A stretch of 64,000 nucleotides of DNA from Bacteroidia bacterium (GTDB taxonomy: Bacteria; Bacteroidota; Bacteroidia; J057). The first letter of the stretch is position 1; each line of letters opens with the position of its first letter. A model generated the notes under the pieces. That model was not told the DNA's origin and ran no database searches. It saw only the letters and a program-made list of their open reading frames with translations. The stretch lies in NCBI GenBank assembly GCA_033391075.1, contig JAWPMV010000001.1, positions 1,364,001-1,428,000 of the forward strand. The letters run 5' to 3'. A program made the translations under genes and the position numbers. Below are positions 1 to 64,000 of this stretch, piece by piece.

Positions 1-1320
1 ATCATGCTTTTCTGATTCTTCCCCAGCAATTTCCAGGTATGCATTTTCTATGCTTTCCAGGCTTTCTTCCAGCACTACATTATTGAGTAAGAGGTAGGTG
101 GATGCTTTGTGTTTCCTATCAAATTCGCCAAATAAGGCTTTAAAATCAGTAGTTAATTTGCGGATATCTTCCGCACTCAATTCCTGCTTTCTGGCCAAAA
201 TAAGCTCAGGATCCGCATAAAGTAACACATTGAGATCTGGCTTGAAGACAAAGCGATAAAGGGCTTTGATAAAGGCCGGTGGCAGGACTATGTTTGCTCT
301 TTTGCTATCTACGATATAATCGAAATAGTAGCGATCATAGAGAATGATATGCCCTTTGAGACTATGCTTGAGGTAAACATAAAATTGACCCAGCACATAA
401 TCGCAGTAATAGTACATGAAACGAACAAAAGAAGAAATCTTGCTCTTATTGGTCCCTGTTCTGGGTAAAGTATTGGCAGCCTTTTGCTCTGCCTCCTGTT
501 TCCCATATTTATAGGAACTGAGAATTGGCAAAATAGAGGGCCTTTGCCTTAGCAACACAATTTCCTTGCGATATTTTTCTGCGAGGATTTTGCGGGTTTC
601 TTCCAGAATGGTTGATTTACCGGCTCCATCAACTCCACTAAAGGTGATCACCATGCCGGGATCTTTTAGTCTATCTCTGAAACTGGAGGCCTTCAACAAT
701 AAACCGGTCCATCCCTGGTTGTCGGAAAAATTTTGAATTCTGGCAATGAGCTTTTTGCGATGGGGCAGCAAATCAAAGATATTATCTCCCAACTCCTCCA
801 ATTGGTATTTGGTCTGAATGTACTGCCTGACTTCTGCTTTTTTCTGTCCGTCCAATTGATGATAAAAGTCGATATACTTCTGCGGAATCTCAGAGGAATT
901 GAGCGTATAAAAGAGGCTTAGATAGGCGAAAGAATGCTGCAAACTGGCAATTTTGATTCCTTCCAGGTTCAAATTGCTGAATTCCAGAATTTCCTCTGTT
1001 TGAAGAAAGACATTGAATTTCCATTTACAGGCATGAATCAAATCCATTTCCAGAAAACTCCCATCCTCAAAGAATATCTCTGCGTAGAGCGCAAATGATT
1101 TCTCCCGAAACCGCACCCGTTTCACATAATTTGAGTCCTGGATCAATCTTTTCCATTCCCGGATCTCCTTTTTGTCGATGATCAGGTCAATATCACTTTT
1201 TTCGGGTATGTGATACTGAGTAGGATAAAAATATTTGAGGTAAGCATATCTCAGCTTCCTGCTTCCTTTAAAAAGTTCCTGTATAAATTCCTGACGCTTT
1301 CCTAACTTGATTGTCTGCAT
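1..1320 (-). CDS. Nucleotidyltransferase-like / thymidylate kinase-like fusion protein (partial, C-terminus off window)
   Basis: The frame is open from ATG at 1320 to the window edge (440 codons, no stop), so the C-terminus is missing. Residues about 38-60 contain EKSDIDLIID, which resembles the acidic motif of pol-beta-type nucleotidyltransferases. Residues 227-237 carry a phosphate-binding loop, FSGVDGAGKST, of the thymidylate kinase type, followed further on by a DRYYFDYIVD segment like the kinase DR(Y/H) motif. I infer a two-domain protein that handles a nucleotide or phosphosugar donor for the adjoining surface-glycan locus; the substrate cannot be read from the sequence. It is the most downstream visible gene of the minus-strand cluster, 16 bases after the APH-like kinase gene, so the two are probably co-transcribed. 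A housekeeping thymidylate kinase is unlikely because of the long N-terminal domain and the context. Confidence 0.7.
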   Translation of the reverse strand, partial: MQTIKLGKRQEFIQELFKGSRKLRYAYLKYFYPTQYHIPEKSDIDLIIDKKEIREWKRLIQDSNYVKRVRFREKSFALYAEIFFEDGSFLEMDLIHACKWKFNVFLQTEEILEFSNLNLEGIKIASLQHSFAYLSLFYTLNSSEIPQKYIDFYHQLDGQKKAEVRQYIQTKYQLEELGDNIFDLLPHRKKLIARIQNFSDNQGWTGLLLKASSFRDRLKDPGMVITFSGVDGAGKSTILEETRKILAEKYRKEIVLLRQRPSILPILSSYKYGKQEAEQKAANTLPRTGTNKSKISSFVRFMYYYCDYVLGQFYVYLKHSLKGHIILYDRYYFDYIVDSKRANIVLPPAFIKALYRFVFKPDLNVLLYADPELILARKQELSAEDIRKLTTDFKALFGEFDRKHKASTYLLLNNVVLEESLESIENAYLEIAGEESEKHD

Positions 1321-1336
1321 AATTCTTTTGTTTTCC

Positions 1337-2587
1337 TCAATGGGTGTGTTGCAAGGCCTGATCCCAAATATCCATTAGCCAGTGTACCTGCATGTGAACA
1401 GATTCTTCATCCATATAAATGCGGAGGTAATAGCTAATGATGTATAAGAGGTAAAGCTTGTGGTAGTACTGGAGATCCAGGCCATATTGCTTGCAGAGTC
1501 GTTTGCTGTGGGGCAAGCGAAAGCTGCGACTGATTTCCCTTAAAATCTGATCATAATTCTGGCGAAGTAAGAGGACGCCTGACTGATACATATAGTGGTA
1601 GAGGTCGAAAAACAAAGGCAAGCCCTTCCGCGACAATTCCCAATCATAGAGGTGTACATAGTTGTCAGAGAGGTACATATTCCAGGGAGTGAAGTCGCCA
1701 TGCGCGAGAGAGGTCTGGAAAAACTTCGCAGGACTCAGGCTTTTGGTGAGCTTGATCAAATTATCAATGATCCGATTCAGGACCGGATTGTTGATGGCAG
1801 GATCAAGCACTTCCCGGGTACAAATCCTGCTTAAGTTCTCATGTATCTCTCTGTAAAAGGTGGAAGAAGCCATAATCTCTTCCTTGGCGGTAAATTTGTA
1901 AATCTCACTGAGAACTTCGATGTGCATGTCTTCCAGTCGCGCTACTTCGCGTGCAGGAGTCGGTTTTATATTGCTGAGGATAAGGCAGCCCTCTTTGGAG
2001 TCCGGATGAACCCGGGGATGATCCAGCCTAAAGAAAGGAAGATCACTCAGGTATTTGAGCATTTTCTCCTCATTTGATAGAATTTCTTTCGCTTTATCAG
2101 AATGGGATAGCTTGACAAAATGGGAAACAGACTTATTTCGGTAAATGGCCGCTACACTCTTTCGGTTTTCTCCGACGGTGCCGGTAAAAACAGCATAGGT
2201 TTCTGCGTCCAGGGTTTTTAGCAAATCCTGAAAAGGAAGCTTGCTGGTTTTAATACTAAAACTCCCGCTAAACAACTTCTTTTGAAGATTCAGGGAAAAA
2301 GCGGCATGGGTACACAATTTATACACCCGAGCTTTCAGGTGTGCAGAATTGTAGAGAGAAAGATATGCGGGATATTGGGTATCTGATGGGAAAAACCATC
2401 GGATTGTTCCCGTAGGATTCAGAATATAACTGAAATTGTAGGCTTGCTGATCCCCTTCACTGCTTTTCCAGGAGTGTTCCCAATCTTCGACCAGTACAGA
2501 ATGATTGGAGTCTAAAGGAGTATTAGAGCCATAACCCAGGATCTTGCGAACCAAAGCTGCTTCAGTTTCTAAGTGCTTGTTTTCCAT
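1337..2587 (-). CDS. APH/choline kinase-fold phosphotransferase
   Basis: A 416-residue protein with the catalytic signature HGDFTPWN at about residues 295-302 and a following LYDWE (about 311-315) that matches the metal-binding DxD-type position of aminoglycoside phosphotransferase/choline kinase-fold enzymes. The N-terminal 200 residues are divergent. In this locus it more plausibly phosphorylates a sugar, lipid or polymer decoration than an antibiotic; that is inference from context. The start overlaps the end of the O-antigen ligase/polymerase gene by 26 bases, and the gene is followed after 16 bases by the nucleotidyltransferase/kinase fusion, which fits one transcript. No signal peptide or membrane segment is visible, so it should act in the cytoplasm. 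Confidence 0.75.
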   Translation of the reverse strand: MENKHLETEAALVRKILGYGSNTPLDSNHSVLVEDWEHSWKSSEGDQQAYNFSYILNPTGTIRWFFPSDTQYPAYLSLYNSAHLKARVYKLCTHAAFSLNLQKKLFSGSFSIKTSKLPFQDLLKTLDAETYAVFTGTVGENRKSVAAIYRNKSVSHFVKLSHSDKAKEILSNEEKMLKYLSDLPFFRLDHPRVHPDSKEGCLILSNIKPTPAREVARLEDMHIEVLSEIYKFTAKEEIMASSTFYREIHENLSRICTREVLDPAINNPVLNRIIDNLIKLTKSLSPAKFFQTSLAHGDFTPWNMYLSDNYVHLYDWELSRKGLPLFFDLYHYMYQSGVLLLRQNYDQILREISRSFRLPHSKRLCKQYGLDLQYYHKLYLLYIISYYLRIYMDEESVHMQVHWLMDIWDQALQHTH

Positions 2588-3833
2588 AAATGGGGGTATA
2601 TCTTTCTGGTTTGGGCGCTTCTGCCGAGATCACATAGACCATGATGATGAATAACCACCACATGATCCCATAATTCGCATCTCCAAAGATCCCGAACTCT
2701 GTGAGCGAATTGATGAAAATCCCGATAAAAATGCCTACACCTGTATGTTTTATAATGCTTTTCTTTTCTCTGAACCAGGCCTTGAATACAAAGACCATAT
2801 TGAAAAAGGTTGCCAGAGCTCCTGCAATACCCAGATTGAGTAATACCTGCAAAAAGGTATTATGTGTCATGGAGCCTGGATAAGAATGGATGCTGGGGAA
2901 ATTGTGGAAATGGTGAATCCGCATAAATCCAAAGCCGAATAGAGGCTTTTCCGTAAATCCATAGGTCAGCAAATCTCCCCAAAAAGGAATCCTGCCCGTC
3001 ATACTCATTACTTCTCCTACATCACCTTCTTTTACAAATATTTTAAAGAATACAATGGGTGCTACCAATGCCCCGGTTACCAGGGTGGGTATGATCAATT
3101 TTGCCTTGCCCGAAGACATGACGAAGTACATCGTCGTCAGGAAGAAACTAATCATAGATGATCGTGATTGGGTCAGGACCAGAGCCAACACAATCATAAG
3201 CCATCCCAGAACTTTCCAAATGCTGATATTCGTGCGGACGATATTGGTATATAGCATGCCTGCCCCTACGGTCATCAACATGCCCATTTCATTGGGATTG
3301 ATGATCCAACCCCCCAATCTTTGAACTTCCCCTCCATGCGTACCCCGAAAAAAGAGATCGGGATTGACGATGGCGCCAATCAAAAAACTGATGGCTACCC
3401 ACACAATTGAAACCCACAGGATATAATCCAGGGTAATGGTATGTGTCCATCTAGGTTGTTCATTGAAAATCAGAAAGGCTTTCCAATACCATATCACAAA
3501 TACTATGCACTCAATATCCATGGCGATCTGCAAAGCTGACCATGCCTGATCCGACGACCAGAGAATGGATGCAAATCCAATAAAAAGATACATGAGATAG
3601 AAAAAGAGGGCAAGGATATTTTTATAAACAAAGCGGGTCGGTCTTTTAGGGTCGTTCCAAAGCATGACCAGGAGGATAGATGTACCTGTCAGAAGGCATC
3701 TCAATCCTGTCTTAAAAACCCGTGTGATAGTTGCGTTTTCTGAGATCATGAAGTAGCTGTTGATCCGGAGGATCATCAGAACGATTAGCAATACTGCTAT
3801 CGCTTGTCCCGTTTTAGCTACTTTTTGACTCAT
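2562..3833 (-). CDS. O-antigen ligase / Wzy-type polymerase family membrane protein
   Basis: A 423-residue protein with about ten to twelve hydrophobic segments spread along its length and a large polar loop in the second half. A TQSRSS segment near residue 225 and the HNTFLQ... segment near 325 match the layout of the Wzy_C (O-antigen ligase/polymerase) family. Members join lipid-linked glycan repeat units to each other or to a lipid acceptor on the outer face of the inner membrane. Polymerase versus ligase cannot be settled by eye. It overlaps the upstream glycosyltransferase gene by an ATGA junction (3830-3833) and the downstream APH-like gene by 26 bases, so translation is probably coupled. 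Confidence 0.8.
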   Translation of the reverse strand: MSQKVAKTGQAIAVLLIVLMILRINSYFMISENATITRVFKTGLRCLLTGTSILLVMLWNDPKRPTRFVYKNILALFFYLMYLFIGFASILWSSDQAWSALQIAMDIECIVFVIWYWKAFLIFNEQPRWTHTITLDYILWVSIVWVAISFLIGAIVNPDLFFRGTHGGEVQRLGGWIINPNEMGMLMTVGAGMLYTNIVRTNISIWKVLGWLMIVLALVLTQSRSSMISFFLTTMYFVMSSGKAKLIIPTLVTGALVAPIVFFKIFVKEGDVGEVMSMTGRIPFWGDLLTYGFTEKPLFGFGFMRIHHFHNFPSIHSYPGSMTHNTFLQVLLNLGIAGALATFFNMVFVFKAWFREKKSIIKHTGVGIFIGIFINSLTEFGIFGDANYGIMWWLFIIMVYVISAEAPKPERYTPIYGKQALRN

Positions 3834-4951
3834 ATTTTATAGGCCTTTTTCAAGACCTGGTTGGCTATATTTTCCCAGTTAAATTCATCTTCGATTATGG
3901 TTCTTGCAGTCTTTCCCATTTGCTTTAGGCGGGAAAGGCTCTTCAAATCCTCAGCTTCCTTGAGTGCAGCTGCAACAGCGTCTGCATCATTGACCTCTAT
4001 ATGGATCCCGGCTTTTCGATCTGCGAAAAATGCTCCCAGATTTGTAGGTGTACTCAGGATGACTGGCAATCCGATTCCAGCTGCTTCCAGCACGCTGGTT
4101 GGAAGACCTTCATAGCGGGAAGTATGGATAAATGCATCACTTTGATAAAGGAGTCTCAATTTTTCTTCTCCAAACCAGGGTCCCCAGAATTTGATGAGTT
4201 TTCTTACCCCCAACATCTGAGCCTGAGCCTTGAGTGAGTTCATATCTTTTCCATCACCTATCAGCCAAAGCTTACCTTTGCCTCCTCCCTCCCGGTAACG
4301 GGTAAATCCTTCAATCAGAATATCCAGACCCTTATGTCTTCGATCCAAACGTCCGCAGTAGCTGAAAATCGGATAAGCAAACTGTTTTCTTGCTTCCGCT
4401 TGAAAATCCAGTTCCTCTAGATTCTGTCCATTGGGGATTAGTACTTTATTGTCTAGCTTAATTAGTTTGTCGATATAGTCATACTGGGTTTGTCCCAGAA
4501 ACTGCACGGCTTGAGCATTTTTGATAATGCGAGATTCAAAAAAGCGGAAATAGATGCGCTTTCTCCAGGCACTTTTCTGTAAAGCACCCGGACTGAGTGA
4601 TCCATGAGGACAATAGGTATAGGGAATAGACTTCTTCAACAGAAGTCTTGAGAGCCAGTAAAACTCCGTGATAAAACTCCCATGAATGTGGAAGTGAGAG
4701 GAAGATGCCTCCATGGCTTCGAGATAGCGAACCAATTCCTCATCCAGCCTGAATTTATTTTTATTGGCTTGAAAGAGTCGGAGGATGTAAGGCCTGTCCG
4801 GAGGTCTCTCTCCCGGACTGGGGGTGATACCCCATATTTCTACATCATGTCCGCTTTTCAATTGCTGCAAGGCCAGATTATGAGCCACTTTATTGATCCC
4901 ATTCATGCGATCAATACGGGCTTTCCCCAATATGACATGGATAATTTTCAC
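3830..4951 (-). CDS. Glycosyltransferase family 4 (GT-B fold)
   Basis: A 373-residue cytoplasmic GT-B enzyme. The N-terminal acceptor domain begins MKIIHVILGKARIDRMNGIN, typical of GT4 enzymes. The C-terminal donor-binding domain contains FSYCGRLDRRHKGLD (about residues 198-212) and SRYEGLPTSVLEAAGIGLPV (about 277-296), the E-x7-E type retaining signature. It transfers a sugar from a nucleotide donor to the growing lipid-linked unit; donor and linkage are unknown. It heads the second or third transcription unit of the polysaccharide locus, because a terminator-like hairpin lies between it and the FkbM gene upstream. Its stop overlaps the start of the Wzy/ligase gene. Confidence 0.85.
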   Translation of the reverse strand: MKIIHVILGKARIDRMNGINKVAHNLALQQLKSGHDVEIWGITPSPGERPPDRPYILRLFQANKNKFRLDEELVRYLEAMEASSSHFHIHGSFITEFYWLSRLLLKKSIPYTYCPHGSLSPGALQKSAWRKRIYFRFFESRIIKNAQAVQFLGQTQYDYIDKLIKLDNKVLIPNGQNLEELDFQAEARKQFAYPIFSYCGRLDRRHKGLDILIEGFTRYREGGGKGKLWLIGDGKDMNSLKAQAQMLGVRKLIKFWGPWFGEEKLRLLYQSDAFIHTSRYEGLPTSVLEAAGIGLPVILSTPTNLGAFFADRKAGIHIEVNDADAVAAALKEAEDLKSLSRLKQMGKTARTIIEDEFNWENIANQVLKKAYKI

Positions 4952-5075
4952 ATGGGAAATTTCTTAATATCAGCAGGTTTTTAAAAATCCATAAATATTA
5001 AATTCCAACATATAAAATATTGTAAAATTCCCTGTATTTCAGTTGTAAGTAAGCTCCCTTTAGCGGCATAAAAAC

Positions 5076-5108
5076 AAAAAAGCCCTGACAATTTGCCAGA
5101 GCTTTTTT
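5076..5108 (-). terminator. Rho-independent terminator after the FkbM gene
   Basis: An imperfect hairpin (arms 5076-5089 and 5095-5108, two mismatches) flanked by A/T runs. On the minus strand it lies 18 bases after the FkbM stop and is followed by a T-rich run. It separates the FkbM transcript from the glycosyltransferase operon. Confidence 0.6.
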
Positions 5109-5125
5109 GCTATATTTTAAAGCTT

Positions 5126-5878
5126 CTATAGATAAGAAGCACGATTTCTCCCTTTCGGATGGGCAATGAAATAATAGTTGAGGTGATTGTTGAACTGATC
5201 GAGGAAATCAGATTCAGAAAAAGGAGCTTCAGCTGCCAACCAGCCTTTCATCGTATTTAATTCCAATCCACAACTTGTCAGGAAATCAAAAATCATCTCG
5301 GGAGTAGTCCCGTAGTGATTTGTTCCTCCAATTCCTGATTCAAATACAACGATTGGACTTGATCTCCGGATGAGGTTTTGCCCCCCATTAAAAACACCCA
5401 TTTCCCCACCTTCTACATCGATCTTGAGGAAATCGACCGTATAATCTGGCCCGACGAGGGTATCCAGACGATAGGTAGGAACACGAATGGTTTCATCCTT
5501 TTCATTAGGTCTGTCGTAGCTTCGTTTCACTAGCCCACTATAGGCAGGATTGCTGATTACATAATTAAATTCAGCTTCTCCATCCTCTGCAGCCAGGGCA
5601 CAGTGATGCACGGTTACATTTGAAATGTGGTTGAATTTTCTGTCTAGAGCATTGAATTTTGGAGGAATGGGTTCAAAGGCGTGGTGTTTTCCTCTTGGAC
5701 AAAACTTGATCATCTGCTCAAGCATTTCTCCTTCAAAACACCCAACATCCAGACAATTTGAATCAGGACGTAAAACGGTCCTCATAATTCGGCTTGTTTG
5801 AATGTCGTACTTTTGATTTTGTGTTATACCCAGCCCAAACTTTTTCATTTGACGACTGATCAATTGTGTAGCTTTCAT
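5126..5878 (-). CDS. FkbM family SAM-dependent methyltransferase
   Basis: A 250-residue cytoplasmic methyltransferase. The SAM-binding motif I is CLDVGCFEGEM at about residues 40-50, and the characteristic FkbM segment DFLKIDVEGGEMGVFNG lies at about 149-165. FkbM enzymes O-methylate hydroxyls of polyketides or sugars, and in glycan loci they typically methylate a sugar residue, which is the inferred role here. The start at 5878 is chosen because it gives a plausible N-terminal helix; an internal ATG at residue 11 is also possible. The gene stands alone as a transcript: 315 bases separate it from the flippase gene upstream, and a terminator follows it. Confidence 0.85.
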   Translation of the reverse strand: MKATQLISRQMKKFGLGITQNQKYDIQTSRIMRTVLRPDSNCLDVGCFEGEMLEQMIKFCPRGKHHAFEPIPPKFNALDRKFNHISNVTVHHCALAAEDGEAEFNYVISNPAYSGLVKRSYDRPNEKDETIRVPTYRLDTLVGPDYTVDFLKIDVEGGEMGVFNGGQNLIRRSSPIVVFESGIGGTNHYGTTPEMIFDFLTSCGLELNTMKGWLAAEAPFSESDFLDQFNNHLNYYFIAHPKGRNRASYL

Positions 5879-6193
5879 AAATAAAGATGTTAATGCAACA
5901 GCTTGTCGTGGAGACTTCTGGGCTCCCCTTCTGAGAAGTTAAATCAAAAAACCCCAATAATATTGCGCGAGTTACTTAGATAGATTTATAAAGATCGACT
6001 GCTTTAATTAAATTAGTGAAAATCAGCGCAATAGGTCTTTTCCCTTGTTTCAATGGTTAAAATTCGTGTTTGAATGAGTAAAAATTTACGTCTTCTCCTG
6101 AAATGTACGAACTAGCCTCCTAAATGCCCTTTAACTATTTGTTAATTTGCGTATTATCAGGGACTTGTAGCTTGAATAGCTATGAAAATCAGA
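5879..6193. other. Intergenic region between flippase and FkbM genes
   Basis: 315 AT-rich bases without a credible ORF. It should hold the promoter of the FkbM gene on the minus strand, but I see no convincing TTG/TAnnTTTG pair. The stretch next to 6194 has no clear hairpin terminator for the flippase gene. Confidence 0.5.
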
Positions 6194-7483
6194 CTAGGCC
6201 TGCAATGTTCTTTTTTGAAATTTTCTCAAACTCAGAAGATATACACTTTGCATGAGGATTTGGGTGAGGATAAGTCCTGCCACGACGCCTGTCAATTCCC
6301 AACGTTTTACCATTGGAAAGGCAAGTAATAAACTGAAAGCAGTACTGAGGACATATGAGATAAAAATAGGGCGAGTGTGTTCTATACTTCTGAGTGCATA
6401 CCTCAATGGATAGCCGGGAAACAGACTCAGGTAAAAAAGGCAATATCCCATAAGTAGGTAAGCATAGCTTTCATATTCTGCTCCATAAACCAGACCTAAT
6501 ACCATTTTTGCACTTAGGGCAAGAAGTAGTAAAATTCCCAAAACGACCATTCCAGATCGTAAGCTCAGTTTCATGAGGTATTTTTTCATGGCCGTAAATC
6601 CTTCTTTCGCATAGCTTTCTGCAGCCTTTACCGGTACTACATTTTCCATCGCCTGAAACAAAACATGGGTCAAACCCAAGAGATTCTGAGCAATACGGAG
6701 TGCTCCTAATGCCAGAGGGCCTAAAAGAGCAGCAGCAGCAAGCAGGAAGTAATTGCTAGAGAAAAATTGAAGGAGTGCGGTCCCTAATAGCCAGGAAGCA
6801 TAATCCCAGTGTTCCTTGAGTATCGAGGAGAAGCCTGCGATCCCTTCTTTCAAAGAGAGCTTTGCCAGGAAAAATCCCAGAATCGCTGCAGTTCCAAAGC
6901 TGACTAAAATGACCAGATATATATGGATACTATTGAGTTGATCCTGAAAATATAAAATCAATATTCCCGCAAGCATCCCCAGATAAGAGATTCCATCTAT
7001 GATAAGGGCATAAAGCGCTTGAGAGTTAATAAAGAAATAGCGTCTGTAATATTCCTGCATGAGATAAGCCAGGATCGCCAAAGGAAGAATAGGATATAGC
7101 TCACTAACTTTCCATTTGGGCAAAAGAAGATCAGCCTTGGCTATCAGGGGACTTATCAGAAGGAAAATTGCCGTGGAAAAACAGATTTGAAGAAATTGGC
7201 TATGCTGAAAATAGCTCTTCCGATCTTCAGGAGATTTCTTGGGACCCAGACTCATCATCGGTGCCTGAATAAAAGCTTGCTGCAAGCTACTCATCAATAA
7301 AAGCCCCATCCAGGCAAGTGCAAAGAAACCGTATTCCTCCAGGCCTGCCAATCGTGTGATGAGGATAGCTGTCAGGAAATTTGATCCACTCACCACGGCC
7401 TGATCCAAAAGGGTCAGCTGTGTAGCAGGATTCATTCGAGCTACCTTTTGTATAAGCTGACTAATCTTCTGCATGACGCGCAA
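6194..7483 (-). CDS. Wzx-type polysaccharide flippase (MATE/MOP superfamily)
   Basis: A 429-residue integral membrane protein with about twelve predicted transmembrane segments evenly distributed, matching the oligosaccharide flippase (Wzx/RfbX) family of the MOP superfamily. The N-terminus carries LLDQAVVSGSNFLTAILITR, a typical first helix of these proteins. It would translocate undecaprenyl-linked repeat units across the inner membrane for polymerisation by the Wzy-like protein of the same locus. The start overlaps the end of the upstream co-polymerase gene by 23 bases, so it belongs to the 12863-6194 transcript together with the export genes. Confidence 0.85.
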   Translation of the reverse strand: MRVMQKISQLIQKVARMNPATQLTLLDQAVVSGSNFLTAILITRLAGLEEYGFFALAWMGLLLMSSLQQAFIQAPMMSLGPKKSPEDRKSYFQHSQFLQICFSTAIFLLISPLIAKADLLLPKWKVSELYPILPLAILAYLMQEYYRRYFFINSQALYALIIDGISYLGMLAGILILYFQDQLNSIHIYLVILVSFGTAAILGFFLAKLSLKEGIAGFSSILKEHWDYASWLLGTALLQFFSSNYFLLAAAALLGPLALGALRIAQNLLGLTHVLFQAMENVVPVKAAESYAKEGFTAMKKYLMKLSLRSGMVVLGILLLLALSAKMVLGLVYGAEYESYAYLLMGYCLFYLSLFPGYPLRYALRSIEHTRPIFISYVLSTAFSLLLAFPMVKRWELTGVVAGLILTQILMQSVYLLSLRKFQKRTLQA

Positions 7484-9671
7484 ATAGTTTTGAATTATCC
7501 ATTACATCCTTCAAGCGGATCTTTATTTTTTGTCGAGTACTGATGTTTCCTTTTTCCAGGATGATAATTTCTGTTTTGCCGATCTCATTCTCATCCAGGT
7601 ATTTCTGAACTTTTTTCAAATGACTAAGCTTACTCTTATATAGACTGGCAACATAGAGATTTAGGTCACTTTTTAGCATAAAGGGCAGGGTATCCCGCGA
7701 GTCTTTGAGGCTATTCACCAAAAATATTACAAAATCATATTGTTCCGTAAAACGCTGCAAGGTGTGCTCCCAATTTTTATGATGAATGATCTGGGCAGGA
7801 AAACTATTTTCTCCTTTTCCCACTTGCAAAACATCTAGCTTGGGATGCTTGATTTGGACCTGCTTATCCCAGATCGAATCTATCTCTGTTTGTAAAATCA
7901 GGGTTCGTTTATCCAGCTCTGCCAGTATAAATCCCAATTGCCAGGCACACTGAAGTTTGTCTGGATTATGTTTGTAATCCAAAAAGGTAAGTATGCTAAC
8001 CTTATTATCCAGCACCAAATCTGTAGCCAGATTGATTATCCCTTGTGAAACCGGGCTATGGGGGAAATTGTGCAAAACAGCCTCAGCACGAATTGGTAAG
8101 TGGATATCATCTTCCAATTCTTCTGCATGGGTAATCAAGCCTTTGAGAGATTTAAATAGGAAAATGAGAAAGACGGCATAAAGGCTATACATAAGGCTGT
8201 TTACTCCCATTTTGATTCGTAGAAGAGGTTTTATGGGCTTTTCTGGAGGCAATTCATGCTCGAGTATGCGATGAAAGGTGAAATCGGACATCGAACTGAT
8301 ATAGGCATCTATCCGCTTGATATTGAGTGAATCCAGGCTACGTTGGCGAAATCCAACTTTTCTTTCCAGTAAACCCAGGTTTTGCTCAACAGCGGGAAGA
8401 CGGAGAATCTGTCCTTTGGATTCTTCCAATTGGGCTTGAAGATTTTCATGGACCTGGCGATAGGTTAGGAGGGTTCTACTTACACGAGTTACCAGATCCT
8501 GAATAATGCTATTGAGTTCTCTTTTTCGGGTTTGTATCAAGGGATGTTCCGGAGTAAGATTCAGGCTTCTTTTTTCTATCTCTTTCTGTAAGGAAACAAT
8601 TTGCTCCAGGGCATCCAAATACCCCTGGTCCCGGATACTTTCGTAATTGACTTCAGCATGCTGGTTTTTTTGCAATTGATCCAGGATCTGAACCAGATTT
8701 TCCAGATCCTTTATTTTGAGGCTGGCATTGAGTTTTCGGGTTTCTGCTTCGGTAAGTATATCCAAATGCAGCTTTCGGAAGCTACCGACTTCCCAGATTT
8801 TGACTTTGTCCCGATAATCAAAAAGTTGCGCTTCCGCTTCCTGTAATTTCAATTCAGCCATCGATATTTGGAGCTCCAGAGTACCTAAAGCTCTGCCTGC
8901 CAGTTCTTTTTTCCGTTCGATAAAGTCTTCAATGTAGGTGCTTGCCAAAGCATTTACAAAGTCTGTGGCTATCCCGGGGTGTTGATGCCAGTAATAGATG
9001 TTGATCAAAGCGACATGTTCATCCTGCAGCCTGACCAAAAGATTACTCAGGTCATAGAAAATCGCCATCAGACTTTCCTCACTTCTAATGACCACCTTAT
9101 ACCGATCTGGCTGGATATCTTTCTTTTTTTCGAAAGGGAGGAGTTCCAGTTTCAGGTCTTTATAGGTAAATATTTCTCCTTTTTTTAGTTGAATGGAGGC
9201 TTTCTCTCCCGATAAATCCTCAAAGCTTAGCTGCCAGTTTTCCTCTGCATCTACTTCAATCAAAAACTCCCGATCCAGCCAACTGCTATCTGTAAAACTA
9301 TGTTTGAGTTCAAATGGGAGGACTTTATATAGTTGTTTCCAACCTTTAGGATGACTTTGAAAATAAGCGGTTTTTATGGATAACTTCTTTAAGGCTTTGC
9401 GAATGAGAAAACTGGAGCGAATCATCTCCATTTCCAGTAAGAACTCCCCAACTACAGAAAAGGCTTCGAAATTCTCTAGAAATTCAGATCCCGAACTATG
9501 TTTATCATTTACCTGTATGGTAGCCCTTGCCTCAAAAGAAGGATTTTCTGAACGAAAGCCCTGATAACCCAGATATGCTCCTAATCCTGCCATGAAGAGG
9601 ATAAACCACCAGGCCCTTATCAAGGGTCTGAATGTTCGCCTGATTTCACCGGAATCATTGAGGAGTCGCAT
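7461..9671 (-). CDS. Wzz/GumC-type polysaccharide co-polymerase with degenerate kinase domain
   Basis: A 736-residue inner-membrane protein with the PCP-2 layout: a transmembrane segment at about 17-37, a long periplasmic region with extended coiled coil (about 250-460), a second membrane segment near 490-507, and a cytoplasmic C-terminal domain in the place of the BY-kinase. That domain starts around residue 560 with VSILTFLDYKHNPDKL and has no Walker A lysine-serine pair, no Walker B aspartate and no tyrosine-rich tail, so it is unlikely to bind ATP or autophosphorylate. It is a paralogue of the 802-residue protein encoded upstream; both begin with the same layout and an (N)DSGxIxR opening. 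It probably controls chain length or forms the periplasmic bridge to the export lipoprotein. It lies 19 bases after the export lipoprotein gene. Confidence 0.8.
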   Translation of the reverse strand: MRLLNDSGEIRRTFRPLIRAWWFILFMAGLGAYLGYQGFRSENPSFEARATIQVNDKHSSGSEFLENFEAFSVVGEFLLEMEMIRSSFLIRKALKKLSIKTAYFQSHPKGWKQLYKVLPFELKHSFTDSSWLDREFLIEVDAEENWQLSFEDLSGEKASIQLKKGEIFTYKDLKLELLPFEKKKDIQPDRYKVVIRSEESLMAIFYDLSNLLVRLQDEHVALINIYYWHQHPGIATDFVNALASTYIEDFIERKKELAGRALGTLELQISMAELKLQEAEAQLFDYRDKVKIWEVGSFRKLHLDILTEAETRKLNASLKIKDLENLVQILDQLQKNQHAEVNYESIRDQGYLDALEQIVSLQKEIEKRSLNLTPEHPLIQTRKRELNSIIQDLVTRVSRTLLTYRQVHENLQAQLEESKGQILRLPAVEQNLGLLERKVGFRQRSLDSLNIKRIDAYISSMSDFTFHRILEHELPPEKPIKPLLRIKMGVNSLMYSLYAVFLIFLFKSLKGLITHAEELEDDIHLPIRAEAVLHNFPHSPVSQGIINLATDLVLDNKVSILTFLDYKHNPDKLQCAWQLGFILAELDKRTLILQTEIDSIWDKQVQIKHPKLDVLQVGKGENSFPAQIIHHKNWEHTLQRFTEQYDFVIFLVNSLKDSRDTLPFMLKSDLNLYVASLYKSKLSHLKKVQKYLDENEIGKTEIIILEKGNISTRQKIKIRLKDVMDNSKLFARHAED

Positions 9672-9690
9672 GGATAGCTAAAGGGGGCAA

Positions 9691-10458
9691 TTAGTTATTA
9701 TTGTTGTTTTTGGTAAGGGAATAAACGAGTGCAAGACTACCCAGAATTCCTACGATTGGAACTACTTTACCTGTTACTACTGATTCGATTTCCTTGGACC
9801 TTCTTTCTGGAACATAGATGATATCGCGACTTCTTAAAGCAAGATCCTGTCTATACAGGGTCTCTATTTCCGTAAGGTCGACTTTGATCTCTTCGAGCCT
9901 TCCTTCAGGATCTTTTCTCAGAATTTTTATGCGCTGTTTGTTGGCGTATTTAGAGAAACCTCCAGCATCCCCGATAAGCTCAAGCAGGGATTTTTGCTGT
10001 TTATCTATCAGATAATTTCCGGGGGCATTTACCTCTCCCAGGACTGTTACACTATGACTGAGCACCCGGAGATAAACAATGGGATTCTTTACATATTTAG
10101 AATAAAGTTGTCGGATGTATAGATCGGCTTCACGGGCGGTTAGTCCCTCCAACTTTACTTTACCAATAAGTGGCAGGGTTATTTCTCCGCTTTTATCTAT
10201 GCTGATGAATTTTCCCTGCTCAAGGGTTGAGCTATACACACTAAAGGATGAACCTACTCCCAACTCATCATGTCCCCATACGCTGATGGTGATTTTGTCA
10301 TCCATTTGAATGATGTGCTCATGATCTTCTGAAGCCATTATCTGCTTTTGGAGATCCACGCCGGTTTTCTGTTGGAATAACCATTGCGGGGTACAGGCAT
10401 TTTGACTAAGAGCAAGGAAAAGCCCTGCGAAAAGTATGCTTATCCTTCTTTTCATCAT
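9691..10458 (-). CDS. Polysaccharide export lipoprotein (Wza/OPX family)
   Basis: A 255-residue lipoprotein with a signal peptide and lipobox ending LSQNAC (Cys22). The Poly_export domain follows (about 48-130, including DDKITISVWGHDELG), then an SLBB domain (about 130-205, with VTVLGEVNAPGNYLID). A hydrophobic helix near 232-248 and a run of asparagines form the C-terminus, consistent with the C-terminal outer-membrane helix of OPX proteins. It should form the outer-membrane exit for the polysaccharide made by this locus. Its start overlaps the stop of the larger co-polymerase by four bases, and the second co-polymerase follows after 19 bases. Confidence 0.9.
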   Translation of the reverse strand: MMKRRISILFAGLFLALSQNACTPQWLFQQKTGVDLQKQIMASEDHEHIIQMDDKITISVWGHDELGVGSSFSVYSSTLEQGKFISIDKSGEITLPLIGKVKLEGLTAREADLYIRQLYSKYVKNPIVYLRVLSHSVTVLGEVNAPGNYLIDKQQKSLLELIGDAGGFSKYANKQRIKILRKDPEGRLEEIKVDLTEIETLYRQDLALRSRDIIYVPERRSKEIESVVTGKVVPIVGILGSLALVYSLTKNNNNN

Positions 10459-12863
10459 CGTTTGAATATTTTTTTCAGTGCAGAGAAGAGGAATTCTCTT
10501 CTGACTCCTCTCCCGGCTTTAGGTATAGGGAGCAAAACTCCATTGGGGGACTGTTTGAATAAAACGACCCGTAAAATATCTCGAAGCAATTTTCTCCGGC
10601 CACCTTTACCCATAGGAGGTAAAGGGGTATCGATCAAGGTATAAACAGACTTGACTCCCTGTGTTTCTCCTTTTACCAGTATGGCATATAGGTCTTCTAT
10701 CTGGAACCTTCTTAGGAGGGATTCCATTTTTTTGAGATGAAGGGTCCTCGTTTTATCAGCCATTGTGACAAGCAAAGAGAGATCACAATACCTCAAAATC
10801 GGAATACTATCTCTGACCTCATTGAGAAAAGGAGTTCTCAGAACAATGCGGTCGTATTTATTCTGAAGCTCTTCTAAGACTTCCTTTAGCCTTGGATTGA
10901 GTACAACAGATGTCGGTATAGATGCAATTTGTTCTCCGGCAGGCAATAAGTCCAGATTGGGAATAGGACTTTTCTGAATGCATGATTTCAGGCTGAGTTT
11001 ATTCGAGACCAATTGATTTAGTCCTTTTTTGTGATTGATTTCAAATAGACCTTCGAGGACGGGATGGTACAGATCGATGTCAATAAAAAGGGTTTTGTAC
11101 CCTATAGCGGCCAATGCTTGCGCCAGATAAAGGCTTACCCTGTTTTTCCCTTCCTTTGGACCATAAGCACTCAATCCAATCACAGAAGCATCCTTGATTA
11201 AATGCAGCTGAGTAGCCAGGTTGATAAAATCCTGGTTAGTGTCCTGCATACTTCTTGGGATATTGTGGATCATTCCAACTAAAGGAATGCTGGTTCCCAT
11301 CTCAATATCTCCCGGATAGTAAACCGTAGCACGCATATAGGTATATAAGAATACCAGCAAAACCGCTATAATCAATCCCACAAAACCGGAAAGTCCCAGT
11401 ACCAGACTCTTCTGAGGAGTGATGGATTGTTTGGGTATAGGCGCTCGTTCCAGGATTTTGTGGAAAGAGATCGTGGATGCTGCACCTATGGCTGCCTCGG
11501 CTCGTTTTTCCAATAAAAAGGCGTAAACCTGTTCCTGGGTCATAAATCTCCTTTTGAGCATCATCATGTCTTTCTCTATACCCGGAAGTTTTGAGAAATT
11601 ACCATTAACCCGGTCGATGCTTCCATTGAGAGAAGCGATCTTGGCCTGATTGGTGGCCAGGGTATTTTGGACACTATTTACCAGAAAAGAACGAGTCCTT
11701 TCCAGCTCATCATTGACCTTTAAAATGTCTGGATGCTCAGAAGTATATAATTGGAGTAATTCTTTCTTACTGCTTTTGAAAGTATTGAGTTTTAAGATGG
11801 CATCAGTGAAAGCCGGATCCTCAATAGACTCATAATTGGGATTGAGGTCATAACTCAGAGAATCGGTATTGAGATAAGTGAGGAGGTCCTGGAGTTCTGT
11901 TTGTTCTAGTTCCAGCGTAAGTTTTCGGATCTCCAATTCTCCGATCCTCTTCAACTTGGCATCCGTTTCCATAGCCAAATCAACTACCCGCGTTTTAACT
12001 TTGTATTTGGCAAGGGTATCTTCCGCAAATCGCAATTTTGTTTCAACCACTTCTATTTGCTCATCGATAAAATTGAGGGCTTTCGAAGCGGTACCACTCT
12101 TGTTTTCTACAAAGTCTTCTATATAGGTTTCTGCCAGGGTATTGACGAAATCCGCCGCTAATTCAGGCACTTCACTCGTAAAATACAGCTTGACAATAGA
12201 AACATTTTCGTCGGGCAGAGATACTACCAGATCTTTATTGCTGTACATATCTACCAGACTTCTTTTGCTATGCACAGTAAAGCCATAATGATCTGGTCGA
12301 AATGCATCCTTATGGATTTTTAGAAATTCTTCATCTGGGAGGATCTTTATCTTAAAACCTTCACCTTCAATCCTTTCTCCAATCTTCCCTGCATGTTTGA
12401 TTTCATTTTCCTGTACGTCATGATAGGAAAGTATGAAGTGATCATCCTTTTGTACATGAAATTCAAATTGCCGATTGTATAAAAGGCTGTCGCTAAAACT
12501 ATATTCAACTTTGAAGGGAGATTTCTTATATAGATTCCTTTTCTTGGACCTCACATATCGATAATGCGAAGTCTGTATATCCATCTTCTCCAGGGTTTTG
12601 TGGATCAGATATTTGGATCGTAAAACCTCAACCTCAGTCAGCAGTTGCCCGATGACAGAAAAGGTCTCAAATTTCTTGAGGAAAGTAGAAGCGCCACTTT
12701 CTTTATCATTGATCTGGAGAATGGAAAAGGTTTGATAGGTAGGGACCGCATAATAGATGTGGACAAAACCCAGACTGATACCCCCGATCATAAATAAAAT
12801 AATCAAAGGCCATGCCTTGAGGAAGGGCCGTATAATCCGCATGATATTACCTGAGTCGTTCAT
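10455..12863 (-). CDS. Wzc-like polysaccharide co-polymerase / degenerate BY-kinase
   Basis: An 802-residue PCP-2 protein: membrane segment near 15-35, Wzz domain and coiled coil (about 40-460), GNVR-like segment, second membrane segment near 485-510, and a cytoplasmic domain resembling bacterial tyrosine kinases. The P-loop position near 566-575 reads SAYGPKEGKNRVS, so the normal GKS/T is GKN. The Walker A' strand is retained as FIDIDLYHP. The Walker B position reads IVLRTPF, with Arg in place of the usual Asp. No tyrosine cluster ends the protein. I infer a pseudokinase-type co-polymerase. The last 58 residues are unlike its paralogue and are encoded by palindrome-containing DNA. It is the first gene of the export operon; the divergent sigma factor gene lies 258 bases away. 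Confidence 0.85.
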   Translation of the reverse strand: MNDSGNIMRIIRPFLKAWPLIILFMIGGISLGFVHIYYAVPTYQTFSILQINDKESGASTFLKKFETFSVIGQLLTEVEVLRSKYLIHKTLEKMDIQTSHYRYVRSKKRNLYKKSPFKVEYSFSDSLLYNRQFEFHVQKDDHFILSYHDVQENEIKHAGKIGERIEGEGFKIKILPDEEFLKIHKDAFRPDHYGFTVHSKRSLVDMYSNKDLVVSLPDENVSIVKLYFTSEVPELAADFVNTLAETYIEDFVENKSGTASKALNFIDEQIEVVETKLRFAEDTLAKYKVKTRVVDLAMETDAKLKRIGELEIRKLTLELEQTELQDLLTYLNTDSLSYDLNPNYESIEDPAFTDAILKLNTFKSSKKELLQLYTSEHPDILKVNDELERTRSFLVNSVQNTLATNQAKIASLNGSIDRVNGNFSKLPGIEKDMMMLKRRFMTQEQVYAFLLEKRAEAAIGAASTISFHKILERAPIPKQSITPQKSLVLGLSGFVGLIIAVLLVFLYTYMRATVYYPGDIEMGTSIPLVGMIHNIPRSMQDTNQDFINLATQLHLIKDASVIGLSAYGPKEGKNRVSLYLAQALAAIGYKTLFIDIDLYHPVLEGLFEINHKKGLNQLVSNKLSLKSCIQKSPIPNLDLLPAGEQIASIPTSVVLNPRLKEVLEELQNKYDRIVLRTPFLNEVRDSIPILRYCDLSLLVTMADKTRTLHLKKMESLLRRFQIEDLYAILVKGETQGVKSVYTLIDTPLPPMGKGGRRKLLRDILRVVLFKQSPNGVLLPIPKAGRGVRREFLFSALKKIFKR
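10505..10632. repeat. Palindromic repeat-like DNA inside the 3' end of the Wzc-like gene
   Basis: The stretch holds two small palindromes: one near 10505-10533 built on CTCCC...GGGAG, and one near 10603-10625 with arms CCTTTACC and GGTAAAGG. Translated, it gives a proline/glycine/basic tail (…PLPPMGKGGRRK…) that its paralogue lacks. The style resembles dispersed intergenic repeats that have been read through into a coding region. Identity as a genome repeat is inference. Confidence 0.35.
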
Positions 12864-13121
12864 GATTCAATTTGGGTTCTCGCTATGTGTGCAGGATCAG
12901 GTTGTTTTGTTTTTGTGAATAATCAAAAGCATAAATACTCCAATAAATGTTTTATTCCTAAGCATAGTCGTCTCAAACCTATCAGGCTATTTTTGGGCAG
13001 GAGGGAATTGATTGCAGGAAAAAGGGCTGGGAATTGGGATAAAAAATGCTGAATTTTTCTATTGAATTTTTTTTTTACTTCCGATTAAACCTTTTTCTTT
13101 TTCTATAGTCCAATACTCACC
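12864..13121. promoter_or_regulatory. Divergent regulatory region, polysaccharide operon / sigma factor operon
   Basis: 258 bases between two divergent starts. CAAACCTA at 12974-12981 (minus-strand TAGGTTTG) and TATTTTTG at 12988-12995 (plus strand) both match the TAnnTTTG -7 element of Bacteroidota promoters, but neither has a clear TTG at the right distance. They are candidates only. Confidence 0.3.
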
Positions 13122-13673
13122 ATGCTAGCAGTAGACGAAAGGGAACTCCTGGTACAATTGAAAGATGTCGAAGGCAAAGAAATTGCTTTTGCAAAACTCA
13201 TACGTCTGTACCAAAAGAGTCTGTACTTTCATATCCGGCGGATTGTGATTAGCCATGATGATGCGGATGATGTTTTGCAGAATACCTTGATGAAGGCCTG
13301 GAGGAATTTGGCGAAGTTCCGGGCGGAAGCCAGTATAAAAACCTGGCTATACCGGATAGCGACCAATGAGTCTCTGACTTTTCTCAAGCAAAAGCAGAAA
13401 CGGGCATTCCAGGATATCGAGGACTTGCAAAATGATTTAAGGCATAGTTTGAGTAGTGGGCCTTATATCGATGGAGATGAAATACAGATGAAATTACAGG
13501 AAGCCATATTGACCTTGCCGGAAAGACAACGTTTGGTGTTTAATATGCGCTATTTTGAAGAATTGAAGTATGATGAGATTTCCCAGATACTGGAAGTCTC
13601 TGTAGGTTCTTTAAAAGCGAGTTATCACCATGCAGTAAAGAAGATTGAACAGAAACTAAAAGGAAATGCATAA
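13122..13673 (+). CDS. ECF-type RNA polymerase sigma factor
   Basis: A 183-residue sigma-70 family factor with only regions 2 and 4. Region 2 (about 25-95) contains DDADDVLQNTLMKAWRNL and a following TWLYRIATNE segment, the classic ECF region 2 core. Region 4 (about 125-178) contains LPERQRLVFNMRYFEELKYD and an HTH reading ISQILEVSVGSLKASYHHAV. It directs RNA polymerase to a stress or envelope regulon. The next two genes encode a membrane protein with a cytoplasmic N-terminus and a secreted helical protein, which suggests a membrane-anchored anti-sigma system controls it. ATG at 13122 is the only reasonable start. Confidence 0.9.
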   Translation: MLAVDERELLVQLKDVEGKEIAFAKLIRLYQKSLYFHIRRIVISHDDADDVLQNTLMKAWRNLAKFRAEASIKTWLYRIATNESLTFLKQKQKRAFQDIEDLQNDLRHSLSSGPYIDGDEIQMKLQEAILTLPERQRLVFNMRYFEELKYDEISQILEVSVGSLKASYHHAVKKIEQKLKGNA

Positions 13674-13744
13674 AAGCTGATAAAGGAAAACAAACACGGA
13701 ACACACATTAAACCTTTATCAACTTTCGTAGTCAAAAGATAAAG

Positions 13745-14383
13745 ATGAAAGACCGTCGAGAACATAAAGAGGAATTGAACGATGCGCCGGAACTGCGCAA
13801 ACTGAAAGGGGAAAATCCTTTTCAGGTACCTGATTCCTATTTTGAAAATATGGAATCCCGTTTTCAGGAAAAAGTGGAGGAAGAGGAAGAATCGGGCCCT
13901 TTACTCAGGACACTGGAGAAGAAAAATATTTTCCAGGTACCGGAAAATTATTTCAAGGGGGTCTTAGACAAATTCGAGACAGCCCGAGATGAGGCTAGGG
14001 ATAAAAAAACTGTTTCTACTCCTATCATTTCCCTACGGGCCAGCTATGTCATGTTGGCTGTGGCGGCAGTTTTTGCGCTGCTTTTTCTCATTTTCCGACC
14101 ACAAGAGGATAGCATTCAATTGCAGGATGAACTAGCCTTAAGTGAATTTCCCCTGGAAGACCTTTTGGCAGAGGTTGATCCTGCATCTCTAAGCGAGGAG
14201 ATGTTGCTTTCGACTTTTGAGGGAGAAGAATTTACAGCATGGGTGGAAGAGGCAGAAATTGATGAGGCGGAAGAGGAAATTATGTTGATAGAAGATGAAA
14301 GCATAGATGAGCTTATTGAAGAAATGGATGTTTATTCATTAGAGGAAGAGTTGGATGCTTTGGATCTGGAAGGATTAGAATAA
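13745..14383 (+). CDS. Probable membrane anti-sigma factor with FQVPxxYF repeats
   Basis: A 212-residue protein, unrecognised as a named family. The cytoplasmic half has two copies of a short motif, FQVPDSYFENM (about 27-37) and FQVPENYFKGV (about 61-71). One transmembrane helix follows at about 100-118 (YVMLAVAAVFALLFLIF). The C-terminal 90 residues are strikingly acidic, with almost no basic residues. Position directly after an ECF sigma gene (71 bases) and single-pass topology suggest an anti-sigma factor whose duplicated N-terminal motif binds the sigma factor or core enzyme; this is inference. It lacks a visible zinc-binding anti-sigma (ZAS) motif. The acidic C-terminal part would be periplasmic and could bind cations or the next gene's product. 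Confidence 0.6.
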   Translation: MKDRREHKEELNDAPELRKLKGENPFQVPDSYFENMESRFQEKVEEEEESGPLLRTLEKKNIFQVPENYFKGVLDKFETARDEARDKKTVSTPIISLRASYVMLAVAAVFALLFLIFRPQEDSIQLQDELALSEFPLEDLLAEVDPASLSEEMLLSTFEGEEFTAWVEEAEIDEAEEEIMLIEDESIDELIEEMDVYSLEEELDALDLEGLE

Positions 14384-14474
14384 ATATCTGATTCGACCCA
14401 GTCAGAAGCTATTTGTTCTTTAACATAGCTTAGAAAAGAGATCACACACATCAAGTATTGATTTATAGAAAGAA

Positions 14475-14975
14475 ATGATTACCAAGAATTTGTATATGTA
14501 TCAGCATATTATCATACAGGGCTTGCTATGCTTTGCCCTGCTTTTTGGCTCCTCCGATCTATTTGCACAAAACCCAGACAATCCGGAAATACAAGCTTTC
14601 CGAGTGGGTTTTTATACCAAAAGATTACAGTTGACGCCGGATGAGGCCAAAGGATTCTGGCCACTTCATGATGCTTATTCGTCAGAATTAAGAGCTGCCC
14701 AGAAGGCTTCCCGGCAGAAGTTAAATGAAATCACCCAAGGGGTTCAGGCTTTATCTGATGAGCAACTTTCAAAGAAAGGAGATGAATTTCTCGTTCTCAA
14801 ACAGAAAGAACTGGATATCGTGAAAAAATACCATGAGGAGTTTAAAAAGGTCCTTCCGATACGGAAAGTAACTCTTCTATATGTAGTCGAGAGTAATTAC
14901 AAAAAGAAATTACTGGAGGAGATCAGGAAGCGAAGGCAGGAACGTGTCCAAAACAGAAGGAACAATCGGAATTAG
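14475..14975 (+). CDS. Spy/CpxP-like secreted helical protein
   Basis: A 166-residue protein with an N-terminal signal peptide ending near LFAQ (about residue 32). The mature part is helical and charged: it contains LQLTPDEAKGFWPLHDAY (about 51-68), a variant of the LTPEQ-type motif seen in Spy/CpxP/CnrX-like periplasmic sensors, and ends in an Arg/Asn-rich tail. I infer a periplasmic sensor or chaperone regulating the sigma/anti-sigma pair encoded just upstream (91-base gap). Exact family membership was not tested. A second in-frame ATG at residue 8 would also leave a signal peptide. Confidence 0.6.
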   Translation: MITKNLYMYQHIIIQGLLCFALLFGSSDLFAQNPDNPEIQAFRVGFYTKRLQLTPDEAKGFWPLHDAYSSELRAAQKASRQKLNEITQGVQALSDEQLSKKGDEFLVLKQKELDIVKKYHEEFKKVLPIRKVTLLYVVESNYKKKLLEEIRKRRQERVQNRRNNRN

Positions 14976-15004
14976 TAAATGAAATGACTTAGCATAGATA
15001 AAGC

Positions 15005-15037
15005 AAAAGCCACACATAAATCATGTGTGGCTTTTTT
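15005..15037. terminator. Bidirectional terminator hairpin
   Basis: A perfect 13-base-pair hairpin (15005-15017 with 15023-15035, 5-base loop AAATC) flanked by A and T runs. It lies between the convergent ends of the Spy-like gene and the DUF349 gene and can end both transcripts. Confidence 0.9.
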
Positions 15038-15059
15038 ATAAACTCTGGTTTTTTTGCTT

Positions 15060-17594
15060 TTATTCTTTGTCTTCCGCCGGAGCATCTTCTGCTTTGGCTT
15101 CTTCAGCCGGAGCTTCTTCTTCTGCTTTTGGTGTCTCTTCTGAAGCTGCTTCTTCAGCGGGCGTTTCTTCCGCTTTAACTTCTTCAGTTGGAGCTTCCTC
15201 TTCAGCTTTCGGAGCCTCTTCTGAGCTTGCTTCTTCAGCAGGGGTTTCTTCTGCCTTAGCTTCTTCAGCGGGAGCTTCCGGACTTGCTTCTGCTTCCGTT
15301 GCACTTTCCGCAGGAACATCTGCCTGTTCAGCAGCTTCGGCCTCAGGAGCCTGGCTCTCTTCAGCAGCAGGAGTACTTTCCTCTACTTTTGCTTCAGCTG
15401 CTGGTGCTTCAGCTACAGGTTTAGGTTTCTTCATCGCCTCATTCAAAACCTTGATTTGGTTTTTCCATTCTGCGATCATCTTCTTCTCTTTTTCAATATC
15501 ATCCTCGATACGCTTTCTGAGGGTATCTCCGGACTTGCCTTTGGCGATATATTGAACATTGATCGAATACTGATCTACCTTTTCCTGCGACTGTGCAATC
15601 TTTCTTCTTAATCGTGCAATCTTTCCTCTGCCACTTCTATTTCTGTCATCATCATTAGAGATGTTTTCGATAGAAGTTTTCAATTTCAGTTCACGCAGTT
15701 CTCCTCTTTTCAGAGACAGTCCATCAAAGAATGCATCGATGGCTCCTCTAAATTCTTCCCAGATCTTATCTTTTTCCTTATAAGGAACCTTTCCAATGGT
15801 TTTCCACTTGGCTTGAAGGGCTTTGATCTGATCGATAGAAGCATTGATGTTGTTTTCGTCAACTTCCAATTTGTTTACTTCTTCAACTAGGGCCTTCTTA
15901 GCCTCCAGGTTTCCTTTCTCATCGCTGCTTTGGCTCTGGTATTTTTCTCTTCTTTTCGCAAAGAATTCATCACAGGCCGAGCGAAAGCGATTCCAGATTT
16001 TATTAGAATGGCGCTCAGGTACCGGACCTATGCTCTTCCATTCACGCTGGAGTTTCTTTATTTCATTTGCGGTTTTCTCGATCTCGGTAGAATCTTTAAT
16101 CGCTTCTACCTTTTCTACTAATTCCCGCTTTTTAGCCAGATTTTCTGCACGGATGCCATCCAGCTTTTTGAAGAATTCAGATTTCTTGGAGAAAAAGGAA
16201 TTACAGATGTCCCGGTATTTGCTCCAAAGCTCACCATTGATACTTTGTGGAGCTTGTCCCAGACCATTCCAGGCTTCCTGATGTTCTCTCAGGGTACGAG
16301 TGGCATCATTCCAATCGCGAGGCTTTTCTGAATGGAAGGTTTTGAAGGCTTCCATTTGAGTCAGGATAGCCTGCTTCTTTTCTCCAAACTCAGATCTCAA
16401 TTGATCCTGAATTTCCATAAAGCCTTGTCTCACCTCAAAGAATCGATCAACAACAGCTCTATACTCATTGTTGATGCGTTCCATGTCTTCGCGGGGTACA
16501 TGACCAATCGCTTTCCACTGCTGCCTCAATTCGGCAAGCATATCCATTTTCTCTTTCCAGACGTCAAGTTTTTCTCTATCCTCTTCCGCTGGAATGAGGT
16601 TTTCTGCTTCTTTTATCAGCTTCTCTTTTTCCTGCAAATTGATTTTTCGATCATAATCGAGTAATTCAAAGTGCATTTCCCTCAACTTGTAAAATTTATC
16701 AAGTTGGTGGCGATAAGCTTTGTATAAAGGTTCGATATCCTCTCTCAGCACATGACCGATTCCTTTCCATTCTTCCTGGATATCACGAACTTCTTGTATG
16801 CGATTTGGATCCTCAGCGCTTACAACCTCCTGAAGTTTTTGGAGCAGTTCCTTTTTGCGTTTCGAGTTCCCTCTCTTTTCCCCTTCTGCTGATGCCTGAT
16901 GAGCATTTCGCTTTTTATTGAATTGAGCCAGGGCGTAGTGGAAGCGATCCTGTATCTCTTTGGGAGGATTTTCCTGATATTTGCGTGCATCGTAGCTGCG
17001 CTTTATCAGACCTACCCGAGAAATAAAATTGGATACTTTTTCTTCCTTCGCATAGCCTTCCATGAGTTGGAGCAGGTCGCTGATGGTTGCGTCGACAAGG
17101 ATTTGGCCTCTCTTCTCCCGATCTTTAACCAATTCTTCAATTTTGGGAAGAAGTTCCTGGTTTAAAGGGGGAAGTTCAATAGTAGCTATTGGGGCATTAT
17201 CATCTTCATCAGATGCTTCTTCCTCTGTTTCCTCAGCAGGAGTTTCCTCAGTTCCTTCAGCAGGAGTTTCCGCAGCATTTTCTTCAGCTGAAGATACTTC
17301 AGGTTCAGGTACAGGGGTTTCTTCCTCTTTTGATTCGGGAGCTTCGCTTTCAGGAGTTGGAGTTTCAGCTACAGTTTCCTGTGCTTCTTGCTCTTCTGGC
17401 GCTGCTTCTTCAGAAGGGGTGGCAGATTCAGGAGTATTCTCTTCTTCTGCAGGGTTTTGCTCTTCTGTAACAGGGGTTTCAGTTTGTTCAGGTGTACTTT
17501 CCTGGTTTTCCGGTGTTGGGTTTTCCGTTTCTACCTGAGTTACTTCTTCTTCCTGCTTTTCCGGCAAATCCGGGTTCGCATTTTCTGGTAACAT
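15060..17594 (-). CDS. DUF349 repeat protein with acidic low-complexity ends
   Basis: An 844-residue cytoplasmic protein. The first 165 residues are Glu/Pro/Thr/Ala-rich low complexity. The centre (about 200-640) carries five DUF349 units, each with a W(K/N)x(I/L)G core followed about 20 residues later by an aromatic FF or FY: WKGIGHV, WKAIGHV, WNGLGQA, WKSIGPV and WKTIGKV. A basic coiled-coil segment (about 650-720) follows and the last 110 residues are again Ala/Glu-rich, including two 27-residue tandem units. DUF349 has no established biochemical role. The composition suggests a helical scaffold with disordered acidic tails. It is monocistronic, between lysS and a strong terminator. The long antisense ORF here is a by-product of its biased composition. 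Confidence 0.85.
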   Translation of the reverse strand: MLPENANPDLPEKQEEEVTQVETENPTPENQESTPEQTETPVTEEQNPAEEENTPESATPSEEAAPEEQEAQETVAETPTPESEAPESKEEETPVPEPEVSSAEENAAETPAEGTEETPAEETEEEASDEDDNAPIATIELPPLNQELLPKIEELVKDREKRGQILVDATISDLLQLMEGYAKEEKVSNFISRVGLIKRSYDARKYQENPPKEIQDRFHYALAQFNKKRNAHQASAEGEKRGNSKRKKELLQKLQEVVSAEDPNRIQEVRDIQEEWKGIGHVLREDIEPLYKAYRHQLDKFYKLREMHFELLDYDRKINLQEKEKLIKEAENLIPAEEDREKLDVWKEKMDMLAELRQQWKAIGHVPREDMERINNEYRAVVDRFFEVRQGFMEIQDQLRSEFGEKKQAILTQMEAFKTFHSEKPRDWNDATRTLREHQEAWNGLGQAPQSINGELWSKYRDICNSFFSKKSEFFKKLDGIRAENLAKKRELVEKVEAIKDSTEIEKTANEIKKLQREWKSIGPVPERHSNKIWNRFRSACDEFFAKRREKYQSQSSDEKGNLEAKKALVEEVNKLEVDENNINASIDQIKALQAKWKTIGKVPYKEKDKIWEEFRGAIDAFFDGLSLKRGELRELKLKTSIENISNDDDRNRSGRGKIARLRRKIAQSQEKVDQYSINVQYIAKGKSGDTLRKRIEDDIEKEKKMIAEWKNQIKVLNEAMKKPKPVAEAPAAEAKVEESTPAAEESQAPEAEAAEQADVPAESATEAEASPEAPAEEAKAEETPAEEASSEEAPKAEEEAPTEEVKAEETPAEEAASEETPKAEEEAPAEEAKAEDAPAEDKE
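15093..15254 (-). repeat. Two tandem 81-bp coding repeats in the DUF349 gene
   Basis: Each unit encodes 27 residues beginning AEETPAEEA and ending in EEVK or EEAK; the two differ at a few positions (Ser/Ala, Ala/Thr, Thr/Ala, Val/Ala). A third, partial unit (AEDAPAED) precedes the stop. Copy number could vary among strains. Confidence 0.8.
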
Positions 17595-17759
17595 GTTGTT
17601 CCTTATCTAAAATTGCTAATCAGCTAAGTCTGATCAACGGGATCCATATCCATTGCAATTAAAACAAATATTTGCAAAAAACAGCAAATACGCGTGTATC
17701 CAAATCCTTAATTCAATTTAAGGATTTTGTTCATAAGTTCCTATTGGGGAAAATCGGCC

Positions 17760-19481
17760 CTAGTTGAGCCAGGAAGCTACTTCTTCTCTACTTGGATTTT
17801 TGAGGCCTAGCTTCATTTTTTTATTCAATCCACAAAGATCCTGATGGAGTTTGTTAGGATTGATTTCTTTTAAAGCTTCAATCGTCAAAATCCCTTTTTT
17901 GTAAAGCAGAGGTACGAAATCCACGGGTACTCCCAATTCCTGAAATTCTGCCTCAGATGCTACTTCCTGCTTTTTTTCAGGCTTCATTTGTGGGAAGAAG
18001 AGAACATCCTGGATGGAATCTGAATTGGTCATGATCATAGAAAGCCTGTCAATCCCAATTCCCAGTCCGGCTGTAGGAGGCATGCCGTATTCCAGGGCGC
18101 GAAGGTAATCTTCGTCCAGTACCATGGCTTCATCATCTCCTCTTTTACCCAGTTCTACCTGAGCTTCAAAACGCTCTCTTTGATCCAGGGGATCATTCAA
18201 CTCAGAGAAAGCATTACAAATTTCTTTGCAATTACAGATGGCTTCAAATCTTTCTACTAGACCGGCTTTGCTTCTGTGCTTTTTGGCAAGAGGACTCATT
18301 TCGATAGGGTAGTCCGTGATGAAGGTCGGCTGAATAAGCAAGTGCTCCACTTTTTCACCGAAAATTTCATCAATAAGTTTCCCTTTACCCATAGTTTCAT
18401 CTATAGGCACATTGAGTTCCGTGGCAGTTTTTCTCAAAGAATCCTCATCCATTTCTGAAATATCAACTCCAGTGTATTCCTGGATGGCTTCATACATGGA
18501 AAACCTTTTCCAGGGTCTTTTGAAGTCTATGAGGTTTTCGCCTACCTGAACTTTTGTATCTCCGTGCAGCGCAATGGCAATTGATTCTACCATTTCTTCT
18601 ACCAGATTCATCATCCACTCATAATCTTTATAAGCTACATAGAGCTCCATTTGAGTGAATTCCGGATTGTGGTAGCGAGACATGCCTTCATTACGGAAGT
18701 CTTTGCTAAACTCATACACACCATCAAAGCCACCTACGATCAATCTTTTCAGATACAACTCATTAGCGATCCTCAAATAGAGGGTCATATCCAGGGTGTT
18801 GTGATGGGTTTTGAAGGGGCGGGCAGCCGCACCTCCATATATGGGTTGCAGAATAGGGGTTTCTACTTCCAGGTATCCTTTTTCATTGAGGAAATCCCGC
18901 ATGGTTTGAACCAATAGGGTTCTTTTGCGGAAGGTTTCCCGAACTTCAGGATGTAGAATCATGTCGAGATAACGCATGCGGTAGCGTTGCTCGGTATCGG
19001 TCAGGGTGTCATAAAGTTTCTCATCCGTTTCTTTGGCGAAAGGAATGGGACGCAAAACCTTTGAAAGAATCTTGAATTCTGTGACTTTGACGGTTTTTTC
19101 TCCCGTTTGGGTAAGGAATGCTTCTCCTTTGATGCCAATGATATCTCCTAAGGAAGTCAATTTTTTGAAGACATCATTGTACATGCTTTTATCTTCACCC
19201 GGACAAATTTCATCCCGGTTGAAGTATAGCTGGATACTTCCACTTTCATCTTTCAATTCTGCGAAAGATGCTTTTCCCATGATCCGTTTATTGGACAGAC
19301 GGCCGGCCATAGAAAGTTTGTCAAAACCTTCCTTGCCTTCTTCAAAATCATTTGTAATCTGAGCAGCGGTATGGCTGATCTCATAAAGATCCGCCGGATA
19401 AGGGTTGATACCCATATCGAGCAAGCGCTTCAATTCATCTCTTCTTTGAAGTTCCTGATCTGAAAGAAAAAGTCTGTCCAT
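17760..19481 (-). CDS. lysS: Lysyl-tRNA synthetase, class II
   Basis: A 573-residue class II aminoacyl-tRNA synthetase that charges tRNA-Lys with lysine in the cytoplasm. The N-terminal OB-fold anticodon-binding domain (about 55-160) includes [20 protein letters not shown]. Motif 2 reads [19 protein letters not shown] (about 260-280) and motif 3 reads [11 protein letters not shown] (about 478-488). After the usual end of LysRS there is a C-terminal extension of about 70 residues containing a short helical repeat ([20 protein letters not shown]), a feature I associate with Bacteroidota LysRS. A promoter-like element lies at 19558-19588 and gives a leader of roughly 70 bases. It is monocistronic. 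Confidence 0.95.
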
Positions 19482-19557
19482 TGTTGGATTAAGCTAAAAA
19501 TATGTGAAGACTTCTGTACGAATTTCCCCACATAGGGTTCTTGTGAATTTGAGGCTG

Positions 19558-19588
19558 CAAAATTAGGGAAAATAGGGTAGGGAAGCAA
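19558..19588 (-). promoter_or_regulatory. Predicted Bacteroidota-type promoter of lysS
   Basis: On the minus strand the sequence has TTG (19586-19588), a 20-base spacer, and TAATTTTG (19558-19565), matching the TTG/TAnnTTTG consensus of the Bacteroidota primary sigma factor. Transcription should begin near 19551. Confidence 0.6.
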
Positions 19589-19655
19589 TGTTTATGCATT
19601 AGAGGGGAAATCCTTCAATAAGAAAGGACTTCCGACCTGGATTTTAGCTTGTCAG

Positions 19656-19689
19656 AAATAAAAGAAAGCGCCGGAATCCAACCGGCGCT
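19656..19689 (-). terminator. Terminator after the DUF1501 gene
   Basis: An 8-base-pair GC-rich hairpin (AGCGCCGG 19667-19674 with CCGGCGCT 19682-19689). On the minus strand it is followed by TTTCTTTTATTT. It lies about 50 bases after the stop at 19741. Confidence 0.8.
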
Positions 19690-19740
19690 CAGACGAAGCT
19701 CGAAGCTTCATGTTCATAATGCAGACCTCACTAAGTTTCT

Positions 19741-21735
19741 TTATCTATTGACCAGGAGCTTGGTCCTGCCAAGCTTCACACCTTCCCCGAGAGTATTGGC
19801 TGAGCCGCTAACTTCGACTACATACACCCCGGGATGTAGATGGGTCAGAGAAATTTCTTTTTGATTTACGCCCGGACGAATCGGGAAGGAGGTCTCGATC
19901 ACTTTTTGTCCATTCAAAGAATAAACGGTGATCAATCCACTGATTCGTTCAGATGCACTGAGCGTAACCGATACTTTATCTGTTGCAGGATTTGGATAGG
20001 CTTCCATACGGGTCTTGAAAGGATCGCTTTCTTCCAAATTTATCTGGATGATCCCATGATAGGTATAGGTGCCATCAAAATCGGTTTGTTTCAAACGGTA
20101 ATAGGAAATTCCGGGCAAGGGCTGTTCGTCTAGTACATCGTATCGTAGTTCCTGCTCACTATTTCCCGCTCCTTCTACTCTTGCTATAGGTTGAAAAACA
20201 AAAGCATCCACAGAGCGCTCTATTTCAAAATGGGAATTGTTGATCTCATTTCCAGTAGCCCAATCCAGCAAGACGGTATTATCGTCCTGGGCATTGGCAT
20301 GGAAATATAAAAGCCCAACCGGGAAGGTACTTGCCGCATCATAACAAGTGGGATCAACGACAAAGTCCAGGGTATTGCCCTGTCCATCATCATAATTGCT
20401 ATTGACGAGATCCAGCTTTTGTCCAATGAAATCCTGGAACTCAACCGATTGCAAACCGGCATCACTCAGGCCTAACCAGTCCTGTAGGAGTGTGGTAAAT
20501 ACTTGCCTGTAGTCGTATTGAAAACTGGTGAAATTGTTCCGGTCTATATCGCTGAAATTAGGGCTGGTTCCGGTAATGCCGGGATTTACTCCTCTTCCAA
20601 TGACAAACATAGGAGCCAGCGTTCCATGGTCTGTACCATGGTTCCCATTTTCGCCTACCTGCCTCCCAAATTCAGAAAAAGTAACTGTCATAACCCGCTC
20701 AGCGATCCCAAGAGCCGTCAGATCATCCTGAAAGGCTTTCATTGCGGAAGAGAGATTGTAGAGAAGTTCCGCATGATTACCTATGGTAGGATCAGAACTG
20801 TCCACTTGATCTGTATGGGTATCAAAGCCAGTAATTCTTACCAGGAATATTTTGGTACGACATCCCCCACTCAGGAGGCGAGCTACCGTACGCAACTGTC
20901 CAGCAAGCGTATTCCACTTTCCATCTGTGCCGTATCGCTCAGGATAGGTGACCATATTGGTGCCCAAATTGTAAACATCATTCAGGCGCTGGCCATATTT
21001 ATCACTGCTTCTTTGTCTGTCGATCAGGTATTGCATTTCTGCCCCATATCGGGTGATCGGAATTTGGGCTGGATATGCCCCTCCGATGCCACTGATCATT
21101 TCATAAAAGGAAGTAGGATCATTGCTCAAGGCCAGACCCGCTGGAACTCCACTTTCCCGATGAAAACCCAGAGAAATAGTACGGCTTCCGAATTCAAGCC
21201 CAATGGGATCTTGCATGCGGGAATTGGGATATCCGATAGGGAAATTTGGATAGGTATGATCCAGATATCTTCCAAACCAACCGGAACTTTTGTCCTGGCC
21301 TTCAGTAGTTGAATCTCCCCCTGTGAGCCAGATGTTGCGGCCTTTGAAATGAGATTTATTGCTATTGTCATAATTTACTCCCTGCACAACATTGACCATG
21401 CCACTATCATATAGATCCCGCATGAGGTTCATTTGGGGATGCAGTGCCAATTGATCCGCAACATTTATGCTTTGGTCCAGGGAAGTAATATTGGGTATGC
21501 CTATGTTAGGCCTGAGGTTCATATATTCTGCATGCTGTTCAACCGGAATGGTCATATTGATTCCATCGTTTCCTCCATGCATCTGTATCAGTACAAGCGC
21601 CCGATCTGTAATCTCCTCACAGGAAAACATGGGAGAAAACATTGTATCAGCCATGGCTCGGACCGGCATTCCATTTACCATCAGAGGCGTCATGCCCATA
21701 GGGGCAAGGGTTTTGATAAAGTTTCTTCTTTTCAT
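19741..21735 (-). CDS. DUF1501 family secreted protein with T9SS type A sorting domain
   Basis: A 664-residue exported protein. The N-terminus starts MKRRNFIKTLAPMG, a twin-basic signal resembling those of DUF1501 proteins. The DUF1501 domain (about 45-460) shows the family hallmarks MHGGNDG (about 52-58) and TFSEFGRQVGENGNHGTDHG (about 350-369); the fold belongs to the alkaline phosphatase/sulfatase-like group but the activity is unknown. A beta-rich FN3-like segment (about 475-570) follows, then a C-terminal sorting domain (about 580-664, AYPNPATDKVSV… and HPGVYVVEV), which predicts export by type IX secretion to the cell surface. It is encoded 17 bases after the DUF1800 gene; the two families are regularly paired, implying a joint function. 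Confidence 0.9.
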   Translation of the reverse strand: MKRRNFIKTLAPMGMTPLMVNGMPVRAMADTMFSPMFSCEEITDRALVLIQMHGGNDGINMTIPVEQHAEYMNLRPNIGIPNITSLDQSINVADQLALHPQMNLMRDLYDSGMVNVVQGVNYDNSNKSHFKGRNIWLTGGDSTTEGQDKSSGWFGRYLDHTYPNFPIGYPNSRMQDPIGLEFGSRTISLGFHRESGVPAGLALSNDPTSFYEMISGIGGAYPAQIPITRYGAEMQYLIDRQRSSDKYGQRLNDVYNLGTNMVTYPERYGTDGKWNTLAGQLRTVARLLSGGCRTKIFLVRITGFDTHTDQVDSSDPTIGNHAELLYNLSSAMKAFQDDLTALGIAERVMTVTFSEFGRQVGENGNHGTDHGTLAPMFVIGRGVNPGITGTSPNFSDIDRNNFTSFQYDYRQVFTTLLQDWLGLSDAGLQSVEFQDFIGQKLDLVNSNYDDGQGNTLDFVVDPTCYDAASTFPVGLLYFHANAQDDNTVLLDWATGNEINNSHFEIERSVDAFVFQPIARVEGAGNSEQELRYDVLDEQPLPGISYYRLKQTDFDGTYTYHGIIQINLEESDPFKTRMEAYPNPATDKVSVTLSASERISGLITVYSLNGQKVIETSFPIRPGVNQKEISLTHLHPGVYVVEVSGSANTLGEGVKLGRTKLLVNR

Positions 21736-21752
21736 CTTCAGTGTTTCTTTGC

Positions 21753-23459
21753 TTAGGCGAGTTGAAATTCTGGTGATTGTAGAATGCCCTGAATAAATAG
21801 TTCCAGTTGTGGGCGAATATTGCTGTCATCTCCGGTGGCTTCGAATTCCATCCATTCGTTTCTCCAATTGATGAGCGAAAGGTTGCCCAACAAAAGATCG
21901 TTGAGGAAATAGTCGAATCTTTCCTGTGCCGGAGGATCAGGGAAGGCATAATCTGTGATGCATCTCACAATATGATCCGCAAATCTTCCTCCTGTATAAG
22001 TGCCCACAATTCCATCCAAGGGATCGGGACCTGTAAAGTCTGGGATGATACTTTGATCGGTTACCATTTGGATTACATCAATATTCATATGCAAATCGCC
22101 TCCCCGTGTCACCTTTTTTCCCTTGGTAAACATTTCCGCCATAGTGTATCGGAATGGCAGGGTGTTGGAACTGATCCAGAGTCTCGCATATTCAGGTTCC
22201 TCATGATAGGGCTGATAGCCTGCCACTGTAGGAGGTTGGAAGAGGAGCATGCCGGATTCGTTGAACATGAAGTTCATGACCGTATCTCTCATCCAAACCC
22301 GGTAGTAATCGTCTAAATCTCCATTTGGATCTGGTAATTGTGCCTTGAAAAAGCGGATGACTCCTAAAACAAGTTCTACAGGAGTTTTTATGATTGCCCC
22401 AATGTGATGCTCTTCGGGAATCGTGCCATCTTCATCAAAGAAATGTTCACTTTTCAGCAGCGTCTCTATGGTCATCCCTAGATTATAATCATTGCTTTTG
22501 AGGGTATTGGCCAGGGGGACAATGATGTCTGTTTCTACTTCTTCAGTAATATCGTAGTGAACAAAGAAACGGTACATTTTGCGGCAGATGTTGAGTGCTG
22601 TTGCATCCTGTTCAAAAATCATATGGATCAGGGTATCTAGTTCACGCAGCATATCAGCTTCCGTTTCTCCCCCCACTATAGTTACCGGAGAAGGAAAATC
22701 AGGACTAACAAAAGCATCTGAAAATACCTTGTCATCGGTGTCATGGGAATCAGGTTTTAATATGCCGGTAGGTAAGCCTGTATCCGGATCATGCAGATTC
22801 GTATCCCACCAATCGCTATTTTGACGAAAACCCGTGAGGACTCTTGCAGCAGCCCTAATATCATCTTCTGTATAGGTGGTATAGTTTTCAAATCCGATTT
22901 GAGGTCCTTTTCCTATGGTAAAAAGTTCGAGGAGCTCTCGGGGATAATTTTCATTGGGATTAAATTTATTGCTGGAACGGAGGTCCAGGTATTCCATCAT
23001 TCCTCCATCAAGGCTTACTTTTCTTGCGAAGGTTTTATAACTCCCATAGGCATAATGCCTGAAAAGCCTAAGGAGATAATAATTATCTTCTGAATCCAGG
23101 TTATCGAAATTGGTTGAGAAACAGGTATGCAGGAAGAAAATCATTTTGGGGAGAAGGACCGTCTGATTGGGGTCCATCGCTTCTACCATCCACCAGCCTG
23201 CTACATAATCACTAAGGCGTGAATCTCCAGAATTTACTCCATCTTCTCTACCATTGATAACCCAGGTAGCACCCGTTTCCGGATCGATGGGAGGAGCTGG
23301 CAAGGGAGGAACTTGCATCAGGTTTGTGAGTGCCTGATCCACAGTCAAGTCAGAGAAAGTGTCTATTTCAGCTTTGGTTGGACCAAAGCCGGTTCTTCGG
23401 AGGAGATGGGCAGCGTTTCTTCTACCCAAAACCCCAGATTTAGGAGTTAAAGATGCCAT
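21753..23459 (-). CDS. DUF1800 family protein
   Basis: A 568-residue protein with the DUF1800 opening HLLRRTGFGPTKAEIDTF at about residues 19-36 and the family's central segment PRELLELFTIGKG (about 168-180) as well as AARVLTGFR (about 196-204). The function of DUF1800 is unknown. No classical signal peptide is visible although the partner protein is secreted. It is upstream of, and almost certainly co-transcribed with, the DUF1501 gene (17-base gap). The start ATG at 23459 is immediately followed by MASLTPKSGVLGRRNAAHL, a normal family N-terminus. Confidence 0.9.
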   Translation of the reverse strand: MASLTPKSGVLGRRNAAHLLRRTGFGPTKAEIDTFSDLTVDQALTNLMQVPPLPAPPIDPETGATWVINGREDGVNSGDSRLSDYVAGWWMVEAMDPNQTVLLPKMIFFLHTCFSTNFDNLDSEDNYYLLRLFRHYAYGSYKTFARKVSLDGGMMEYLDLRSSNKFNPNENYPRELLELFTIGKGPQIGFENYTTYTEDDIRAAARVLTGFRQNSDWWDTNLHDPDTGLPTGILKPDSHDTDDKVFSDAFVSPDFPSPVTIVGGETEADMLRELDTLIHMIFEQDATALNICRKMYRFFVHYDITEEVETDIIVPLANTLKSNDYNLGMTIETLLKSEHFFDEDGTIPEEHHIGAIIKTPVELVLGVIRFFKAQLPDPNGDLDDYYRVWMRDTVMNFMFNESGMLLFQPPTVAGYQPYHEEPEYARLWISSNTLPFRYTMAEMFTKGKKVTRGGDLHMNIDVIQMVTDQSIIPDFTGPDPLDGIVGTYTGGRFADHIVRCITDYAFPDPPAQERFDYFLNDLLLGNLSLINWRNEWMEFEATGDDSNIRPQLELFIQGILQSPEFQLA

Positions 23460-24521
23460 CGGAAAAACGTTTGATTACGAATTATCCGGGCGATAGATCG
23501 AATGAGAAAGACTGGATGCAAAGGTCAAGTAAAGAATAAATTCTAATCTCGGGTAAACGGAGATTCAGGCAAAATAGATTAAGGTCCTATCTCATAGGCA
23601 ATAGATACTTATTCCGAAAAAATTTAGAGGTGTTTGATTGAGAAAGCTCCTTGAAACCCCAAAATGCGGCTTTCTTCAAAGGGAGATGTGAATAATATAA
23701 AGCATTATGCTTTTTCCTTTCACATAACAAAGTAGGGCATTTTTTTTGGGATGAGCATTGATTTAATACGAATGATCGATGCAAAAAGCCTGCTTTCCTT
23801 ACATTTCGCCAAAAATCTTACAGCTTAAACCCAAAATGTAAATCCAATAATTGTTTAGCTAATTCAGGCATTTTTATATCAGCCCCTTAGCTGAATATTG
23901 GCCAGACAAATTATTTCCAAAGCCCAATCGGGAAAATCGCAGTTTAAACAGTGATTTCGTGATGCATCAAAAACTTGTCAACTTGTAGATTAAAAATAGC
24001 ACTTCTGCGTATTTCCTTACATTGCTGGAGCCGCATTAAGGAAAAGAAAGGAGGTTTCTAACAGGAGAACACCCCCAGGACCAGAGGTGAAAGTAATGTA
24101 TCTGTCTTTTGAAAAAAGCACCGGAAAATTTTCCGAATTATGCGAATACTTGGATACCCATATATTATATCAAGTATGTTTAATATGATAGGAAATCGCA
24201 TTTTATCTCCCCTTAGGTATTGGTAAATTTGATTAACAAAAAATGCAAACACAATCTACCTAAGTAATAACCTAATTGTATCTAAGTGAATGCTGTAATC
24301 AAATTTCCCTTGTAAATTTTAAGCAATCCAGTGATTAAGCCAATAGGCGAATAGCCGCATTCTTTTTTTAATCTGTTTTGAGGATCCGATATACTTCATA
24401 GCTTTTCCAAAACTGTTCCAGGTGTATCGGATAGGTGTAGAGGTGAATTTATGTAAGGTTTGACAATAAATCTGCATAAAAATAGCCTCAGAGGGTACTA
24501 AGTAAAATCACCATTAACCTA
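23460..24521. other. Long intergenic region without credible gene
   Basis: 1062 AT-rich bases between divergent operons. Short ORFs of about 65 codons on the minus strand (23587-23784 and 24058-24252) have no recognisable domain and lack protein-like composition. I see no tRNA, no array and no clear hairpin-plus-T-run. It should contain the promoters of the DUF1800 operon (left) and of the receiver gene (right). Near 24458 a TTTGACA is visible, but no matching TAnnTTTG follows at the right distance. Confidence 0.6.
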
Positions 24522-24959
24522 ATGAAAATGGAAACTGGAAAAGTCGTCTTTATAGAAGATAACATTCATGATGCTGAACTGATCCGACTCTCATTTAAAC
24601 AAACAAACTTCAAAGGGGAACTAATCAGGTTTGAGTCAGGACCAGAATTCTTTGCTTATTTAGAAAATGAAGAAAAAGAGGATATCCTGTTTTTAATGTT
24701 GGATATGGAAATGCCCAGAATGACGGGTATCCAGATATTAGAAAGACTAGTGCAAAAAGGGCTACAGGACTTTCCTGTCGTTTTCTTCAGTGCTTCCCGC
24801 AATGAACGTAATATTCAATACACCCAGGAATTAGGCGCCAATGCTTATATATATAAGCCTCTGGATTTTGATGCCTTTCAAAAAGCGGTTATGGATATTT
24901 GGAGATTCTTTGGGGAACTGAATGTCTATAGCAACCGAAAGGCTCGGATTTCAGCCTGA
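24522..24959 (+). CDS. Single-domain response regulator (Rcp1-like receiver)
   Basis: A 145-residue protein made of one CheY-type receiver domain. The acidic pocket is Glu12-Asp13, the phospho-acceptor is Asp61 in LMLDMEMPRMTG, the conserved Ser is Ser90 (FFSAS) and the conserved Lys is Lys112 (YKPLDF). There is no output domain; the short C-terminal tail is basic. Its form matches the Rcp1-type regulators that act by binding a histidine kinase or phosphotransfer partner. No kinase gene is in the window, so the partner is unknown. The next gene follows after 32 bases and may be co-transcribed. Confidence 0.9.
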   Translation: MKMETGKVVFIEDNIHDAELIRLSFKQTNFKGELIRFESGPEFFAYLENEEKEDILFLMLDMEMPRMTGIQILERLVQKGLQDFPVVFFSASRNERNIQYTQELGANAYIYKPLDFDAFQKAVMDIWRFFGELNVYSNRKARISA

Positions 24960-24991
24960 TTTTTTAGCCTGAGCTTTCCTATCTTGTATAT

Positions 24992-25927
24992 ATGAAGAGC
25001 TCAGATAGTTTTGCCAGGACTCAAGAAAGATTTGAGGAGGCCCTAGGAATCCTGCTGGAAAAACTTCAGGAAGACAGGAATGTGCTTGCCGTGATAGTCG
25101 CCGGGAGTTTGTCCTATGATGTAGTTTGGGAAAAATCTGATATAGACTTAATGATCATCATTCGTGATGGTAAACTAAAAGGACAGGACAAAGATATTGC
25201 CCTGACGGAATATGATGTGAATATCCATGCCTGGGCGATGGAAAGAAGTCGTTTCCGAAAAATCATGGAAGGAAGTCTCAGAAACTCCTTTATCCATTCC
25301 TATTTCAGTAAATCCAGCCTTTTATTTACCCGGGATGAAAGCATTCGGGATATGTATGAAGGGGTAGAAAAATTGGGAAGTCGTGATAAACAGTCCCAAC
25401 TCCTTTCTATTGCCAGCTCGTTTATGCCCCTGATCTCCAAGGTGGAGAAATTCCTTTATAGTAAAAATGATCCCCAATATGCCTTTATCTGGATCACCTA
25501 TATGTATTCAGGTTTAGCGAGGATAGAATTGAATTTGGCAGGGGAAATTGCCAGCCGGGAAGTAGTACATCAGGCGATCAAACTCAATCCCGATTTTTTC
25601 AAAGCTATTTATACAGAGCTTATCGATGCTCCCAAAGATAAAGCAGCTATAGAAAACGCCCTCCAGCTTATCGATACTTTTCTGGTGGAAAGGTGTAAAG
25701 ATATCTTCCAGCCCCTCCTGGATTTTCTTTCAGAAGAAGGCCGTATTAAAAGTGCGACCGAGATTGATACCTGGGCGCAACAATACATGAATATTCAAGG
25801 GCTAGTGGGAGCTTGTGAATGGCTGGCAGATAAAGAGATTATTCATCGCACTTCCCTCCCGCATAGATTGACTCAGACCAGCCTGGAAGAGGTGGAGGAG
25901 TTGGCATTTTATTATGGAGTATTGTAG
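24992..25927 (+). CDS. MNT/pol-beta-fold nucleotidyltransferase
   Basis: A 311-residue cytoplasmic protein. The nucleotidyltransferase core sits at about residues 30-60: AVIVAGSLSYDVVWEKSDID, which has the GS…DxD active-site pattern, followed by DVNIHAW as the probable third acidic strand. The remaining 200 residues are helical. The substrate is unknown; members of the superfamily adenylate antibiotics, proteins or tRNA. It is not a MNT-HEPN toxin-antitoxin pair as far as can be seen, because it is much longer than MNT antitoxins and no HEPN gene adjoins it. It follows the receiver gene by 32 bases. Confidence 0.7.
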   Translation: MKSSDSFARTQERFEEALGILLEKLQEDRNVLAVIVAGSLSYDVVWEKSDIDLMIIIRDGKLKGQDKDIALTEYDVNIHAWAMERSRFRKIMEGSLRNSFIHSYFSKSSLLFTRDESIRDMYEGVEKLGSRDKQSQLLSIASSFMPLISKVEKFLYSKNDPQYAFIWITYMYSGLARIELNLAGEIASREVVHQAIKLNPDFFKAIYTELIDAPKDKAAIENALQLIDTFLVERCKDIFQPLLDFLSEEGRIKSATEIDTWAQQYMNIQGLVGACEWLADKEIIHRTSLPHRLTQTSLEEVEELAFYYGVL

Positions 25928-26056
25928 TGTTATAGATTTGCAGGAGAAGGCGCTTAGCTACGTTTTATGAATGAATAACAATGAGTATCTTTAAGTACCA
26001 AATGCTCCAATTCTGAACGGCCGCACTACAACACAACAAAACCTCAATACTTCCTA

Positions 26057-28939
26057 ATGAAAAGAAGCCACATTGAAGTGCAGGGAGCACGTGTACACAA
26101 TTTGAAAAATGTATCTATCAAGATTCCACGAGAAAAATTGATCGTGGTTACCGGCCTTTCGGGTTCGGGGAAATCTTCTCTCGCCTTTGATACCATTTAT
26201 GCTGAAGGCCAGAGGCGTTATATGGAATCTCTATCTACCTATGCCAAACGATTTATTTCGCAGATCAATAAACCGGATGTAGATTTTGTCTATGGCCTTT
26301 CTCCCGTTATTTCGATCGAACAGAAAACCATTCAGAGAAATCCTCGCTCTACGGTTGGGACCATGACGGATATCGCCAGCTATTTGAATCTGCTGTATGC
26401 GACTATATCCGAGGGCATGGATCCCTGGAAAGAAGAATTATTAGCGATTAAGTCTGCTCCTGTCATACTGGATGCATTGATGTCGCTGAAAGAAGGAACT
26501 CAAGTCGAATTACGTGCTCCGATCTATCCGGTTTATGGAGAGGATTTTGCTTTTTTATTCACGGAAATTCGTAAGAAAGGCTATCGAAAGCTATATATCG
26601 ATGGAAAGCTTTATGACTTGCAGGAAGATTTTGATATAGATGAAAGCCGGGACTATCAGATGGAAGTACTCATCGATAGCTTTCCACTACGAAAAGAGGC
26701 AGATAAGGAAATTCTGACCAGTATCAATAATGCCATCCTCATAGGCGATCCTTACCTTCGAATTCGATTACCTAAAGATAAATCAGGGGAAGAGCGACTT
26801 TACAAAAAGCTACAAACATCCGAAAGTGGCATCCTGAGTGCTGCCTTGAATCCCAATTTTTTTATGTTCAATGAGCCAGGTTCTGCCTGTCGAACCTGTC
26901 TGGGTTTGGGAACTTATATGCGGGTTCATGTCGATTTATTGGTGCCGGATTCTTCAAGGAGTATAGCTGAGGGTTGTTTTATTGAGGAAGCTGCCAAATT
27001 TAATCCGGACAATTGGCATGGACGACATATGCATAGTATGTCTCAGCATTATGGATTCAGTTTGGACACTCCCTATAAAGAGCTTCCTGCCAATATCCAG
27101 GAGATGCTGTTGTATGGGACAAAAGGAGAAAAATATACCTTGATCTTGCCTCCGGGAGCCAAAGCCGAGAAAGACCCGAGAGCGCGAGGTGCCTGGTATC
27201 GGATGATAGGTGATCAGATTGGATATGGAGGAGTCGCGGGAAATATCGAAAGAAATTATAAATGGTACCGGCAACGGCAGGTAGCAAATTCGGGCATGGA
27301 GGAATGGCTAAAAAAAGTGATGGTCGAACATAAATGCCCGGATTGTGAGGGAGCCAGATTAAAAAATTCCCGGCAGCGATTTCGAATTGAGGGCAAAAAT
27401 ATCTTTGAATTAGGAGAACTGAGCTTTCAGGAAATGAAGTCTTTTCTGCTAAAGGTGAAGCCAGTCAGAGATAAGGAGGCAGGCCATCAAATCCTAAAAG
27501 AAATTGTGGGTCGATTGGATCTCTTATTGGGGATTGGTCTGGACTATCTCAATCTCAATCGAAGGTCTGGGACCCTTTCTGGAGGTGAGGCTCAAAGAAT
27601 TCGCCTGTCAACCCAAATCGGTTCCGGTTTGATGGGTATGCTATATGTGCTTGACGAACCCAGTATTGGCTTACATCCCAAGGACAATGTCCGCATGATT
27701 GCTACCCTCAATCGCTTGCGAGATCTGGGAAATACAGTCATAGTTGTTGAGCATGATGAAGAAACGATTCGAGCGGCAGATTATATCGTGGAAATGGGCC
27801 CCGGTCCCGGAATTCATGGAGGAAAGGTTGTGGTAGAAGGGGAAATCGGAAAAGTCATCAAAAGCAAAGACTCTCCAACCGGGCAGTTTTTATCCGGAAA
27901 AAGGAAGATCGCCATACCTGAAGTGAGGAGAAATGGCAATGGGCATCATTTACTCATCAAAGGAGCTAAGGAGAATAATCTGAAGAATATTGATGTGGAT
28001 ATCCCGCTGGGGAAATTTGTCTGTGTCACGGGTGCATCTGGTTCTGGGAAAAGTAGTTTAATCCATGAGATTCTGTATAAAGCCCTTTCTAAAAAGATTT
28101 ATGATAGCCGGATTATCACAGGCGATCACGACTCAATCGAAGGGATGGAGCATGTTCAAAAACTCACCCATATAGATCAATCTCCCATTGGAAGATCCTC
28201 GCGCTCCAATCCCGCTACTTATACAGGCTTTTACGATGATATCCGGAAGATTTTTGCATCCACTGAATTATCAAAGGAAAGAGACTACAAAGCCGGGAGA
28301 TTTAGTTTTAATGTAAAAACAGGCCGCTGTCCTGAATGCATGGGAGAGGGTACGATCAAAACCCAATTGTATTTCATGCCAGACGTGGAGCGTATGTGTG
28401 AAACCTGTAAAGGGGCTCGTTTCAATCCGGAGACTCTGCAGGTTAGCTACAAAGGCAAAACCATTGCGGATGTGCTAAATATGTCCCTGGAAGAAGGAGA
28501 GGAATTTTTCAAAGAACATAAAAAGATTCACCTTCGAATCAAGCTACTCAATGAATTGGGCTTAGGTTATCTGACCCTGGGACAGTCGAGTACGACTCTT
28601 TCCGGAGGAGAAGCTCAAAGGGTGAAACTGGCTTCTGAATTGAGTAAGCTTAGGAGAGGAGCTCATGTTTTATATATTCTAGACGAACCCACTACCGGCT
28701 TACATTTAGCGGACATTTCCCGCCTGCTGGAAAGCTTGAATCGCTTAGTTGAAGCGGGACATAGCGTTATCGTTATTGAGCATCACCTGGACGTCATAAA
28801 AACAGCTGACTGGATCATTGATTTAGGGCCTGAAGGGGGGCAAGGAGGAGGAGAAGTTTTGGTTGCCGGAACTCCTGAAGAAGTCTCCCAGTTTGAGCGT
28901 AGCCATACAGGTCGCTTTCTGAAAGAAAGCCTCTCGTAA
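26057..28939 (+). CDS. UvrA-family ABC ATPase (divergent excinuclease A paralogue)
   Basis: A 960-residue UvrA-type twin ABC ATPase. P-loops are GLSGSGKSS (residues 33-41) and GASGSGKSS (about 658-666); the ABC signatures LSGGEAQR occur at about 507 and 848, each followed by a Walker B reading LDEP. The second zinc module is complete: CPEC (about 757) and CETC (about 778). The first is not: only CRTC (about 277) is present, and the upstream CPxCG…LEPRLFSFN part of canonical UvrA is replaced by [16 protein letters not shown]. The DNA-damage/UvrB-interaction region is also divergent. I therefore take it as a UvrA paralogue rather than the housekeeping copy. Standing alone 129 bases after the nucleotidyltransferase gene, it has no uvrB neighbour. 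Confidence 0.85.
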
Positions 28940-29015
28940 AGTCCTTTTTTAGTGATTGTATTGTAATATTTGCAGTCTTTTTGAGACTTTTCATGATCTC
29001 TTAAAGTCCTTTTTT
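28937..29015. repeat. 14-bp direct repeat flanking the uvrA-like gene end
   Basis: TAAAGTCCTTTTTT occurs at 28937-28950, where its first three bases are the uvrA-like stop codon, and again at 29002-29015. The spacing is 65 bases. The second copy may reflect a small local duplication. No function is evident. Confidence 0.6.
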
Positions 29016-29084
29016 GCTTTTCTGGACAGCTAATTCGTGCAACTGTGAGAGGGGAGGGGCGTAGGTGGAAACAAATTCCACATT

Positions 29085-32000
29085 ATGAAAACGAATACTA
29101 GCTGCCCCAATTGCGGAAATGAAAATAGCCTACAGGCCTGCTCGCATTGTGGTACTCCTTTGCTCGCAGCCCTGGCAAAGCTTCAACCTCTTCGAGATGA
29201 AATTCTTCATGTAAAGTTTTCTACGAACCATAAAAGTCGGGAACTCCTTTCCCGTATCGAACGTTTGGAAAACGAACTTTTAGCCTATCAAAAACCCGAA
29301 CTAGAAGAAGAATCCAGGCAAGAAGAAATTAGCCCTGAAATCAAAGCCCCTGAACCCAAAGCCCCCGAAGTCAAAGAATCACCCATTGAAAAAGAGAAAG
29401 TAATTCCTGCAGCATTAACTGCAGCCGTTTCCTACAGCACAAACCCAAAGAAAAGCAGTCCTAAAACTCAAGCTCCTCCCGTACGAAAACAAATTAAAAA
29501 AGAGCCAGTCGAACTTCCGATATGGCTACAGGTGATTCTGGCTCCCCTCTTACAAATGATCGCTTATGTAAAAGGAGTTCATAAGCATTACAAAGAAGAA
29601 GGTCGATTGCCTGTCTTCTTTTTGTCTTTGGGAGGCATCGTTGCCATTCTCTTTGGGGTAGCTTATCTCATGCAGCTTGGTCTGAGTTATTTTATGGATA
29701 TCCTTTCGCCTAAATTGCTGGAAGGAATAAAGATAAGCTTCGCACTTTCCGGGGCAGCAAGTCTTTTGCTCCTTGGATATCGATTCAATAAAAAAGACAA
29801 GAAGTACAAAGACTTTGCTTCTGCCTTGTTAGGACTTGGCATCGCAACTTTTTACCTGATCTTCTACTTCTTACCCCAAAACGAATTCTTCCCGGTATTT
29901 CAAAATCCGTATTTGAGTCTTATCCTGGTGGCAGCTACTGCTGCTTTGGGGATCTATTCCTCTTTTCGATTCGAAGCCCGGGTTTTGAGTGTTGTCAGTT
30001 ATCTCGGAGCTTCCCTTATCCCATTGGTGCTGGATGCTCAGGTTCTTGGAGAGCTTTATTTGGGCTTTCTCTTTGTTCTGACAGTTGCTCAAATATATTT
30101 GGGGCGAAAGATTGATTGGCAACCCTTAAAACTGATCAGTTTGATTATGGTGGTAGGCGTCATTGAATGGATGATGTTCCTGGGCCCGGATCAGTTGTCT
30201 CTATTTAGCCAATTGTTCTTTTTGCATGCTTTCTCCTACCTTTTTATCCTGAGTACGATATGGAAAAAGGAAGGCTGGGTAAAGAATTTTCACAGTGGAA
30301 ATATCCTCTACCTTTCTTCCTCTCTGAGTATCCTCATTATCAATTCTCTTGGGCTTGCTGCTCAGTTTGAAAAAGCGACTTTGATAGGCTGGATATTTTT
30401 GGCCAATGCAGTTCTCTGGGGAGCCATAGTTGCGATCTCTTTTCAAAAAATCAGTGATTCCTTTAAATGGGTGTGTAGCCTCGTTTTGGGAGCCTTCCTG
30501 ACTTTGTCCATCGTTCTTTTGCTCGATAAAAATTTACTGGCTATAGGATTAGGGGTTGAGGCCTTACTGTTGATGAGTTTTGGATTCCGATTTGCGCTGC
30601 CGAGGGTACGGATGGAAGCCTGGTTACTCTTGGGCATTGTAGCTATACGCTCCTTAGTCGGAATGGAGAATTTATTGTTGGAATGGGAAGCAGGAAGCTG
30701 GGGAATTGCATTCATGCACCTGATGGTTCTAGGCCTGGCATTCGGAGGAGTATTCGTATTATACAAATGGGCGGATGAGAATATTTCCAATTGGGAAAAA
30801 TCGATAGGCTATGGCTTGCGTGAATTCCTGACAATCTGGTCGATGGGGAGTTTGATCTTTGTCCTTTCCAGTTACCTGGGAATTTATACCTACAATTTAG
30901 CCCTTCTTCCTATGCTTTTCATGATCTATTGGGGCATCAAGCAGCAGCTGCAGATTACGGAAATAGTAGGTTGGGGATTGAGTCTGTCATTCCTACTCGG
31001 ATATTTCGCTTCGGTCAATGTAGTTGGAAGCATGCATTTTCATGAACAAACCCTGGCCGGAAAAGCCTCAATCCTGGAACTGGGAGCTTTGCTCTGGGGA
31101 TTGAAATATTTCTACGAAAAGTGGGATCCGGATTCCATGTTTTTCCCCCTTACCGATAGCCTCCGGAAGTTATTCTTCATGATCCTACCCGTGGCCTTTT
31201 TGCCGGGGGTAGCACGAAGGTTTCCCGATTTTCTCCCACATGCTGTCTGGCTTTCTGTAGCCATTTCCTACGGCCTGGCCAAATTTAGAAATAGATGGGA
31301 GCTCAAGATTGAAACCCATGTACTCGTTCTCCTTGCTAGCATCATGATGTTTTTGCCATTGCAGGAAAGTGGGGTTGCTATGGGAGTAGGAATTTTGAGT
31401 CTGATCTTCTTTGGAGAAAAAGCGCATGAGCTCAAATCTTTTAAACTAAGTCCTTTCAAACTTATCCACCAGTATTCTTTTTGGTTCCTTTCTTTAGTCA
31501 TGTTGCTGGCCATATTAAGGATTGAATGGGATTTAGTTCCGCTGGTGCCCGCCATTTTAAGTATCTATTTCCTATTCCTTTATGATAAAAGGAAGCTATT
31601 TGCTCCACTCAGAAATAAAGGCAGACTCCTCTACATTTCATATGCCATAGGCTTGCTTTTCTGTCTGATAAATTTGATCAATATCCTCAGTTATGAGATG
31701 TGGGATTCTTTTCACGCACTATCCTTGCTCTTAACAGTATTTCTGCTGGTAATTGATCTGGGAACCTGGCACAAGAAACATGAGCTACTGGGAGCCTGGA
31801 AGAAATATGCAAGCGAATTGCGCATCCATTTTTTCTTCATGCAACTCATGATTGTGTTTAGCTATTTGAGCATTTGGACCCTGGCTGCGAGCAATGCTTT
31901 CGGAATGGGATTGACCATAAGTCTCTTCATCCATGCGATCCTGCTTCTTTTTTATGCAAGCAAAAAAGAGAGAAGTTGGCTGCAAAGACTGGCATTTGCC

Positions 32001-32141
32001 ATGTTAGCACTTGGGTTCGCAAAATTGATCCTCTTTGATTTCCGAAACTTTGACCTGATATATAAAGTGGGAGTAAGTATCCTCTCGGGTATTTTGATGT
32101 TGACGGGAGCAAGGATGTATCTGAAAAGGGGAAAGGTTTAG
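29085..32141 (+). CDS. DUF2339 family polytopic membrane protein with N-terminal zinc ribbon
   Basis: A 1018-residue protein. The N-terminus has a zinc ribbon with Cys7, Cys10, Cys19 and Cys22, then a short coiled coil and a Glu/Pro/Lys-rich linker (about 65-145). From about residue 165 to the end there are more than twenty hydrophobic helices, matching the DUF2339 membrane protein family, whose function is not established. The zinc ribbon would lie in the cytoplasm. A transporter, lipid-handling or envelope-assembly role is possible but unproven. The gene is monocistronic, with a perfect hairpin about 90 bases after the stop. Confidence 0.85.
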   Translation: MKTNTSCPNCGNENSLQACSHCGTPLLAALAKLQPLRDEILHVKFSTNHKSRELLSRIERLENELLAYQKPELEEESRQEEISPEIKAPEPKAPEVKESPIEKEKVIPAALTAAVSYSTNPKKSSPKTQAPPVRKQIKKEPVELPIWLQVILAPLLQMIAYVKGVHKHYKEEGRLPVFFLSLGGIVAILFGVAYLMQLGLSYFMDILSPKLLEGIKISFALSGAASLLLLGYRFNKKDKKYKDFASALLGLGIATFYLIFYFLPQNEFFPVFQNPYLSLILVAATAALGIYSSFRFEARVLSVVSYLGASLIPLVLDAQVLGELYLGFLFVLTVAQIYLGRKIDWQPLKLISLIMVVGVIEWMMFLGPDQLSLFSQLFFLHAFSYLFILSTIWKKEGWVKNFHSGNILYLSSSLSILIINSLGLAAQFEKATLIGWIFLANAVLWGAIVAISFQKISDSFKWVCSLVLGAFLTLSIVLLLDKNLLAIGLGVEALLLMSFGFRFALPRVRMEAWLLLGIVAIRSLVGMENLLLEWEAGSWGIAFMHLMVLGLAFGGVFVLYKWADENISNWEKSIGYGLREFLTIWSMGSLIFVLSSYLGIYTYNLALLPMLFMIYWGIKQQLQITEIVGWGLSLSFLLGYFASVNVVGSMHFHEQTLAGKASILELGALLWGLKYFYEKWDPDSMFFPLTDSLRKLFFMILPVAFLPGVARRFPDFLPHAVWLSVAISYGLAKFRNRWELKIETHVLVLLASIMMFLPLQESGVAMGVGILSLIFFGEKAHELKSFKLSPFKLIHQYSFWFLSLVMLLAILRIEWDLVPLVPAILSIYFLFLYDKRKLFAPLRNKGRLLYISYAIGLLFCLINLINILSYEMWDSFHALSLLLTVFLLVIDLGTWHKKHELLGAWKKYASELRIHFFFMQLMIVFSYLSIWTLAASNAFGMGLTISLFIHAILLLFYASKKERSWLQRLAFAMLALGFAKLILFDFRNFDLIYKVGVSILSGILMLTGARMYLKRGKV

Positions 32142-32232
32142 GAGATAAATAAAGGGAATAAGAATGAGGAAAGTCAGATATAGAAAGCCCGATACATGAA
32201 GCTGATGGAATCATCGTATTTAGCAATATCAA

Positions 32233-32267
32233 ACATCCCCCTATACCAGAAGGCTATAGGGGGATGT
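32233..32267. terminator. Perfect hairpin between convergent genes
   Basis: A perfect 13-base-pair stem (32233-32245 with 32255-32267, 9-base loop CCAGAAGGC). It lies between the DUF2339 gene and the convergent secreted-protein gene. There is no long T-run directly after it, so it may be a terminator or an mRNA-stabilising hairpin. Confidence 0.6.
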
Positions 32268-32331
32268 ACATATTTTGCTGTGTTTTATAGGTGATTTATA
32301 TCCTATTGAACAGTTTTGCGATATCAATCTG

Positions 32332-33075
32332 CTAGCGCAATACGACTTTCTGTGTCACGCGCAATCCATTTTCGTTTTCCAAACTCAGGAAATAGATTCC
32401 AGCACTTAGATTTCCTCTTTCAATTTTCAATTCATTGGCTGTAGTGAAATTTTGATTCAATACTTTTTGGCCATTGATATGAATTAAGCTCAAATTGAGA
32501 TTTTCCAGTCGAGGGTTTTCAAAACTGATTTGGAAGGAAGCAGAAGATGGATTTGGAAAGACTTTTAACTGTAGTGCATTACGGAAATTTTCATCAATAC
32601 TTGTAATCATAGCTTCTGACATATCGCAGCTATTAAAAACAAATGCAATGACCGTGTCTATGTCCGATGGAGCGTTCGTGAGATCCAGAGAACGGTTGAA
32701 ATTTCCGAAGCCGTCGTCTACCCCACAATCAGCACTAAGGCCTGAACCTTCATCATTGCCATTATCAAAACTGTTGTCATTGATAAATTTGTACTGATAC
32801 ATGTCTTTGGGAAGGCGAAGCCTGATTGACCAAATACCTGATTGATTCACGGTATCCGTTGATTCCGTTAAGGCTGTACATCCGGCATCCCATTCCGAAC
32901 ATGTAGTTCCTGCAAAATTATCCTGGAAATTTCCAGCAACGTGGACACCAGGAGCATTTATAGTTACAGCAGACATGTCTACTGCCAGAATTACATTGAC
33001 ACTATCCTGTGCATGCAGTTGTGGCAATAGGACAAGAAAAAAAAGACTAATAATGTAAAAGTTCTTCACATTCAT
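32332..33075 (-). CDS. Secreted E-set/CBM-like protein with T9SS type A sorting domain
   Basis: A 247-residue exported protein with a signal peptide ending near LHAQ (residue 23). The mature N-terminal domain (about 26-130) has the beta-sandwich pattern GVHVAGNFQ … IWSIRLRLPKDMYQYKFIND, which resembles the starch/glycogen-binding or E-set modules of the CBM20/CBM48 type. The last 80 residues (about 165-247, VFPNPSSASFQISF … SAGIYFLSLENENG) form a T9SS type A sorting domain. It is likely anchored at or released from the cell surface and may bind a glycan; ligand unknown. It is divergent from the CRTAC1 gene across a region with tandem LacI-like operators. Confidence 0.8.
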   Translation of the reverse strand: MNVKNFYIISLFFLVLLPQLHAQDSVNVILAVDMSAVTINAPGVHVAGNFQDNFAGTTCSEWDAGCTALTESTDTVNQSGIWSIRLRLPKDMYQYKFINDNSFDNGNDEGSGLSADCGVDDGFGNFNRSLDLTNAPSDIDTVIAFVFNSCDMSEAMITSIDENFRNALQLKVFPNPSSASFQISFENPRLENLNLSLIHINGQKVLNQNFTTANELKIERGNLSAGIYFLSLENENGLRVTQKVVLR

Positions 33076-33165
33076 AAAGCTGGTTTTATAGGTTAAGGTT
33101 ATTGTTAGAATATTTTAATTTATCGGAAATTATATTTTTGTGTCGTAATAATTTCTTCCGAAATA

Positions 33166-33194
33166 TTGTTGTGAGCCGAATTATGCTAATTTTG
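33166..33194 (+). promoter_or_regulatory. Candidate promoter of the CRTAC1 gene
   Basis: TTG at 33166-33168, an 18-base spacer, and TAATTTTG at 33187-33194 fit the Bacteroidota promoter pattern. Transcription would start near 33200, placing the operator pair at 33221-33255 just downstream, where a bound repressor could block elongation. Confidence 0.45.
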
Positions 33195-33220
33195 ATGAGC
33201 AGTTCAAATCCTCAGAAAAA

Positions 33221-33255
33221 CGTAAACGATTACGAAGTAAACGTAAACGTTTTCG
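33221..33255. promoter_or_regulatory. Tandem LacI/cre-like operators
   Basis: Two near-palindromes, CGTAAACGATTACG (33221-33234) and CGTAAACGTTTTCG (33242-33255), start exactly 21 bases apart, that is two helical turns. The form with a central CG and GTAAnCGnTTAC-like arms is typical of LacI-family operators. They lie 22 bases before the CRTAC1 ATG. The cognate repressor gene is not in the window. Confidence 0.6.
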
Positions 33256-33276
33256 TAAGAAAAGATAATTTGGCAG

Positions 33277-35241
33277 ATGAGCTATTTTCTCAAATTTTCC
33301 AGCAAAATCTGTATTTGGAGTCTGGTATTTCTCCTATTCAAGCCGGCTGATATTTTCCCACAGCAATTAAAATTTCAGGAGCAAAGTTTAGCGGCTGGAA
33401 TCGATCATCTCTACCAGGGGCTGGGATATATGGGATCGGGAGCTGTTTTCTTTGATGCAAATGGAGACAATTTTGAGGACCTGTTTTTGACAGGAGGATT
33501 TGCCCCCGACAGATTATTCATAAACAAGGGGGATGGAACATTTAGAGATGCCAATGCAGGATCAGGCATCGGCAAAAATCGAAGTGCGAATACCATTGGA
33601 GTAGTTGCAGGTGATCTGGATAATGATGGCTTTCGAGACTTAATCATAAGCACGCGAAATGAAGGCTGTTTGATCTTTCAAAACCTGGGCAATGAGACTT
33701 TTCGCGATATCACCCAAAGTTCTGGGATCAGAATATTGGCTGATGGATCACAAGAGAATAAGCAGGGCTTTTCTATTTCTTTGGGAGATGTAAATCTGGA
33801 TGGCTATCTGGATATCTATGTAGTCAATTGGGTGGATAGTTTGGGCTATCTCTATGATTCTTCCGGGAAATTATCCGGTTTTGAGCATAGCGGGGGAAGA
33901 AATCGACTGTTTCTGAATCAGCAAGACCTGAGTTTTCGGGAAGTCGCTCAATCTTATGGCGTGGATGATGCAGGAAGTGGATTGGCATCTGTATTTAGCG
34001 ATTTTGACCAGGACGGGGATTTAGATCTTTTGATCGCCAATGATTTCGGAGAATGGCTGATCCCTAATGCGCTCTACCGCAATCTTTATCCAGAACCTTC
34101 ATTTGAAAACATCAGTCAGTCTTCCGCTTTTGATATACCCATGTATGGGATGGGACTTGCGGTAGGGGATTATGATCAGGACATGGATTTGGATTATTAT
34201 ATCACCAATATTGGCAGGAATTCCCTCCTGCAAAATCGAGGCAATGAGCGTTTTGAAGAGGTGAGTGAGACAGCAGAAGTAACAGATACCTATATCTATG
34301 ATATAGCCCCTTATTTATCTATTGGCTGGGGAGCAGGATTTGTGGATCTCGATCTGGATACAGACCTGGATTTGCTTGTGGCTAATGGCAGGATTGGCTC
34401 CACTGAATTTTTCCCTTCTCTGGACTCCATGCCAGACAAAGTCTATCTAAATGAGGGGAATGGCAAGTTCAAAGATTTTAGCATAGAAAGCGATTTCATT
34501 CAGTACGGTTTGTCGAGAGGTTTGTCCTATGGGGATTATGACAATGATGGAGATATTGATGTCCTTCTGAGCTGTGTGCCGCATATATATCTGGGTTTGC
34601 AGGGAAAAGCAGTCTTATTTAAAAATGAGCAAACATCCGACAATCATTGGCTAAAAGTAAAATTGGAAGGAGTGCTGAATAATCGGGATGCCCTCGGAGC
34701 TCAATTGCTCATTTATTCAGGAGAAAAGAGCTGGATACATGAAATCAATAGTGGAGGACAGGGACATAATTCCATGCATTCTACGGTAGCTCATATTGGG
34801 TTAGGGGAAAGGAACTCTCTCGACTCCTTGATTGTACGCTGGCCTGGGAGATTGAGCCCCGATCAACATTTCTATAACATCCCGGCAGATCAATTTTTGC
34901 TGATTCGGGAAGGCGAAAACAAACTTCAGGAAATAGAAGCTCACATAAACAGCGGAAATGGTGAGCTTTTTCAACTCCATAAACTGCCCAATCCGGTAGA
35001 AAAAGAACTGGTGTTGAGCTATTCTTTAGGCTCCCCTATGCATATTCGAATAAGCCTTCTTGACCTTCTGGGGAAAGAAGTTTTAGTATTGCTAGATGAG
35101 ATCCAGGAAGCCAATCGATTTACTATGGTAAAAAGACTCAACCCTCAATGGACCGAAGGTCTCTATCTAATGAGGATTGAATATGAAGAGCCTGAACAAG
35201 GGAAAGTCTTCGAAACGAAAAAACTCTGGCTAAGGCCTTAG
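33277..35241 (+). CDS. CRTAC1-type FG-GAP/VCBS and ASPIC/UnbV secreted protein with T9SS domain
   Basis: A 654-residue exported protein. A signal peptide occupies about residues 1-30. FG-GAP/VCBS repeats with calcium-binding D-x-(D/N)-x-D-G loops follow (e.g. DLDNDGFRDL, DFDQDGDLDL, DYDNDGDIDV), forming a predicted beta-propeller (about 50-440). An ASPIC/UnbV domain lies at about 455-535 (NNRDALGAQLLIYSG … AHIGLGE … VRWPG). The C-terminus (about 570-654, LPNPVEKELVLSY … EGLYLMRIEYEE) resembles a T9SS sorting domain. Such proteins are surface-exposed and often associated with glycan capture or adhesion; the ligand is unknown. ATG 33277 is preferred because it directly precedes the signal peptide. 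Tandem operators upstream suggest repression by a LacI-type regulator. Confidence 0.85.
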   Translation: MSYFLKFSSKICIWSLVFLLFKPADIFPQQLKFQEQSLAAGIDHLYQGLGYMGSGAVFFDANGDNFEDLFLTGGFAPDRLFINKGDGTFRDANAGSGIGKNRSANTIGVVAGDLDNDGFRDLIISTRNEGCLIFQNLGNETFRDITQSSGIRILADGSQENKQGFSISLGDVNLDGYLDIYVVNWVDSLGYLYDSSGKLSGFEHSGGRNRLFLNQQDLSFREVAQSYGVDDAGSGLASVFSDFDQDGDLDLLIANDFGEWLIPNALYRNLYPEPSFENISQSSAFDIPMYGMGLAVGDYDQDMDLDYYITNIGRNSLLQNRGNERFEEVSETAEVTDTYIYDIAPYLSIGWGAGFVDLDLDTDLDLLVANGRIGSTEFFPSLDSMPDKVYLNEGNGKFKDFSIESDFIQYGLSRGLSYGDYDNDGDIDVLLSCVPHIYLGLQGKAVLFKNEQTSDNHWLKVKLEGVLNNRDALGAQLLIYSGEKSWIHEINSGGQGHNSMHSTVAHIGLGERNSLDSLIVRWPGRLSPDQHFYNIPADQFLLIREGENKLQEIEAHINSGNGELFQLHKLPNPVEKELVLSYSLGSPMHIRISLLDLLGKEVLVLLDEIQEANRFTMVKRLNPQWTEGLYLMRIEYEEPEQGKVFETKKLWLRP

Positions 35242-35243
35242 GT

Positions 35244-35651
35244 CTATATCTTCTCAGCATTCATCACCTGAGCCTCTCCTGTCAGATAGGCTTTTCCATC
35301 TTCTACACCGACGATCCTGGTTTCAATCTGTGCAATATGCCGATTAGCGTTGGCCATGGTAACGGTGAGAATAGCTTTGTAGGAAACCTCTACATACATA
35401 GGCCTCCGGAAAGCCATACTTTGTTTGAGGTAAACCGTTCCTTCTCCGGGAAATTTGGTTCCAATCAATCGACTGAATACACTGCCTGCCAAAAATCCAT
35501 GCATTATGGGCTTGTTAAAAGAAGTTGCGGCTGCATAGTCCTCATCAAGGTGGATGGGATTATCATCCCCACTTACTTTGGCAAATTGATTTACTTCTTC
35601 CTGACTGAAGGAAAATTCTTCTTCGTATACCTGACCTTCCTGTATTTTCAT
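35244..35651 (-). CDS. MaoC-like (R)-specific enoyl-CoA hydratase
   Basis: A 135-residue hot-dog-fold protein with the hydratase-2 motif SGDDNPIHLDEDYAAATSF followed by KPIMHG (about residues 27-52), including the catalytic Asp and His. The length and single domain match PhaJ/MaoC-type (R)-specific enoyl-CoA hydratases, which hydrate trans-2-enoyl-CoA in fatty acid or polyhydroxyalkanoate metabolism in the cytoplasm. It lies 12 bases after the unknown 945-residue envelope protein gene and is likely co-transcribed with it, though no functional link is obvious. Its stop is almost end to end with the convergent CRTAC1 gene (2-base gap). Confidence 0.88.
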   Translation of the reverse strand: MKIQEGQVYEEEFSFSQEEVNQFAKVSGDDNPIHLDEDYAAATSFNKPIMHGFLAGSVFSRLIGTKFPGEGTVYLKQSMAFRRPMYVEVSYKAILTVTMANANRHIAQIETRIVGVEDGKAYLTGEAQVMNAEKI

Positions 35652-35663
35652 CTTAAATGAGCG

Positions 35664-38501
35664 TTATCTTCTGAATAAACTGAAAATGGGAATATCTACT
35701 GCCAGATTCAGCCCTATCCGAAAAGCATCAATTTCTCTGATGTCTGTTCCTGTACTTGTGATAGAGCGAAGCTTGGGTACATATTGTCCACCCAAAGAAA
35801 GGGAAATCGGTTTATTTTTCATACCCCATACAGCATAAAGACCAGGCGAGAGAATTTGTTGCCAACTGATTTCATCGGGAAATCCGACATCATTTCCATT
35901 GGTCCAACGATAACTAAAAGGAGCAGCTATGTCGATTACCGAAAAAAATAAAGAAAATGAATGTCCACTATAAGTCGAGCCGGTCAGTTTTGAGTTCTTA
36001 AAATTGCGATCGCTGGCAGCCGGATCAAAGGGATCTATGCTTTTCCTGATGGGCCAACTTACACTGATCCCGACAGGAGCTGATACTCCTGCAACCCAAC
36101 CATCGCCCTGCTCTCCATTATCCTGAATCACCAGTTCCCGACCTACATACAGATTGGGATAGGCTCCCAGTTCCAGGCTGATTTTACTCTTCCGCTTGAT
36201 TCTGTAAGAGCCGGCGGGTAAGGCATATTTGTACAGTAGGCCTTTGATCTCCGGAGCAGATTTAGCATAAAAAACGTCCAGCATAAATCCGCCATAGAAA
36301 GCCAAATACTTGCTGCTATTCTCTAATTGAGATTGGCGCTTGAGGCTTTGCTGAATTTGCTTTGTCAGGCTGGTTATTTCCGTGGTATCCAGCTTTTGGG
36401 TTCGCAAGCGATGATTCCAGGATTTGATTTGCTTATTTTCCCGATTGGCTGCGAGTTGAAAAAGTGGTTGCAAGGCTTGTAAACTATGAACAAATATCTT
36501 GCTGGGACTTCTGGATTCAACGGCAGGAAGGAGCTGACTGGCAGCATAAACCAACTGACTTTTTCCTTGGTATGATTTATCCATCAATATAGCTTCCGGA
36601 TTGTCTGGATATTTCAGCTTATAAGCAATTCGCTGGATATTGTTGATCCCATCTGCTGCCAATCTGAGGCTGCTTTCTTTTTGATAAAGGTAGTCTGAGA
36701 AAGTGAGGAGTTGGGCTTCCCGATTCAGGCTATCCCCTTTAGGATTTTGAGGAATGTCAAGATCGCTTAGGGACTCATCCATTTGCCTGATCTCGGCAAT
36801 GATCTCCTGTTCCATCTGGAAAATGCTATTTGGCATTTCTTTCATCTGATGTGCATAGCTTTTTCCATTCCCTACATAAAAAGCCTCATAATAAGCAGGC
36901 GATTTCTGGTACTGGAGAGCAATAAAGAGTTCTTCTCCCCGATTATTTAGTTCGTAGCCAAAATCTGGATTATACCAGCTTCTTGAATTGTTTATTGAGG
37001 TGCGAAAATCATGAAGATTATTCTTTACTACTGCCAGTGCCGAATCCATATAGGCGCCTTTGTTCAATTCTTCCATTTTCAGGAATTGGGAAAGAATGTA
37101 ATTGCTAGGCCTTTCACTCTTTTCAAACCAATCCGTAAAATGCAGGGCCATAAGAAAGACCCGGTAATCACTCCGCTGTTTTAGAAACAGGAATTTTGGA
37201 CTCTCATTGATCATACGTTCCATGCTCAGTGGCAAGTCTCGAATGTCTCTTACAAAAGCTGTTTTCCAGGATTTCCCCAAAGTCGGAATATGGAAAAATT
37301 CACGGTTTTGTAGCAAGGAATAGGTATTGGTGAATAGATAGCGCAGTTCGGGTACACTGTCGATTCTGCGTTGAAATTGATCAAAGAAACTTAAGATCAG
37401 CTCCTCCCGAGTTCTTTCTACTAAAAATTGAGCAGTCGCATCTATCAATTGGGTGCTTGGGAAGATTCCCGTTCCCTGACTTAGAGGCCCAAAGCCTTTA
37501 GCCGGAGGAATGACTGGAGGGGGAGGGGGCATTGAAGTAGCAGGGGCATTTGTTTCCGCTACTTCTTCCTCAATACTGTCATCTCCGAGTCCTCGGTCTT
37601 TATCATCTGAGGTTGCTTTCTTCCAGGCTGCTCCTACTTTTCTTCTTTCTTGAGAGGGAATCCGTCGAAGAAAACAATTGGCAGTCTCCTGATCTATAAC
37701 AATACTATCTTCTGCCAGGAAAGCGCTGAAATCATTAGGATAGTCATTTCGACATCTCCGTAATTCCCTATAATACCTTTCAGATACATGAGACTTTAAT
37801 TCCTGATTGATCGCAATTTCGTCTTTCAATTCCTGGAAACTATTCATAATGTTTTCATCAGGAATCTGCAGGCTATCTCTATCCCCTTGAAATGCCTGAT
37901 GCAATTCTTGAAGTCGATCGAAGAGTTCCTGTGTAAATATTTTATTCTCTATAAAAATCTGGGGAATCCGTCTCTCAAATATTTCATTGACAGAATCCCG
38001 CAAAGATTCAAACCTCATACAAAGGAGCATTTCATCATTGAGCAGGATCAATTCATTGTCCAGAAAAAGCTCATAATCTTCGGGGAAGTCAGGCTCACAA
38101 ATCAATAAAAAGGGATACTGGGAAGAAGGAACCTTCTGCTGCTTATCCATTCGATTTAGCTGAAACTGATACTGTAAGTCTGCAACAGCCTGAAGGTTTG
38201 GGATGAAATTGGTATCGAAAGGGGCTTGATAAAATCGATAGGTATTGAGGATCGATAGGGTATCCACTTCATATCCGGCTTGCAGGTAATCTTGAAAAAG
38301 TCCGCTTTCTACATAATCCTTAACCACAGCTTCATTCTTTTGTAAAGAATAAGCCCGGTCAAACAGGACCGTATCTTGAACAGGCTGAGCTTTGAGGTTT
38401 TTAAATTTTCTGGCTGCCTCGTTTTCTGAATGTTGAGCGAAAAGTGAATGAGAAAGTATAAACAGGTTAAGCAGGAGTAGGTTCTTTAAACTGCCTTTCA
38501 T
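35664..38501 (-). CDS. Large exported protein of unknown function
   Basis: A 945-residue protein with a signal peptide (MKGSLKNLLLLNLFILSHSLFAQ). No family recognised. About residues 25-300 and 390-730 are helical and charged, with coiled-coil character. A proline-rich linker with PPPPPVIPP lies near 325. The last 170 residues are beta-rich and glycine/aromatic-containing (SLGGQYVPKLRS … FRIGLNLAVDIPIFSLF) and could form a small outer-membrane barrel or membrane-associated beta domain. It sits 52 bases after the predicted beta-barrel gene and 12 bases before the MaoC gene. I infer an envelope-located structural or assembly role. No catalytic motif is visible. Confidence 0.65.
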   Translation of the reverse strand: MKGSLKNLLLLNLFILSHSLFAQHSENEAARKFKNLKAQPVQDTVLFDRAYSLQKNEAVVKDYVESGLFQDYLQAGYEVDTLSILNTYRFYQAPFDTNFIPNLQAVADLQYQFQLNRMDKQQKVPSSQYPFLLICEPDFPEDYELFLDNELILLNDEMLLCMRFESLRDSVNEIFERRIPQIFIENKIFTQELFDRLQELHQAFQGDRDSLQIPDENIMNSFQELKDEIAINQELKSHVSERYYRELRRCRNDYPNDFSAFLAEDSIVIDQETANCFLRRIPSQERRKVGAAWKKATSDDKDRGLGDDSIEEEVAETNAPATSMPPPPPVIPPAKGFGPLSQGTGIFPSTQLIDATAQFLVERTREELILSFFDQFQRRIDSVPELRYLFTNTYSLLQNREFFHIPTLGKSWKTAFVRDIRDLPLSMERMINESPKFLFLKQRSDYRVFLMALHFTDWFEKSERPSNYILSQFLKMEELNKGAYMDSALAVVKNNLHDFRTSINNSRSWYNPDFGYELNNRGEELFIALQYQKSPAYYEAFYVGNGKSYAHQMKEMPNSIFQMEQEIIAEIRQMDESLSDLDIPQNPKGDSLNREAQLLTFSDYLYQKESSLRLAADGINNIQRIAYKLKYPDNPEAILMDKSYQGKSQLVYAASQLLPAVESRSPSKIFVHSLQALQPLFQLAANRENKQIKSWNHRLRTQKLDTTEITSLTKQIQQSLKRQSQLENSSKYLAFYGGFMLDVFYAKSAPEIKGLLYKYALPAGSYRIKRKSKISLELGAYPNLYVGRELVIQDNGEQGDGWVAGVSAPVGISVSWPIRKSIDPFDPAASDRNFKNSKLTGSTYSGHSFSLFFSVIDIAAPFSYRWTNGNDVGFPDEISWQQILSPGLYAVWGMKNKPISLSLGGQYVPKLRSITSTGTDIREIDAFRIGLNLAVDIPIFSLFRR

Positions 38502-38553
38502 TGTGTGTATCTAATCTGAGACCAATATATGGGAATTTTTTCTTTCCCCCTCT

Positions 38554-40491
38554 CTACAACGTAATATTCATCTCCAATTGCATAAAGGGTCGAAAAAAAA
38601 GACTGGTCTTTCTGAGGTCTTCTTCTCTAAAATTCCTGCCCAGCGTAGAAAATTGTTCCAGTTCGAAAAACTTGAAATTCTGTACCTGGAACTGCCACCA
38701 GACATTGAGGTCAAGGCTGGCGGGTTTTCGATGAATAAATCTGATTCCCGTTTGGGGGCCTGTTTGGTGGTAGCGTATGTGAAGGTTTATGGGAGTAAGG
38801 ATATTGCTGAAATTAGTCATCGAGGTATTCTGAAACCGGAATTGCGAGAAGTGTTTATAGCCTACGTTAAGGAAGAGTCGAGAATTTTCCCATTTGGTAG
38901 GTACAAGCAAGCGATTATTGTGATCTAAGAGATAGGTGGTAGTTGTATCCAGGGTAGTTTCAGTAAATGCCTCCCAATTCAGGTAGGAAACATGAATCTC
39001 TTTGCGATACAGTTTAGTCTGACTTTCCCATTTATTGTTTGGGCGATATCGAAAGTCGAGTCGGGACTCCAGATTTCGTGTAGATCTATCAGTCAAATTC
39101 CTGTCATTGAAGTCTTTTACATTATAGGTGACATAAACATATTGCTCTCCACTCAGGCTGAGTTTGTCGGTCATTTGCCAGCGATAATCAAACTCCATCC
39201 GGAGGGTTCTTTGGGTATAATTGTCCTGGCTTCTTTCGGCAAATAGGAAGGCATATTTCCTGACCAGTCCCAGAATCTTGTAGCGGGTTGAGAATTTCCG
39301 AGACCAGGTTCCTCGCCATTCAGCGGTAAGGGCATAATTGAGTTCGTCGTGGTCATCGAAGTTCTCCTCTGCCGGGGTATCATATTGAAGGTACCGATTA
39401 GAGCCAGTGAGGGAAAGGGTGTGTTTGGTATTTACCGGATATTTGAGGTAGAGTTCTATATTGGTGAGGCGGCGAAAATAATCTTTCTGGCGTTCCCGCA
39501 ATACCAGTCGATCAAATTCTCTATCCACCAATTGTTGAGAATTCTCCAATTCATAGCTACGGGTGAGGTAGAGGTATTCGTATTTGAAGAAGCCGCTCAA
39601 TTTTTGAGCAGCCAGGGAGATTTTTTGCTGGGAAAAGATATTGACTTGATTGAATCGAAGGTCATTAAATTCTGCTTCAGGAGCTGTGAATTTTTCATAA
39701 TCAAACTCCCGGCGGGTAAGCGTCAAGGTATTATTAGATTCCCAGTAAACCCCATCCAATAACTTATAGCTCAGCCCTAATTGCCCACTAACAGTATCAG
39801 ATTTGATCTTTTCGATGGATTGTAATTTGTAATCATCCAGTTCATTTCCTCCTACCCTCAATCCAAAAGAAAGGGCCGAAAATTCGTTGAAGTTGCGTGA
39901 GTAAAAACTGGAGAGCATGATATTTCTCTGGTGTCGGGGACGGATGTACTTGGCTCTTGCCATGCCCCTGATCTGGAGGAAGCTCCCATCTTCAAATCGT
40001 TTTTCTGATTCGATGAAAATTGCCGGACTGAGGCCTTTATCCAAAATACCCGAACGCTGATCCCAACTATAGCCGATCAAAGGTTTGATTTCCAGAAAGG
40101 GATAGGGTTTAAACTGGACTCCACCATATGCACTATATCTGAAGCTATTGCTATTGAAAAATTGATCACTTTCTATCCAGGAAGTCAACTCCCATTTGGG
40201 TTTTAGTTGATAGTATTGCCAGATGTGATTTCGGATGTACAGTTGGACTACGGGATCATCTAGTCTGCTATTGAGAAGATTGTCCAAATACAGTCGCCAT
40301 TCCAGTCTGTATTTGCCCTTTTTGTAGCGGTGGAAAGACTCCAGGCGGGTGGAAAAAGTGAAATTATTTACTCTACTAAAATTCAGGCGCAAAGATGGCT
40401 CGCTCTCCAGAATCTGGGATTGAGAAAAGAGCTGATCTGTCATGCAGAAACAGATCAAGAAACAGTAGATATAAGCTATTCGCAGTGTCAA
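38554..40491 (-). CDS. Predicted outer-membrane beta-barrel protein
   Basis: A 645-residue protein with a signal peptide ending near LFSQ (about residue 24). The mature protein consists almost wholly of alternating hydrophobic/polar strands rich in Tyr, Arg, Trp and Phe, with Asp/Glu/Asn turns (for example WRLYLDNLLNSRLDD, YSAYGGVQFKPYPFLEIKPL), and ends close to an aromatic/hydrophobic strand (FMQLEMNITL). This is the signature of a large outer-membrane barrel. No TonB-dependent plug domain or family motif was recognised. It leads the operon that continues into the 945-residue exported protein and MaoC genes. Confidence 0.65.
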   Translation of the reverse strand: MTLRIAYIYCFLICFCMTDQLFSQSQILESEPSLRLNFSRVNNFTFSTRLESFHRYKKGKYRLEWRLYLDNLLNSRLDDPVVQLYIRNHIWQYYQLKPKWELTSWIESDQFFNSNSFRYSAYGGVQFKPYPFLEIKPLIGYSWDQRSGILDKGLSPAIFIESEKRFEDGSFLQIRGMARAKYIRPRHQRNIMLSSFYSRNFNEFSALSFGLRVGGNELDDYKLQSIEKIKSDTVSGQLGLSYKLLDGVYWESNNTLTLTRREFDYEKFTAPEAEFNDLRFNQVNIFSQQKISLAAQKLSGFFKYEYLYLTRSYELENSQQLVDREFDRLVLRERQKDYFRRLTNIELYLKYPVNTKHTLSLTGSNRYLQYDTPAEENFDDHDELNYALTAEWRGTWSRKFSTRYKILGLVRKYAFLFAERSQDNYTQRTLRMEFDYRWQMTDKLSLSGEQYVYVTYNVKDFNDRNLTDRSTRNLESRLDFRYRPNNKWESQTKLYRKEIHVSYLNWEAFTETTLDTTTTYLLDHNNRLLVPTKWENSRLFLNVGYKHFSQFRFQNTSMTNFSNILTPINLHIRYHQTGPQTGIRFIHRKPASLDLNVWWQFQVQNFKFFELEQFSTLGRNFREEDLRKTSLFFRPFMQLEMNITL

Positions 40492-40605
40492 TATGCTCAG
40501 GTTTCCTTTGCACCTGACAAAATACCAAGAAAGCCAGAATTTCTAAGGGTTATTTTTGGGTAGGGGAGTTGAATGTCAGCGCAAAGCAATTATTTACATA
40601 AACCG

Positions 40606-40707
40606 CCTGTCCTTGCGAAGGAAGTGAAGCAATCTCCTTCACTTCAAATAGGCTTTTTTGTAGTTAAGGGGATTGCTTTGCCCATTGTACAGGCTCGTAA
40701 TGACAGG
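40606..40707. repeat. Dispersed intergenic repeat element, TTGCGA/AATGACAGG type
   Basis: About 100 bases bounded by inverted ends CCTGTCcTTGCGA and TCGTAATGACAGG. Inside are GAAGTGAAGCAATCTCC and GGGGATTGCTTTGCCC, again inverted. This arrangement matches the widespread class of intergenic elements built on TGTCATTGCGA…GAAGCAATC. The genome copy number cannot be seen from here. Confidence 0.7.
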
Positions 40708-40728
40708 AATGTTTGAGTTAATTAAATT

Positions 40729-40830
40729 GTCATTCCGAACGAAGTGGAGGAAACTGATGTTTGTTTCTGACTTAAATGGTGGAAAGGCAGAGGGTAAGGT
40801 TTAGGCCCCTCAACGGGGCTCGGGGTGACA
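40729..40830. repeat. Second dispersed repeat element, GTCATTCCGAACGAAGTGGAGGAA type
   Basis: Begins GTCATTCCGAACGAAGTGGA and ends CTCGGGGTGACA, a related but distinct member of the same element class, placed 21 bases after the first. Together with the flanks they fill the 358-base gap 40492-40849, where no gene is visible. Confidence 0.65.
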
Positions 40831-40849
40831 TAGTTGGTTAGGGTTTATT

Positions 40850-41932
40850 TTACTCCGGACGGAAATCGGGATTGCTGAGGAAATTGGGATCGCTGAAGGT
40901 TTTGAGGAAGGCTATCAAATCCTTTTTTCCTTCTTCATCAATCAAAATATTGAGCATGAGGGGATCGCGATTTACATGCGGCTGTCCACCACTTGCGTAG
41001 TGGTCAACTACTTCTTCCAGTGTTTGGAATCTGCCGTCATGCATATAGGGAGCTGTATGTTCTATGTTCCGCAAAGTAGGAACTTTAAATTTGCCTACAT
41101 CTCTGGGGTTCCGGGTGATTTCTCCCAGGCCACGGTCTTCGTAAAACTCATCCAGGGCATTATTTCTGAAGGAACCATTTGCCCTGTCGTCCAGATTAAA
41201 GCCTCCATGACAATGGAAGCATTCAGCATGACGAGCATTTGATCTTTCAGCAAAAAACAACTCAAAACCTCTCCGTTCCTGAGCGCTAAAGATCGAGGTA
41301 TCCTGAGTTGCCAAAAACTGATCATATTTGCTCTCAGAGCTGATAAGGGTTCTTTCAAAAGAAGCCAGGGCTCTTCCTATATGAATAATCGTTGCTGTAT
41401 CGCCAAAGGCTCTCTTAAAGAGCTTTTGGTACTTATCGCTGGCATTTAATCTCCTCAGGACTTCTTCCTCTGTATTATCCATTTCCAGGGCATCAAATAT
41501 AGGCCGCGTAGCCTGATCTTCGAGGCTTGGGCTCCGACCATCCCAGAAAAAGCTATTGGCATAGTAGAGATTGACTAAGGCCATAGAATGCCTAAGCGTT
41601 TGATTCCCATCAATGCCGGTACTCAGAATCTTGGGATCGGCGAAACTAAGCTCTGGTGGATGACAAGTCGCACAGGAAACGCTTTGATCTCTTGAGAGCA
41701 AGGGATCGAAAAAGAGGGCTTTCCCCAAATCAATTTTTGCCTGCGTAAGCGGGTTAGTCGAAGGAATTTCAGGGCTCCGAAAATGATCCGGCACCTCAAG
41801 AATGACAGGAGTGGTGTCTACCTCATCCTCCGGAGGTGGTGGAGGCGGAGGATCGGGTTCGCAGGCAATAAGGGAAAAGGCCAATAATATGGCCCCCAGT
41901 TTAAAGAGGATATGTAGTTGGCCTTTTCTCAA
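40850..41932 (-). CDS. Diheme cytochrome c peroxidase / MbnH-like lipoprotein
   Basis: A 360-residue exported lipoprotein (lipobox FSLIAC, Cys24) with a proline-rich linker and the two-heme CcpA/MauG architecture. The first heme site is CATCH at residues 87-91 and the second is CFHCH at about 237-241. NSFFWDGR near 130 is characteristic of the family. Bacterial CCPs reduce hydrogen peroxide, while MauG/MbnH relatives oxidise protein tryptophans. The gene lies 5 bases after an MbnP-family gene, which favours the MbnH-like role of modifying a Trp of its partner. That is inference from the known pairing. It is in the periplasm, anchored to a membrane. Confidence 0.88.
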   Translation of the reverse strand: MRKGQLHILFKLGAILLAFSLIACEPDPPPPPPPEDEVDTTPVILEVPDHFRSPEIPSTNPLTQAKIDLGKALFFDPLLSRDQSVSCATCHPPELSFADPKILSTGIDGNQTLRHSMALVNLYYANSFFWDGRSPSLEDQATRPIFDALEMDNTEEEVLRRLNASDKYQKLFKRAFGDTATIIHIGRALASFERTLISSESKYDQFLATQDTSIFSAQERRGFELFFAERSNARHAECFHCHGGFNLDDRANGSFRNNALDEFYEDRGLGEITRNPRDVGKFKVPTLRNIEHTAPYMHDGRFQTLEEVVDHYASGGQPHVNRDPLMLNILIDEEGKKDLIAFLKTFSDPNFLSNPDFRPE

Positions 41933-41937
41933 GTAGT

Positions 41938-42738
41938 TTATTCTTTTTTACTGAGGGCATTGTTAATGAAATTCTCGGTAATCGCTTTGGCCACGGAGAA
42001 AAAATCACCGGTATGGGTGATATTGTCATTGATCATGTCGACAGACTCATTGGCATTGTAAAACATTTTGGTGGGATCAAGATCGAAACCATAGGTATAT
42101 GTTGCACCATTCTTTACCTCAAATCCATCTGTTGCTCCTTTAAACTCCAGACTACTATAAAGCGTGTCCATTCCGCAGTGATACAAAAATCCCAGATCCA
42201 TAGGGCCATCCTTGGTATCAGAATCGTCAATAAATCCATCAGCCATGATAAATCTGTATCCGGCATTCCAGGTCCAGTGTTTTCCTCTAAACTCACTTAA
42301 AGGATGCTCGGCAGGATAATTAGTGGGGTCAGAGTGGTTAGCAACTTCAGGAACACCAATTCCAAATGAAATCCCCGTATATGTTCCAGCAGGTACATTG
42401 AAATTTTGAAAGAGCCTATCACCTTCATTATCGGTTCTCACATCTACCCAGTCATAAAGAATAAACTCAGAGCTATCTGATTCCCGGATGAGTTTCATAC
42501 TTTCTCCATTTTCCTTAAAAAGGGTTATTTCTGAAACGTAGAAGCTGAAATTTTCAAAATAAAACTTCCTTCCTTCATTATTTTCGAAAACCGGAAAGCC
42601 ATCTACAGCTTCTCCTGTATCTCCATTTCTGGAAAATGAAAGGGAGAAAATACCGTCTTCTTCGGGTGGATTTTCTTCACAAGCAATAAATGAAAAGGAG
42701 AGGGCTAAAATGAGTATGACTATATGTTTTACTTTCAT
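41938..42738 (-). CDS. MbnP family lipoprotein
   Basis: A 266-residue lipoprotein (lipobox FSFIAC, Cys20). The MbnP-like domain (about 30-245) contains FYVSEITLF, a YTGISFGIGVPE segment and HWTWNAGYRFIMADG (about 153-167), with a conserved tryptophan pair. In the MbnP/MbnH system the diheme enzyme converts a tryptophan of MbnP to kynurenine and the protein binds copper; the candidates here are the Trp residues at about 154 and 156. It is the first gene of a two-gene operon with the diheme peroxidase. No methanobactin genes are visible, so the function is likely a general periplasmic copper or redox role. Confidence 0.82.
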   Translation of the reverse strand: MKVKHIVILILALSFSFIACEENPPEEDGIFSLSFSRNGDTGEAVDGFPVFENNEGRKFYFENFSFYVSEITLFKENGESMKLIRESDSSEFILYDWVDVRTDNEGDRLFQNFNVPAGTYTGISFGIGVPEVANHSDPTNYPAEHPLSEFRGKHWTWNAGYRFIMADGFIDDSDTKDGPMDLGFLYHCGMDTLYSSLEFKGATDGFEVKNGATYTYGFDLDPTKMFYNANESVDMINDNITHTGDFFSVAKAITENFINNALSKKE

Positions 42739-42897
42739 TGTGTTAGTTGAAGGTTAAAAGAATAACTATGTTTTCCCTGTATATGTTAGTGTATTGATTT
42801 TATTTTTTACCTAAGCCTTTCTAGCTTCGCGGAGGAGAATATGTAGGGTAAAAAAATATCCCCATCAAAACATCTACAATTTATCAAAATTACCACA

Positions 42898-43683
42898 ATG
42901 ACTGAAGAACAAAAGTCATTTCAAAGACTAAATGAAATCGTTTTTGAATTGCGGGAGAAATGTCCCTGGGACCGTAAACAGACCAAGGAAAGTCTACGAC
43001 ATTTAACTATAGAGGAGACCTATGAATTAGCTGATGCAATCATTCAGGGAGATTATGAGGAGATCAAAGTAGAATTGGGGGATTTGATGCTCCATTTGTT
43101 GTTCTATGCGAGTTTGGCTCAGGATAAAGGGAAGTTCAATATTCATGAAGTTCTGGAAAGTCAGATTGAAAAACTGATCCGACGCCATCCGCATGTCTAT
43201 GGCGATATGGTAGGGGCATCGGAGGAGCAGATCAAGAAAAACTGGGAAGCGATAAAAGCACAGGAACGAGCCGAATCTGGAAAAGAACGTTTTCAATCGG
43301 TTCTGGATGGTGTTCCGGATAGCATGCCATCTTTAATCAAAGCCCATCGTATGCAAGAGAAAGCTGCACAAATGGGATTTGACTGGCCGGATATCGATCA
43401 GGTGATGGACAAAGTGCGGGAGGAATTGGAGGAGTTTGCCAGGGCCGAAAGTCCTGCAGAGCGTGCAGACGAGATGGGAGATATCCTCTTTTCCCTTGTG
43501 AATTATTGTCGTCATGCAGGAATCAATGCCGAAGATGCCCTGGCCGGTACCAATCAGAAATTTAAAGATCGCTTTCAATTCATGGAAAAGAAAGTGAAAG
43601 CGAGTGATCTGAAGTTGCCAGAATTGAGTTTAGAGGAAATGGACAAATATTGGGAAGAGGCAAAGAAAGCTTTAAAAGCCTAG
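42898..43683 (+). CDS. mazG: Nucleoside triphosphate pyrophosphohydrolase MazG
   Basis: A 261-residue all-alpha NTP pyrophosphatase with two MazG-type modules. The first, at about 25-100, carries CPWDRKQTKESLRHLTIEE and EETYELADAI with a following ELGDLMLHLLFY. The second, at about 165-220, carries KVREELEEF and ADEMGDILFSLVNYCRH. It hydrolyses (d)NTPs to monophosphate and pyrophosphate as a house-cleaning enzyme in the cytoplasm. The stop codon TAG overlaps the stop of the convergent zinc-ribbon gene through a shared CTAG at 43680-43683, so the two transcripts must run into each other. Confidence 0.95.
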   Translation: MTEEQKSFQRLNEIVFELREKCPWDRKQTKESLRHLTIEETYELADAIIQGDYEEIKVELGDLMLHLLFYASLAQDKGKFNIHEVLESQIEKLIRRHPHVYGDMVGASEEQIKKNWEAIKAQERAESGKERFQSVLDGVPDSMPSLIKAHRMQEKAAQMGFDWPDIDQVMDKVREELEEFARAESPAERADEMGDILFSLVNYCRHAGINAEDALAGTNQKFKDRFQFMEKKVKASDLKLPELSLEEMDKYWEEAKKALKA

Positions 43684-44162
43684 ACTATTTTAGCCTCTTC
43701 CAATTCAAGGGTCAATCTATTTCGAGTCTCCTCATAGGCTGTTTTTGCTTCTATATAGTCAGCAGCTTTTGAGTTATGTTCAGCAGCATGGGCCAAAAAG
43801 GCCAACGTGATGATAAAACCTCCAATAAAGACGATCATTTCTGACAAGTGGCTTGCCCACCCAATTGATGCACACAGGCTTATCAGACCTAAGATACTGT
43901 AGAGCTCAGCACTTCTCGAACTAGGTTCCTTGACCTTAGCATTGTTTTTAAGAATGACCAAGGGTTCTTTTGTGATCTCCCACTCTTTCTCCAATTTATA
44001 TAGCTCATTTTGAAGTTTGTGGATAAGACTTTCCTGATCCAAAGGCTTGGGAGGAGCAACTTTTATAGAGGACGCACAATATGCGCAAGTTAGAAATTGC
44101 TTATGGCCTTCAAGTTTAACTGAAGCACCACAATTGTTGCAGGAAACGATAATGGTTTTCAT
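43680..44162 (-). CDS. Zinc-ribbon membrane protein, unknown function (copy 2)
   Basis: A 160-residue protein. The N-terminal zinc ribbon has Cys8, Cys11, Cys26 and Cys29 (CNNCGA … CAYCAS). A helical linker follows (about 40-80), then two transmembrane helices (about 88-105 and 109-127) and a short C-terminal helix. It is a clear paralogue of the next gene upstream, with the same cysteine spacing, the MKTI start and the final SKA…Y…AK…Y pattern. The ribbon and C-terminal helix should both be cytoplasmic. No family name is known to me. It is 69 bases after its paralogue and probably co-transcribed. Confidence 0.75.
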   Translation of the reverse strand: MKTIIVSCNNCGASVKLEGHKQFLTCAYCASSIKVAPPKPLDQESLIHKLQNELYKLEKEWEITKEPLVILKNNAKVKEPSSRSAELYSILGLISLCASIGWASHLSEMIVFIGGFIITLAFLAHAAEHNSKAADYIEAKTAYEETRNRLTLELEEAKIV

Positions 44163-44231
44163 GTGTTGAAACTTTTCTTAAAGACTCATTTTTAGAGAAA
44201 AGGTCCAAATTTCGCGCATGAGAGCCTTTAC

Positions 44232-44768
44232 TTATTCTATAGATGCTCTCGCCTTTTCAAGTGCTTCGGTCAATTCCTTTTTTGCTCCCTCATAGTTCGA
44301 TTTTGCATCTTCATATTTTTCTGCCTTGGAAGTATGATTGCTAGCAAGTGCAAAAAGGATCAGAGAGAAAAACAAGCCGAAGACAAAGAGCATTGCCATC
44401 TCAGCCTTGTATGCCCAGATTCCAAAACCCAATAAGACGACCAAACCCAAAAATCCTGTGATCTGTCCTGTTAGGGTAGAAGGTACTTCCAGGCGATTTT
44501 CACCGTCCTTGATCATTAGTTCTGCTTCTTGCTTCTCCCATTCTCTTTCCAGGATTTCCAGGTCATTTTGAATTCGAATAATCCGGGTGTCCTGAGCAAT
44601 CTGGCTAGTTTTTTCATCTATCCCTTCCAAAACCTCCGTAAAGGTGCTTCCGCTGCTTCGAATCACCTTGAGCGAAGAGCCGCAATAATTACAATTCAGG
44701 AAGTTGGTTTGAGTTGCCAGATGTATAGAAGCTCCACAATTGTTACAGGGAACACTGATTGTTTTCAT
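44232..44768 (-). CDS. Zinc-ribbon membrane protein, unknown function (copy 1)
   Basis: A 178-residue protein with the same layout as its downstream paralogue: zinc ribbon with Cys8, Cys11, Cys26 and Cys29 (CNNCGA … CNYCGS), a coiled-coil-like linker (about 55-90), two transmembrane helices (about 103-121 and 124-143) and a charged C-terminal helix (about 147-178). A tandem duplication is the simplest origin. The role is unknown. A His-rich small membrane protein gene lies 63 bases further upstream on the same strand, so the three may form one operon. Confidence 0.75.
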   Translation of the reverse strand: MKTISVPCNNCGASIHLATQTNFLNCNYCGSSLKVIRSSGSTFTEVLEGIDEKTSQIAQDTRIIRIQNDLEILEREWEKQEAELMIKDGENRLEVPSTLTGQITGFLGLVVLLGFGIWAYKAEMAMLFVFGLFFSLILFALASNHTSKAEKYEDAKSNYEGAKKELTEALEKARASIE

Positions 44769-44831
44769 GTATTTATACTTGAACTAATGATCTTTTATAG
44801 GGTTCAGGGTCGAAAAATCCGATTTAATTTC

Positions 44832-45143
44832 TCAATCATTTAAATTAAACATAGGTGCCAGAATAAATATAATCATCAAGATGAAAGGGATGGCAAGTTC
44901 CCCTCCTGTAGCTCCTTGAGAAGCAAATAGGACAAGGCCAGCGAAGGAGATAGCTGCTAAAATGGAGAAGGGAGAAGAAAAAGAGCCGGATGAATGCTTG
45001 TTTTTATATAAATCATTCCTCATTCGCTCAAATTCAATCTCTTCATGATGAAGCCTATCCATCTCACGGTGATGATTGAAATGTTCTTCTATTTCTCTTT
45101 GATGATCGAAGTGCTGATCATCATGATCATGAAAATCGTGCAT
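44832..45143 (-). CDS. Small membrane protein with His-rich N-terminus
   Basis: A 103-residue protein. Ten of its first 33 residues are histidine (MHDFHDHDDQHFDHQ…), interspersed with Asp and Glu, and the segment to about 50 should be a charged helix. Two transmembrane helices follow (about 58-77 and 81-98). I do not recognise a family. The His/Asp cluster could bind Zn, Ni or Cu. The topology predicts the His-rich tail on the same side as the C-terminus, probably cytoplasmic. The coding status is supported by length, clean start and membrane helices, but a database match would be reassuring. Confidence 0.65.
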   Translation of the reverse strand: MHDFHDHDDQHFDHQREIEEHFNHHREMDRLHHEEIEFERMRNDLYKNKHSSGSFSSPFSILAAISFAGLVLFASQGATGGELAIPFILMIIFILAPMFNLND

Positions 45144-45353
45144 AAGGCTGTGCGTTTTTTAGTAAAGACCTATAGGTCGAGGAGAAGTTTAAATAGTAGC
45201 GTTTTTTAGCTGATATTTTCCTAATGCTGTATTTGCTGAAAATTATTGTAAGCATCAATCTTTTATGAGTTTGTATTTGACACTTGCACCTGAACTTTTC
45301 TAAGCCTCAATCAACTTGATGCAAAAGGAAAATTTGTATTATATGGCCCCTGG

Positions 45354-46865
45354 CTACTTTTTCAAAAACTCCCGTATATCTTTTGCTAATTGTTCAAAGT
45401 CTGGTTGATGGTTATACATCATGTGCCCCCCTTCATAATAGGTGAGTTTGACCTGATCTGTGGGGATGCCATTTCTTGAGAAAGTATATTCTGCATCAAA
45501 AAAAGGGGTGATCAAATCATAATATCCACAAGCCACCAAGACCTTCATCGCCGGATTTCTGCGCATCGCTTTTGAAAGGCTACGGCTGGTTTTTACATAA
45601 GAAGGTTCCCAATAGGCTCCATCCGGAACAGTTCTCCATCGCCATTTACTGCCCAATTTGCCATTGCTTGTTAAATAAGGCCGGTCCATTTCGACTTTGA
45701 GGTCCTTTGCGAAATAGTGATTGAGGGCGGCTGTGTAAGCTGAAGAGATTTGATAGGAGGAAGCATCCCCCAAGGTGGGCCTTTCGGCTACATCATCATC
45801 CTCATCTCCAAAATAACGACCATCGAGACGTCCTATCGCCATACCGTCCTCTCGCAGGAGCTCTTTTTGAAATCTACCCATGAGGATGCGTAGTTTCGAA
45901 CGTATGATATAGGATTTATCTAAACCTGTGAAGTAGGCGAGCTTATCCGCAATTTCATCTTTCTCCTGCTCCGAAAGTAATGCTCCCTTGTATAAAGCGG
46001 GTGTATAATGATTGTAAGTGAACTGACGACTTTCCTCTACAAATTCTTCCAGACTTTTTCCCTGACCTGCTTTTTTATGGTACCAGGCAGTAGCGGCCAT
46101 GCTGGGAAGGTAAGTTACATAAGAAGTTATGTTATCATGTGTGGAGGTTGAGCCGGCATAGTCCAGGGCCTGTGAAATGAGAATCAGGCCATTGAGTGCC
46201 ATGTTTTGTCCGCCTCCTTCCAAAACTTCTGAAACAGCTGCTGCACGCGTGGTGCCAAAACTCTCTCCTGCAATGTATTTGGGAGATTGCCAGCGCTTAT
46301 GCTTGGTGATCCATTTTCGCATAAACTCGGCTACCGAAGTAGCATCTTCCTTTAATCCCCAATAATCCTTTTCCTTTCCTTTACCTATCACCCTGCTATA
46401 TCCCGTCCCAATCGGATCGACAAAGACCATATCTGTCAGGTCCAGTAAAGAATGTGCATTGTCAACAACCTTGAAGGGAGCTGCGCCATCATCCATTTTT
46501 GCATCGCTGTCTGTCTGAACCACTTTGGGGCCAAAGAATCCCATATGTAACCAAACCGAAGCTGAGCCTGGACCCCCATTAAAAATGAACATGACAGGCC
46601 TTTGACTGTAATCATTAACGTCAGTTTTGAGATAGCTTACAGACCAAAAGGAAGCCAGGGCTTCTTCTTTCGCATTGTATAAATAGGTCTCATTTGCTAA
46701 GACTTTATATTCAATCGATTGCCCCTGTATGTTGATCTTGTGTTTACTTTCAAATTTTTTGGCAGGGCCAATAGGCAAAGGTTTTTCTTCCTTCTTTTCC
46801 TGACTAAAGATCTGACTGGAAACCAGGAGGAGAAAACAGAGAAGTAGGGAGTAGCTCTTTTTCAT
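45354..46865 (-). CDS. Peptidase S10 family serine carboxypeptidase-like protein
   Basis: A 503-residue exported protein with a signal peptide (about residues 1-21, ending IFSQ). The alpha/beta-hydrolase fold of serine carboxypeptidases is indicated by FNGGPGSASVWLHMGFFGPK (about 94-113), the nucleophile GESFGTT at about 200-206 (Ser202), the acid near DLITPFFDAEY (about 458) and the histidine in YEGGHMMYNH (about 483-492). It should remove C-terminal residues from peptides in the periplasm or outside the cell. It is monocistronic. No terminator with a long T-run is obvious after it. Confidence 0.92.
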   Translation of the reverse strand: MKKSYSLLLCFLLLVSSQIFSQEKKEEKPLPIGPAKKFESKHKINIQGQSIEYKVLANETYLYNAKEEALASFWSVSYLKTDVNDYSQRPVMFIFNGGPGSASVWLHMGFFGPKVVQTDSDAKMDDGAAPFKVVDNAHSLLDLTDMVFVDPIGTGYSRVIGKGKEKDYWGLKEDATSVAEFMRKWITKHKRWQSPKYIAGESFGTTRAAAVSEVLEGGGQNMALNGLILISQALDYAGSTSTHDNITSYVTYLPSMAATAWYHKKAGQGKSLEEFVEESRQFTYNHYTPALYKGALLSEQEKDEIADKLAYFTGLDKSYIIRSKLRILMGRFQKELLREDGMAIGRLDGRYFGDEDDDVAERPTLGDASSYQISSAYTAALNHYFAKDLKVEMDRPYLTSNGKLGSKWRWRTVPDGAYWEPSYVKTSRSLSKAMRRNPAMKVLVACGYYDLITPFFDAEYTFSRNGIPTDQVKLTYYEGGHMMYNHQPDFEQLAKDIREFLKK

Positions 46866-47204
46866 AGATTTGGGAATTTAGAGCAATATAATTCTTGTTT
46901 TACTCAATTCCCCAAAGCAGCTAAGTTGGCAAAGCTGATAAATTTGAAAAGAAAAGGAGGGCTCTGCGAACTGCAAAGCTCTCCATTGGAAATAAGGGCA
47001 TTTAATTTCTAATATCGAGTGATCTCGGCTTTTGGTTTAAGGTTTTTGATTGCTTTCCCTTATTAAAACGGAGGTGCTGATTGGCAGTTATCACAAGAGG
47101 ATAAAGCTTTTCTAACAATTTGTTAAAGAGACTGATGATAGGATAGGAGAGAGCACTTTATGGACTAAAGTGCTATGGGCCTGTGGATTTTCCTGCCAAA
47201 ATAC
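46866..47204. other. Intergenic region upstream of tRNA-Arg
   Basis: No credible ORF or RNA gene was seen up to the tRNA promoter. The left end should carry the promoter of the S10 peptidase gene on the minus strand. It has no matching TAnnTTTG element that I can find. Confidence 0.5.
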
Positions 47205-47236
47205 TTGCCACTAAGGGATCGAATTAGCTATTTTTG
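47205..47236 (+). promoter_or_regulatory. Predicted promoter of tRNA-Arg
   Basis: TTG at 47205-47207, a 21-base spacer and TATTTTTG at 47229-47236 match the Bacteroidota consensus. Initiation near 47243 would leave a leader of about 17 bases before the tRNA. Confidence 0.55.
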
Positions 47237-47259
47237 CCCACCTAAAGGTGTTTTAGTAT

Positions 47260-47331
47260 GCCCCTGTAGTTCAATGGATAGAATAGGAGTTTCCTAAACT
47301 CTAGATCCAAGTTCGATTCTTGGCGGGGGTA
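47260..47331 (+). tRNA. tRNA-Arg (anticodon CCU)
   Basis: A complete 72-base cloverleaf. The acceptor stem pairs GCCCCTG with CGGGGGT (one G-U) with discriminator A, and CCA is not encoded. The D arm is GTTC/GAAT, and the anticodon stem GGAGT/ACTCT encloses the loop TTCCTAA with anticodon CCU, which reads the arginine codon AGG. The T arm is CCAAG/CTTGG with loop TTCGATT. It stands alone with its own promoter and terminator. Confidence 0.95.
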
Positions 47332-47335
47332 CGAA

Positions 47336-47370
47336 AAAAGAGACAGATAAGTATCTGTCTCTTTTGTTTT
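47336..47370 (+). terminator. Terminator of tRNA-Arg
   Basis: A perfect 14-base-pair inverted repeat (47336-47349 with 47352-47365) with a tiny loop, followed by GTTTT. It starts five bases after the tRNA and is a textbook intrinsic terminator. Confidence 0.9.
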
Positions 47371-47588
47371 AGGAATCGATCTTTCCCTTCAAAGCGTCTA
47401 TCCTTCAATCTGTATTTTGCCACTCTTAAGCTCAGAAAAGTCTGCAGAGTAAATCAAATACCTGGGTGACCGAGTGCTATAACAGTAGGTATAGGATTGA
47501 TTGCGATTGGCTGAGTCGCTGAAAATGCCCATGATTTTTTCAGCCTAGGCAGTTTTCTTCATGCCTCTATTTCTGTATTTTGAGCCTT

Positions 47589-48167
47589 ATGAAACTACTA
47601 CTCAAAGTCCTGGGCATTGCCTTATTGGGACTTGTCGCGGGTTTTCTGTTTAGCTTTTTTCGCATTCAATCCGGCAGTGGAATTGATGAGGTTTTTCAGA
47701 AAAATGGACCCTGGCGCTTCGCTCCCAAAATGGATCTGGCAGAAAATCAATACCAAAGAGCCCTGATCGCAAGAGTCGGTCTTTTTGCCCTTCTTGAATC
47801 AGAAGTCCTTTACTATGCCCTAACCGAAGATGAAAATGGCGATCCTTTATCATCGGATCATATTTATGAATTGACAGGTGAATCATTTGATGCTCGATAC
47901 TGGAGCTTTACCCTTTATGGAGAAGATGATTTTCTCATTCCCAATGAAGAAAAACGCTTCACCCTCAATGAGGTAAATATGGTCTTTGAAGATAGCCTGA
48001 AGAATAGCTATCAATTCTATTTGTCCCAGGAAGCCTATGGCAAAAACTGGATTCCTTCGGGGGATGCAGTGGAGATGAGCCTTTTGCTTCGGCTATACAA
48101 TCCTTCTCCAGATATTTATGAACGGGCAGGAGAGATTTCTTTACCCCAAATCAAAAAAATCCGATGA
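47589..48167 (+). CDS. DUF1214 domain protein
   Basis: A 192-residue protein. I place the start at ATG 47589 because the extended frame would begin with TTG at 47580. An N-terminal membrane anchor (about 4-24) precedes a DUF1214 domain. The domain shows the family pattern: YQRALIARVGLFALLESEVL, a YELTGESFDARYWSFTLYG segment and a near-C-terminal NWIPSGD … LLLRLYNPSPD. The function of DUF1214 is not established. In many bacteria it is fused C-terminal to DUF1254; here it is a separate gene in front of a DUF1254-like gene, with an ATGA overlap at 48164-48167. Confidence 0.8.
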   Translation: MKLLLKVLGIALLGLVAGFLFSFFRIQSGSGIDEVFQKNGPWRFAPKMDLAENQYQRALIARVGLFALLESEVLYYALTEDENGDPLSSDHIYELTGESFDARYWSFTLYGEDDFLIPNEEKRFTLNEVNMVFEDSLKNSYQFYLSQEAYGKNWIPSGDAVEMSLLLRLYNPSPDIYERAGEISLPQIKKIR

Positions 48168-48694
48168 AAAAGAATCTATTATACCTGGGGCTTTTCCTGT
48201 TGTGTTTTTACCTCGGTTCTCAATTGACGCTCAGCTACTATTCTTATATACTCTACCAGGGAGCCAAAAAGAAACTGGAGGGAACAGAAAATGTGCTTAG
48301 GTATGGACAATTGCCGGATGAATATTCTCGACAGGTAGTAAAGCCTAATCCGGATTTTCTTTATGTGATTGGCTTTTATGATCTCTCAGAAGGACCCATT
48401 CGTATTTCAGGAAATATGCCGGATTCTACTTATTGGTCCATATCATTTTTTGAACCCAGCACCGTTAACTATTTTGTGAAGAATGATCTGGAGTTTGGGA
48501 CTTCAAAACTGGATATTACCCTAAGTAGGCAAAAACTTAATACCAAAGCTGATAAGGAACAGATAATATCTCCCAGAGAAAAAGGACTGATGTTGTTCAG
48601 AATTTTGGTACCTGATCCCAGTCCGGAAAAATTGGCGGTATACAAAACTCTTCAGGAGAGTATAAAGATGCAGTTAATGAAGATTGAAAGCTGA
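48164..48694 (+). CDS. DUF1254-like protein
   Basis: A 176-residue protein with an N-terminal membrane anchor or signal (about 1-25). The domain carries VVKPNPDFLYVIGFYDLSEG (about 58-77) and TYWSISFFEP, matching the core of DUF1254. It is translated from an ATG that overlaps the stop of the DUF1214 gene. DUF1254 proteins are exported and of unknown function. The pair is probably a split version of the usual DUF1254-DUF1214 fusion, and the two products are expected to act together at the membrane. Confidence 0.75.
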   Translation: MKKNLLYLGLFLLCFYLGSQLTLSYYSYILYQGAKKKLEGTENVLRYGQLPDEYSRQVVKPNPDFLYVIGFYDLSEGPIRISGNMPDSTYWSISFFEPSTVNYFVKNDLEFGTSKLDITLSRQKLNTKADKEQIISPREKGLMLFRILVPDPSPEKLAVYKTLQESIKMQLMKIES

Positions 48695-48729
48695 AAAGCG
48701 ATATTCGACCACACAAAAACACTTATACA

Positions 48730-49311
48730 ATGCGAAGTACTTCCTATTTTATTGAGTTAATGATCGCAGGAGCGGGAGCTACAATCTGGCTGGCCATTAT
48801 TGTTGTCAGTTTCTATGGCTATGACTGGATTCCCTGGGAGTATTTGAAAGAAGCCGGAATTATCATTGTCTTATCTCCTTTTGTATATGTACTGGGAGTG
48901 ATCTTTGATCGTTTCGTAGATAATTTCTTTGATTTCTACTTCAAGGAAAACTATAAGAACCCTCAATTTTTGCCGAAAGAAGAATACTATCGAGCCAGGA
49001 CCAAGGTATATATGGCTTCGGATCATTTGAGAGATTTGATGGAGTATGGGAAAATGCGAATTCGCATTTGTAGAGCCTGGTCATTCAATAGTTTTATGAT
49101 TGCCTTTTTTGGATCACTCTATGTGATCGCCAGCCCTTATACTCCATTTGATAGTTTGGGCGAGCAACTCAAGTCAGGGGGGATGATTTTGCTGGTATTT
49201 GGGCTCCTGGGCTTTCTCTCATTTCGAGCCTGGAGAATCCTGAGTTTAAAGGAAGCCGGCTTTTTAAGAGACCAAAGTCGTATCCTAAAGGAAATGAAGG
49301 AAAATAAATAG
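48730..49311 (+). CDS. Four-helix membrane protein, unknown function
   Basis: A 193-residue protein with four predicted transmembrane segments in two pairs (about 9-28, 38-58, 116-134 and 150-168). A charged cytoplasmic loop of about 55 residues with aromatic clusters (FVDNFFDFYFKENYKN) separates the pairs. No family recognised. It lies 35 bases after the DUF1254-like gene on the same strand, so it may belong to that operon. Confidence 0.7.
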   Translation: MRSTSYFIELMIAGAGATIWLAIIVVSFYGYDWIPWEYLKEAGIIIVLSPFVYVLGVIFDRFVDNFFDFYFKENYKNPQFLPKEEYYRARTKVYMASDHLRDLMEYGKMRIRICRAWSFNSFMIAFFGSLYVIASPYTPFDSLGEQLKSGGMILLVFGLLGFLSFRAWRILSLKEAGFLRDQSRILKEMKENK

Positions 49312-49330
49312 GAGAAATGTGAATCAGGGG

Positions 49331-49361
49331 TTGCAAAGCCATCTTAGATTCCCTACTTTTG
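49331..49361 (+). promoter_or_regulatory. Strong Bacteroidota-type promoter of the small basic protein gene
   Basis: TTGC at 49331, a 20-base spacer and TACTTTTG (49354-49361) match the TTG/TAnnTTTG consensus well. The start codon follows 28 bases later. Confidence 0.65.
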
Positions 49362-49389
49362 TATCCGTTTTCAGAAAAAGCTAGAAATC

Positions 49390-49560
49390 ATGGCAAAGAA
49401 ATTCACAAGAAAGAAACTGAGATTGCGTGCAAGAGCACAAGCTCGTCGCCACAACCTCAAAGTAGCTCCAACTGCTAAAGGTGTAAAAGAAACACTTGAG
49501 CAGAAAAACATGCCTGTGATTGCTTCTCTTGAAGCTAAAGTGAAAGCAGCACAAAGCTAA
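49390..49560 (+). CDS. Small highly basic protein (56 aa), unknown
   Basis: ATG 49390 to TAA 49558-49560 gives 56 residues starting MAKKFTRKKLRLRARAQARR. The first 35 residues hold most of the Lys/Arg residues, and the rest is an Ala/Lys/Glu helix. Codon choice is skewed to GCT, GCA, CGT and AAA, as in strongly expressed genes. A good promoter (49331) and a terminator (49595) frame it exactly. The composition resembles ribosomal or nucleic-acid-binding small proteins, but I cannot assign it to a known ribosomal protein. It is shorter than 60 codons and so easily missed by length filters. Confidence 0.75.
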   Translation: MAKKFTRKKLRLRARAQARRHNLKVAPTAKGVKETLEQKNMPVIASLEAKVKAAQS

Positions 49561-49594
49561 GAAACTCAGAGGCCATTGGCCCAGAAAATAAAAT

Positions 49595-49626
49595 AGCGAT
49601 AAGTCCTTTGGGGTTTATCGCTTTTT
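49595..49626. terminator. Terminator of the small basic protein gene
   Basis: A hairpin with arms AGCGATAA (49595-49602) and TTATCGCT (49615-49622), followed by TTTT, 34 bases after the stop. It may also serve the convergent CSD gene, as the left flank is A-rich. Confidence 0.8.
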
Positions 49627-49639
49627 CTGTTTGCATTGA

Positions 49640-50827
49640 TCAATGACTTTTGAGCCAGCCCCGATCAGGTGGTGCGATCAGGCGTGCATTCTGATACGCC
49701 CAGTCCAAAGGTAAGACCGTATTGGCTCGATAGATTTCATGTTCTTTTGCAACCACCAGAGCCAAATCCACTTTGCTTGGTATCTCTAAAGATAAAGGCA
49801 GTAACAACTGTATCTTTCCTTCATAGTATTGAGGTACAGCCGTTTTATAGTTTCTGTGAACCATACGCTCTGCCAGGTGGATCGCATTCCTCAAACGGGA
49901 AATCAGCTCTTCCTTACTGAGTTTTGAAAAGTGCTTGGGAAAACGCTCAGAGCGATCTTCAACTATATGCTCATAATCCGGAATCAACCTTCTACTGGTA
50001 TCGTAGATCAGGTCTTCGGGTGAGGCATAATAGTTAGCCAATTTGGGACTCCGTTTGAAATAGCTCATCAATCGATGACTTTCGCGTCCAAATTCTTTGA
50101 ACTGCCATTCCGGTTGGCGTATATAACTATTGGGTTGAGCCCTGCGGTGGTTCTCGCTGAAGTAAGCAAAAAGCTCCTCCTGTTTATCTGTAACCAGTCC
50201 TGTATTAAAGGCTGCGTAGGTATTATTCTCCTGATCTCGGGTATAGGAAATCTTGTCTTCTTGCTGAAGGCGTCTGAAAGTCTGTAAAAGATAATTGGAG
50301 AGGACCGTCAGGCGACCATTTTTCTTGCCATAGTCCCAATCTTCTTTTTGAGCCATTTGCGCCAATTTCAGGAGATGGCGTTCAAAATTCTGAAGGTTGG
50401 CAAATTTCTCAAGGGGATATCGGGTGTCACTGATGATCACCTCTTTGGCCTGCAATCCCCGCTCTGTTTCAAAAGGACTGAACTCTACCTCAAAGTCAAC
50501 TTCTATCTTTTTAAATCCTTGCCCTTTTACATCTGTATGGTGGAGGAAAAACCGCTTTCCACTCTTGCTTTCTTCAACATATCCATAGCCATTATGAAAC
50601 TCCATAATCTTGCCCGTCAGCCGCTCTGTAATGCGACTAACCAGCTCCGCTTTCGGGCCTTTACGCGTTTCTTTGATCTTGAATTGAACCAGTTCGTTTT
50701 CAACAAGGATTCTTGCCTCTCCCTGAACATCTGTAAAGTGTACGAATACCCCTTCTGGTTTTTCTGGTGTCTTGATCCTACCGAAACCGCGCTCGATATT
50801 GAAAAAACTCACAATTCCTATCTCCAT
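49640..50827 (-). CDS. Double cold-shock domain / DUF3825 protein
   Basis: A 395-residue cytoplasmic protein. Residues about 1-62 form a first cold-shock-like domain (GIVSFFNIERGFGRIKTPE … VFVHFTDV), and about 68-132 a second (GKIMEFHNGYGYVEE … FFLHHTDV). The C-terminal region (about 150-392) has the DUF3825 features: FNTGLVTD near 208, and YYEGKIQLLLPLSL followed by LDWAYQNARLIAPPD close to the end. Cold-shock domains bind single-stranded RNA or DNA; DUF3825 is often joined to nucleic-acid-binding domains and has no proven activity. I infer an RNA-related function. It is convergent with the small basic protein gene and shows no signal peptide. Confidence 0.8.
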   Translation of the reverse strand: MEIGIVSFFNIERGFGRIKTPEKPEGVFVHFTDVQGEARILVENELVQFKIKETRKGPKAELVSRITERLTGKIMEFHNGYGYVEESKSGKRFFLHHTDVKGQGFKKIEVDFEVEFSPFETERGLQAKEVIISDTRYPLEKFANLQNFERHLLKLAQMAQKEDWDYGKKNGRLTVLSNYLLQTFRRLQQEDKISYTRDQENNTYAAFNTGLVTDKQEELFAYFSENHRRAQPNSYIRQPEWQFKEFGRESHRLMSYFKRSPKLANYYASPEDLIYDTSRRLIPDYEHIVEDRSERFPKHFSKLSKEELISRLRNAIHLAERMVHRNYKTAVPQYYEGKIQLLLPLSLEIPSKVDLALVVAKEHEIYRANTVLPLDWAYQNARLIAPPDRGWLKSH

Positions 50828-51542
50828 TCTGCGGTAATTTGTTCGAAGATATAAATCGGCTATTAGCTCGCCAACGAAGCTTCGCTGAACGGACAGATAC
50901 GGCCCCTATTCGGTTAGAAAATTTGGGGTAAATATTCCTGGGAAGATTGTGAAGTAAAGCTGAAAATTTTAGCATACATGAATTCAGAATATAAGAATTA
51001 CTTGTTTCGAGCATTAATTGACAGAATGGGAATTCTAGCTAAATCGGGCTTTCTTTGCGTGAACGGCTGATTTTGAGCTGTATGTTTTTTTATATGAAAG
51101 ATTTTCGAGTGAAATTATTTTTTATGGCAAAATTATCCTTCTGGAAGAGCTCATAGAGACTTAGTGCGGGCTTAAAGTCTTTCTTGTCCAATTGCGAATC
51201 CCTCCCATTGTCCAATTTCTTTCGTGTTATTTTTTGTATTGGATTATTTAAAAAATCAGACAAAATGCGAAAGACCTGCTTGATTTGTATGTATGAAAGG
51301 ACAAAGATTCTGTACGAAGTGCTGAGAATAGCCCGAATAGAGAAACTATAGGTATAGGCGGGTTGAAAATATAGCATGTCAGATTCCCTTCGAATCCTTC
51401 AAATTAATCCAGAATTTTCGCGGGATTATCCTACATACTTTTTTTTATCGCTTCAAAGAAAGGATTCGTAATTAATCAAGCTGTTATATTTCCGGACTTG
51501 CGATACCTTTATCCTACCAAATGCACCAATTGTAATCTGCCC
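50828..51542. other. Intergenic region between CSD-DUF3825 and GNAT genes
   Basis: About 715 AT-rich bases. The stretch near 50867-50902 (ACGAAGCTTCG core followed by CTGAACGGACAG) looks repeat-like. TTGTCCAATT occurs twice about 25 bases apart near 51186 and 51211. A 95-codon minus-strand ORF at 51090-51377 has no recognisable domain and is probably not a gene. Promoters of the two flanking genes should lie here. Confidence 0.5.
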
Positions 51543-52466
51543 ATGAGTTCTTTAAATAGGTTTAAGAACCCTAGTACGGAACCCTTTCTCAGTCTTCAGA
51601 AAAATTCGATCATAAGGAACCTGTCAACTGCTTATGGTCGAGAAACAGAGGTAAAACCTCATCTATACAAGAAACCTTCTGCCATCTGTCAAACAACTGC
51701 TGAAAGTCTTCCCTTGATCTGGAAAGATCCGATTCAGTTTGCAGAAGACTGGATGGCTCAAATTCAAACCCGAGTAGAAGCTTTGGGATTGAAGTTGAAA
51801 CATATGGAGGATGCCGATACGCCCTACATACGCGAATTTCTCCTGAGAAGGTATAATGAGCGTATGGCAAATGAAATCTGTGCCTTTGATCTTTTTCGCT
51901 TCCGGAATTTCGGTCATGGAATCCTTTTAACAGATGAAAGCGGAAAGGTACAGGGGACGATCTTCGAAATTGCCTATGATACGGAAGAAAAGACTTCCTA
52001 TACCATTCGCCTGGCCATAGCCGAAGAATGGAAAGGAAAGAATCTGGGCGCCCACCTGATGAGGTATTCATCTCTGAAGGCTTTGGAACAGGGATCAAGG
52101 GTAAAAAGAGGCGTCATTCAAGTCGATAATTTGGCCAGCCTTCATATCAACCTGAATAAGGTTGGATGGATCTGTGATAAATTTGAAGGCGAAATCAATG
52201 GCCTCGGATCTTTCTTTCATATAGCATTGCCTCTGGACCTTCAGGGCTTGACAGGCAATATCATCGATTTTGACGCTTGCCAATCATTTGTAGAAGAACA
52301 TGTGGAAGGCCTTCATTACCGACTGGTCGATTGCGAGAAACAGGAAGAGATTGCAGAGATGTACCAGAAAACTTCCTTCAAGATTTGCGCATTGATGAAA
52401 GCCGGACTGCTTTCACCCAAAGCTCAATTTCTCGCTATACCCGCAGAAGATTTAGGAATGAGCTAA
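51543..52466 (+). CDS. GNAT family N-acetyltransferase
   Basis: A protein of 307 residues from ATG 51543; a longer frame to 51498 would need a TTG start. The GNAT core lies at about residues 95-190: VQGTIFEIAYDTEE, then RLAIAEEWKGKNLGAHLM, which fits the (R/Q)xxGx(G/A) acetyl-CoA pyrophosphate loop, and NLNKVGWICD as the last strand. The flanking parts (about 1-60 and 200-307) are not recognisable. The acceptor is unknown. The gene converges on xdhC with a 10-base gap. Confidence 0.75.
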   Translation: MSSLNRFKNPSTEPFLSLQKNSIIRNLSTAYGRETEVKPHLYKKPSAICQTTAESLPLIWKDPIQFAEDWMAQIQTRVEALGLKLKHMEDADTPYIREFLLRRYNERMANEICAFDLFRFRNFGHGILLTDESGKVQGTIFEIAYDTEEKTSYTIRLAIAEEWKGKNLGAHLMRYSSLKALEQGSRVKRGVIQVDNLASLHINLNKVGWICDKFEGEINGLGSFFHIALPLDLQGLTGNIIDFDACQSFVEEHVEGLHYRLVDCEKQEEIAEMYQKTSFKICALMKAGLLSPKAQFLAIPAEDLGMS

Positions 52467-52476
52467 AAAATACATT

Positions 52477-53511
52477 CTATAAAAATTCGTTTTTTGCCCT
52501 GATGATCTCACCCATGATACTCAGGGCAATTTCTTTGGGGGTCTTGGCTTTGATGTCCATTCCTATAGGTGCGTGGATACGAGCAATTTCCTCCGCTGAA
52601 AAACCAGCCTCTGACAGACGTGCAGTTCTCTTTGCATGCGTCTTTCTACTTCCTAAGGCACCAATATAAGCGGCATCGGATCTCAGGAGAATGTGTAAGG
52701 CATTATCGTCTATTTTTGGATCGTGAGATAGGACAACCGCAAACGTATAAGGATCGAGCTCATAATCGGGCAGAACTTCCGCCGGATATTTTTCATATAT
52801 CTTGTCCGGAGCAATAGGAAATTGAGTCTTATTGGAAAAAGCTCCTCGGGGATCAATCACAATGGTTTCGAAATCAAAATTTTGTGCCATACCTACCAGA
52901 TCAACCGTAATATGAGCTGCTCCTATGATGAGCATTTGGCTCCTTCTGGGATATACCTGGGCGAAATAGGTCTCTTCTCCTTCTTCTAGCAATTTGTGTT
53001 TGCGTTCCTGAAAAGCACTTTTTGCCTCATTGAGCAGATGTTCGGAAGCCTGATGTCCCAGTAGGCTGCCATCAGGTAGGACGAGACTGTGATGAGGGAT
53101 TCCATCAGCAATCTTGCTGATCAGGATGGCCGATTGATCATTATTGAGCCTTTTCCCCAACTCTGACCATATCTCTTTTTCTTCTTTTCTCTCATCAAAT
53201 GCTAGGAAAGGTTCCACAAAGACCTGAATGCTGCCCCCACAGCTTAAACCTACTGCCCATGCATCTTCATCCGTAACTCCATAAGCTATGCGCTTGCTTT
53301 CGCCAGACTCCATCAAAGCCATAGCCTCACGGACAACCGCCCCTTCTACACAGCCCCCACTCACAGAACCTGCCATTTCCATCTCTTCAGAAATTAGCAT
53401 CGTGGAGCCGACAGGACGGGGAGAAGAACCCCAGGTTTTGATAACAGTTGCGACTGCAAATCGTTTATTAGTGGAAACCCATGATGATAGGGTAGGTAAA
53501 AGCTCTTTCAT
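52477..53511 (-). CDS. XdhC/CoxI family molybdenum cofactor-handling protein
   Basis: A 344-residue protein from ATG 53511, which begins MKELLPTLSSWVSTNKRFA. A longer frame runs past the start of the divergent gene and is not needed. The XdhC/CoxI N-terminal domain (about 10-105) has GSVSGGCVEGAVVREA and GLSCGGSIQVFVEP. The C-terminal Rossmann domain (about 195-340) has LIIGAAHITVDLV and VIDPRGAFSNKTQFP. XdhC proteins bind or sulfurate the molybdenum cofactor before its insertion into xanthine dehydrogenase-type enzymes. No molybdo-hydroxylase gene is in the window. The divergent neighbour is a MoaD/ThiS-like gene 88 bases away, which fits a cofactor theme. Confidence 0.9.
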   Translation of the reverse strand: MKELLPTLSSWVSTNKRFAVATVIKTWGSSPRPVGSTMLISEEMEMAGSVSGGCVEGAVVREAMALMESGESKRIAYGVTDEDAWAVGLSCGGSIQVFVEPFLAFDERKEEKEIWSELGKRLNNDQSAILISKIADGIPHHSLVLPDGSLLGHQASEHLLNEAKSAFQERKHKLLEEGEETYFAQVYPRRSQMLIIGAAHITVDLVGMAQNFDFETIVIDPRGAFSNKTQFPIAPDKIYEKYPAEVLPDYELDPYTFAVVLSHDPKIDDNALHILLRSDAAYIGALGSRKTHAKRTARLSEAGFSAEEIARIHAPIGMDIKAKTPKEIALSIMGEIIRAKNEFL

Positions 53512-53599
53512 TATGCTAATTTGTAGATGATTTCTAATTTTCGGAAATTTTGGAAGAGGAATTAACTTAAGCGTCTTTTCCTCTATTTGAGACGATCTT

Positions 53600-53872
53600 A
53601 TGCCAAAAATAAATTTCACTTCTGCCCTCAAACGCTTCTTTCCCGATCTGGAAGCAGAACAGATAGAAGGGGCAAATGTTTCGGAAGTTCTGCAAAATCT
53701 GGAGAAAATACATCCCGGTATTTGCGATTATATTGTTGACGAACAAGGAGAGTTGAGAAAACACGTCAATATCTTTGTGGACGGGGAGTTGATTCAGGAC
53801 AGAGAAAAGCTCCAGGATGCAGTAGGGGAAAAAGATGAGCTCTTCATCTTTCAGGCCCTTTCGGGAGGATGA
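53600..53872 (+). CDS. MoaD/ThiS family beta-grasp protein
   Basis: A 90-residue ubiquitin-like protein ending in the Gly-Gly needed for C-terminal adenylation (…IFQALSGG). The beta-grasp pattern includes INFTSALKRFFPDLEAEQI near the N-terminus, LRKHVNIFVDGE at about 55-66 and the acidic DELFIF near the end. Canonical MoaD carries sulfur to molybdopterin and ThiS to thiazole; small archaeal-type modifiers of the same family act on proteins. Which applies here is unknown, since no moaE or E1-like gene lies nearby. The next gene, for a BNR-type beta-propeller, starts 22 bases later in the same operon. Confidence 0.85.
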   Translation: MPKINFTSALKRFFPDLEAEQIEGANVSEVLQNLEKIHPGICDYIVDEQGELRKHVNIFVDGELIQDREKLQDAVGEKDELFIFQALSGG

Positions 53873-53894
53873 GCAGGAATAAGAAAAGGACTTC

Positions 53895-54977
53895 ATGAAA
53901 TTACTTGTTGGGACTACCAAAGGCTTAGTGGTATTTGAAGAAATGAATGGGAAATGGTCTGTTAAGGATCACCATTTCCTGGGCATGCCGGTAAGTACGA
54001 TTTATGTGGACGAAAGGAATAATACCTGCTGGGCCAGTTTGGCGCATCGTCATTGGGGACAGAAACTTCACTATTCGGAAGATGAGGGAAAAACCTGGCC
54101 TCCAGTAGCTCCCCCTAGCTATCCGGCAGGAAGCTTATTAGCTTCAGGAAAAGCAGCAAAACTTAAAAAAATATGGTCCATTCAGGCTGATGGGAAAGCG
54201 GGCGGAAAAGGGATCTTTGTAGGAACAGAGCCGGGAGGGCTATTTTATAAGCCGGATCTTTTGACTCCTTTTAGCTTGGTCGAAAGTTTGTGGAACCATC
54301 CTAGCCGATCAGATCACAATCAGTGGTTTGGAGCAGGAAGGGACCATCCTTTTTTGCATTCCATAGAGATACATCCAGACAATCCCGATCATATCTATAT
54401 CGCGGTCAGTTGTGCAGGAGTATTTGAAAGTAAGGATGGAGGTAAAAGTTGGGAACCTAAAAACCGGGGACTTATCGCTGCATATCTACCGAATCCTGAT
54501 GTCGAGGTTGGCCATGATCCTCACATGATGCACATTTGCCGATCCCAGCCCGAGGTGATCTGGCAACAAAATCACTGTGGCATTTTTCGCACGACAGATG
54601 GAGGAGATAATTGGAAGTTGCTAAGTGATCCCAAAGGCATCCCGCATTATGGATTTGCTTTGGCAATAGATCATGAGAATCCTGATAGGGCTTTTGTTAT
54701 CCCTGCTTTGAGCGATGAGATGCGTATCGCACCGGATTTGGCTCTCAGGGTATATCGTACAGAGGATGGAGGCGAAAGTTGGCAAAGCTTGAGTGAAGGA
54801 CTTCCTCAGGAAAATTGCTTCGACATTATTTTTAGACATTCGTTCGATATAAAGGGCCAAAGGCTGGCTTTTGGAAGTAGTACCGGCAATCTATATTTAT
54901 CCTCCAATGGAGGGGAAAGTTGGGAATGTCTTTCATCCTCTCTGGCTCGCATCGATTCCCTTTGCTTCATTCCATAA
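53895..54977 (+). CDS. BNR/sialidase-type beta-propeller protein
   Basis: A 360-residue protein without a clear signal peptide, built of repeats with the Asp-box/BNR style S-x-D-x-G-x-(S/T/N)-W: SEDEGKTW, SKDGGKSW, TTDGGDNW, TEDGGESW and SSNGGESW. These are blades of a sialidase-like or Ycf48-like beta-propeller. The catalytic residues of true sialidases are not obvious, so I do not call it an enzyme. It is paired with the MoaD-like gene, 22 bases apart. The same combination of a small ubiquitin-like protein and a BNR propeller is known in several bacterial groups (from memory), which hints at a joint but undescribed function. Confidence 0.8.
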   Translation: MKLLVGTTKGLVVFEEMNGKWSVKDHHFLGMPVSTIYVDERNNTCWASLAHRHWGQKLHYSEDEGKTWPPVAPPSYPAGSLLASGKAAKLKKIWSIQADGKAGGKGIFVGTEPGGLFYKPDLLTPFSLVESLWNHPSRSDHNQWFGAGRDHPFLHSIEIHPDNPDHIYIAVSCAGVFESKDGGKSWEPKNRGLIAAYLPNPDVEVGHDPHMMHICRSQPEVIWQQNHCGIFRTTDGGDNWKLLSDPKGIPHYGFALAIDHENPDRAFVIPALSDEMRIAPDLALRVYRTEDGGESWQSLSEGLPQENCFDIIFRHSFDIKGQRLAFGSSTGNLYLSSNGGESWECLSSSLARIDSLCFIP

Positions 54978-54980
54978 AAA

Positions 54981-55010
54981 AAGGGACCAAATGCAAAGCT
55001 TCGGTCCCCT
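54981..55010. terminator. Terminator between the propeller gene and the PQQ dehydrogenase gene
   Basis: A hairpin with arms near AGGGACC (54982-54988) and GGTCCCCT (55003-55010), adjacent to an A run at 54974-54982, located between two convergent genes. It is probably used mainly by the minus-strand gene, whose transcript would end in T-rich sequence. Confidence 0.6.
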
Positions 55011-55029
55011 TCATCTCCATCTTATTAAT

Positions 55030-57171
55030 CTAATTTGTGCCTGCTTCGGCTGTGGCAGCTTCCATGGCAGCTCTTACCTGATCAGCAGTCCCTTGAATAA
55101 AGGCCTTGATCTTCGGTATGTCTTCTTCTGTTAACTTTCCAGTGAAATTAGGCATTCCCTTTTCTGCAAGGGCATTTGTGAGTACAAATTCAGCCAGATT
55201 ATCTATAACGGCTTTATCAGAATACCCCAGATTCGGAATAGATCCTCCTGTAGCGACAGCTGGAACGCCATGGCAGAATACACAACCATTTATGTAAAGT
55301 TTGGCGCCCATAGCAATATCATTGGGATCATATTCAACCCCGGATACCAGGGGTTTTTGTGGGACAGCTGCAAATTCAGGCATTTGTCCAGTACCACCAA
55401 TTTTGAAGGTGTAGACTTTGCCCGAAGTCTGGGTCTCGGAATGAGCCGCTGCAAGGCCATATACTCCTCCCCAGCCCACTGCAATACTTAGGTATTGTTC
55501 TCCATCCACTTCATAAGTAGAAGGGGCTGCAATAACACCCGTTCCGGTAGGTGTTTCCCATAGTTTATCACCAGTCTCGGCATTGTAAGCAACAAAGCGG
55601 CCATCAGCCGTTCCCTGAAATACCAGATTCCCGGCTGTAGTCAATACTCCTCCATTCCAGGGGGATATATGATCGACTTTCCATTTGGCTTCTTGCTTTA
55701 CAGGATCCCAGGCTACCAGATGTCCGAAAGCCGGGCCTTTTGGGGGGACAGCCGAAGCCAAAACACCCAAATTCCACCCAAGGAGGTTGTGAGGCCCTCC
55801 GCCAGCAGTTCCATTGGCTACCCAGTCATCATTGGTTTCAATGACAATAGGTACACCCTGAGCCGGAATATAGGTAAGTCCTGTCTGGGGATTAAAGGCC
55901 ATTGGGTGCCAGTTATGTGCTCCATAGGGACCAGGGATCGCTTCATAAGCCCCATCTTTGTATTCCGCCTCTGTAATCTCTATAGGTCTGCCATCCTCAT
56001 CATATCCTTCAGCCCAGTTTACCGCGACAAAATTTTTGGCAGAAATAAATGCTCCATCTGTACGGTCGATAACAAAGTAGAATCCATTTTTAGGAGCTTG
56101 CATAATGACCTTGCGATCCGTTCCATCTATATTCAAATCTGCAAGAATCAAGTGCTGAGTTGCAGTATAGTCCCAATGATCGCCGGGTGTGGTCTGATAG
56201 TGCCAGACATATTCTCCATTGTCTGCATTGAGGGCTACGATAGACGAAAGAAAGAGATTATCTCCTCCTCCGGGACTACGAAGCCTTCTATTCCAGGGAG
56301 AACCATTGCCTACCCCTACATACATGAGGTTTAGGTCTGGATCATAAGCCATCGCATCCCACATAGTACCTCCGCCTCCAACTTCCCAGTATTTACCTGC
56401 CGGATCCCAGGTATCTGCGGCCATCTTCATGGCCTCATTTTCAAAGGGCTCTTCGGGATTTCCAGGTACAGAATAGAACCTCCATGCCTCTTCTCCGGTT
56501 TCGGCCTCATAAGCCGTGATATACCCTCTTACTCCATACTCTGCTCCTCCATTTCCTATGACAACCCGACCTTTGATAATACGGGGTGCACCTGTGATGG
56601 TATAATTTTTAGTCTGATCGAGTGTTACGACTTCCCATTTCATGTCTCCACTTGCAGCATCCAGGGCAATCAATCTACCATCCAGAGCAGCAACAAATAC
56701 TTTGCCTTTATATACCGCTACTCCCCGGTTTACTACATCACAACAGGCCTTTTGTGCCGTGTGTTTAGGGACTTTTGGATCGAAGGTCCAAATCTGCTTT
56801 CCTGTACGTACATTGACAGCATGTACGATGCTCCAGGGGCCTGTTACGTACATAATTCCATCTACTACAACAGGCGTAGATTCAACTCCTCGGATGGAGC
56901 CCAATTCATAGGACCAGACCAATCCAAGGTCTTTTACATTTTCTGTATTGATGGCTTTGAGTGAACTGAAACGATTTTCCTCATTGTTAAGGCCATAGTT
57001 TAACCAGTTTTTGGAATCTCCACTGTTGAGTCTTGCATCATCAATTGCATTTGTAACAGCTTTGATATGACCAGGACTCCCCTTAGGTGGGCTAGGAGGC
57101 TTACATGCTGAAAAAAAATAGCATATAGCCAGCATCAGAAATCCTGTGCGCAGGAATTTGAATAGTAGCAT
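55030..57171 (-). CDS. PQQ-dependent alcohol dehydrogenase with C-terminal cytochrome c (quinohemoprotein)
   Basis: A 713-residue periplasmic lipoprotein. I chose ATG 57171 because it gives a signal peptide with lipobox FFSAC; the longer frame to 57294 would add a non-signal leader. The eight-bladed propeller contains the vicinal cysteines CCDVVNRG (about 141), the GGGTMWDAMAYDP segment and PGDHWDYTA with the catalytic Asp at about 333. The residue two positions after that Asp is Thr, not Asp, which favours Ca rather than a lanthanide. A cytochrome c domain follows with CVFCH at about 630. It oxidises an alcohol or aldose and passes electrons through heme c to the respiratory chain. The substrate is unknown. 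Confidence 0.9.
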   Translation of the reverse strand: MLLFKFLRTGFLMLAICYFFSACKPPSPPKGSPGHIKAVTNAIDDARLNSGDSKNWLNYGLNNEENRFSSLKAINTENVKDLGLVWSYELGSIRGVESTPVVVDGIMYVTGPWSIVHAVNVRTGKQIWTFDPKVPKHTAQKACCDVVNRGVAVYKGKVFVAALDGRLIALDAASGDMKWEVVTLDQTKNYTITGAPRIIKGRVVIGNGGAEYGVRGYITAYEAETGEEAWRFYSVPGNPEEPFENEAMKMAADTWDPAGKYWEVGGGGTMWDAMAYDPDLNLMYVGVGNGSPWNRRLRSPGGGDNLFLSSIVALNADNGEYVWHYQTTPGDHWDYTATQHLILADLNIDGTDRKVIMQAPKNGFYFVIDRTDGAFISAKNFVAVNWAEGYDEDGRPIEITEAEYKDGAYEAIPGPYGAHNWHPMAFNPQTGLTYIPAQGVPIVIETNDDWVANGTAGGGPHNLLGWNLGVLASAVPPKGPAFGHLVAWDPVKQEAKWKVDHISPWNGGVLTTAGNLVFQGTADGRFVAYNAETGDKLWETPTGTGVIAAPSTYEVDGEQYLSIAVGWGGVYGLAAAHSETQTSGKVYTFKIGGTGQMPEFAAVPQKPLVSGVEYDPNDIAMGAKLYINGCVFCHGVPAVATGGSIPNLGYSDKAVIDNLAEFVLTNALAEKGMPNFTGKLTEEDIPKIKAFIQGTADQVRAAMEAATAEAGTN

Positions 57172-57357
57172 AGCAGAATTGTAGTTTTTAGTATGAAAGA
57201 GTAAAGATCCTTGTAAACGGGAGAATGCTTCGGCTTCGTAGACATTATAATGTATGAAAATTTTTGAGAATTTGCAAGGTGTCAGAGACCTCATGAGAAA
57301 GGGATAGCCCCTTCATTTACAAGGATCTGCCGGATGCCAAGGAGTATATAAACTAAA

Positions 57358-57388
57358 AATCCCTGCTCATCCTTAGGATAAGCAGGGA
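57358..57388 (-). terminator. Terminator after the large CRTAC1 gene
   Basis: A hairpin with arms CCCTGCTCATCC and GGATAAGCAGGG (one G-T wobble) and a 3-4 base loop. On the minus strand it is followed by ATTTTTAG, about 30 bases after the stop at 57417. Confidence 0.8.
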
Positions 57389-57416
57389 AAAATATGTGTT
57401 AATAAGAACTTCTTTT

Positions 57417-60400
57417 CTATTTCAACTTAAAGCCCTGAAGAGAACTATTATTTCTACTTACGATGAAATGAGTCTCTCCATTAAGCATTTGTACTTTAAT
57501 CAGATCCTTTGCATTCCCATCGATATGCAGGCCACTTTTTTCAGGGCTAACGGAGGTATAATTGCCAGATTGGTCAGAGAGCAAAATGAGTCCGCTTCCT
57601 GCATCAAGGCGAGGCGTTTCTACTTCTGTATTGTATATGTTTCCTGTCAGCATCAAGTCCTCATATCCATCCTTATTATAGTCCAGTTTTTCGCTGGAGA
57701 AAATGGGGAACAATTGGGCTTCTTTGGGCAATTGCTGAATCTTGAACTTTCCCCCTCCCTGATTGACCAAGATAATGGATGCAAAGGTCGTGACCTCATA
57801 TTCGAAGGCATCTTTAAGTTCATCTCCATAGATGTCATCCAGAGTAGCTTTGGCGAAAGCATTGTAGGTAGGGAATTTCTCCGCTACGAAGGGCATTTGC
57901 TGACTGGAACACTCTCGTCCACGAACTGGTAGATAATCTCCCTCAGCTTCATTTTTATAACTCAAAACGATATCCAGGGTACCATTGGAATCGAAATCAT
58001 TGGCAAAGACTTTGAATGGCTTTTCATGGCTGGTTTTGAACTTTGAGTTTAGGCCTACATTTCCTATGAGGTAATCAGGCTTGCCGTCTTTATTTACATC
58101 CGTTTCAGTTATGCTAAACCACCAACCTTTTTGGGCGGCTAGTTCGGTGTTTTCGGATATATTAACAAAAGAACCTTTGTTGTTTTTCAGCAAGTGGATA
58201 GCTGTCCATTCCCCTGCCAAAATAAGATCTTCCCATCCATCTCCATCAAAGTCCGTAGCAAGCACCTGATTGATAATGCCCAAATCACTGAGCATTGGCG
58301 CAATTTCCAGACTCGCATCTACAAATTTTCCTCCTTCATTTTTATACAGCTTTGAAGGGGCTGCCTGTGGGTACCTTTGGGGATTTATGCGATTGCCAAC
58401 AACTATATCCATATCACCATCTTTGTCAAAATCGATGGCGGCGAGTGCTTTTCCACTATACTTTTCCTCGTCAAAATCATGTCCCAAACTCCTCTTGAAA
58501 TTTCCCTTCCCATCATTGAGGTACAATCTGTCCGCATAGGCCTCACTGGAAGCTTCTTCAGCATTTCCCCCACTTACAACAAACAGATCCAGATCTCCAT
58601 CTCCGTCAAAATCCTCGAAAAGGGATTCCATATCTTCAAAATGAGCATCCTGGGCAAAACTCCCCTGATCACTCATTTCAAAGCCTTCAGCTCCCTGTAA
58701 ATAAAGAGCAGCACTTTGTCCCATAGCACCTCCGATATATAAATCATCCAGTTTATCTCCATTTACATCGGCTTTGGACATATAGGGTCCCAGGGTAGAT
58801 TGACCATAGGGAAGAAGAATCTCTTTCGCAAAGTCATCATAGGCATTTTCCCTGTGCTTGAAATTCAGCCCTATTTCTGAAAGCTTGGTTTTTTCCATCC
58901 GGCCAGATGCGGCATAATCAGCCCGACCTTCTGGCTGCCGCGCTTCAGCTTCTGAAAATGTAATTTTACTATTAGCCTTTACCCGATATCTTTCCTCAAA
59001 TTTACCAGAGGGCCATTCGATTCGCAGGGTATCGATAAGCCTGGCATTTCCCAGCCCAAAATGAGCGATGGGAGGCACTGCAGAGAGATAGCCTCTTACT
59101 CGATTGGTTTCGACTACCAGAGTTTGTCCTTTTACTTTTGCATAGACCCTGGCAAATGGCTCAGAGTTTTTAGCTTCGGCATGGGTTTCAACAGAAAGAA
59201 AATTGCCGTGTTTTTTCTCGCGACTGATATTTTTATAGAGGAAAGCCTGCCCGTCAATATTATTCACCACCAATTCCAAATCTCCATCATTATCCAAATC
59301 GGCATAGGCCGCTCCATTTGAATAAGCGGGATCTGAAACTCCCCAGTCTTTGGCTACATCTTCGAAATGAAGTTTGTGGTCATTTCGATACAGGAAATTG
59401 CTAAGTTTCTCTGTAGGCATTTGCTGGTAGAGTTCCTTCTTGATCGATAGTGGAACATCTCCATTGTAGTTTACCTTAGCTTGATAAACTTTGCTCTGAA
59501 AATCATTGTCCAGGGCATACCGTCTATAGCCATTGGTTACATAAATATCCTTATAGCCATCATTGTCATAGTCAGCCATCAAACCTGCCCAGCTCCAGTC
59601 TGTTTTGGCGGTACCTGCAAAATGATTGATGTTTTGGTATTTGCCATTGCCGAGGTTCAACTGTAGGCTGTTGAACATATACTGATAGGGGAGGTCAAGT
59701 TCATCGACCAGTAAACGAAAATTATCTACGCTCATCGAACGCATCAGGGTCTTGGAACGAAAATGATCACTGGAAGCCATATCCAGTACAAAAATTTCCT
59801 GATGCCCATCATTGTTGAGGTCGGCAATGTCAACACCCATCCCATAGAATGAGCTATGATTCAAGCGGTCTTTATTCTCATCTTTGAAGGTGCCATCTTG
59901 CTGGTTGATAAAGACAAAATCCGGCACATAGTAGTCATTGCTGATATACAGATCTATCCAACCATCCTGATTGAGATCAGAAGCTATGACTCCCAGGGCA
60001 TAACTCCCGCGTAAGAGTCCCGCTTCTTTTGTGATATCCGTGAATTTCCCCCCATCATTTCTGTAGAGGTGAGAAGAACTTTTGCGGAGAAGTTCAGGTC
60101 TTTGTTCGAGCAGGCGTTTGAATGAAACCGGATCGGTTCCAAATAGCCAGTTCTCATTTCCTACAAAGCAGTCAAGGTCTCCATCTTTATCAAAATCAAA
60201 GAAAACACTTTGGGTGCTGATTCCTTCATCTGCCAGACCATACTCCAGGGCTTGCTCGACAAAAGTCATGTCTCCCTGGTTGATGTAGAGGAGGTTCCTT
60301 CTTTCTATTCCATTATTAACATCCCCTTTTGGTCCTCCCTGACACACATAAATGTCCAGAAAGCCGTCCTGATTCACATCGGCAAAACTGACCCCATTTG

Positions 60401-60776
60401 ACCAGGATTTATTGTCATTGATGCCGGCAGAGGTACTGATGTCTTCAAATTTGAGTTTGCCTCTATTGAGGTAAAGGGCATTATCCTTTTGGTTGGCGGC
60501 AAAGAAGATATCCTGCAGGCCATCATTGTTGAGGTCTGCAATTCCTAATCCTGCACCATTGTAAAAGAAATCGAAATCAAATAGATTTTCCTTCGTAGCT
60601 ACATCAGCTATAACCCGATTATTGAATGTGATGCCGCTCTCGCTGGCAGGGATTTTTTCAAAAACAGGCCCTTTCGTCAGATTGGGAAAGGAGAACTGAG
60701 GAGTGGTAAAGATGAATCCAAGGCTCAGGCTTCCGAGAAGAAGTGCCCAAATTGTAACCTGAATGCTGCGCTTCAT
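57417..60776 (-). CDS. Large CRTAC1/FG-GAP VCBS and ASPIC/UnbV surface protein
   Basis: A 1119-residue exported protein with an N-terminal signal segment (about 1-25). Two series of FG-GAP/VCBS repeats with calcium-binding loops (for example DLNNDGLQDI, DFDKDGDLDC, DYDNDGYKDI, DFDGDGDLDL, DFDGDGWEDL) surround an ASPIC/UnbV-like domain (about 520-610, SGKFEERYRVKANSKI), giving two predicted propellers. There is no clear T9SS type A tail. Proteins of this type are often encoded near glycan- or sulfatase-related genes and are thought to mediate surface binding; here the neighbours are a sulfatase upstream and a PQQ dehydrogenase downstream. The ligand is unknown. Confidence 0.88.
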   Translation of the reverse strand: MKRSIQVTIWALLLGSLSLGFIFTTPQFSFPNLTKGPVFEKIPASESGITFNNRVIADVATKENLFDFDFFYNGAGLGIADLNNDGLQDIFFAANQKDNALYLNRGKLKFEDISTSAGINDNKSWSNGVSFADVNQDGFLDIYVCQGGPKGDVNNGIERRNLLYINQGDMTFVEQALEYGLADEGISTQSVFFDFDKDGDLDCFVGNENWLFGTDPVSFKRLLEQRPELLRKSSSHLYRNDGGKFTDITKEAGLLRGSYALGVIASDLNQDGWIDLYISNDYYVPDFVFINQQDGTFKDENKDRLNHSSFYGMGVDIADLNNDGHQEIFVLDMASSDHFRSKTLMRSMSVDNFRLLVDELDLPYQYMFNSLQLNLGNGKYQNINHFAGTAKTDWSWAGLMADYDNDGYKDIYVTNGYRRYALDNDFQSKVYQAKVNYNGDVPLSIKKELYQQMPTEKLSNFLYRNDHKLHFEDVAKDWGVSDPAYSNGAAYADLDNDGDLELVVNNIDGQAFLYKNISREKKHGNFLSVETHAEAKNSEPFARVYAKVKGQTLVVETNRVRGYLSAVPPIAHFGLGNARLIDTLRIEWPSGKFEERYRVKANSKITFSEAEARQPEGRADYAASGRMEKTKLSEIGLNFKHRENAYDDFAKEILLPYGQSTLGPYMSKADVNGDKLDDLYIGGAMGQSAALYLQGAEGFEMSDQGSFAQDAHFEDMESLFEDFDGDGDLDLFVVSGGNAEEASSEAYADRLYLNDGKGNFKRSLGHDFDEEKYSGKALAAIDFDKDGDMDIVVGNRINPQRYPQAAPSKLYKNEGGKFVDASLEIAPMLSDLGIINQVLATDFDGDGWEDLILAGEWTAIHLLKNNKGSFVNISENTELAAQKGWWFSITETDVNKDGKPDYLIGNVGLNSKFKTSHEKPFKVFANDFDSNGTLDIVLSYKNEAEGDYLPVRGRECSSQQMPFVAEKFPTYNAFAKATLDDIYGDELKDAFEYEVTTFASIILVNQGGGKFKIQQLPKEAQLFPIFSSEKLDYNKDGYEDLMLTGNIYNTEVETPRLDAGSGLILLSDQSGNYTSVSPEKSGLHIDGNAKDLIKVQMLNGETHFIVSRNNSSLQGFKLK

Positions 60777-60837
60777 ATGATAGAGCTTGGAGTTTTTCGA
60801 TTAGATCTGTTTAGGGCAGTAAAATTACAAAAAAATG

Positions 60838-60865
60838 AGGCTTCCGGGAAAAAGGAAGCTTTTTT
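60838..60865 (-). terminator. Terminator hairpin downstream of the sulfatase gene
   Basis: Arms GCTTCC (60840-60845) and GGAAGC (60854-60859) lie between A and T runs. On the minus strand it follows the sulfatase stop by about 110 bases and is followed by a T run. Confidence 0.6.
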
Positions 60866-60972
60866 GGCTGCTTTCTACCCAAAATAACGCTGATTTTGTC
60901 TGCAAGTTGTCAGAGGGGGAGAAGTTTTCTCGTGTTATGGTGTTCTGGAAATGAAAGTCAACACCAGAACAC

Positions 60973-62511
60973 TCACCAATGCTTATCAATCAGTGCTTGT
61001 AGCTCAGGATACTTCTCATCTGTATCTCCCCATTCTTCTCTTAGCGTTAAAAGTCTCTGCTTCAATTCGGCTATTTTCTCCTGATAAGCGGGGTCGTCGA
61101 AAGCGTTTCGGTTTTCTCCAGGATCAGCTATGAGGTCATAAAATTCCCAGGCTGGGGGAGTGGGTTTTTGGATAGCGCCTGTCATATCAAGTGCTTGTCC
61201 ATAGAAAAAGGCCAGTTTATAATTTTCTGTGCGTAGACCGAAATGTGCAGGGCGTTCTTCCCGATGCAGCCAATAGCGATAGTACATATCCTTTCTCCAG
61301 TCATCCACTTGTTTTCCCTGGAGATTTTTTCTAAAGCTTCTTCCTTTTATACTTTCAGCTTTTGGGATACCTGCATAATCCGCAAAAAGAGCTGGAAAAT
61401 CTATATTCAGAATGATATCATCGACAGTAGTTCCGGCAGGGATTTCTTTAGGATAACGGATGACGAAGGGCATTTGCAGAGCTTCTTCGTAAATCATTCG
61501 TTTGTCAAAAAAGCCATGTTCCCCCATAAAATATCCCTGATCAGCCGTATAGATCACAACGGTATTTTCTGCCAAACCACTTTCTGCTAAATAATCCAGC
61601 AGTTTACCTATATTATCATCAATAGCCGCTCCCGATTTGAGGAAATCCCCCACAAACTTTTGATAAATCTTTTTTCTTGCGGCCAATGAATCCAGGCCTT
61701 CCAGGCTGAAGGGCATACCCGGATATCGTTGTTTATCCGCAGCTTTCCTCGAATCATTTTCCCATCTTTCGCCTAAAATCCAGAGTTTTTGTCCGATAAA
61801 AGATCTTCCATTAGTTGTAGGACTAAAATCATAGAGAGAGGGAGGTTCAGGAAATTCTACGTCATTATATAAGTCTTTGTATCGTTCCGGATAGTCAAAG
61901 GGTTCGTGGGTAGCTTTGAAATGGGTCATCAACATGAACGGCTTTTCGGATTTTCTATTTTTCAACCATTCAATAGAAAGGTCTCCGATTACATCCGAAG
62001 AGAAACCCTCATAGACTTTGCCTCCTTCTTCCCAATCTGTTTCTTCTTTTAAAATAGGATTGTGGTACCTTCCCTGGCCGGGTAAGACACTAAAGTGATC
62101 AAAACCTGAGGGTTTCTTTTTCAAATGCCATTTTCCTATGATAGCTGTTTCATAACCTGAGGATTTGAGGTTTTTGGCAATATTATCCTGTGCTGGATCG
62201 AGGGCATCAGAGAGGGTATAAATTCCATTTTGATGACTGTATTGTCCGCTTAGTATACTTCCTCTACTGGGTACACAAATGGAATTGGTACAATAGACCC
62301 GATTGAGTAATGCACCCTCTTTGACCAATCTTTTGATATGATCATTTTTTACATATTCATCCAGAATTCCTCCATAAACTCCCCATGCCTGAGAAGTATG
62401 GTCATCGGACATGATAAAGAGGATATTGGGCCTGAAATCCTTTTGCGCATCTTCTTTCTGAGTACAGGCAAAAAGGAAGACTAAGGTGAATAGTAGCCAG
62501 TTCTTTTTCAT
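60973..62511 (-). CDS. Type I sulfatase, lipoprotein
   Basis: A 512-residue lipoprotein; ATG 62511 is preferred because it begins MKKNWLLFTLVFLFAC, a signal with lipobox, whereas the longer frame adds an unrelated leader. The sulfatase signature CVPSR at about 78-82 gives the Cys converted to formylglycine. The metal-binding start is PNILFIMSDDH (about 28-38), and further hallmarks are AIIGKWHLKKKPSGFDHF (about 120-137) and VIYTADQGYFMGEHGFFDKR (about 315-335). It removes sulfate esters from sulfated glycans at the cell surface or in the periplasm. The anaerobic or FGE-type maturase is not in the window. Confidence 0.92.
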   Translation of the reverse strand: MKKNWLLFTLVFLFACTQKEDAQKDFRPNILFIMSDDHTSQAWGVYGGILDEYVKNDHIKRLVKEGALLNRVYCTNSICVPSRGSILSGQYSHQNGIYTLSDALDPAQDNIAKNLKSSGYETAIIGKWHLKKKPSGFDHFSVLPGQGRYHNPILKEETDWEEGGKVYEGFSSDVIGDLSIEWLKNRKSEKPFMLMTHFKATHEPFDYPERYKDLYNDVEFPEPPSLYDFSPTTNGRSFIGQKLWILGERWENDSRKAADKQRYPGMPFSLEGLDSLAARKKIYQKFVGDFLKSGAAIDDNIGKLLDYLAESGLAENTVVIYTADQGYFMGEHGFFDKRMIYEEALQMPFVIRYPKEIPAGTTVDDIILNIDFPALFADYAGIPKAESIKGRSFRKNLQGKQVDDWRKDMYYRYWLHREERPAHFGLRTENYKLAFFYGQALDMTGAIQKPTPPAWEFYDLIADPGENRNAFDDPAYQEKIAELKQRLLTLREEWGDTDEKYPELQALIDKHW

Positions 62512-62552
62512 AAAGGAAAGGTAGGTAAAAAGAAGGCTAGAGGAAAATGTTA

Positions 62553-62584
62553 CGGACGCCCACGAGCCAGGCTCGCGGACATCC
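62553..62584. repeat. Small palindromic repeat between sulfatase and caspase genes
   Basis: GGACGCCCACGAGCC followed by GGCTCGCGGACATCC, with a perfect core CGAGCCaGGCTCG (62563-62575). The GC-rich composition stands out from its AT-rich flanks. It resembles a dispersed intergenic element, but copy number is unknown. Confidence 0.45.
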
Positions 62585-62601
62585 ATCGCTAAACATAATT
62601 C

Positions 62602-64000
62602 TTAGGTTATTTCTTTTTTGTGGTCTGGATTGACGATGAAAATGTTTGTTGTGTAGGCAATCCAGGAAGCATTGGGTTGGGCATCTGGAGCTTTTTTAAA
62701 TTTAAACTTTCTGTGCCCGGACTCATACGGAGTAGGAAGTGCGTTCTGCTCTACATCATTCAAGTCAAAAGGATCCAGGGATGCCACCAGGAGGATATGC
62801 TCCTGGCTACCGGCCCATTTATCCAGATAAACAAACTTCTGCAATGACATGCCAATTATGGCCCCTTCTCCAACATGGTAGTTTCCTCCAGATGGGATTA
62901 ATATACTTTGTGCACCAAGCATATTTGAGATCCCGAATGATCTGGTCAAATAGGTAAGACTTACGTATAAGTCTTTAGAGCTTCTATTATAGAGTGTCAT
63001 TTGCACATCAAGAAATCGGTCATAGCCTTCTCCCTGATTTAAATTAAATATATACTCTTCTCCCTCCTCTTCTAACTTCTGGCTATTTCCTAAAGAGTCA
63101 TAGCTGGTAATAAGCAATTCTATAGGTTTACCTTGCCATTTAGGATCAAGACCTTGCTGTAAATTTGTCTTTGGATTGTTGATTTGTTTTACAAATTCCC
63201 AGTTTGCTATTCTACTTAATAAGAAGAGCAAATAATTGGCTGATACGGATTGTCTAATAGTGGTGGGAAGTACAAGATCTTTTTGGTCGAAGGGTAAACA
63301 GATTTTGTATTCTTTCTCCGAAAATCTGACGCTGTATTTTGCCGCCGATTCTTCGCTAACAAATTCTATATAATCCGAACCAAGGATATCTTTCATTTCT
63401 TCCTTGACCTCCATTATTATCTTTTCAGCTTGCTCTTTATGGGTGTCAAGAAAGACCGGTAGGGGATTGATCTCAATTTTCACCTCACATGGATAGGATT
63501 GGTCTTGATTAAGTTCCCATTCATTTTTTACCTTAATCACAGAATGTGCGGGGAAAACTTTGCTCAAATGGGTGCTAAGTTTTTCTTTCTTTTCTTCTCC
63601 GACGTAAATATTGCAGGGCACAGCTCTTGCTAAAGTGTCGATCCCGTGAATAGATCCCATACCAATCACCCAGCCTTCACTTGGATTATAGGTAATTTGA
63701 CTTTGATAAGGTTCTGGCTCTATCTCTGCCCCTAAAAAGCCTCTGTGTTTTTTGCCAGAATCTTCACTATTAATGAAAAACTGAGGGGTTTGCTTTTTAT
63801 TTTCCCATGACCGCAAGTAATTTCTGATCTGTGATTGCAGAGACTTGATACTAATGTTTGGGCCGGATTCTTTTAGAATTCTTAGAAGAGATATACTAAA
63901 TAGGCCACCGCTTTCTCCTTCTTTGTCTTTGGCTTCCCAGGCAACTTCAACATTCCTGCATGCTGACATATGAACAATTCTGGGGAGAGGAATTACCTCT
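62602..64000 (-). CDS. Caspase-fold (peptidase C14) protein, partial (N-terminus off window)
   Basis: The frame stays open to the window end; the apparent ATG at 63969 is internal because the coding sequence runs on as PLPRIVHMSACRNVEVAWE. This is the catalytic-cysteine region of caspase/metacaspase-like proteases (Cys at 63958-63960), followed by GGLFSISLLRIL. The catalytic His lies beyond the window. The remaining 420 residues have no recognised domain: a mixed region (about 60-260) and a beta-rich part (about 290-420) with ILIPSGGNYHVGEG. Caspase-family proteins act as regulated proteases in signalling or defence in Bacteroidota. Its neighbours outside the window would be decisive. There is a 90-base gap to the sulfatase gene. 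Confidence 0.75.
   Translation of the reverse strand, partial: EVIPLPRIVHMSACRNVEVAWEAKDKEGESGGLFSISLLRILKESGPNISIKSLQSQIRNYLRSWENKKQTPQFFINSEDSGKKHRGFLGAEIEPEPYQSQITYNPSEGWVIGMGSIHGIDTLARAVPCNIYVGEEKKEKLSTHLSKVFPAHSVIKVKNEWELNQDQSYPCEVKIEINPLPVFLDTHKEQAEKIIMEVKEEMKDILGSDYIEFVSEESAAKYSVRFSEKEYKICLPFDQKDLVLPTTIRQSVSANYLLFLLSRIANWEFVKQINNPKTNLQQGLDPKWQGKPIELLITSYDSLGNSQKLEEEGEEYIFNLNQGEGYDRFLDVQMTLYNRSSKDLYVSLTYLTRSFGISNMLGAQSILIPSGGNYHVGEGAIIGMSLQKFVYLDKWAGSQEHILLVASLDPFDLNDVEQNALPTPYESGHRKFKFKKAPDAQPNASWIAYTTNIFIVNPDHKKEIT

What the first reader, a model, noticed from the sequence alone, without database searches (positions are those of the whole stretch)
49331..49626. Strongly expressed 56-residue basic protein gene with private promoter and terminator
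A consensus promoter, an ATG ORF with highly biased codons and a clean terminator form a compact gene below usual length cut-offs. Its first 35 residues are as basic as ribosomal proteins. It may be a lineage-specific ribosome- or nucleoid-associated protein.
Basis: partly seen in the sequence, partly recalled or inferred. Interest (0 to 1): 0.55.

Follow-up and report, generated by a model that had tools for sequence, protein, structure and literature searches.

The report
Unnamed tiny basic Bacteroidota protein family
A real and apparently strongly expressed gene makes a 56-residue, very basic protein of a family with no name, kept in one copy by two little-studied orders of Bacteroidota bacteria, and it is most likely an extra small part of their ribosome, though that has not been shown.

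Summary
Window 49331-49632 has a Bacteroidota promoter (TTG, 20-nt spacer, exact -7 box TACTTTTG), an inferred ~24-nt leader, a 56-codon ATG ORF (49390-49560) and an intrinsic terminator. Codon adaptation (0.815) exceeds all 25 S10/str-region genes tested; net charge is +13. The genome is very probably MAG Padam53 (order J057), matched by exact length and contig number. The window protein has no credible match in Pfam, NCBIfam, PHROGs or PDB, but it is not an orphan. Profile searches find one copy in 20 of 22 genomes of its order (18 of 18 good ones) and 12 of 13 (8 of 8 good ones) of a second Bacteroidia order, and no convincing copy elsewhere in the class and phylum samples. It evolves under purifying selection, with a -7 box upstream in 29 of 32 loci. 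Predicted fold: basic helix, Pro-rich linker, second helix. It is not bS21, bL38 (DUF4295) or bTHX. Best reading: a clade-specific ribosomal or ribosome-associated protein (inferred, 0.6), with a nucleoid protein the main rival. Novelty: a new family of a known kind. In passing: one genome of the second order shows mostly leaderless promoter spacing.

The parts
49331..49361 (+). Promoter of Bacteroidota primary-sigma type: TTG (49331-49333), 20-nt spacer, -7 box TACTTTTG (49354-49361)
   Evidence: Sequence; box; TAnnTTTG within 80 nt upstream of 29 of 32 family loci against 4.7% of random windows; consensus from PMC6847099 (passages)
49366..49389 (+). Inferred 5' leader of about 24 nt, no Shine-Dalgarno, A at -3
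   Evidence: The -7 box spans -12 to -5 from the start site in Flavobacterium (PMC6847099 and PMC9723704, passages); leader read. The start site itself is inferred
49390..49560 (+). CDS of a 56-aa basic protein (pI 11.8, net +13); predicted helix 7-25, linker, helices 36-39 and 41-55
   Evidence: family in two orders; codon adaptation; AlphaFold2 pLDDT 89, pTM 0.45
49595..49632 (+). Intrinsic terminator: 12-bp stem, 4-nt loop, T-rich tract

Best explanation
The gene encodes a clade-specific structural protein of the ribosome, or a protein stably bound to it, in two Bacteroidia orders. Shown: a conserved, single-copy gene under purifying selection, with a housekeeping -7 box upstream in 29 of 32 loci and, in the window genome, ribosomal-protein-like codon use. 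Predicted: two helices joined by a Pro-rich linker with low global confidence (pTM 0.45). Inferred: the Arg/Lys-rich N-terminal helix lies in an rRNA groove and folds on it; the C-terminal helix (around Asn40, V/L-I/L and LE) docks on a neighbouring ribosomal protein or a second RNA site, so that the protein braces rRNA as bL38 and bS22 do at their own sites. In the window it is probably made from its own transcript and ends at its own terminator.
For: Single copy: 20 of 22 genomes of the order, 18 of 18 at >=90% completeness; 12 of 13, and 8 of 8, in the second order. This is comparable to two known ribosomal proteins in the same 22 genomes: bS21 19 of 22, bL38/DUF4295 18 of 22. Codon adaptation at or above that of ribosomal proteins. 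Charge density like the most basic ribosomal proteins. The 21 members measured have pI 10.5-12, with the charge in the first 35 residues. Purifying selection. -7 box in 29 of 32. Neighbouring genes mostly differ between the 10 genomes read, so the gene is kept for itself; in one genome of the second order a gltX-like ORF follows directly.
Against: No physical evidence of ribosome binding. No homologue in any solved structure. No ribosomal-protein gene recognised among the neighbours in 10 neighbourhoods (only ORFs of 100 aa or more were listed, so small ribosomal proteins could be missed). Conservation is loose: only N40 and the start Met are invariant in A4, mean column identity 52% in A1 against 75% and 79% for bS21 and bL38, though those two alignments hold 7 rows picked by a motif and are biased upward. 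Small DNA-binding proteins can show the same charge, codon use and single copy. Codon use was tested in one genome only.
Confidence: 0.6

Rival explanations
1. A small nucleoid-associated or general DNA/RNA-coating protein: the basic helix binds nucleic acid unspecifically and the second helix makes dimers.
For: Same charge pattern, high codon adaptation, single copy and own promoter; two-helix prediction.
Against: Only about 55 residues, length kept within 53-61 aa in the 32 members read. Charge sits mostly in the N-terminal part. No known DNA-binding family matched in Pfam or NCBIfam. Dimerisation was not tested.
Confidence: 0.17
2. A ribosome-linked factor that is not a structural subunit: hibernation, assembly or initiation factor that comes and goes.
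For: Same features; Bacteroidota initiate without Shine-Dalgarno pairing (PMC6847099, abstract and passages), and one genome of the second order looks mostly leaderless, so extra initiation helpers are plausible.
Against: Ribosomal-protein-like codon adaptation points to high constitutive amounts. No match to a known family. In the window's order the -7 boxes leave ordinary leaders, so leaderless initiation cannot be the shared role.
Confidence: 0.15
3. A small regulator, toxin or phage-derived peptide.
For: Small size; no family name.
Against: One copy in all good genomes of two orders; no PHROG match for the window protein, and best E 0.005 for 1 of 23 members; no viral structure match below E 7; codon use of core genes. 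The PADLOC library was not searched.
Confidence: 0.04

Closest known systems
bL38 (DUF4295, PF14128), Bacteroidota 50S protein; solved chain 7jil_4 (Flavobacterium johnsoniae entry by recall)
   Same: About 50 aa, basic N-terminus, lineage-restricted, starts MAKK
   Different: No profile similarity (hhalign probability 0.8%, 1 aligned column); bL38 has beta strands (PMC10618245, passages) while this is predicted all-helical; the window genome has a separate bL38
bS22 (Bacteroidota, mycobacteria, Borrelia)
   Same: Small, basic, helical, lineage-patchy ribosomal protein (PMC10618245, passages)
   Different: bS22 is described as a bent helix, a 93-nt gene in Borrelia, 61% Lys/Arg; this is 56 aa, 29% Lys/Arg, two helices with a linker
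bS21 (PF01165)
   Same: Similar length, basic
   Different: No profile similarity; bS21 is present besides it, two genes in the window genome
bTHX (PF17070)
   Same: Small ribosomal protein, patchy in this order
   Different: 27-position model; found in 3 of 22 genomes of the order, all three of which also have this family

Membership tests
Ribosomal protein (general) | Present in washed ribosomal subunits in stoichiometric amount | not testable with these tools
   No proteomics or structure for these orders at hand
Ribosomal protein (general) | Universal single copy within the clade | tested here: met
   18 of 18 and 8 of 8 good genomes, one match each
Ribosomal protein (general) | Codon use of ribosomal proteins | tested here: met
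   0.815 against 0.643-0.793 for 25 reference genes; top 4.9% of reference-gene segments; window genome only
Ribosomal protein (general) | Lies with other translation genes (common, not required) | tested here: not met
   10 neighbourhoods, ORFs of 100 aa or more, named by eye; a translation gene is directly linked in one only (gltX-like, G495)
bL38 / DUF4295 | Match to the PF14128 profile or to bL38 sequences | tested here: not met
   separate bL38 gene in G000
bS21 | Match to PF01165 or to the order's bS21 profile | tested here: not met
   separate bS21 genes
bTHX | Match to PF17070 | tested here: not met
   No Thx match among members; Thx and this family both occur in 3 genomes
bS22 | Match to COX24_C (PF08213) or to solved bS22 chains | tested here: inconclusive
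   No match of the family to PF08213 or to PDB chains. PF08213 itself finds 0 of 22 genomes and also misses the Bacteroides control, so the model is weak for this phylum
Nucleoid-associated protein | Binds DNA in the cell | not testable with these tools
   No binding data; no known DNA-binding family matched

The most novel reading that the evidence does not exclude
A previously unknown ribosomal protein, ancestral to a clade of two Bacteroidia orders, that sits where it affects start-site selection and allowed one of those orders to go over to mostly leaderless mRNAs.
Probability: 0.08. Interest if true: 0.75.

Novelty: new member of a known kind. Interest (0 to 1): 0.42.

Why it matters
Lineage-specific ribosomal proteins are easily overlooked because they are tiny and unnamed; Borrelia bL38 was identified only by mass spectrometry after its density was seen (PMC10618245, passages). 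This family is a concrete, testable candidate in two little-studied orders, and it shows that core gene sets of uncultured Bacteroidota still contain universal genes with no family model in the libraries searched.

Tried and rejected
Rejected: bL38, bS21 and bTHX identity. The bS22 model was uninformative because its Bacteroides control also failed. Three of the 31 class hits at E<=0.01 were not counted as members: G263 (out of frame inside a long ORF that looks like a restriction helicase) and G487 (a 97-aa coiled-coil-like ORF), both read, and G378, set aside for its stops without further reading. The weak class hits (E 0.0015-0.05) and the non-G000 phylum hits (14 of 15, 9 of 10) are, by their table rows, partial matches, many of them broken by stops or inside long ORFs; of these only L032 was read, and it is not a plausible member. 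Fold searches with the window model: PDB 0 hits, VIA-align therefore had nothing to align, viral best E 7.3; the second-order model was not searched. My strict terminator script found 8 of 20 in the window's order and 0 of 12 in the second (random 1.6%). By eye it misses hairpins with imperfect stems or short T-runs (e.g. L009, L011), so 8 is a lower bound; a private terminator is not shown for the whole family, and f84 members run straight into a downstream ORF. dS was undefined or above 2 in many pairs, so dN/dS is rough. The class and phylum searches scored at most 16-17 first-look candidates (33) per genome, so very divergent copies could be missed; the 16 genomes of the window's order listed all hit. 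The class and phylum samples overlap and repeat between calls, so they are not independent draws. The codon reference left out uS5 and uL30 of the same stretch; one search adds them with the same result; infA and bL36 stayed out. Only 12 of the 24 bS21 and 12 of the 19 bL38 matches became loci; searches used 7 rows each. Taxonomy look-up of J057 found no name. Paper searches on Bacteroidota ribosomal and small proteins, listings only, showed nothing on this family, which has no name to search for; most subscription papers are not held.

Full report
Where it is. The window lies in a 9,489,248-base, 5-contig genome. [quoted passage not shown] The five named relatives found are Bacteroidetes/Bacteroidia MAGs, one of them 'J057'. 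I take the window to be Padam53 and its order to be J057.

The observation. TTG, a 20-nt spacer and TACTTTTG stand at 49331-49361. The -7 box is an exact match to the Bacteroidota consensus, which spans -12 to -5 of the start site in Flavobacterium; a -33 motif is weak in Flavobacterium (PMC6847099, PMC9723704, passages). This puts the start near 49366 and gives a leader of about 24 nt with A at -3 and no Shine-Dalgarno. The ORF is 49390-49560 and a strong terminator follows at 49595-49632. TAnnTTTG alone is common in the window (59 against 52 expected); the evidence is its place and its conservation. It lies within 80 nt upstream of 29 of 32 family loci against 4.7% of random windows, and a full TTG-N17-23-TAnnTTTG in 9 of 32 against 0.7%.

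Is it a gene? Yes. Codon adaptation to 25 ribosomal-protein and EF-G genes is 0.815, above each of them left-one-out. With 23 of them it is 0.814, above 39 window genes (maximum 0.741) and 5000 of 5000 synonymous recodings, above 225 further genes of the genome (maximum 0.800), and reached by 1.3% of ordinary and 4.9% of reference 56-codon segments. Among relatives the third codon position changes most (878, 613 and 1793 differences at positions 1, 2 and 3 over pairs of at least 60% identity; pairs are not independent). dN/dS in the four pairs of the window's order with defined dS is 0.07 (L030/L031), 0.14 (L012/L013), 0.22 (L001/L002) and 0.37 (L028/L029), with dS near or at saturation; pairs of the second order with defined dS fall between 0.05 and 0.26.

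The family. The single protein finds 15 of 60 relatives. The profile A1 finds 20 of 22 genomes of the order, each with one match, and 18 of 18 of those at least 90% complete; the two misses are 87% and 56% complete. Adding five divergent members (A3) reveals a second order within the class: families f84 and f106. With A4, 12 of 13 genomes of that order match, 8 of 8 good ones; the miss is 81% complete. In 395 genomes of the class, 31 match at E<=0.01, of which I accept 28 (16 of the window's order, 12 of the second); in 395 and 198 genomes of the phylum only the window genome is convincing. The window protein matches no family in Pfam, NCBIfam or PHROGs. Among members the best chance-level matches are E 0.019 in Pfam (A4), 0.16 in NCBIfam (A1) and 0.005 in PHROGs (A4), each for one member. 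PDB searches by sequence and profile give nothing below E 0.15 and by fold nothing.

The protein. The 32 members read are 53-61 aa; the 21 measured have pI 10.5-12, almost all net charge in the first 35 residues. The common plan is a start such as M-(A/S/P/G)-(K/R)-K, a basic helix, a Pro around position 27, a short linker, then a second helix with the invariant Asn40 and a V/L-I/L-x-x-L-E pattern in most rows. AlphaFold2 gives helix 7-25, linker, and helices 36-39 and 41-55 for the window protein (pLDDT 89, pTM 0.45) and helices 7-25 and 33-52 for a second-order member (pLDDT 84, pTM 0.40). High local and low global confidence suit a protein that takes its shape on a partner.

Neighbours (ORFs of 100 aa or more, named by eye). 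In ten neighbourhoods nothing is generally shared. G006 keeps the same kind of convergent cold-shock/DUF3825 gene as the window; the 11 f84 loci show the same kind of downstream gene, an oxidoreductase-like ORF close to the stop; G495 has a gltX-like ORF directly downstream. The gene is therefore kept for its own product.

What it is not. The window genome has bL38: its DUF4295 protein matches chain 7jil_4 '50S ribosomal protein L38' at 7e-8. It has two bS21 genes and a bL36-like ORF. Profile comparisons with bS21 and bL38 are null. bTHX occurs in 3 of 22 genomes, all of which have this family too.

Mechanism. Shown: conserved, single copy, selected, -7 box in place, ribosomal-protein-like codon use in the window genome. 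Inferred: the basic helix lies in an rRNA groove and the second helix on a neighbour, bracing a clade-specific site. I give this 0.6, a nucleoid protein 0.17, a transient ribosome factor 0.15. Nothing here shows binding to ribosomes.

Novelty. The family has no model in the libraries searched, and nothing on it showed in the paper listings; most subscription papers are not held. As a kind (small lineage-specific basic protein, probably ribosomal) it is known.

Incidental. In the second order the -7 box starts 12 or 13 nt before the ATG in 11 of 12 loci, so the mRNA would start at or 1 nt before the AUG. This is not special to the gene: in 400 kb of G288, 32 of 258 genes have the box at -12/-13 of the first ATG against 1 of 264 in the window's genome, and 59 ATGs stand at that distance from a box in G288 (314 boxes in all) against 9 in G000 (309 boxes). 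Published figures for Bacteroidota are low: about 3.7% of 5' UTRs under 10 nt in B. thetaiotaomicron and 5.5% leaderless in F. psychrophilum (PMC7366714, PMC9723704, passages).

Noticed in passing
L146-L165 (G288) and L058-L069: A Bacteroidia order (families f84/f106; G288 is 2.3 Mb, G+C 0.52-0.55 in the four stretches measured) may make mostly leaderless mRNAs: upstream of 258 genes of G288, 70 have a TAnnTTTG box within 80 nt, and 56 box positions fall at -9 to -16 from the first ATG, peaking at -12, against a spread of -10 to -77 in the window genome. 59 ATGs at leaderless spacing against 9 in G000. Genome-wide this was tested in one genome only. Worth its own study.
   Followed up: partly
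L132 (G000:C1:4244500-4246500), ORF 730-1017: A second, divergent bS21 paralogue in the window genome, with lower codon adaptation (0.638) than the main bS21 (0.706); three other genomes of the order (G002, G004, G010) also have more than one bS21 match.
   Followed up: no
49640-50827 (-): Convergent neighbour: protein with cold-shock domain and DUF3825 matches; a similar gene lies convergent to the family member in G006 (by eye).
   Followed up: partly
L140 (G495): The family member is followed directly by a gltX-like (glutamyl-tRNA synthetase) ORF.
   Followed up: no
Genomes of the window's order: bTHX is patchy: 3 of 22 genomes match PF17070.
   Followed up: no
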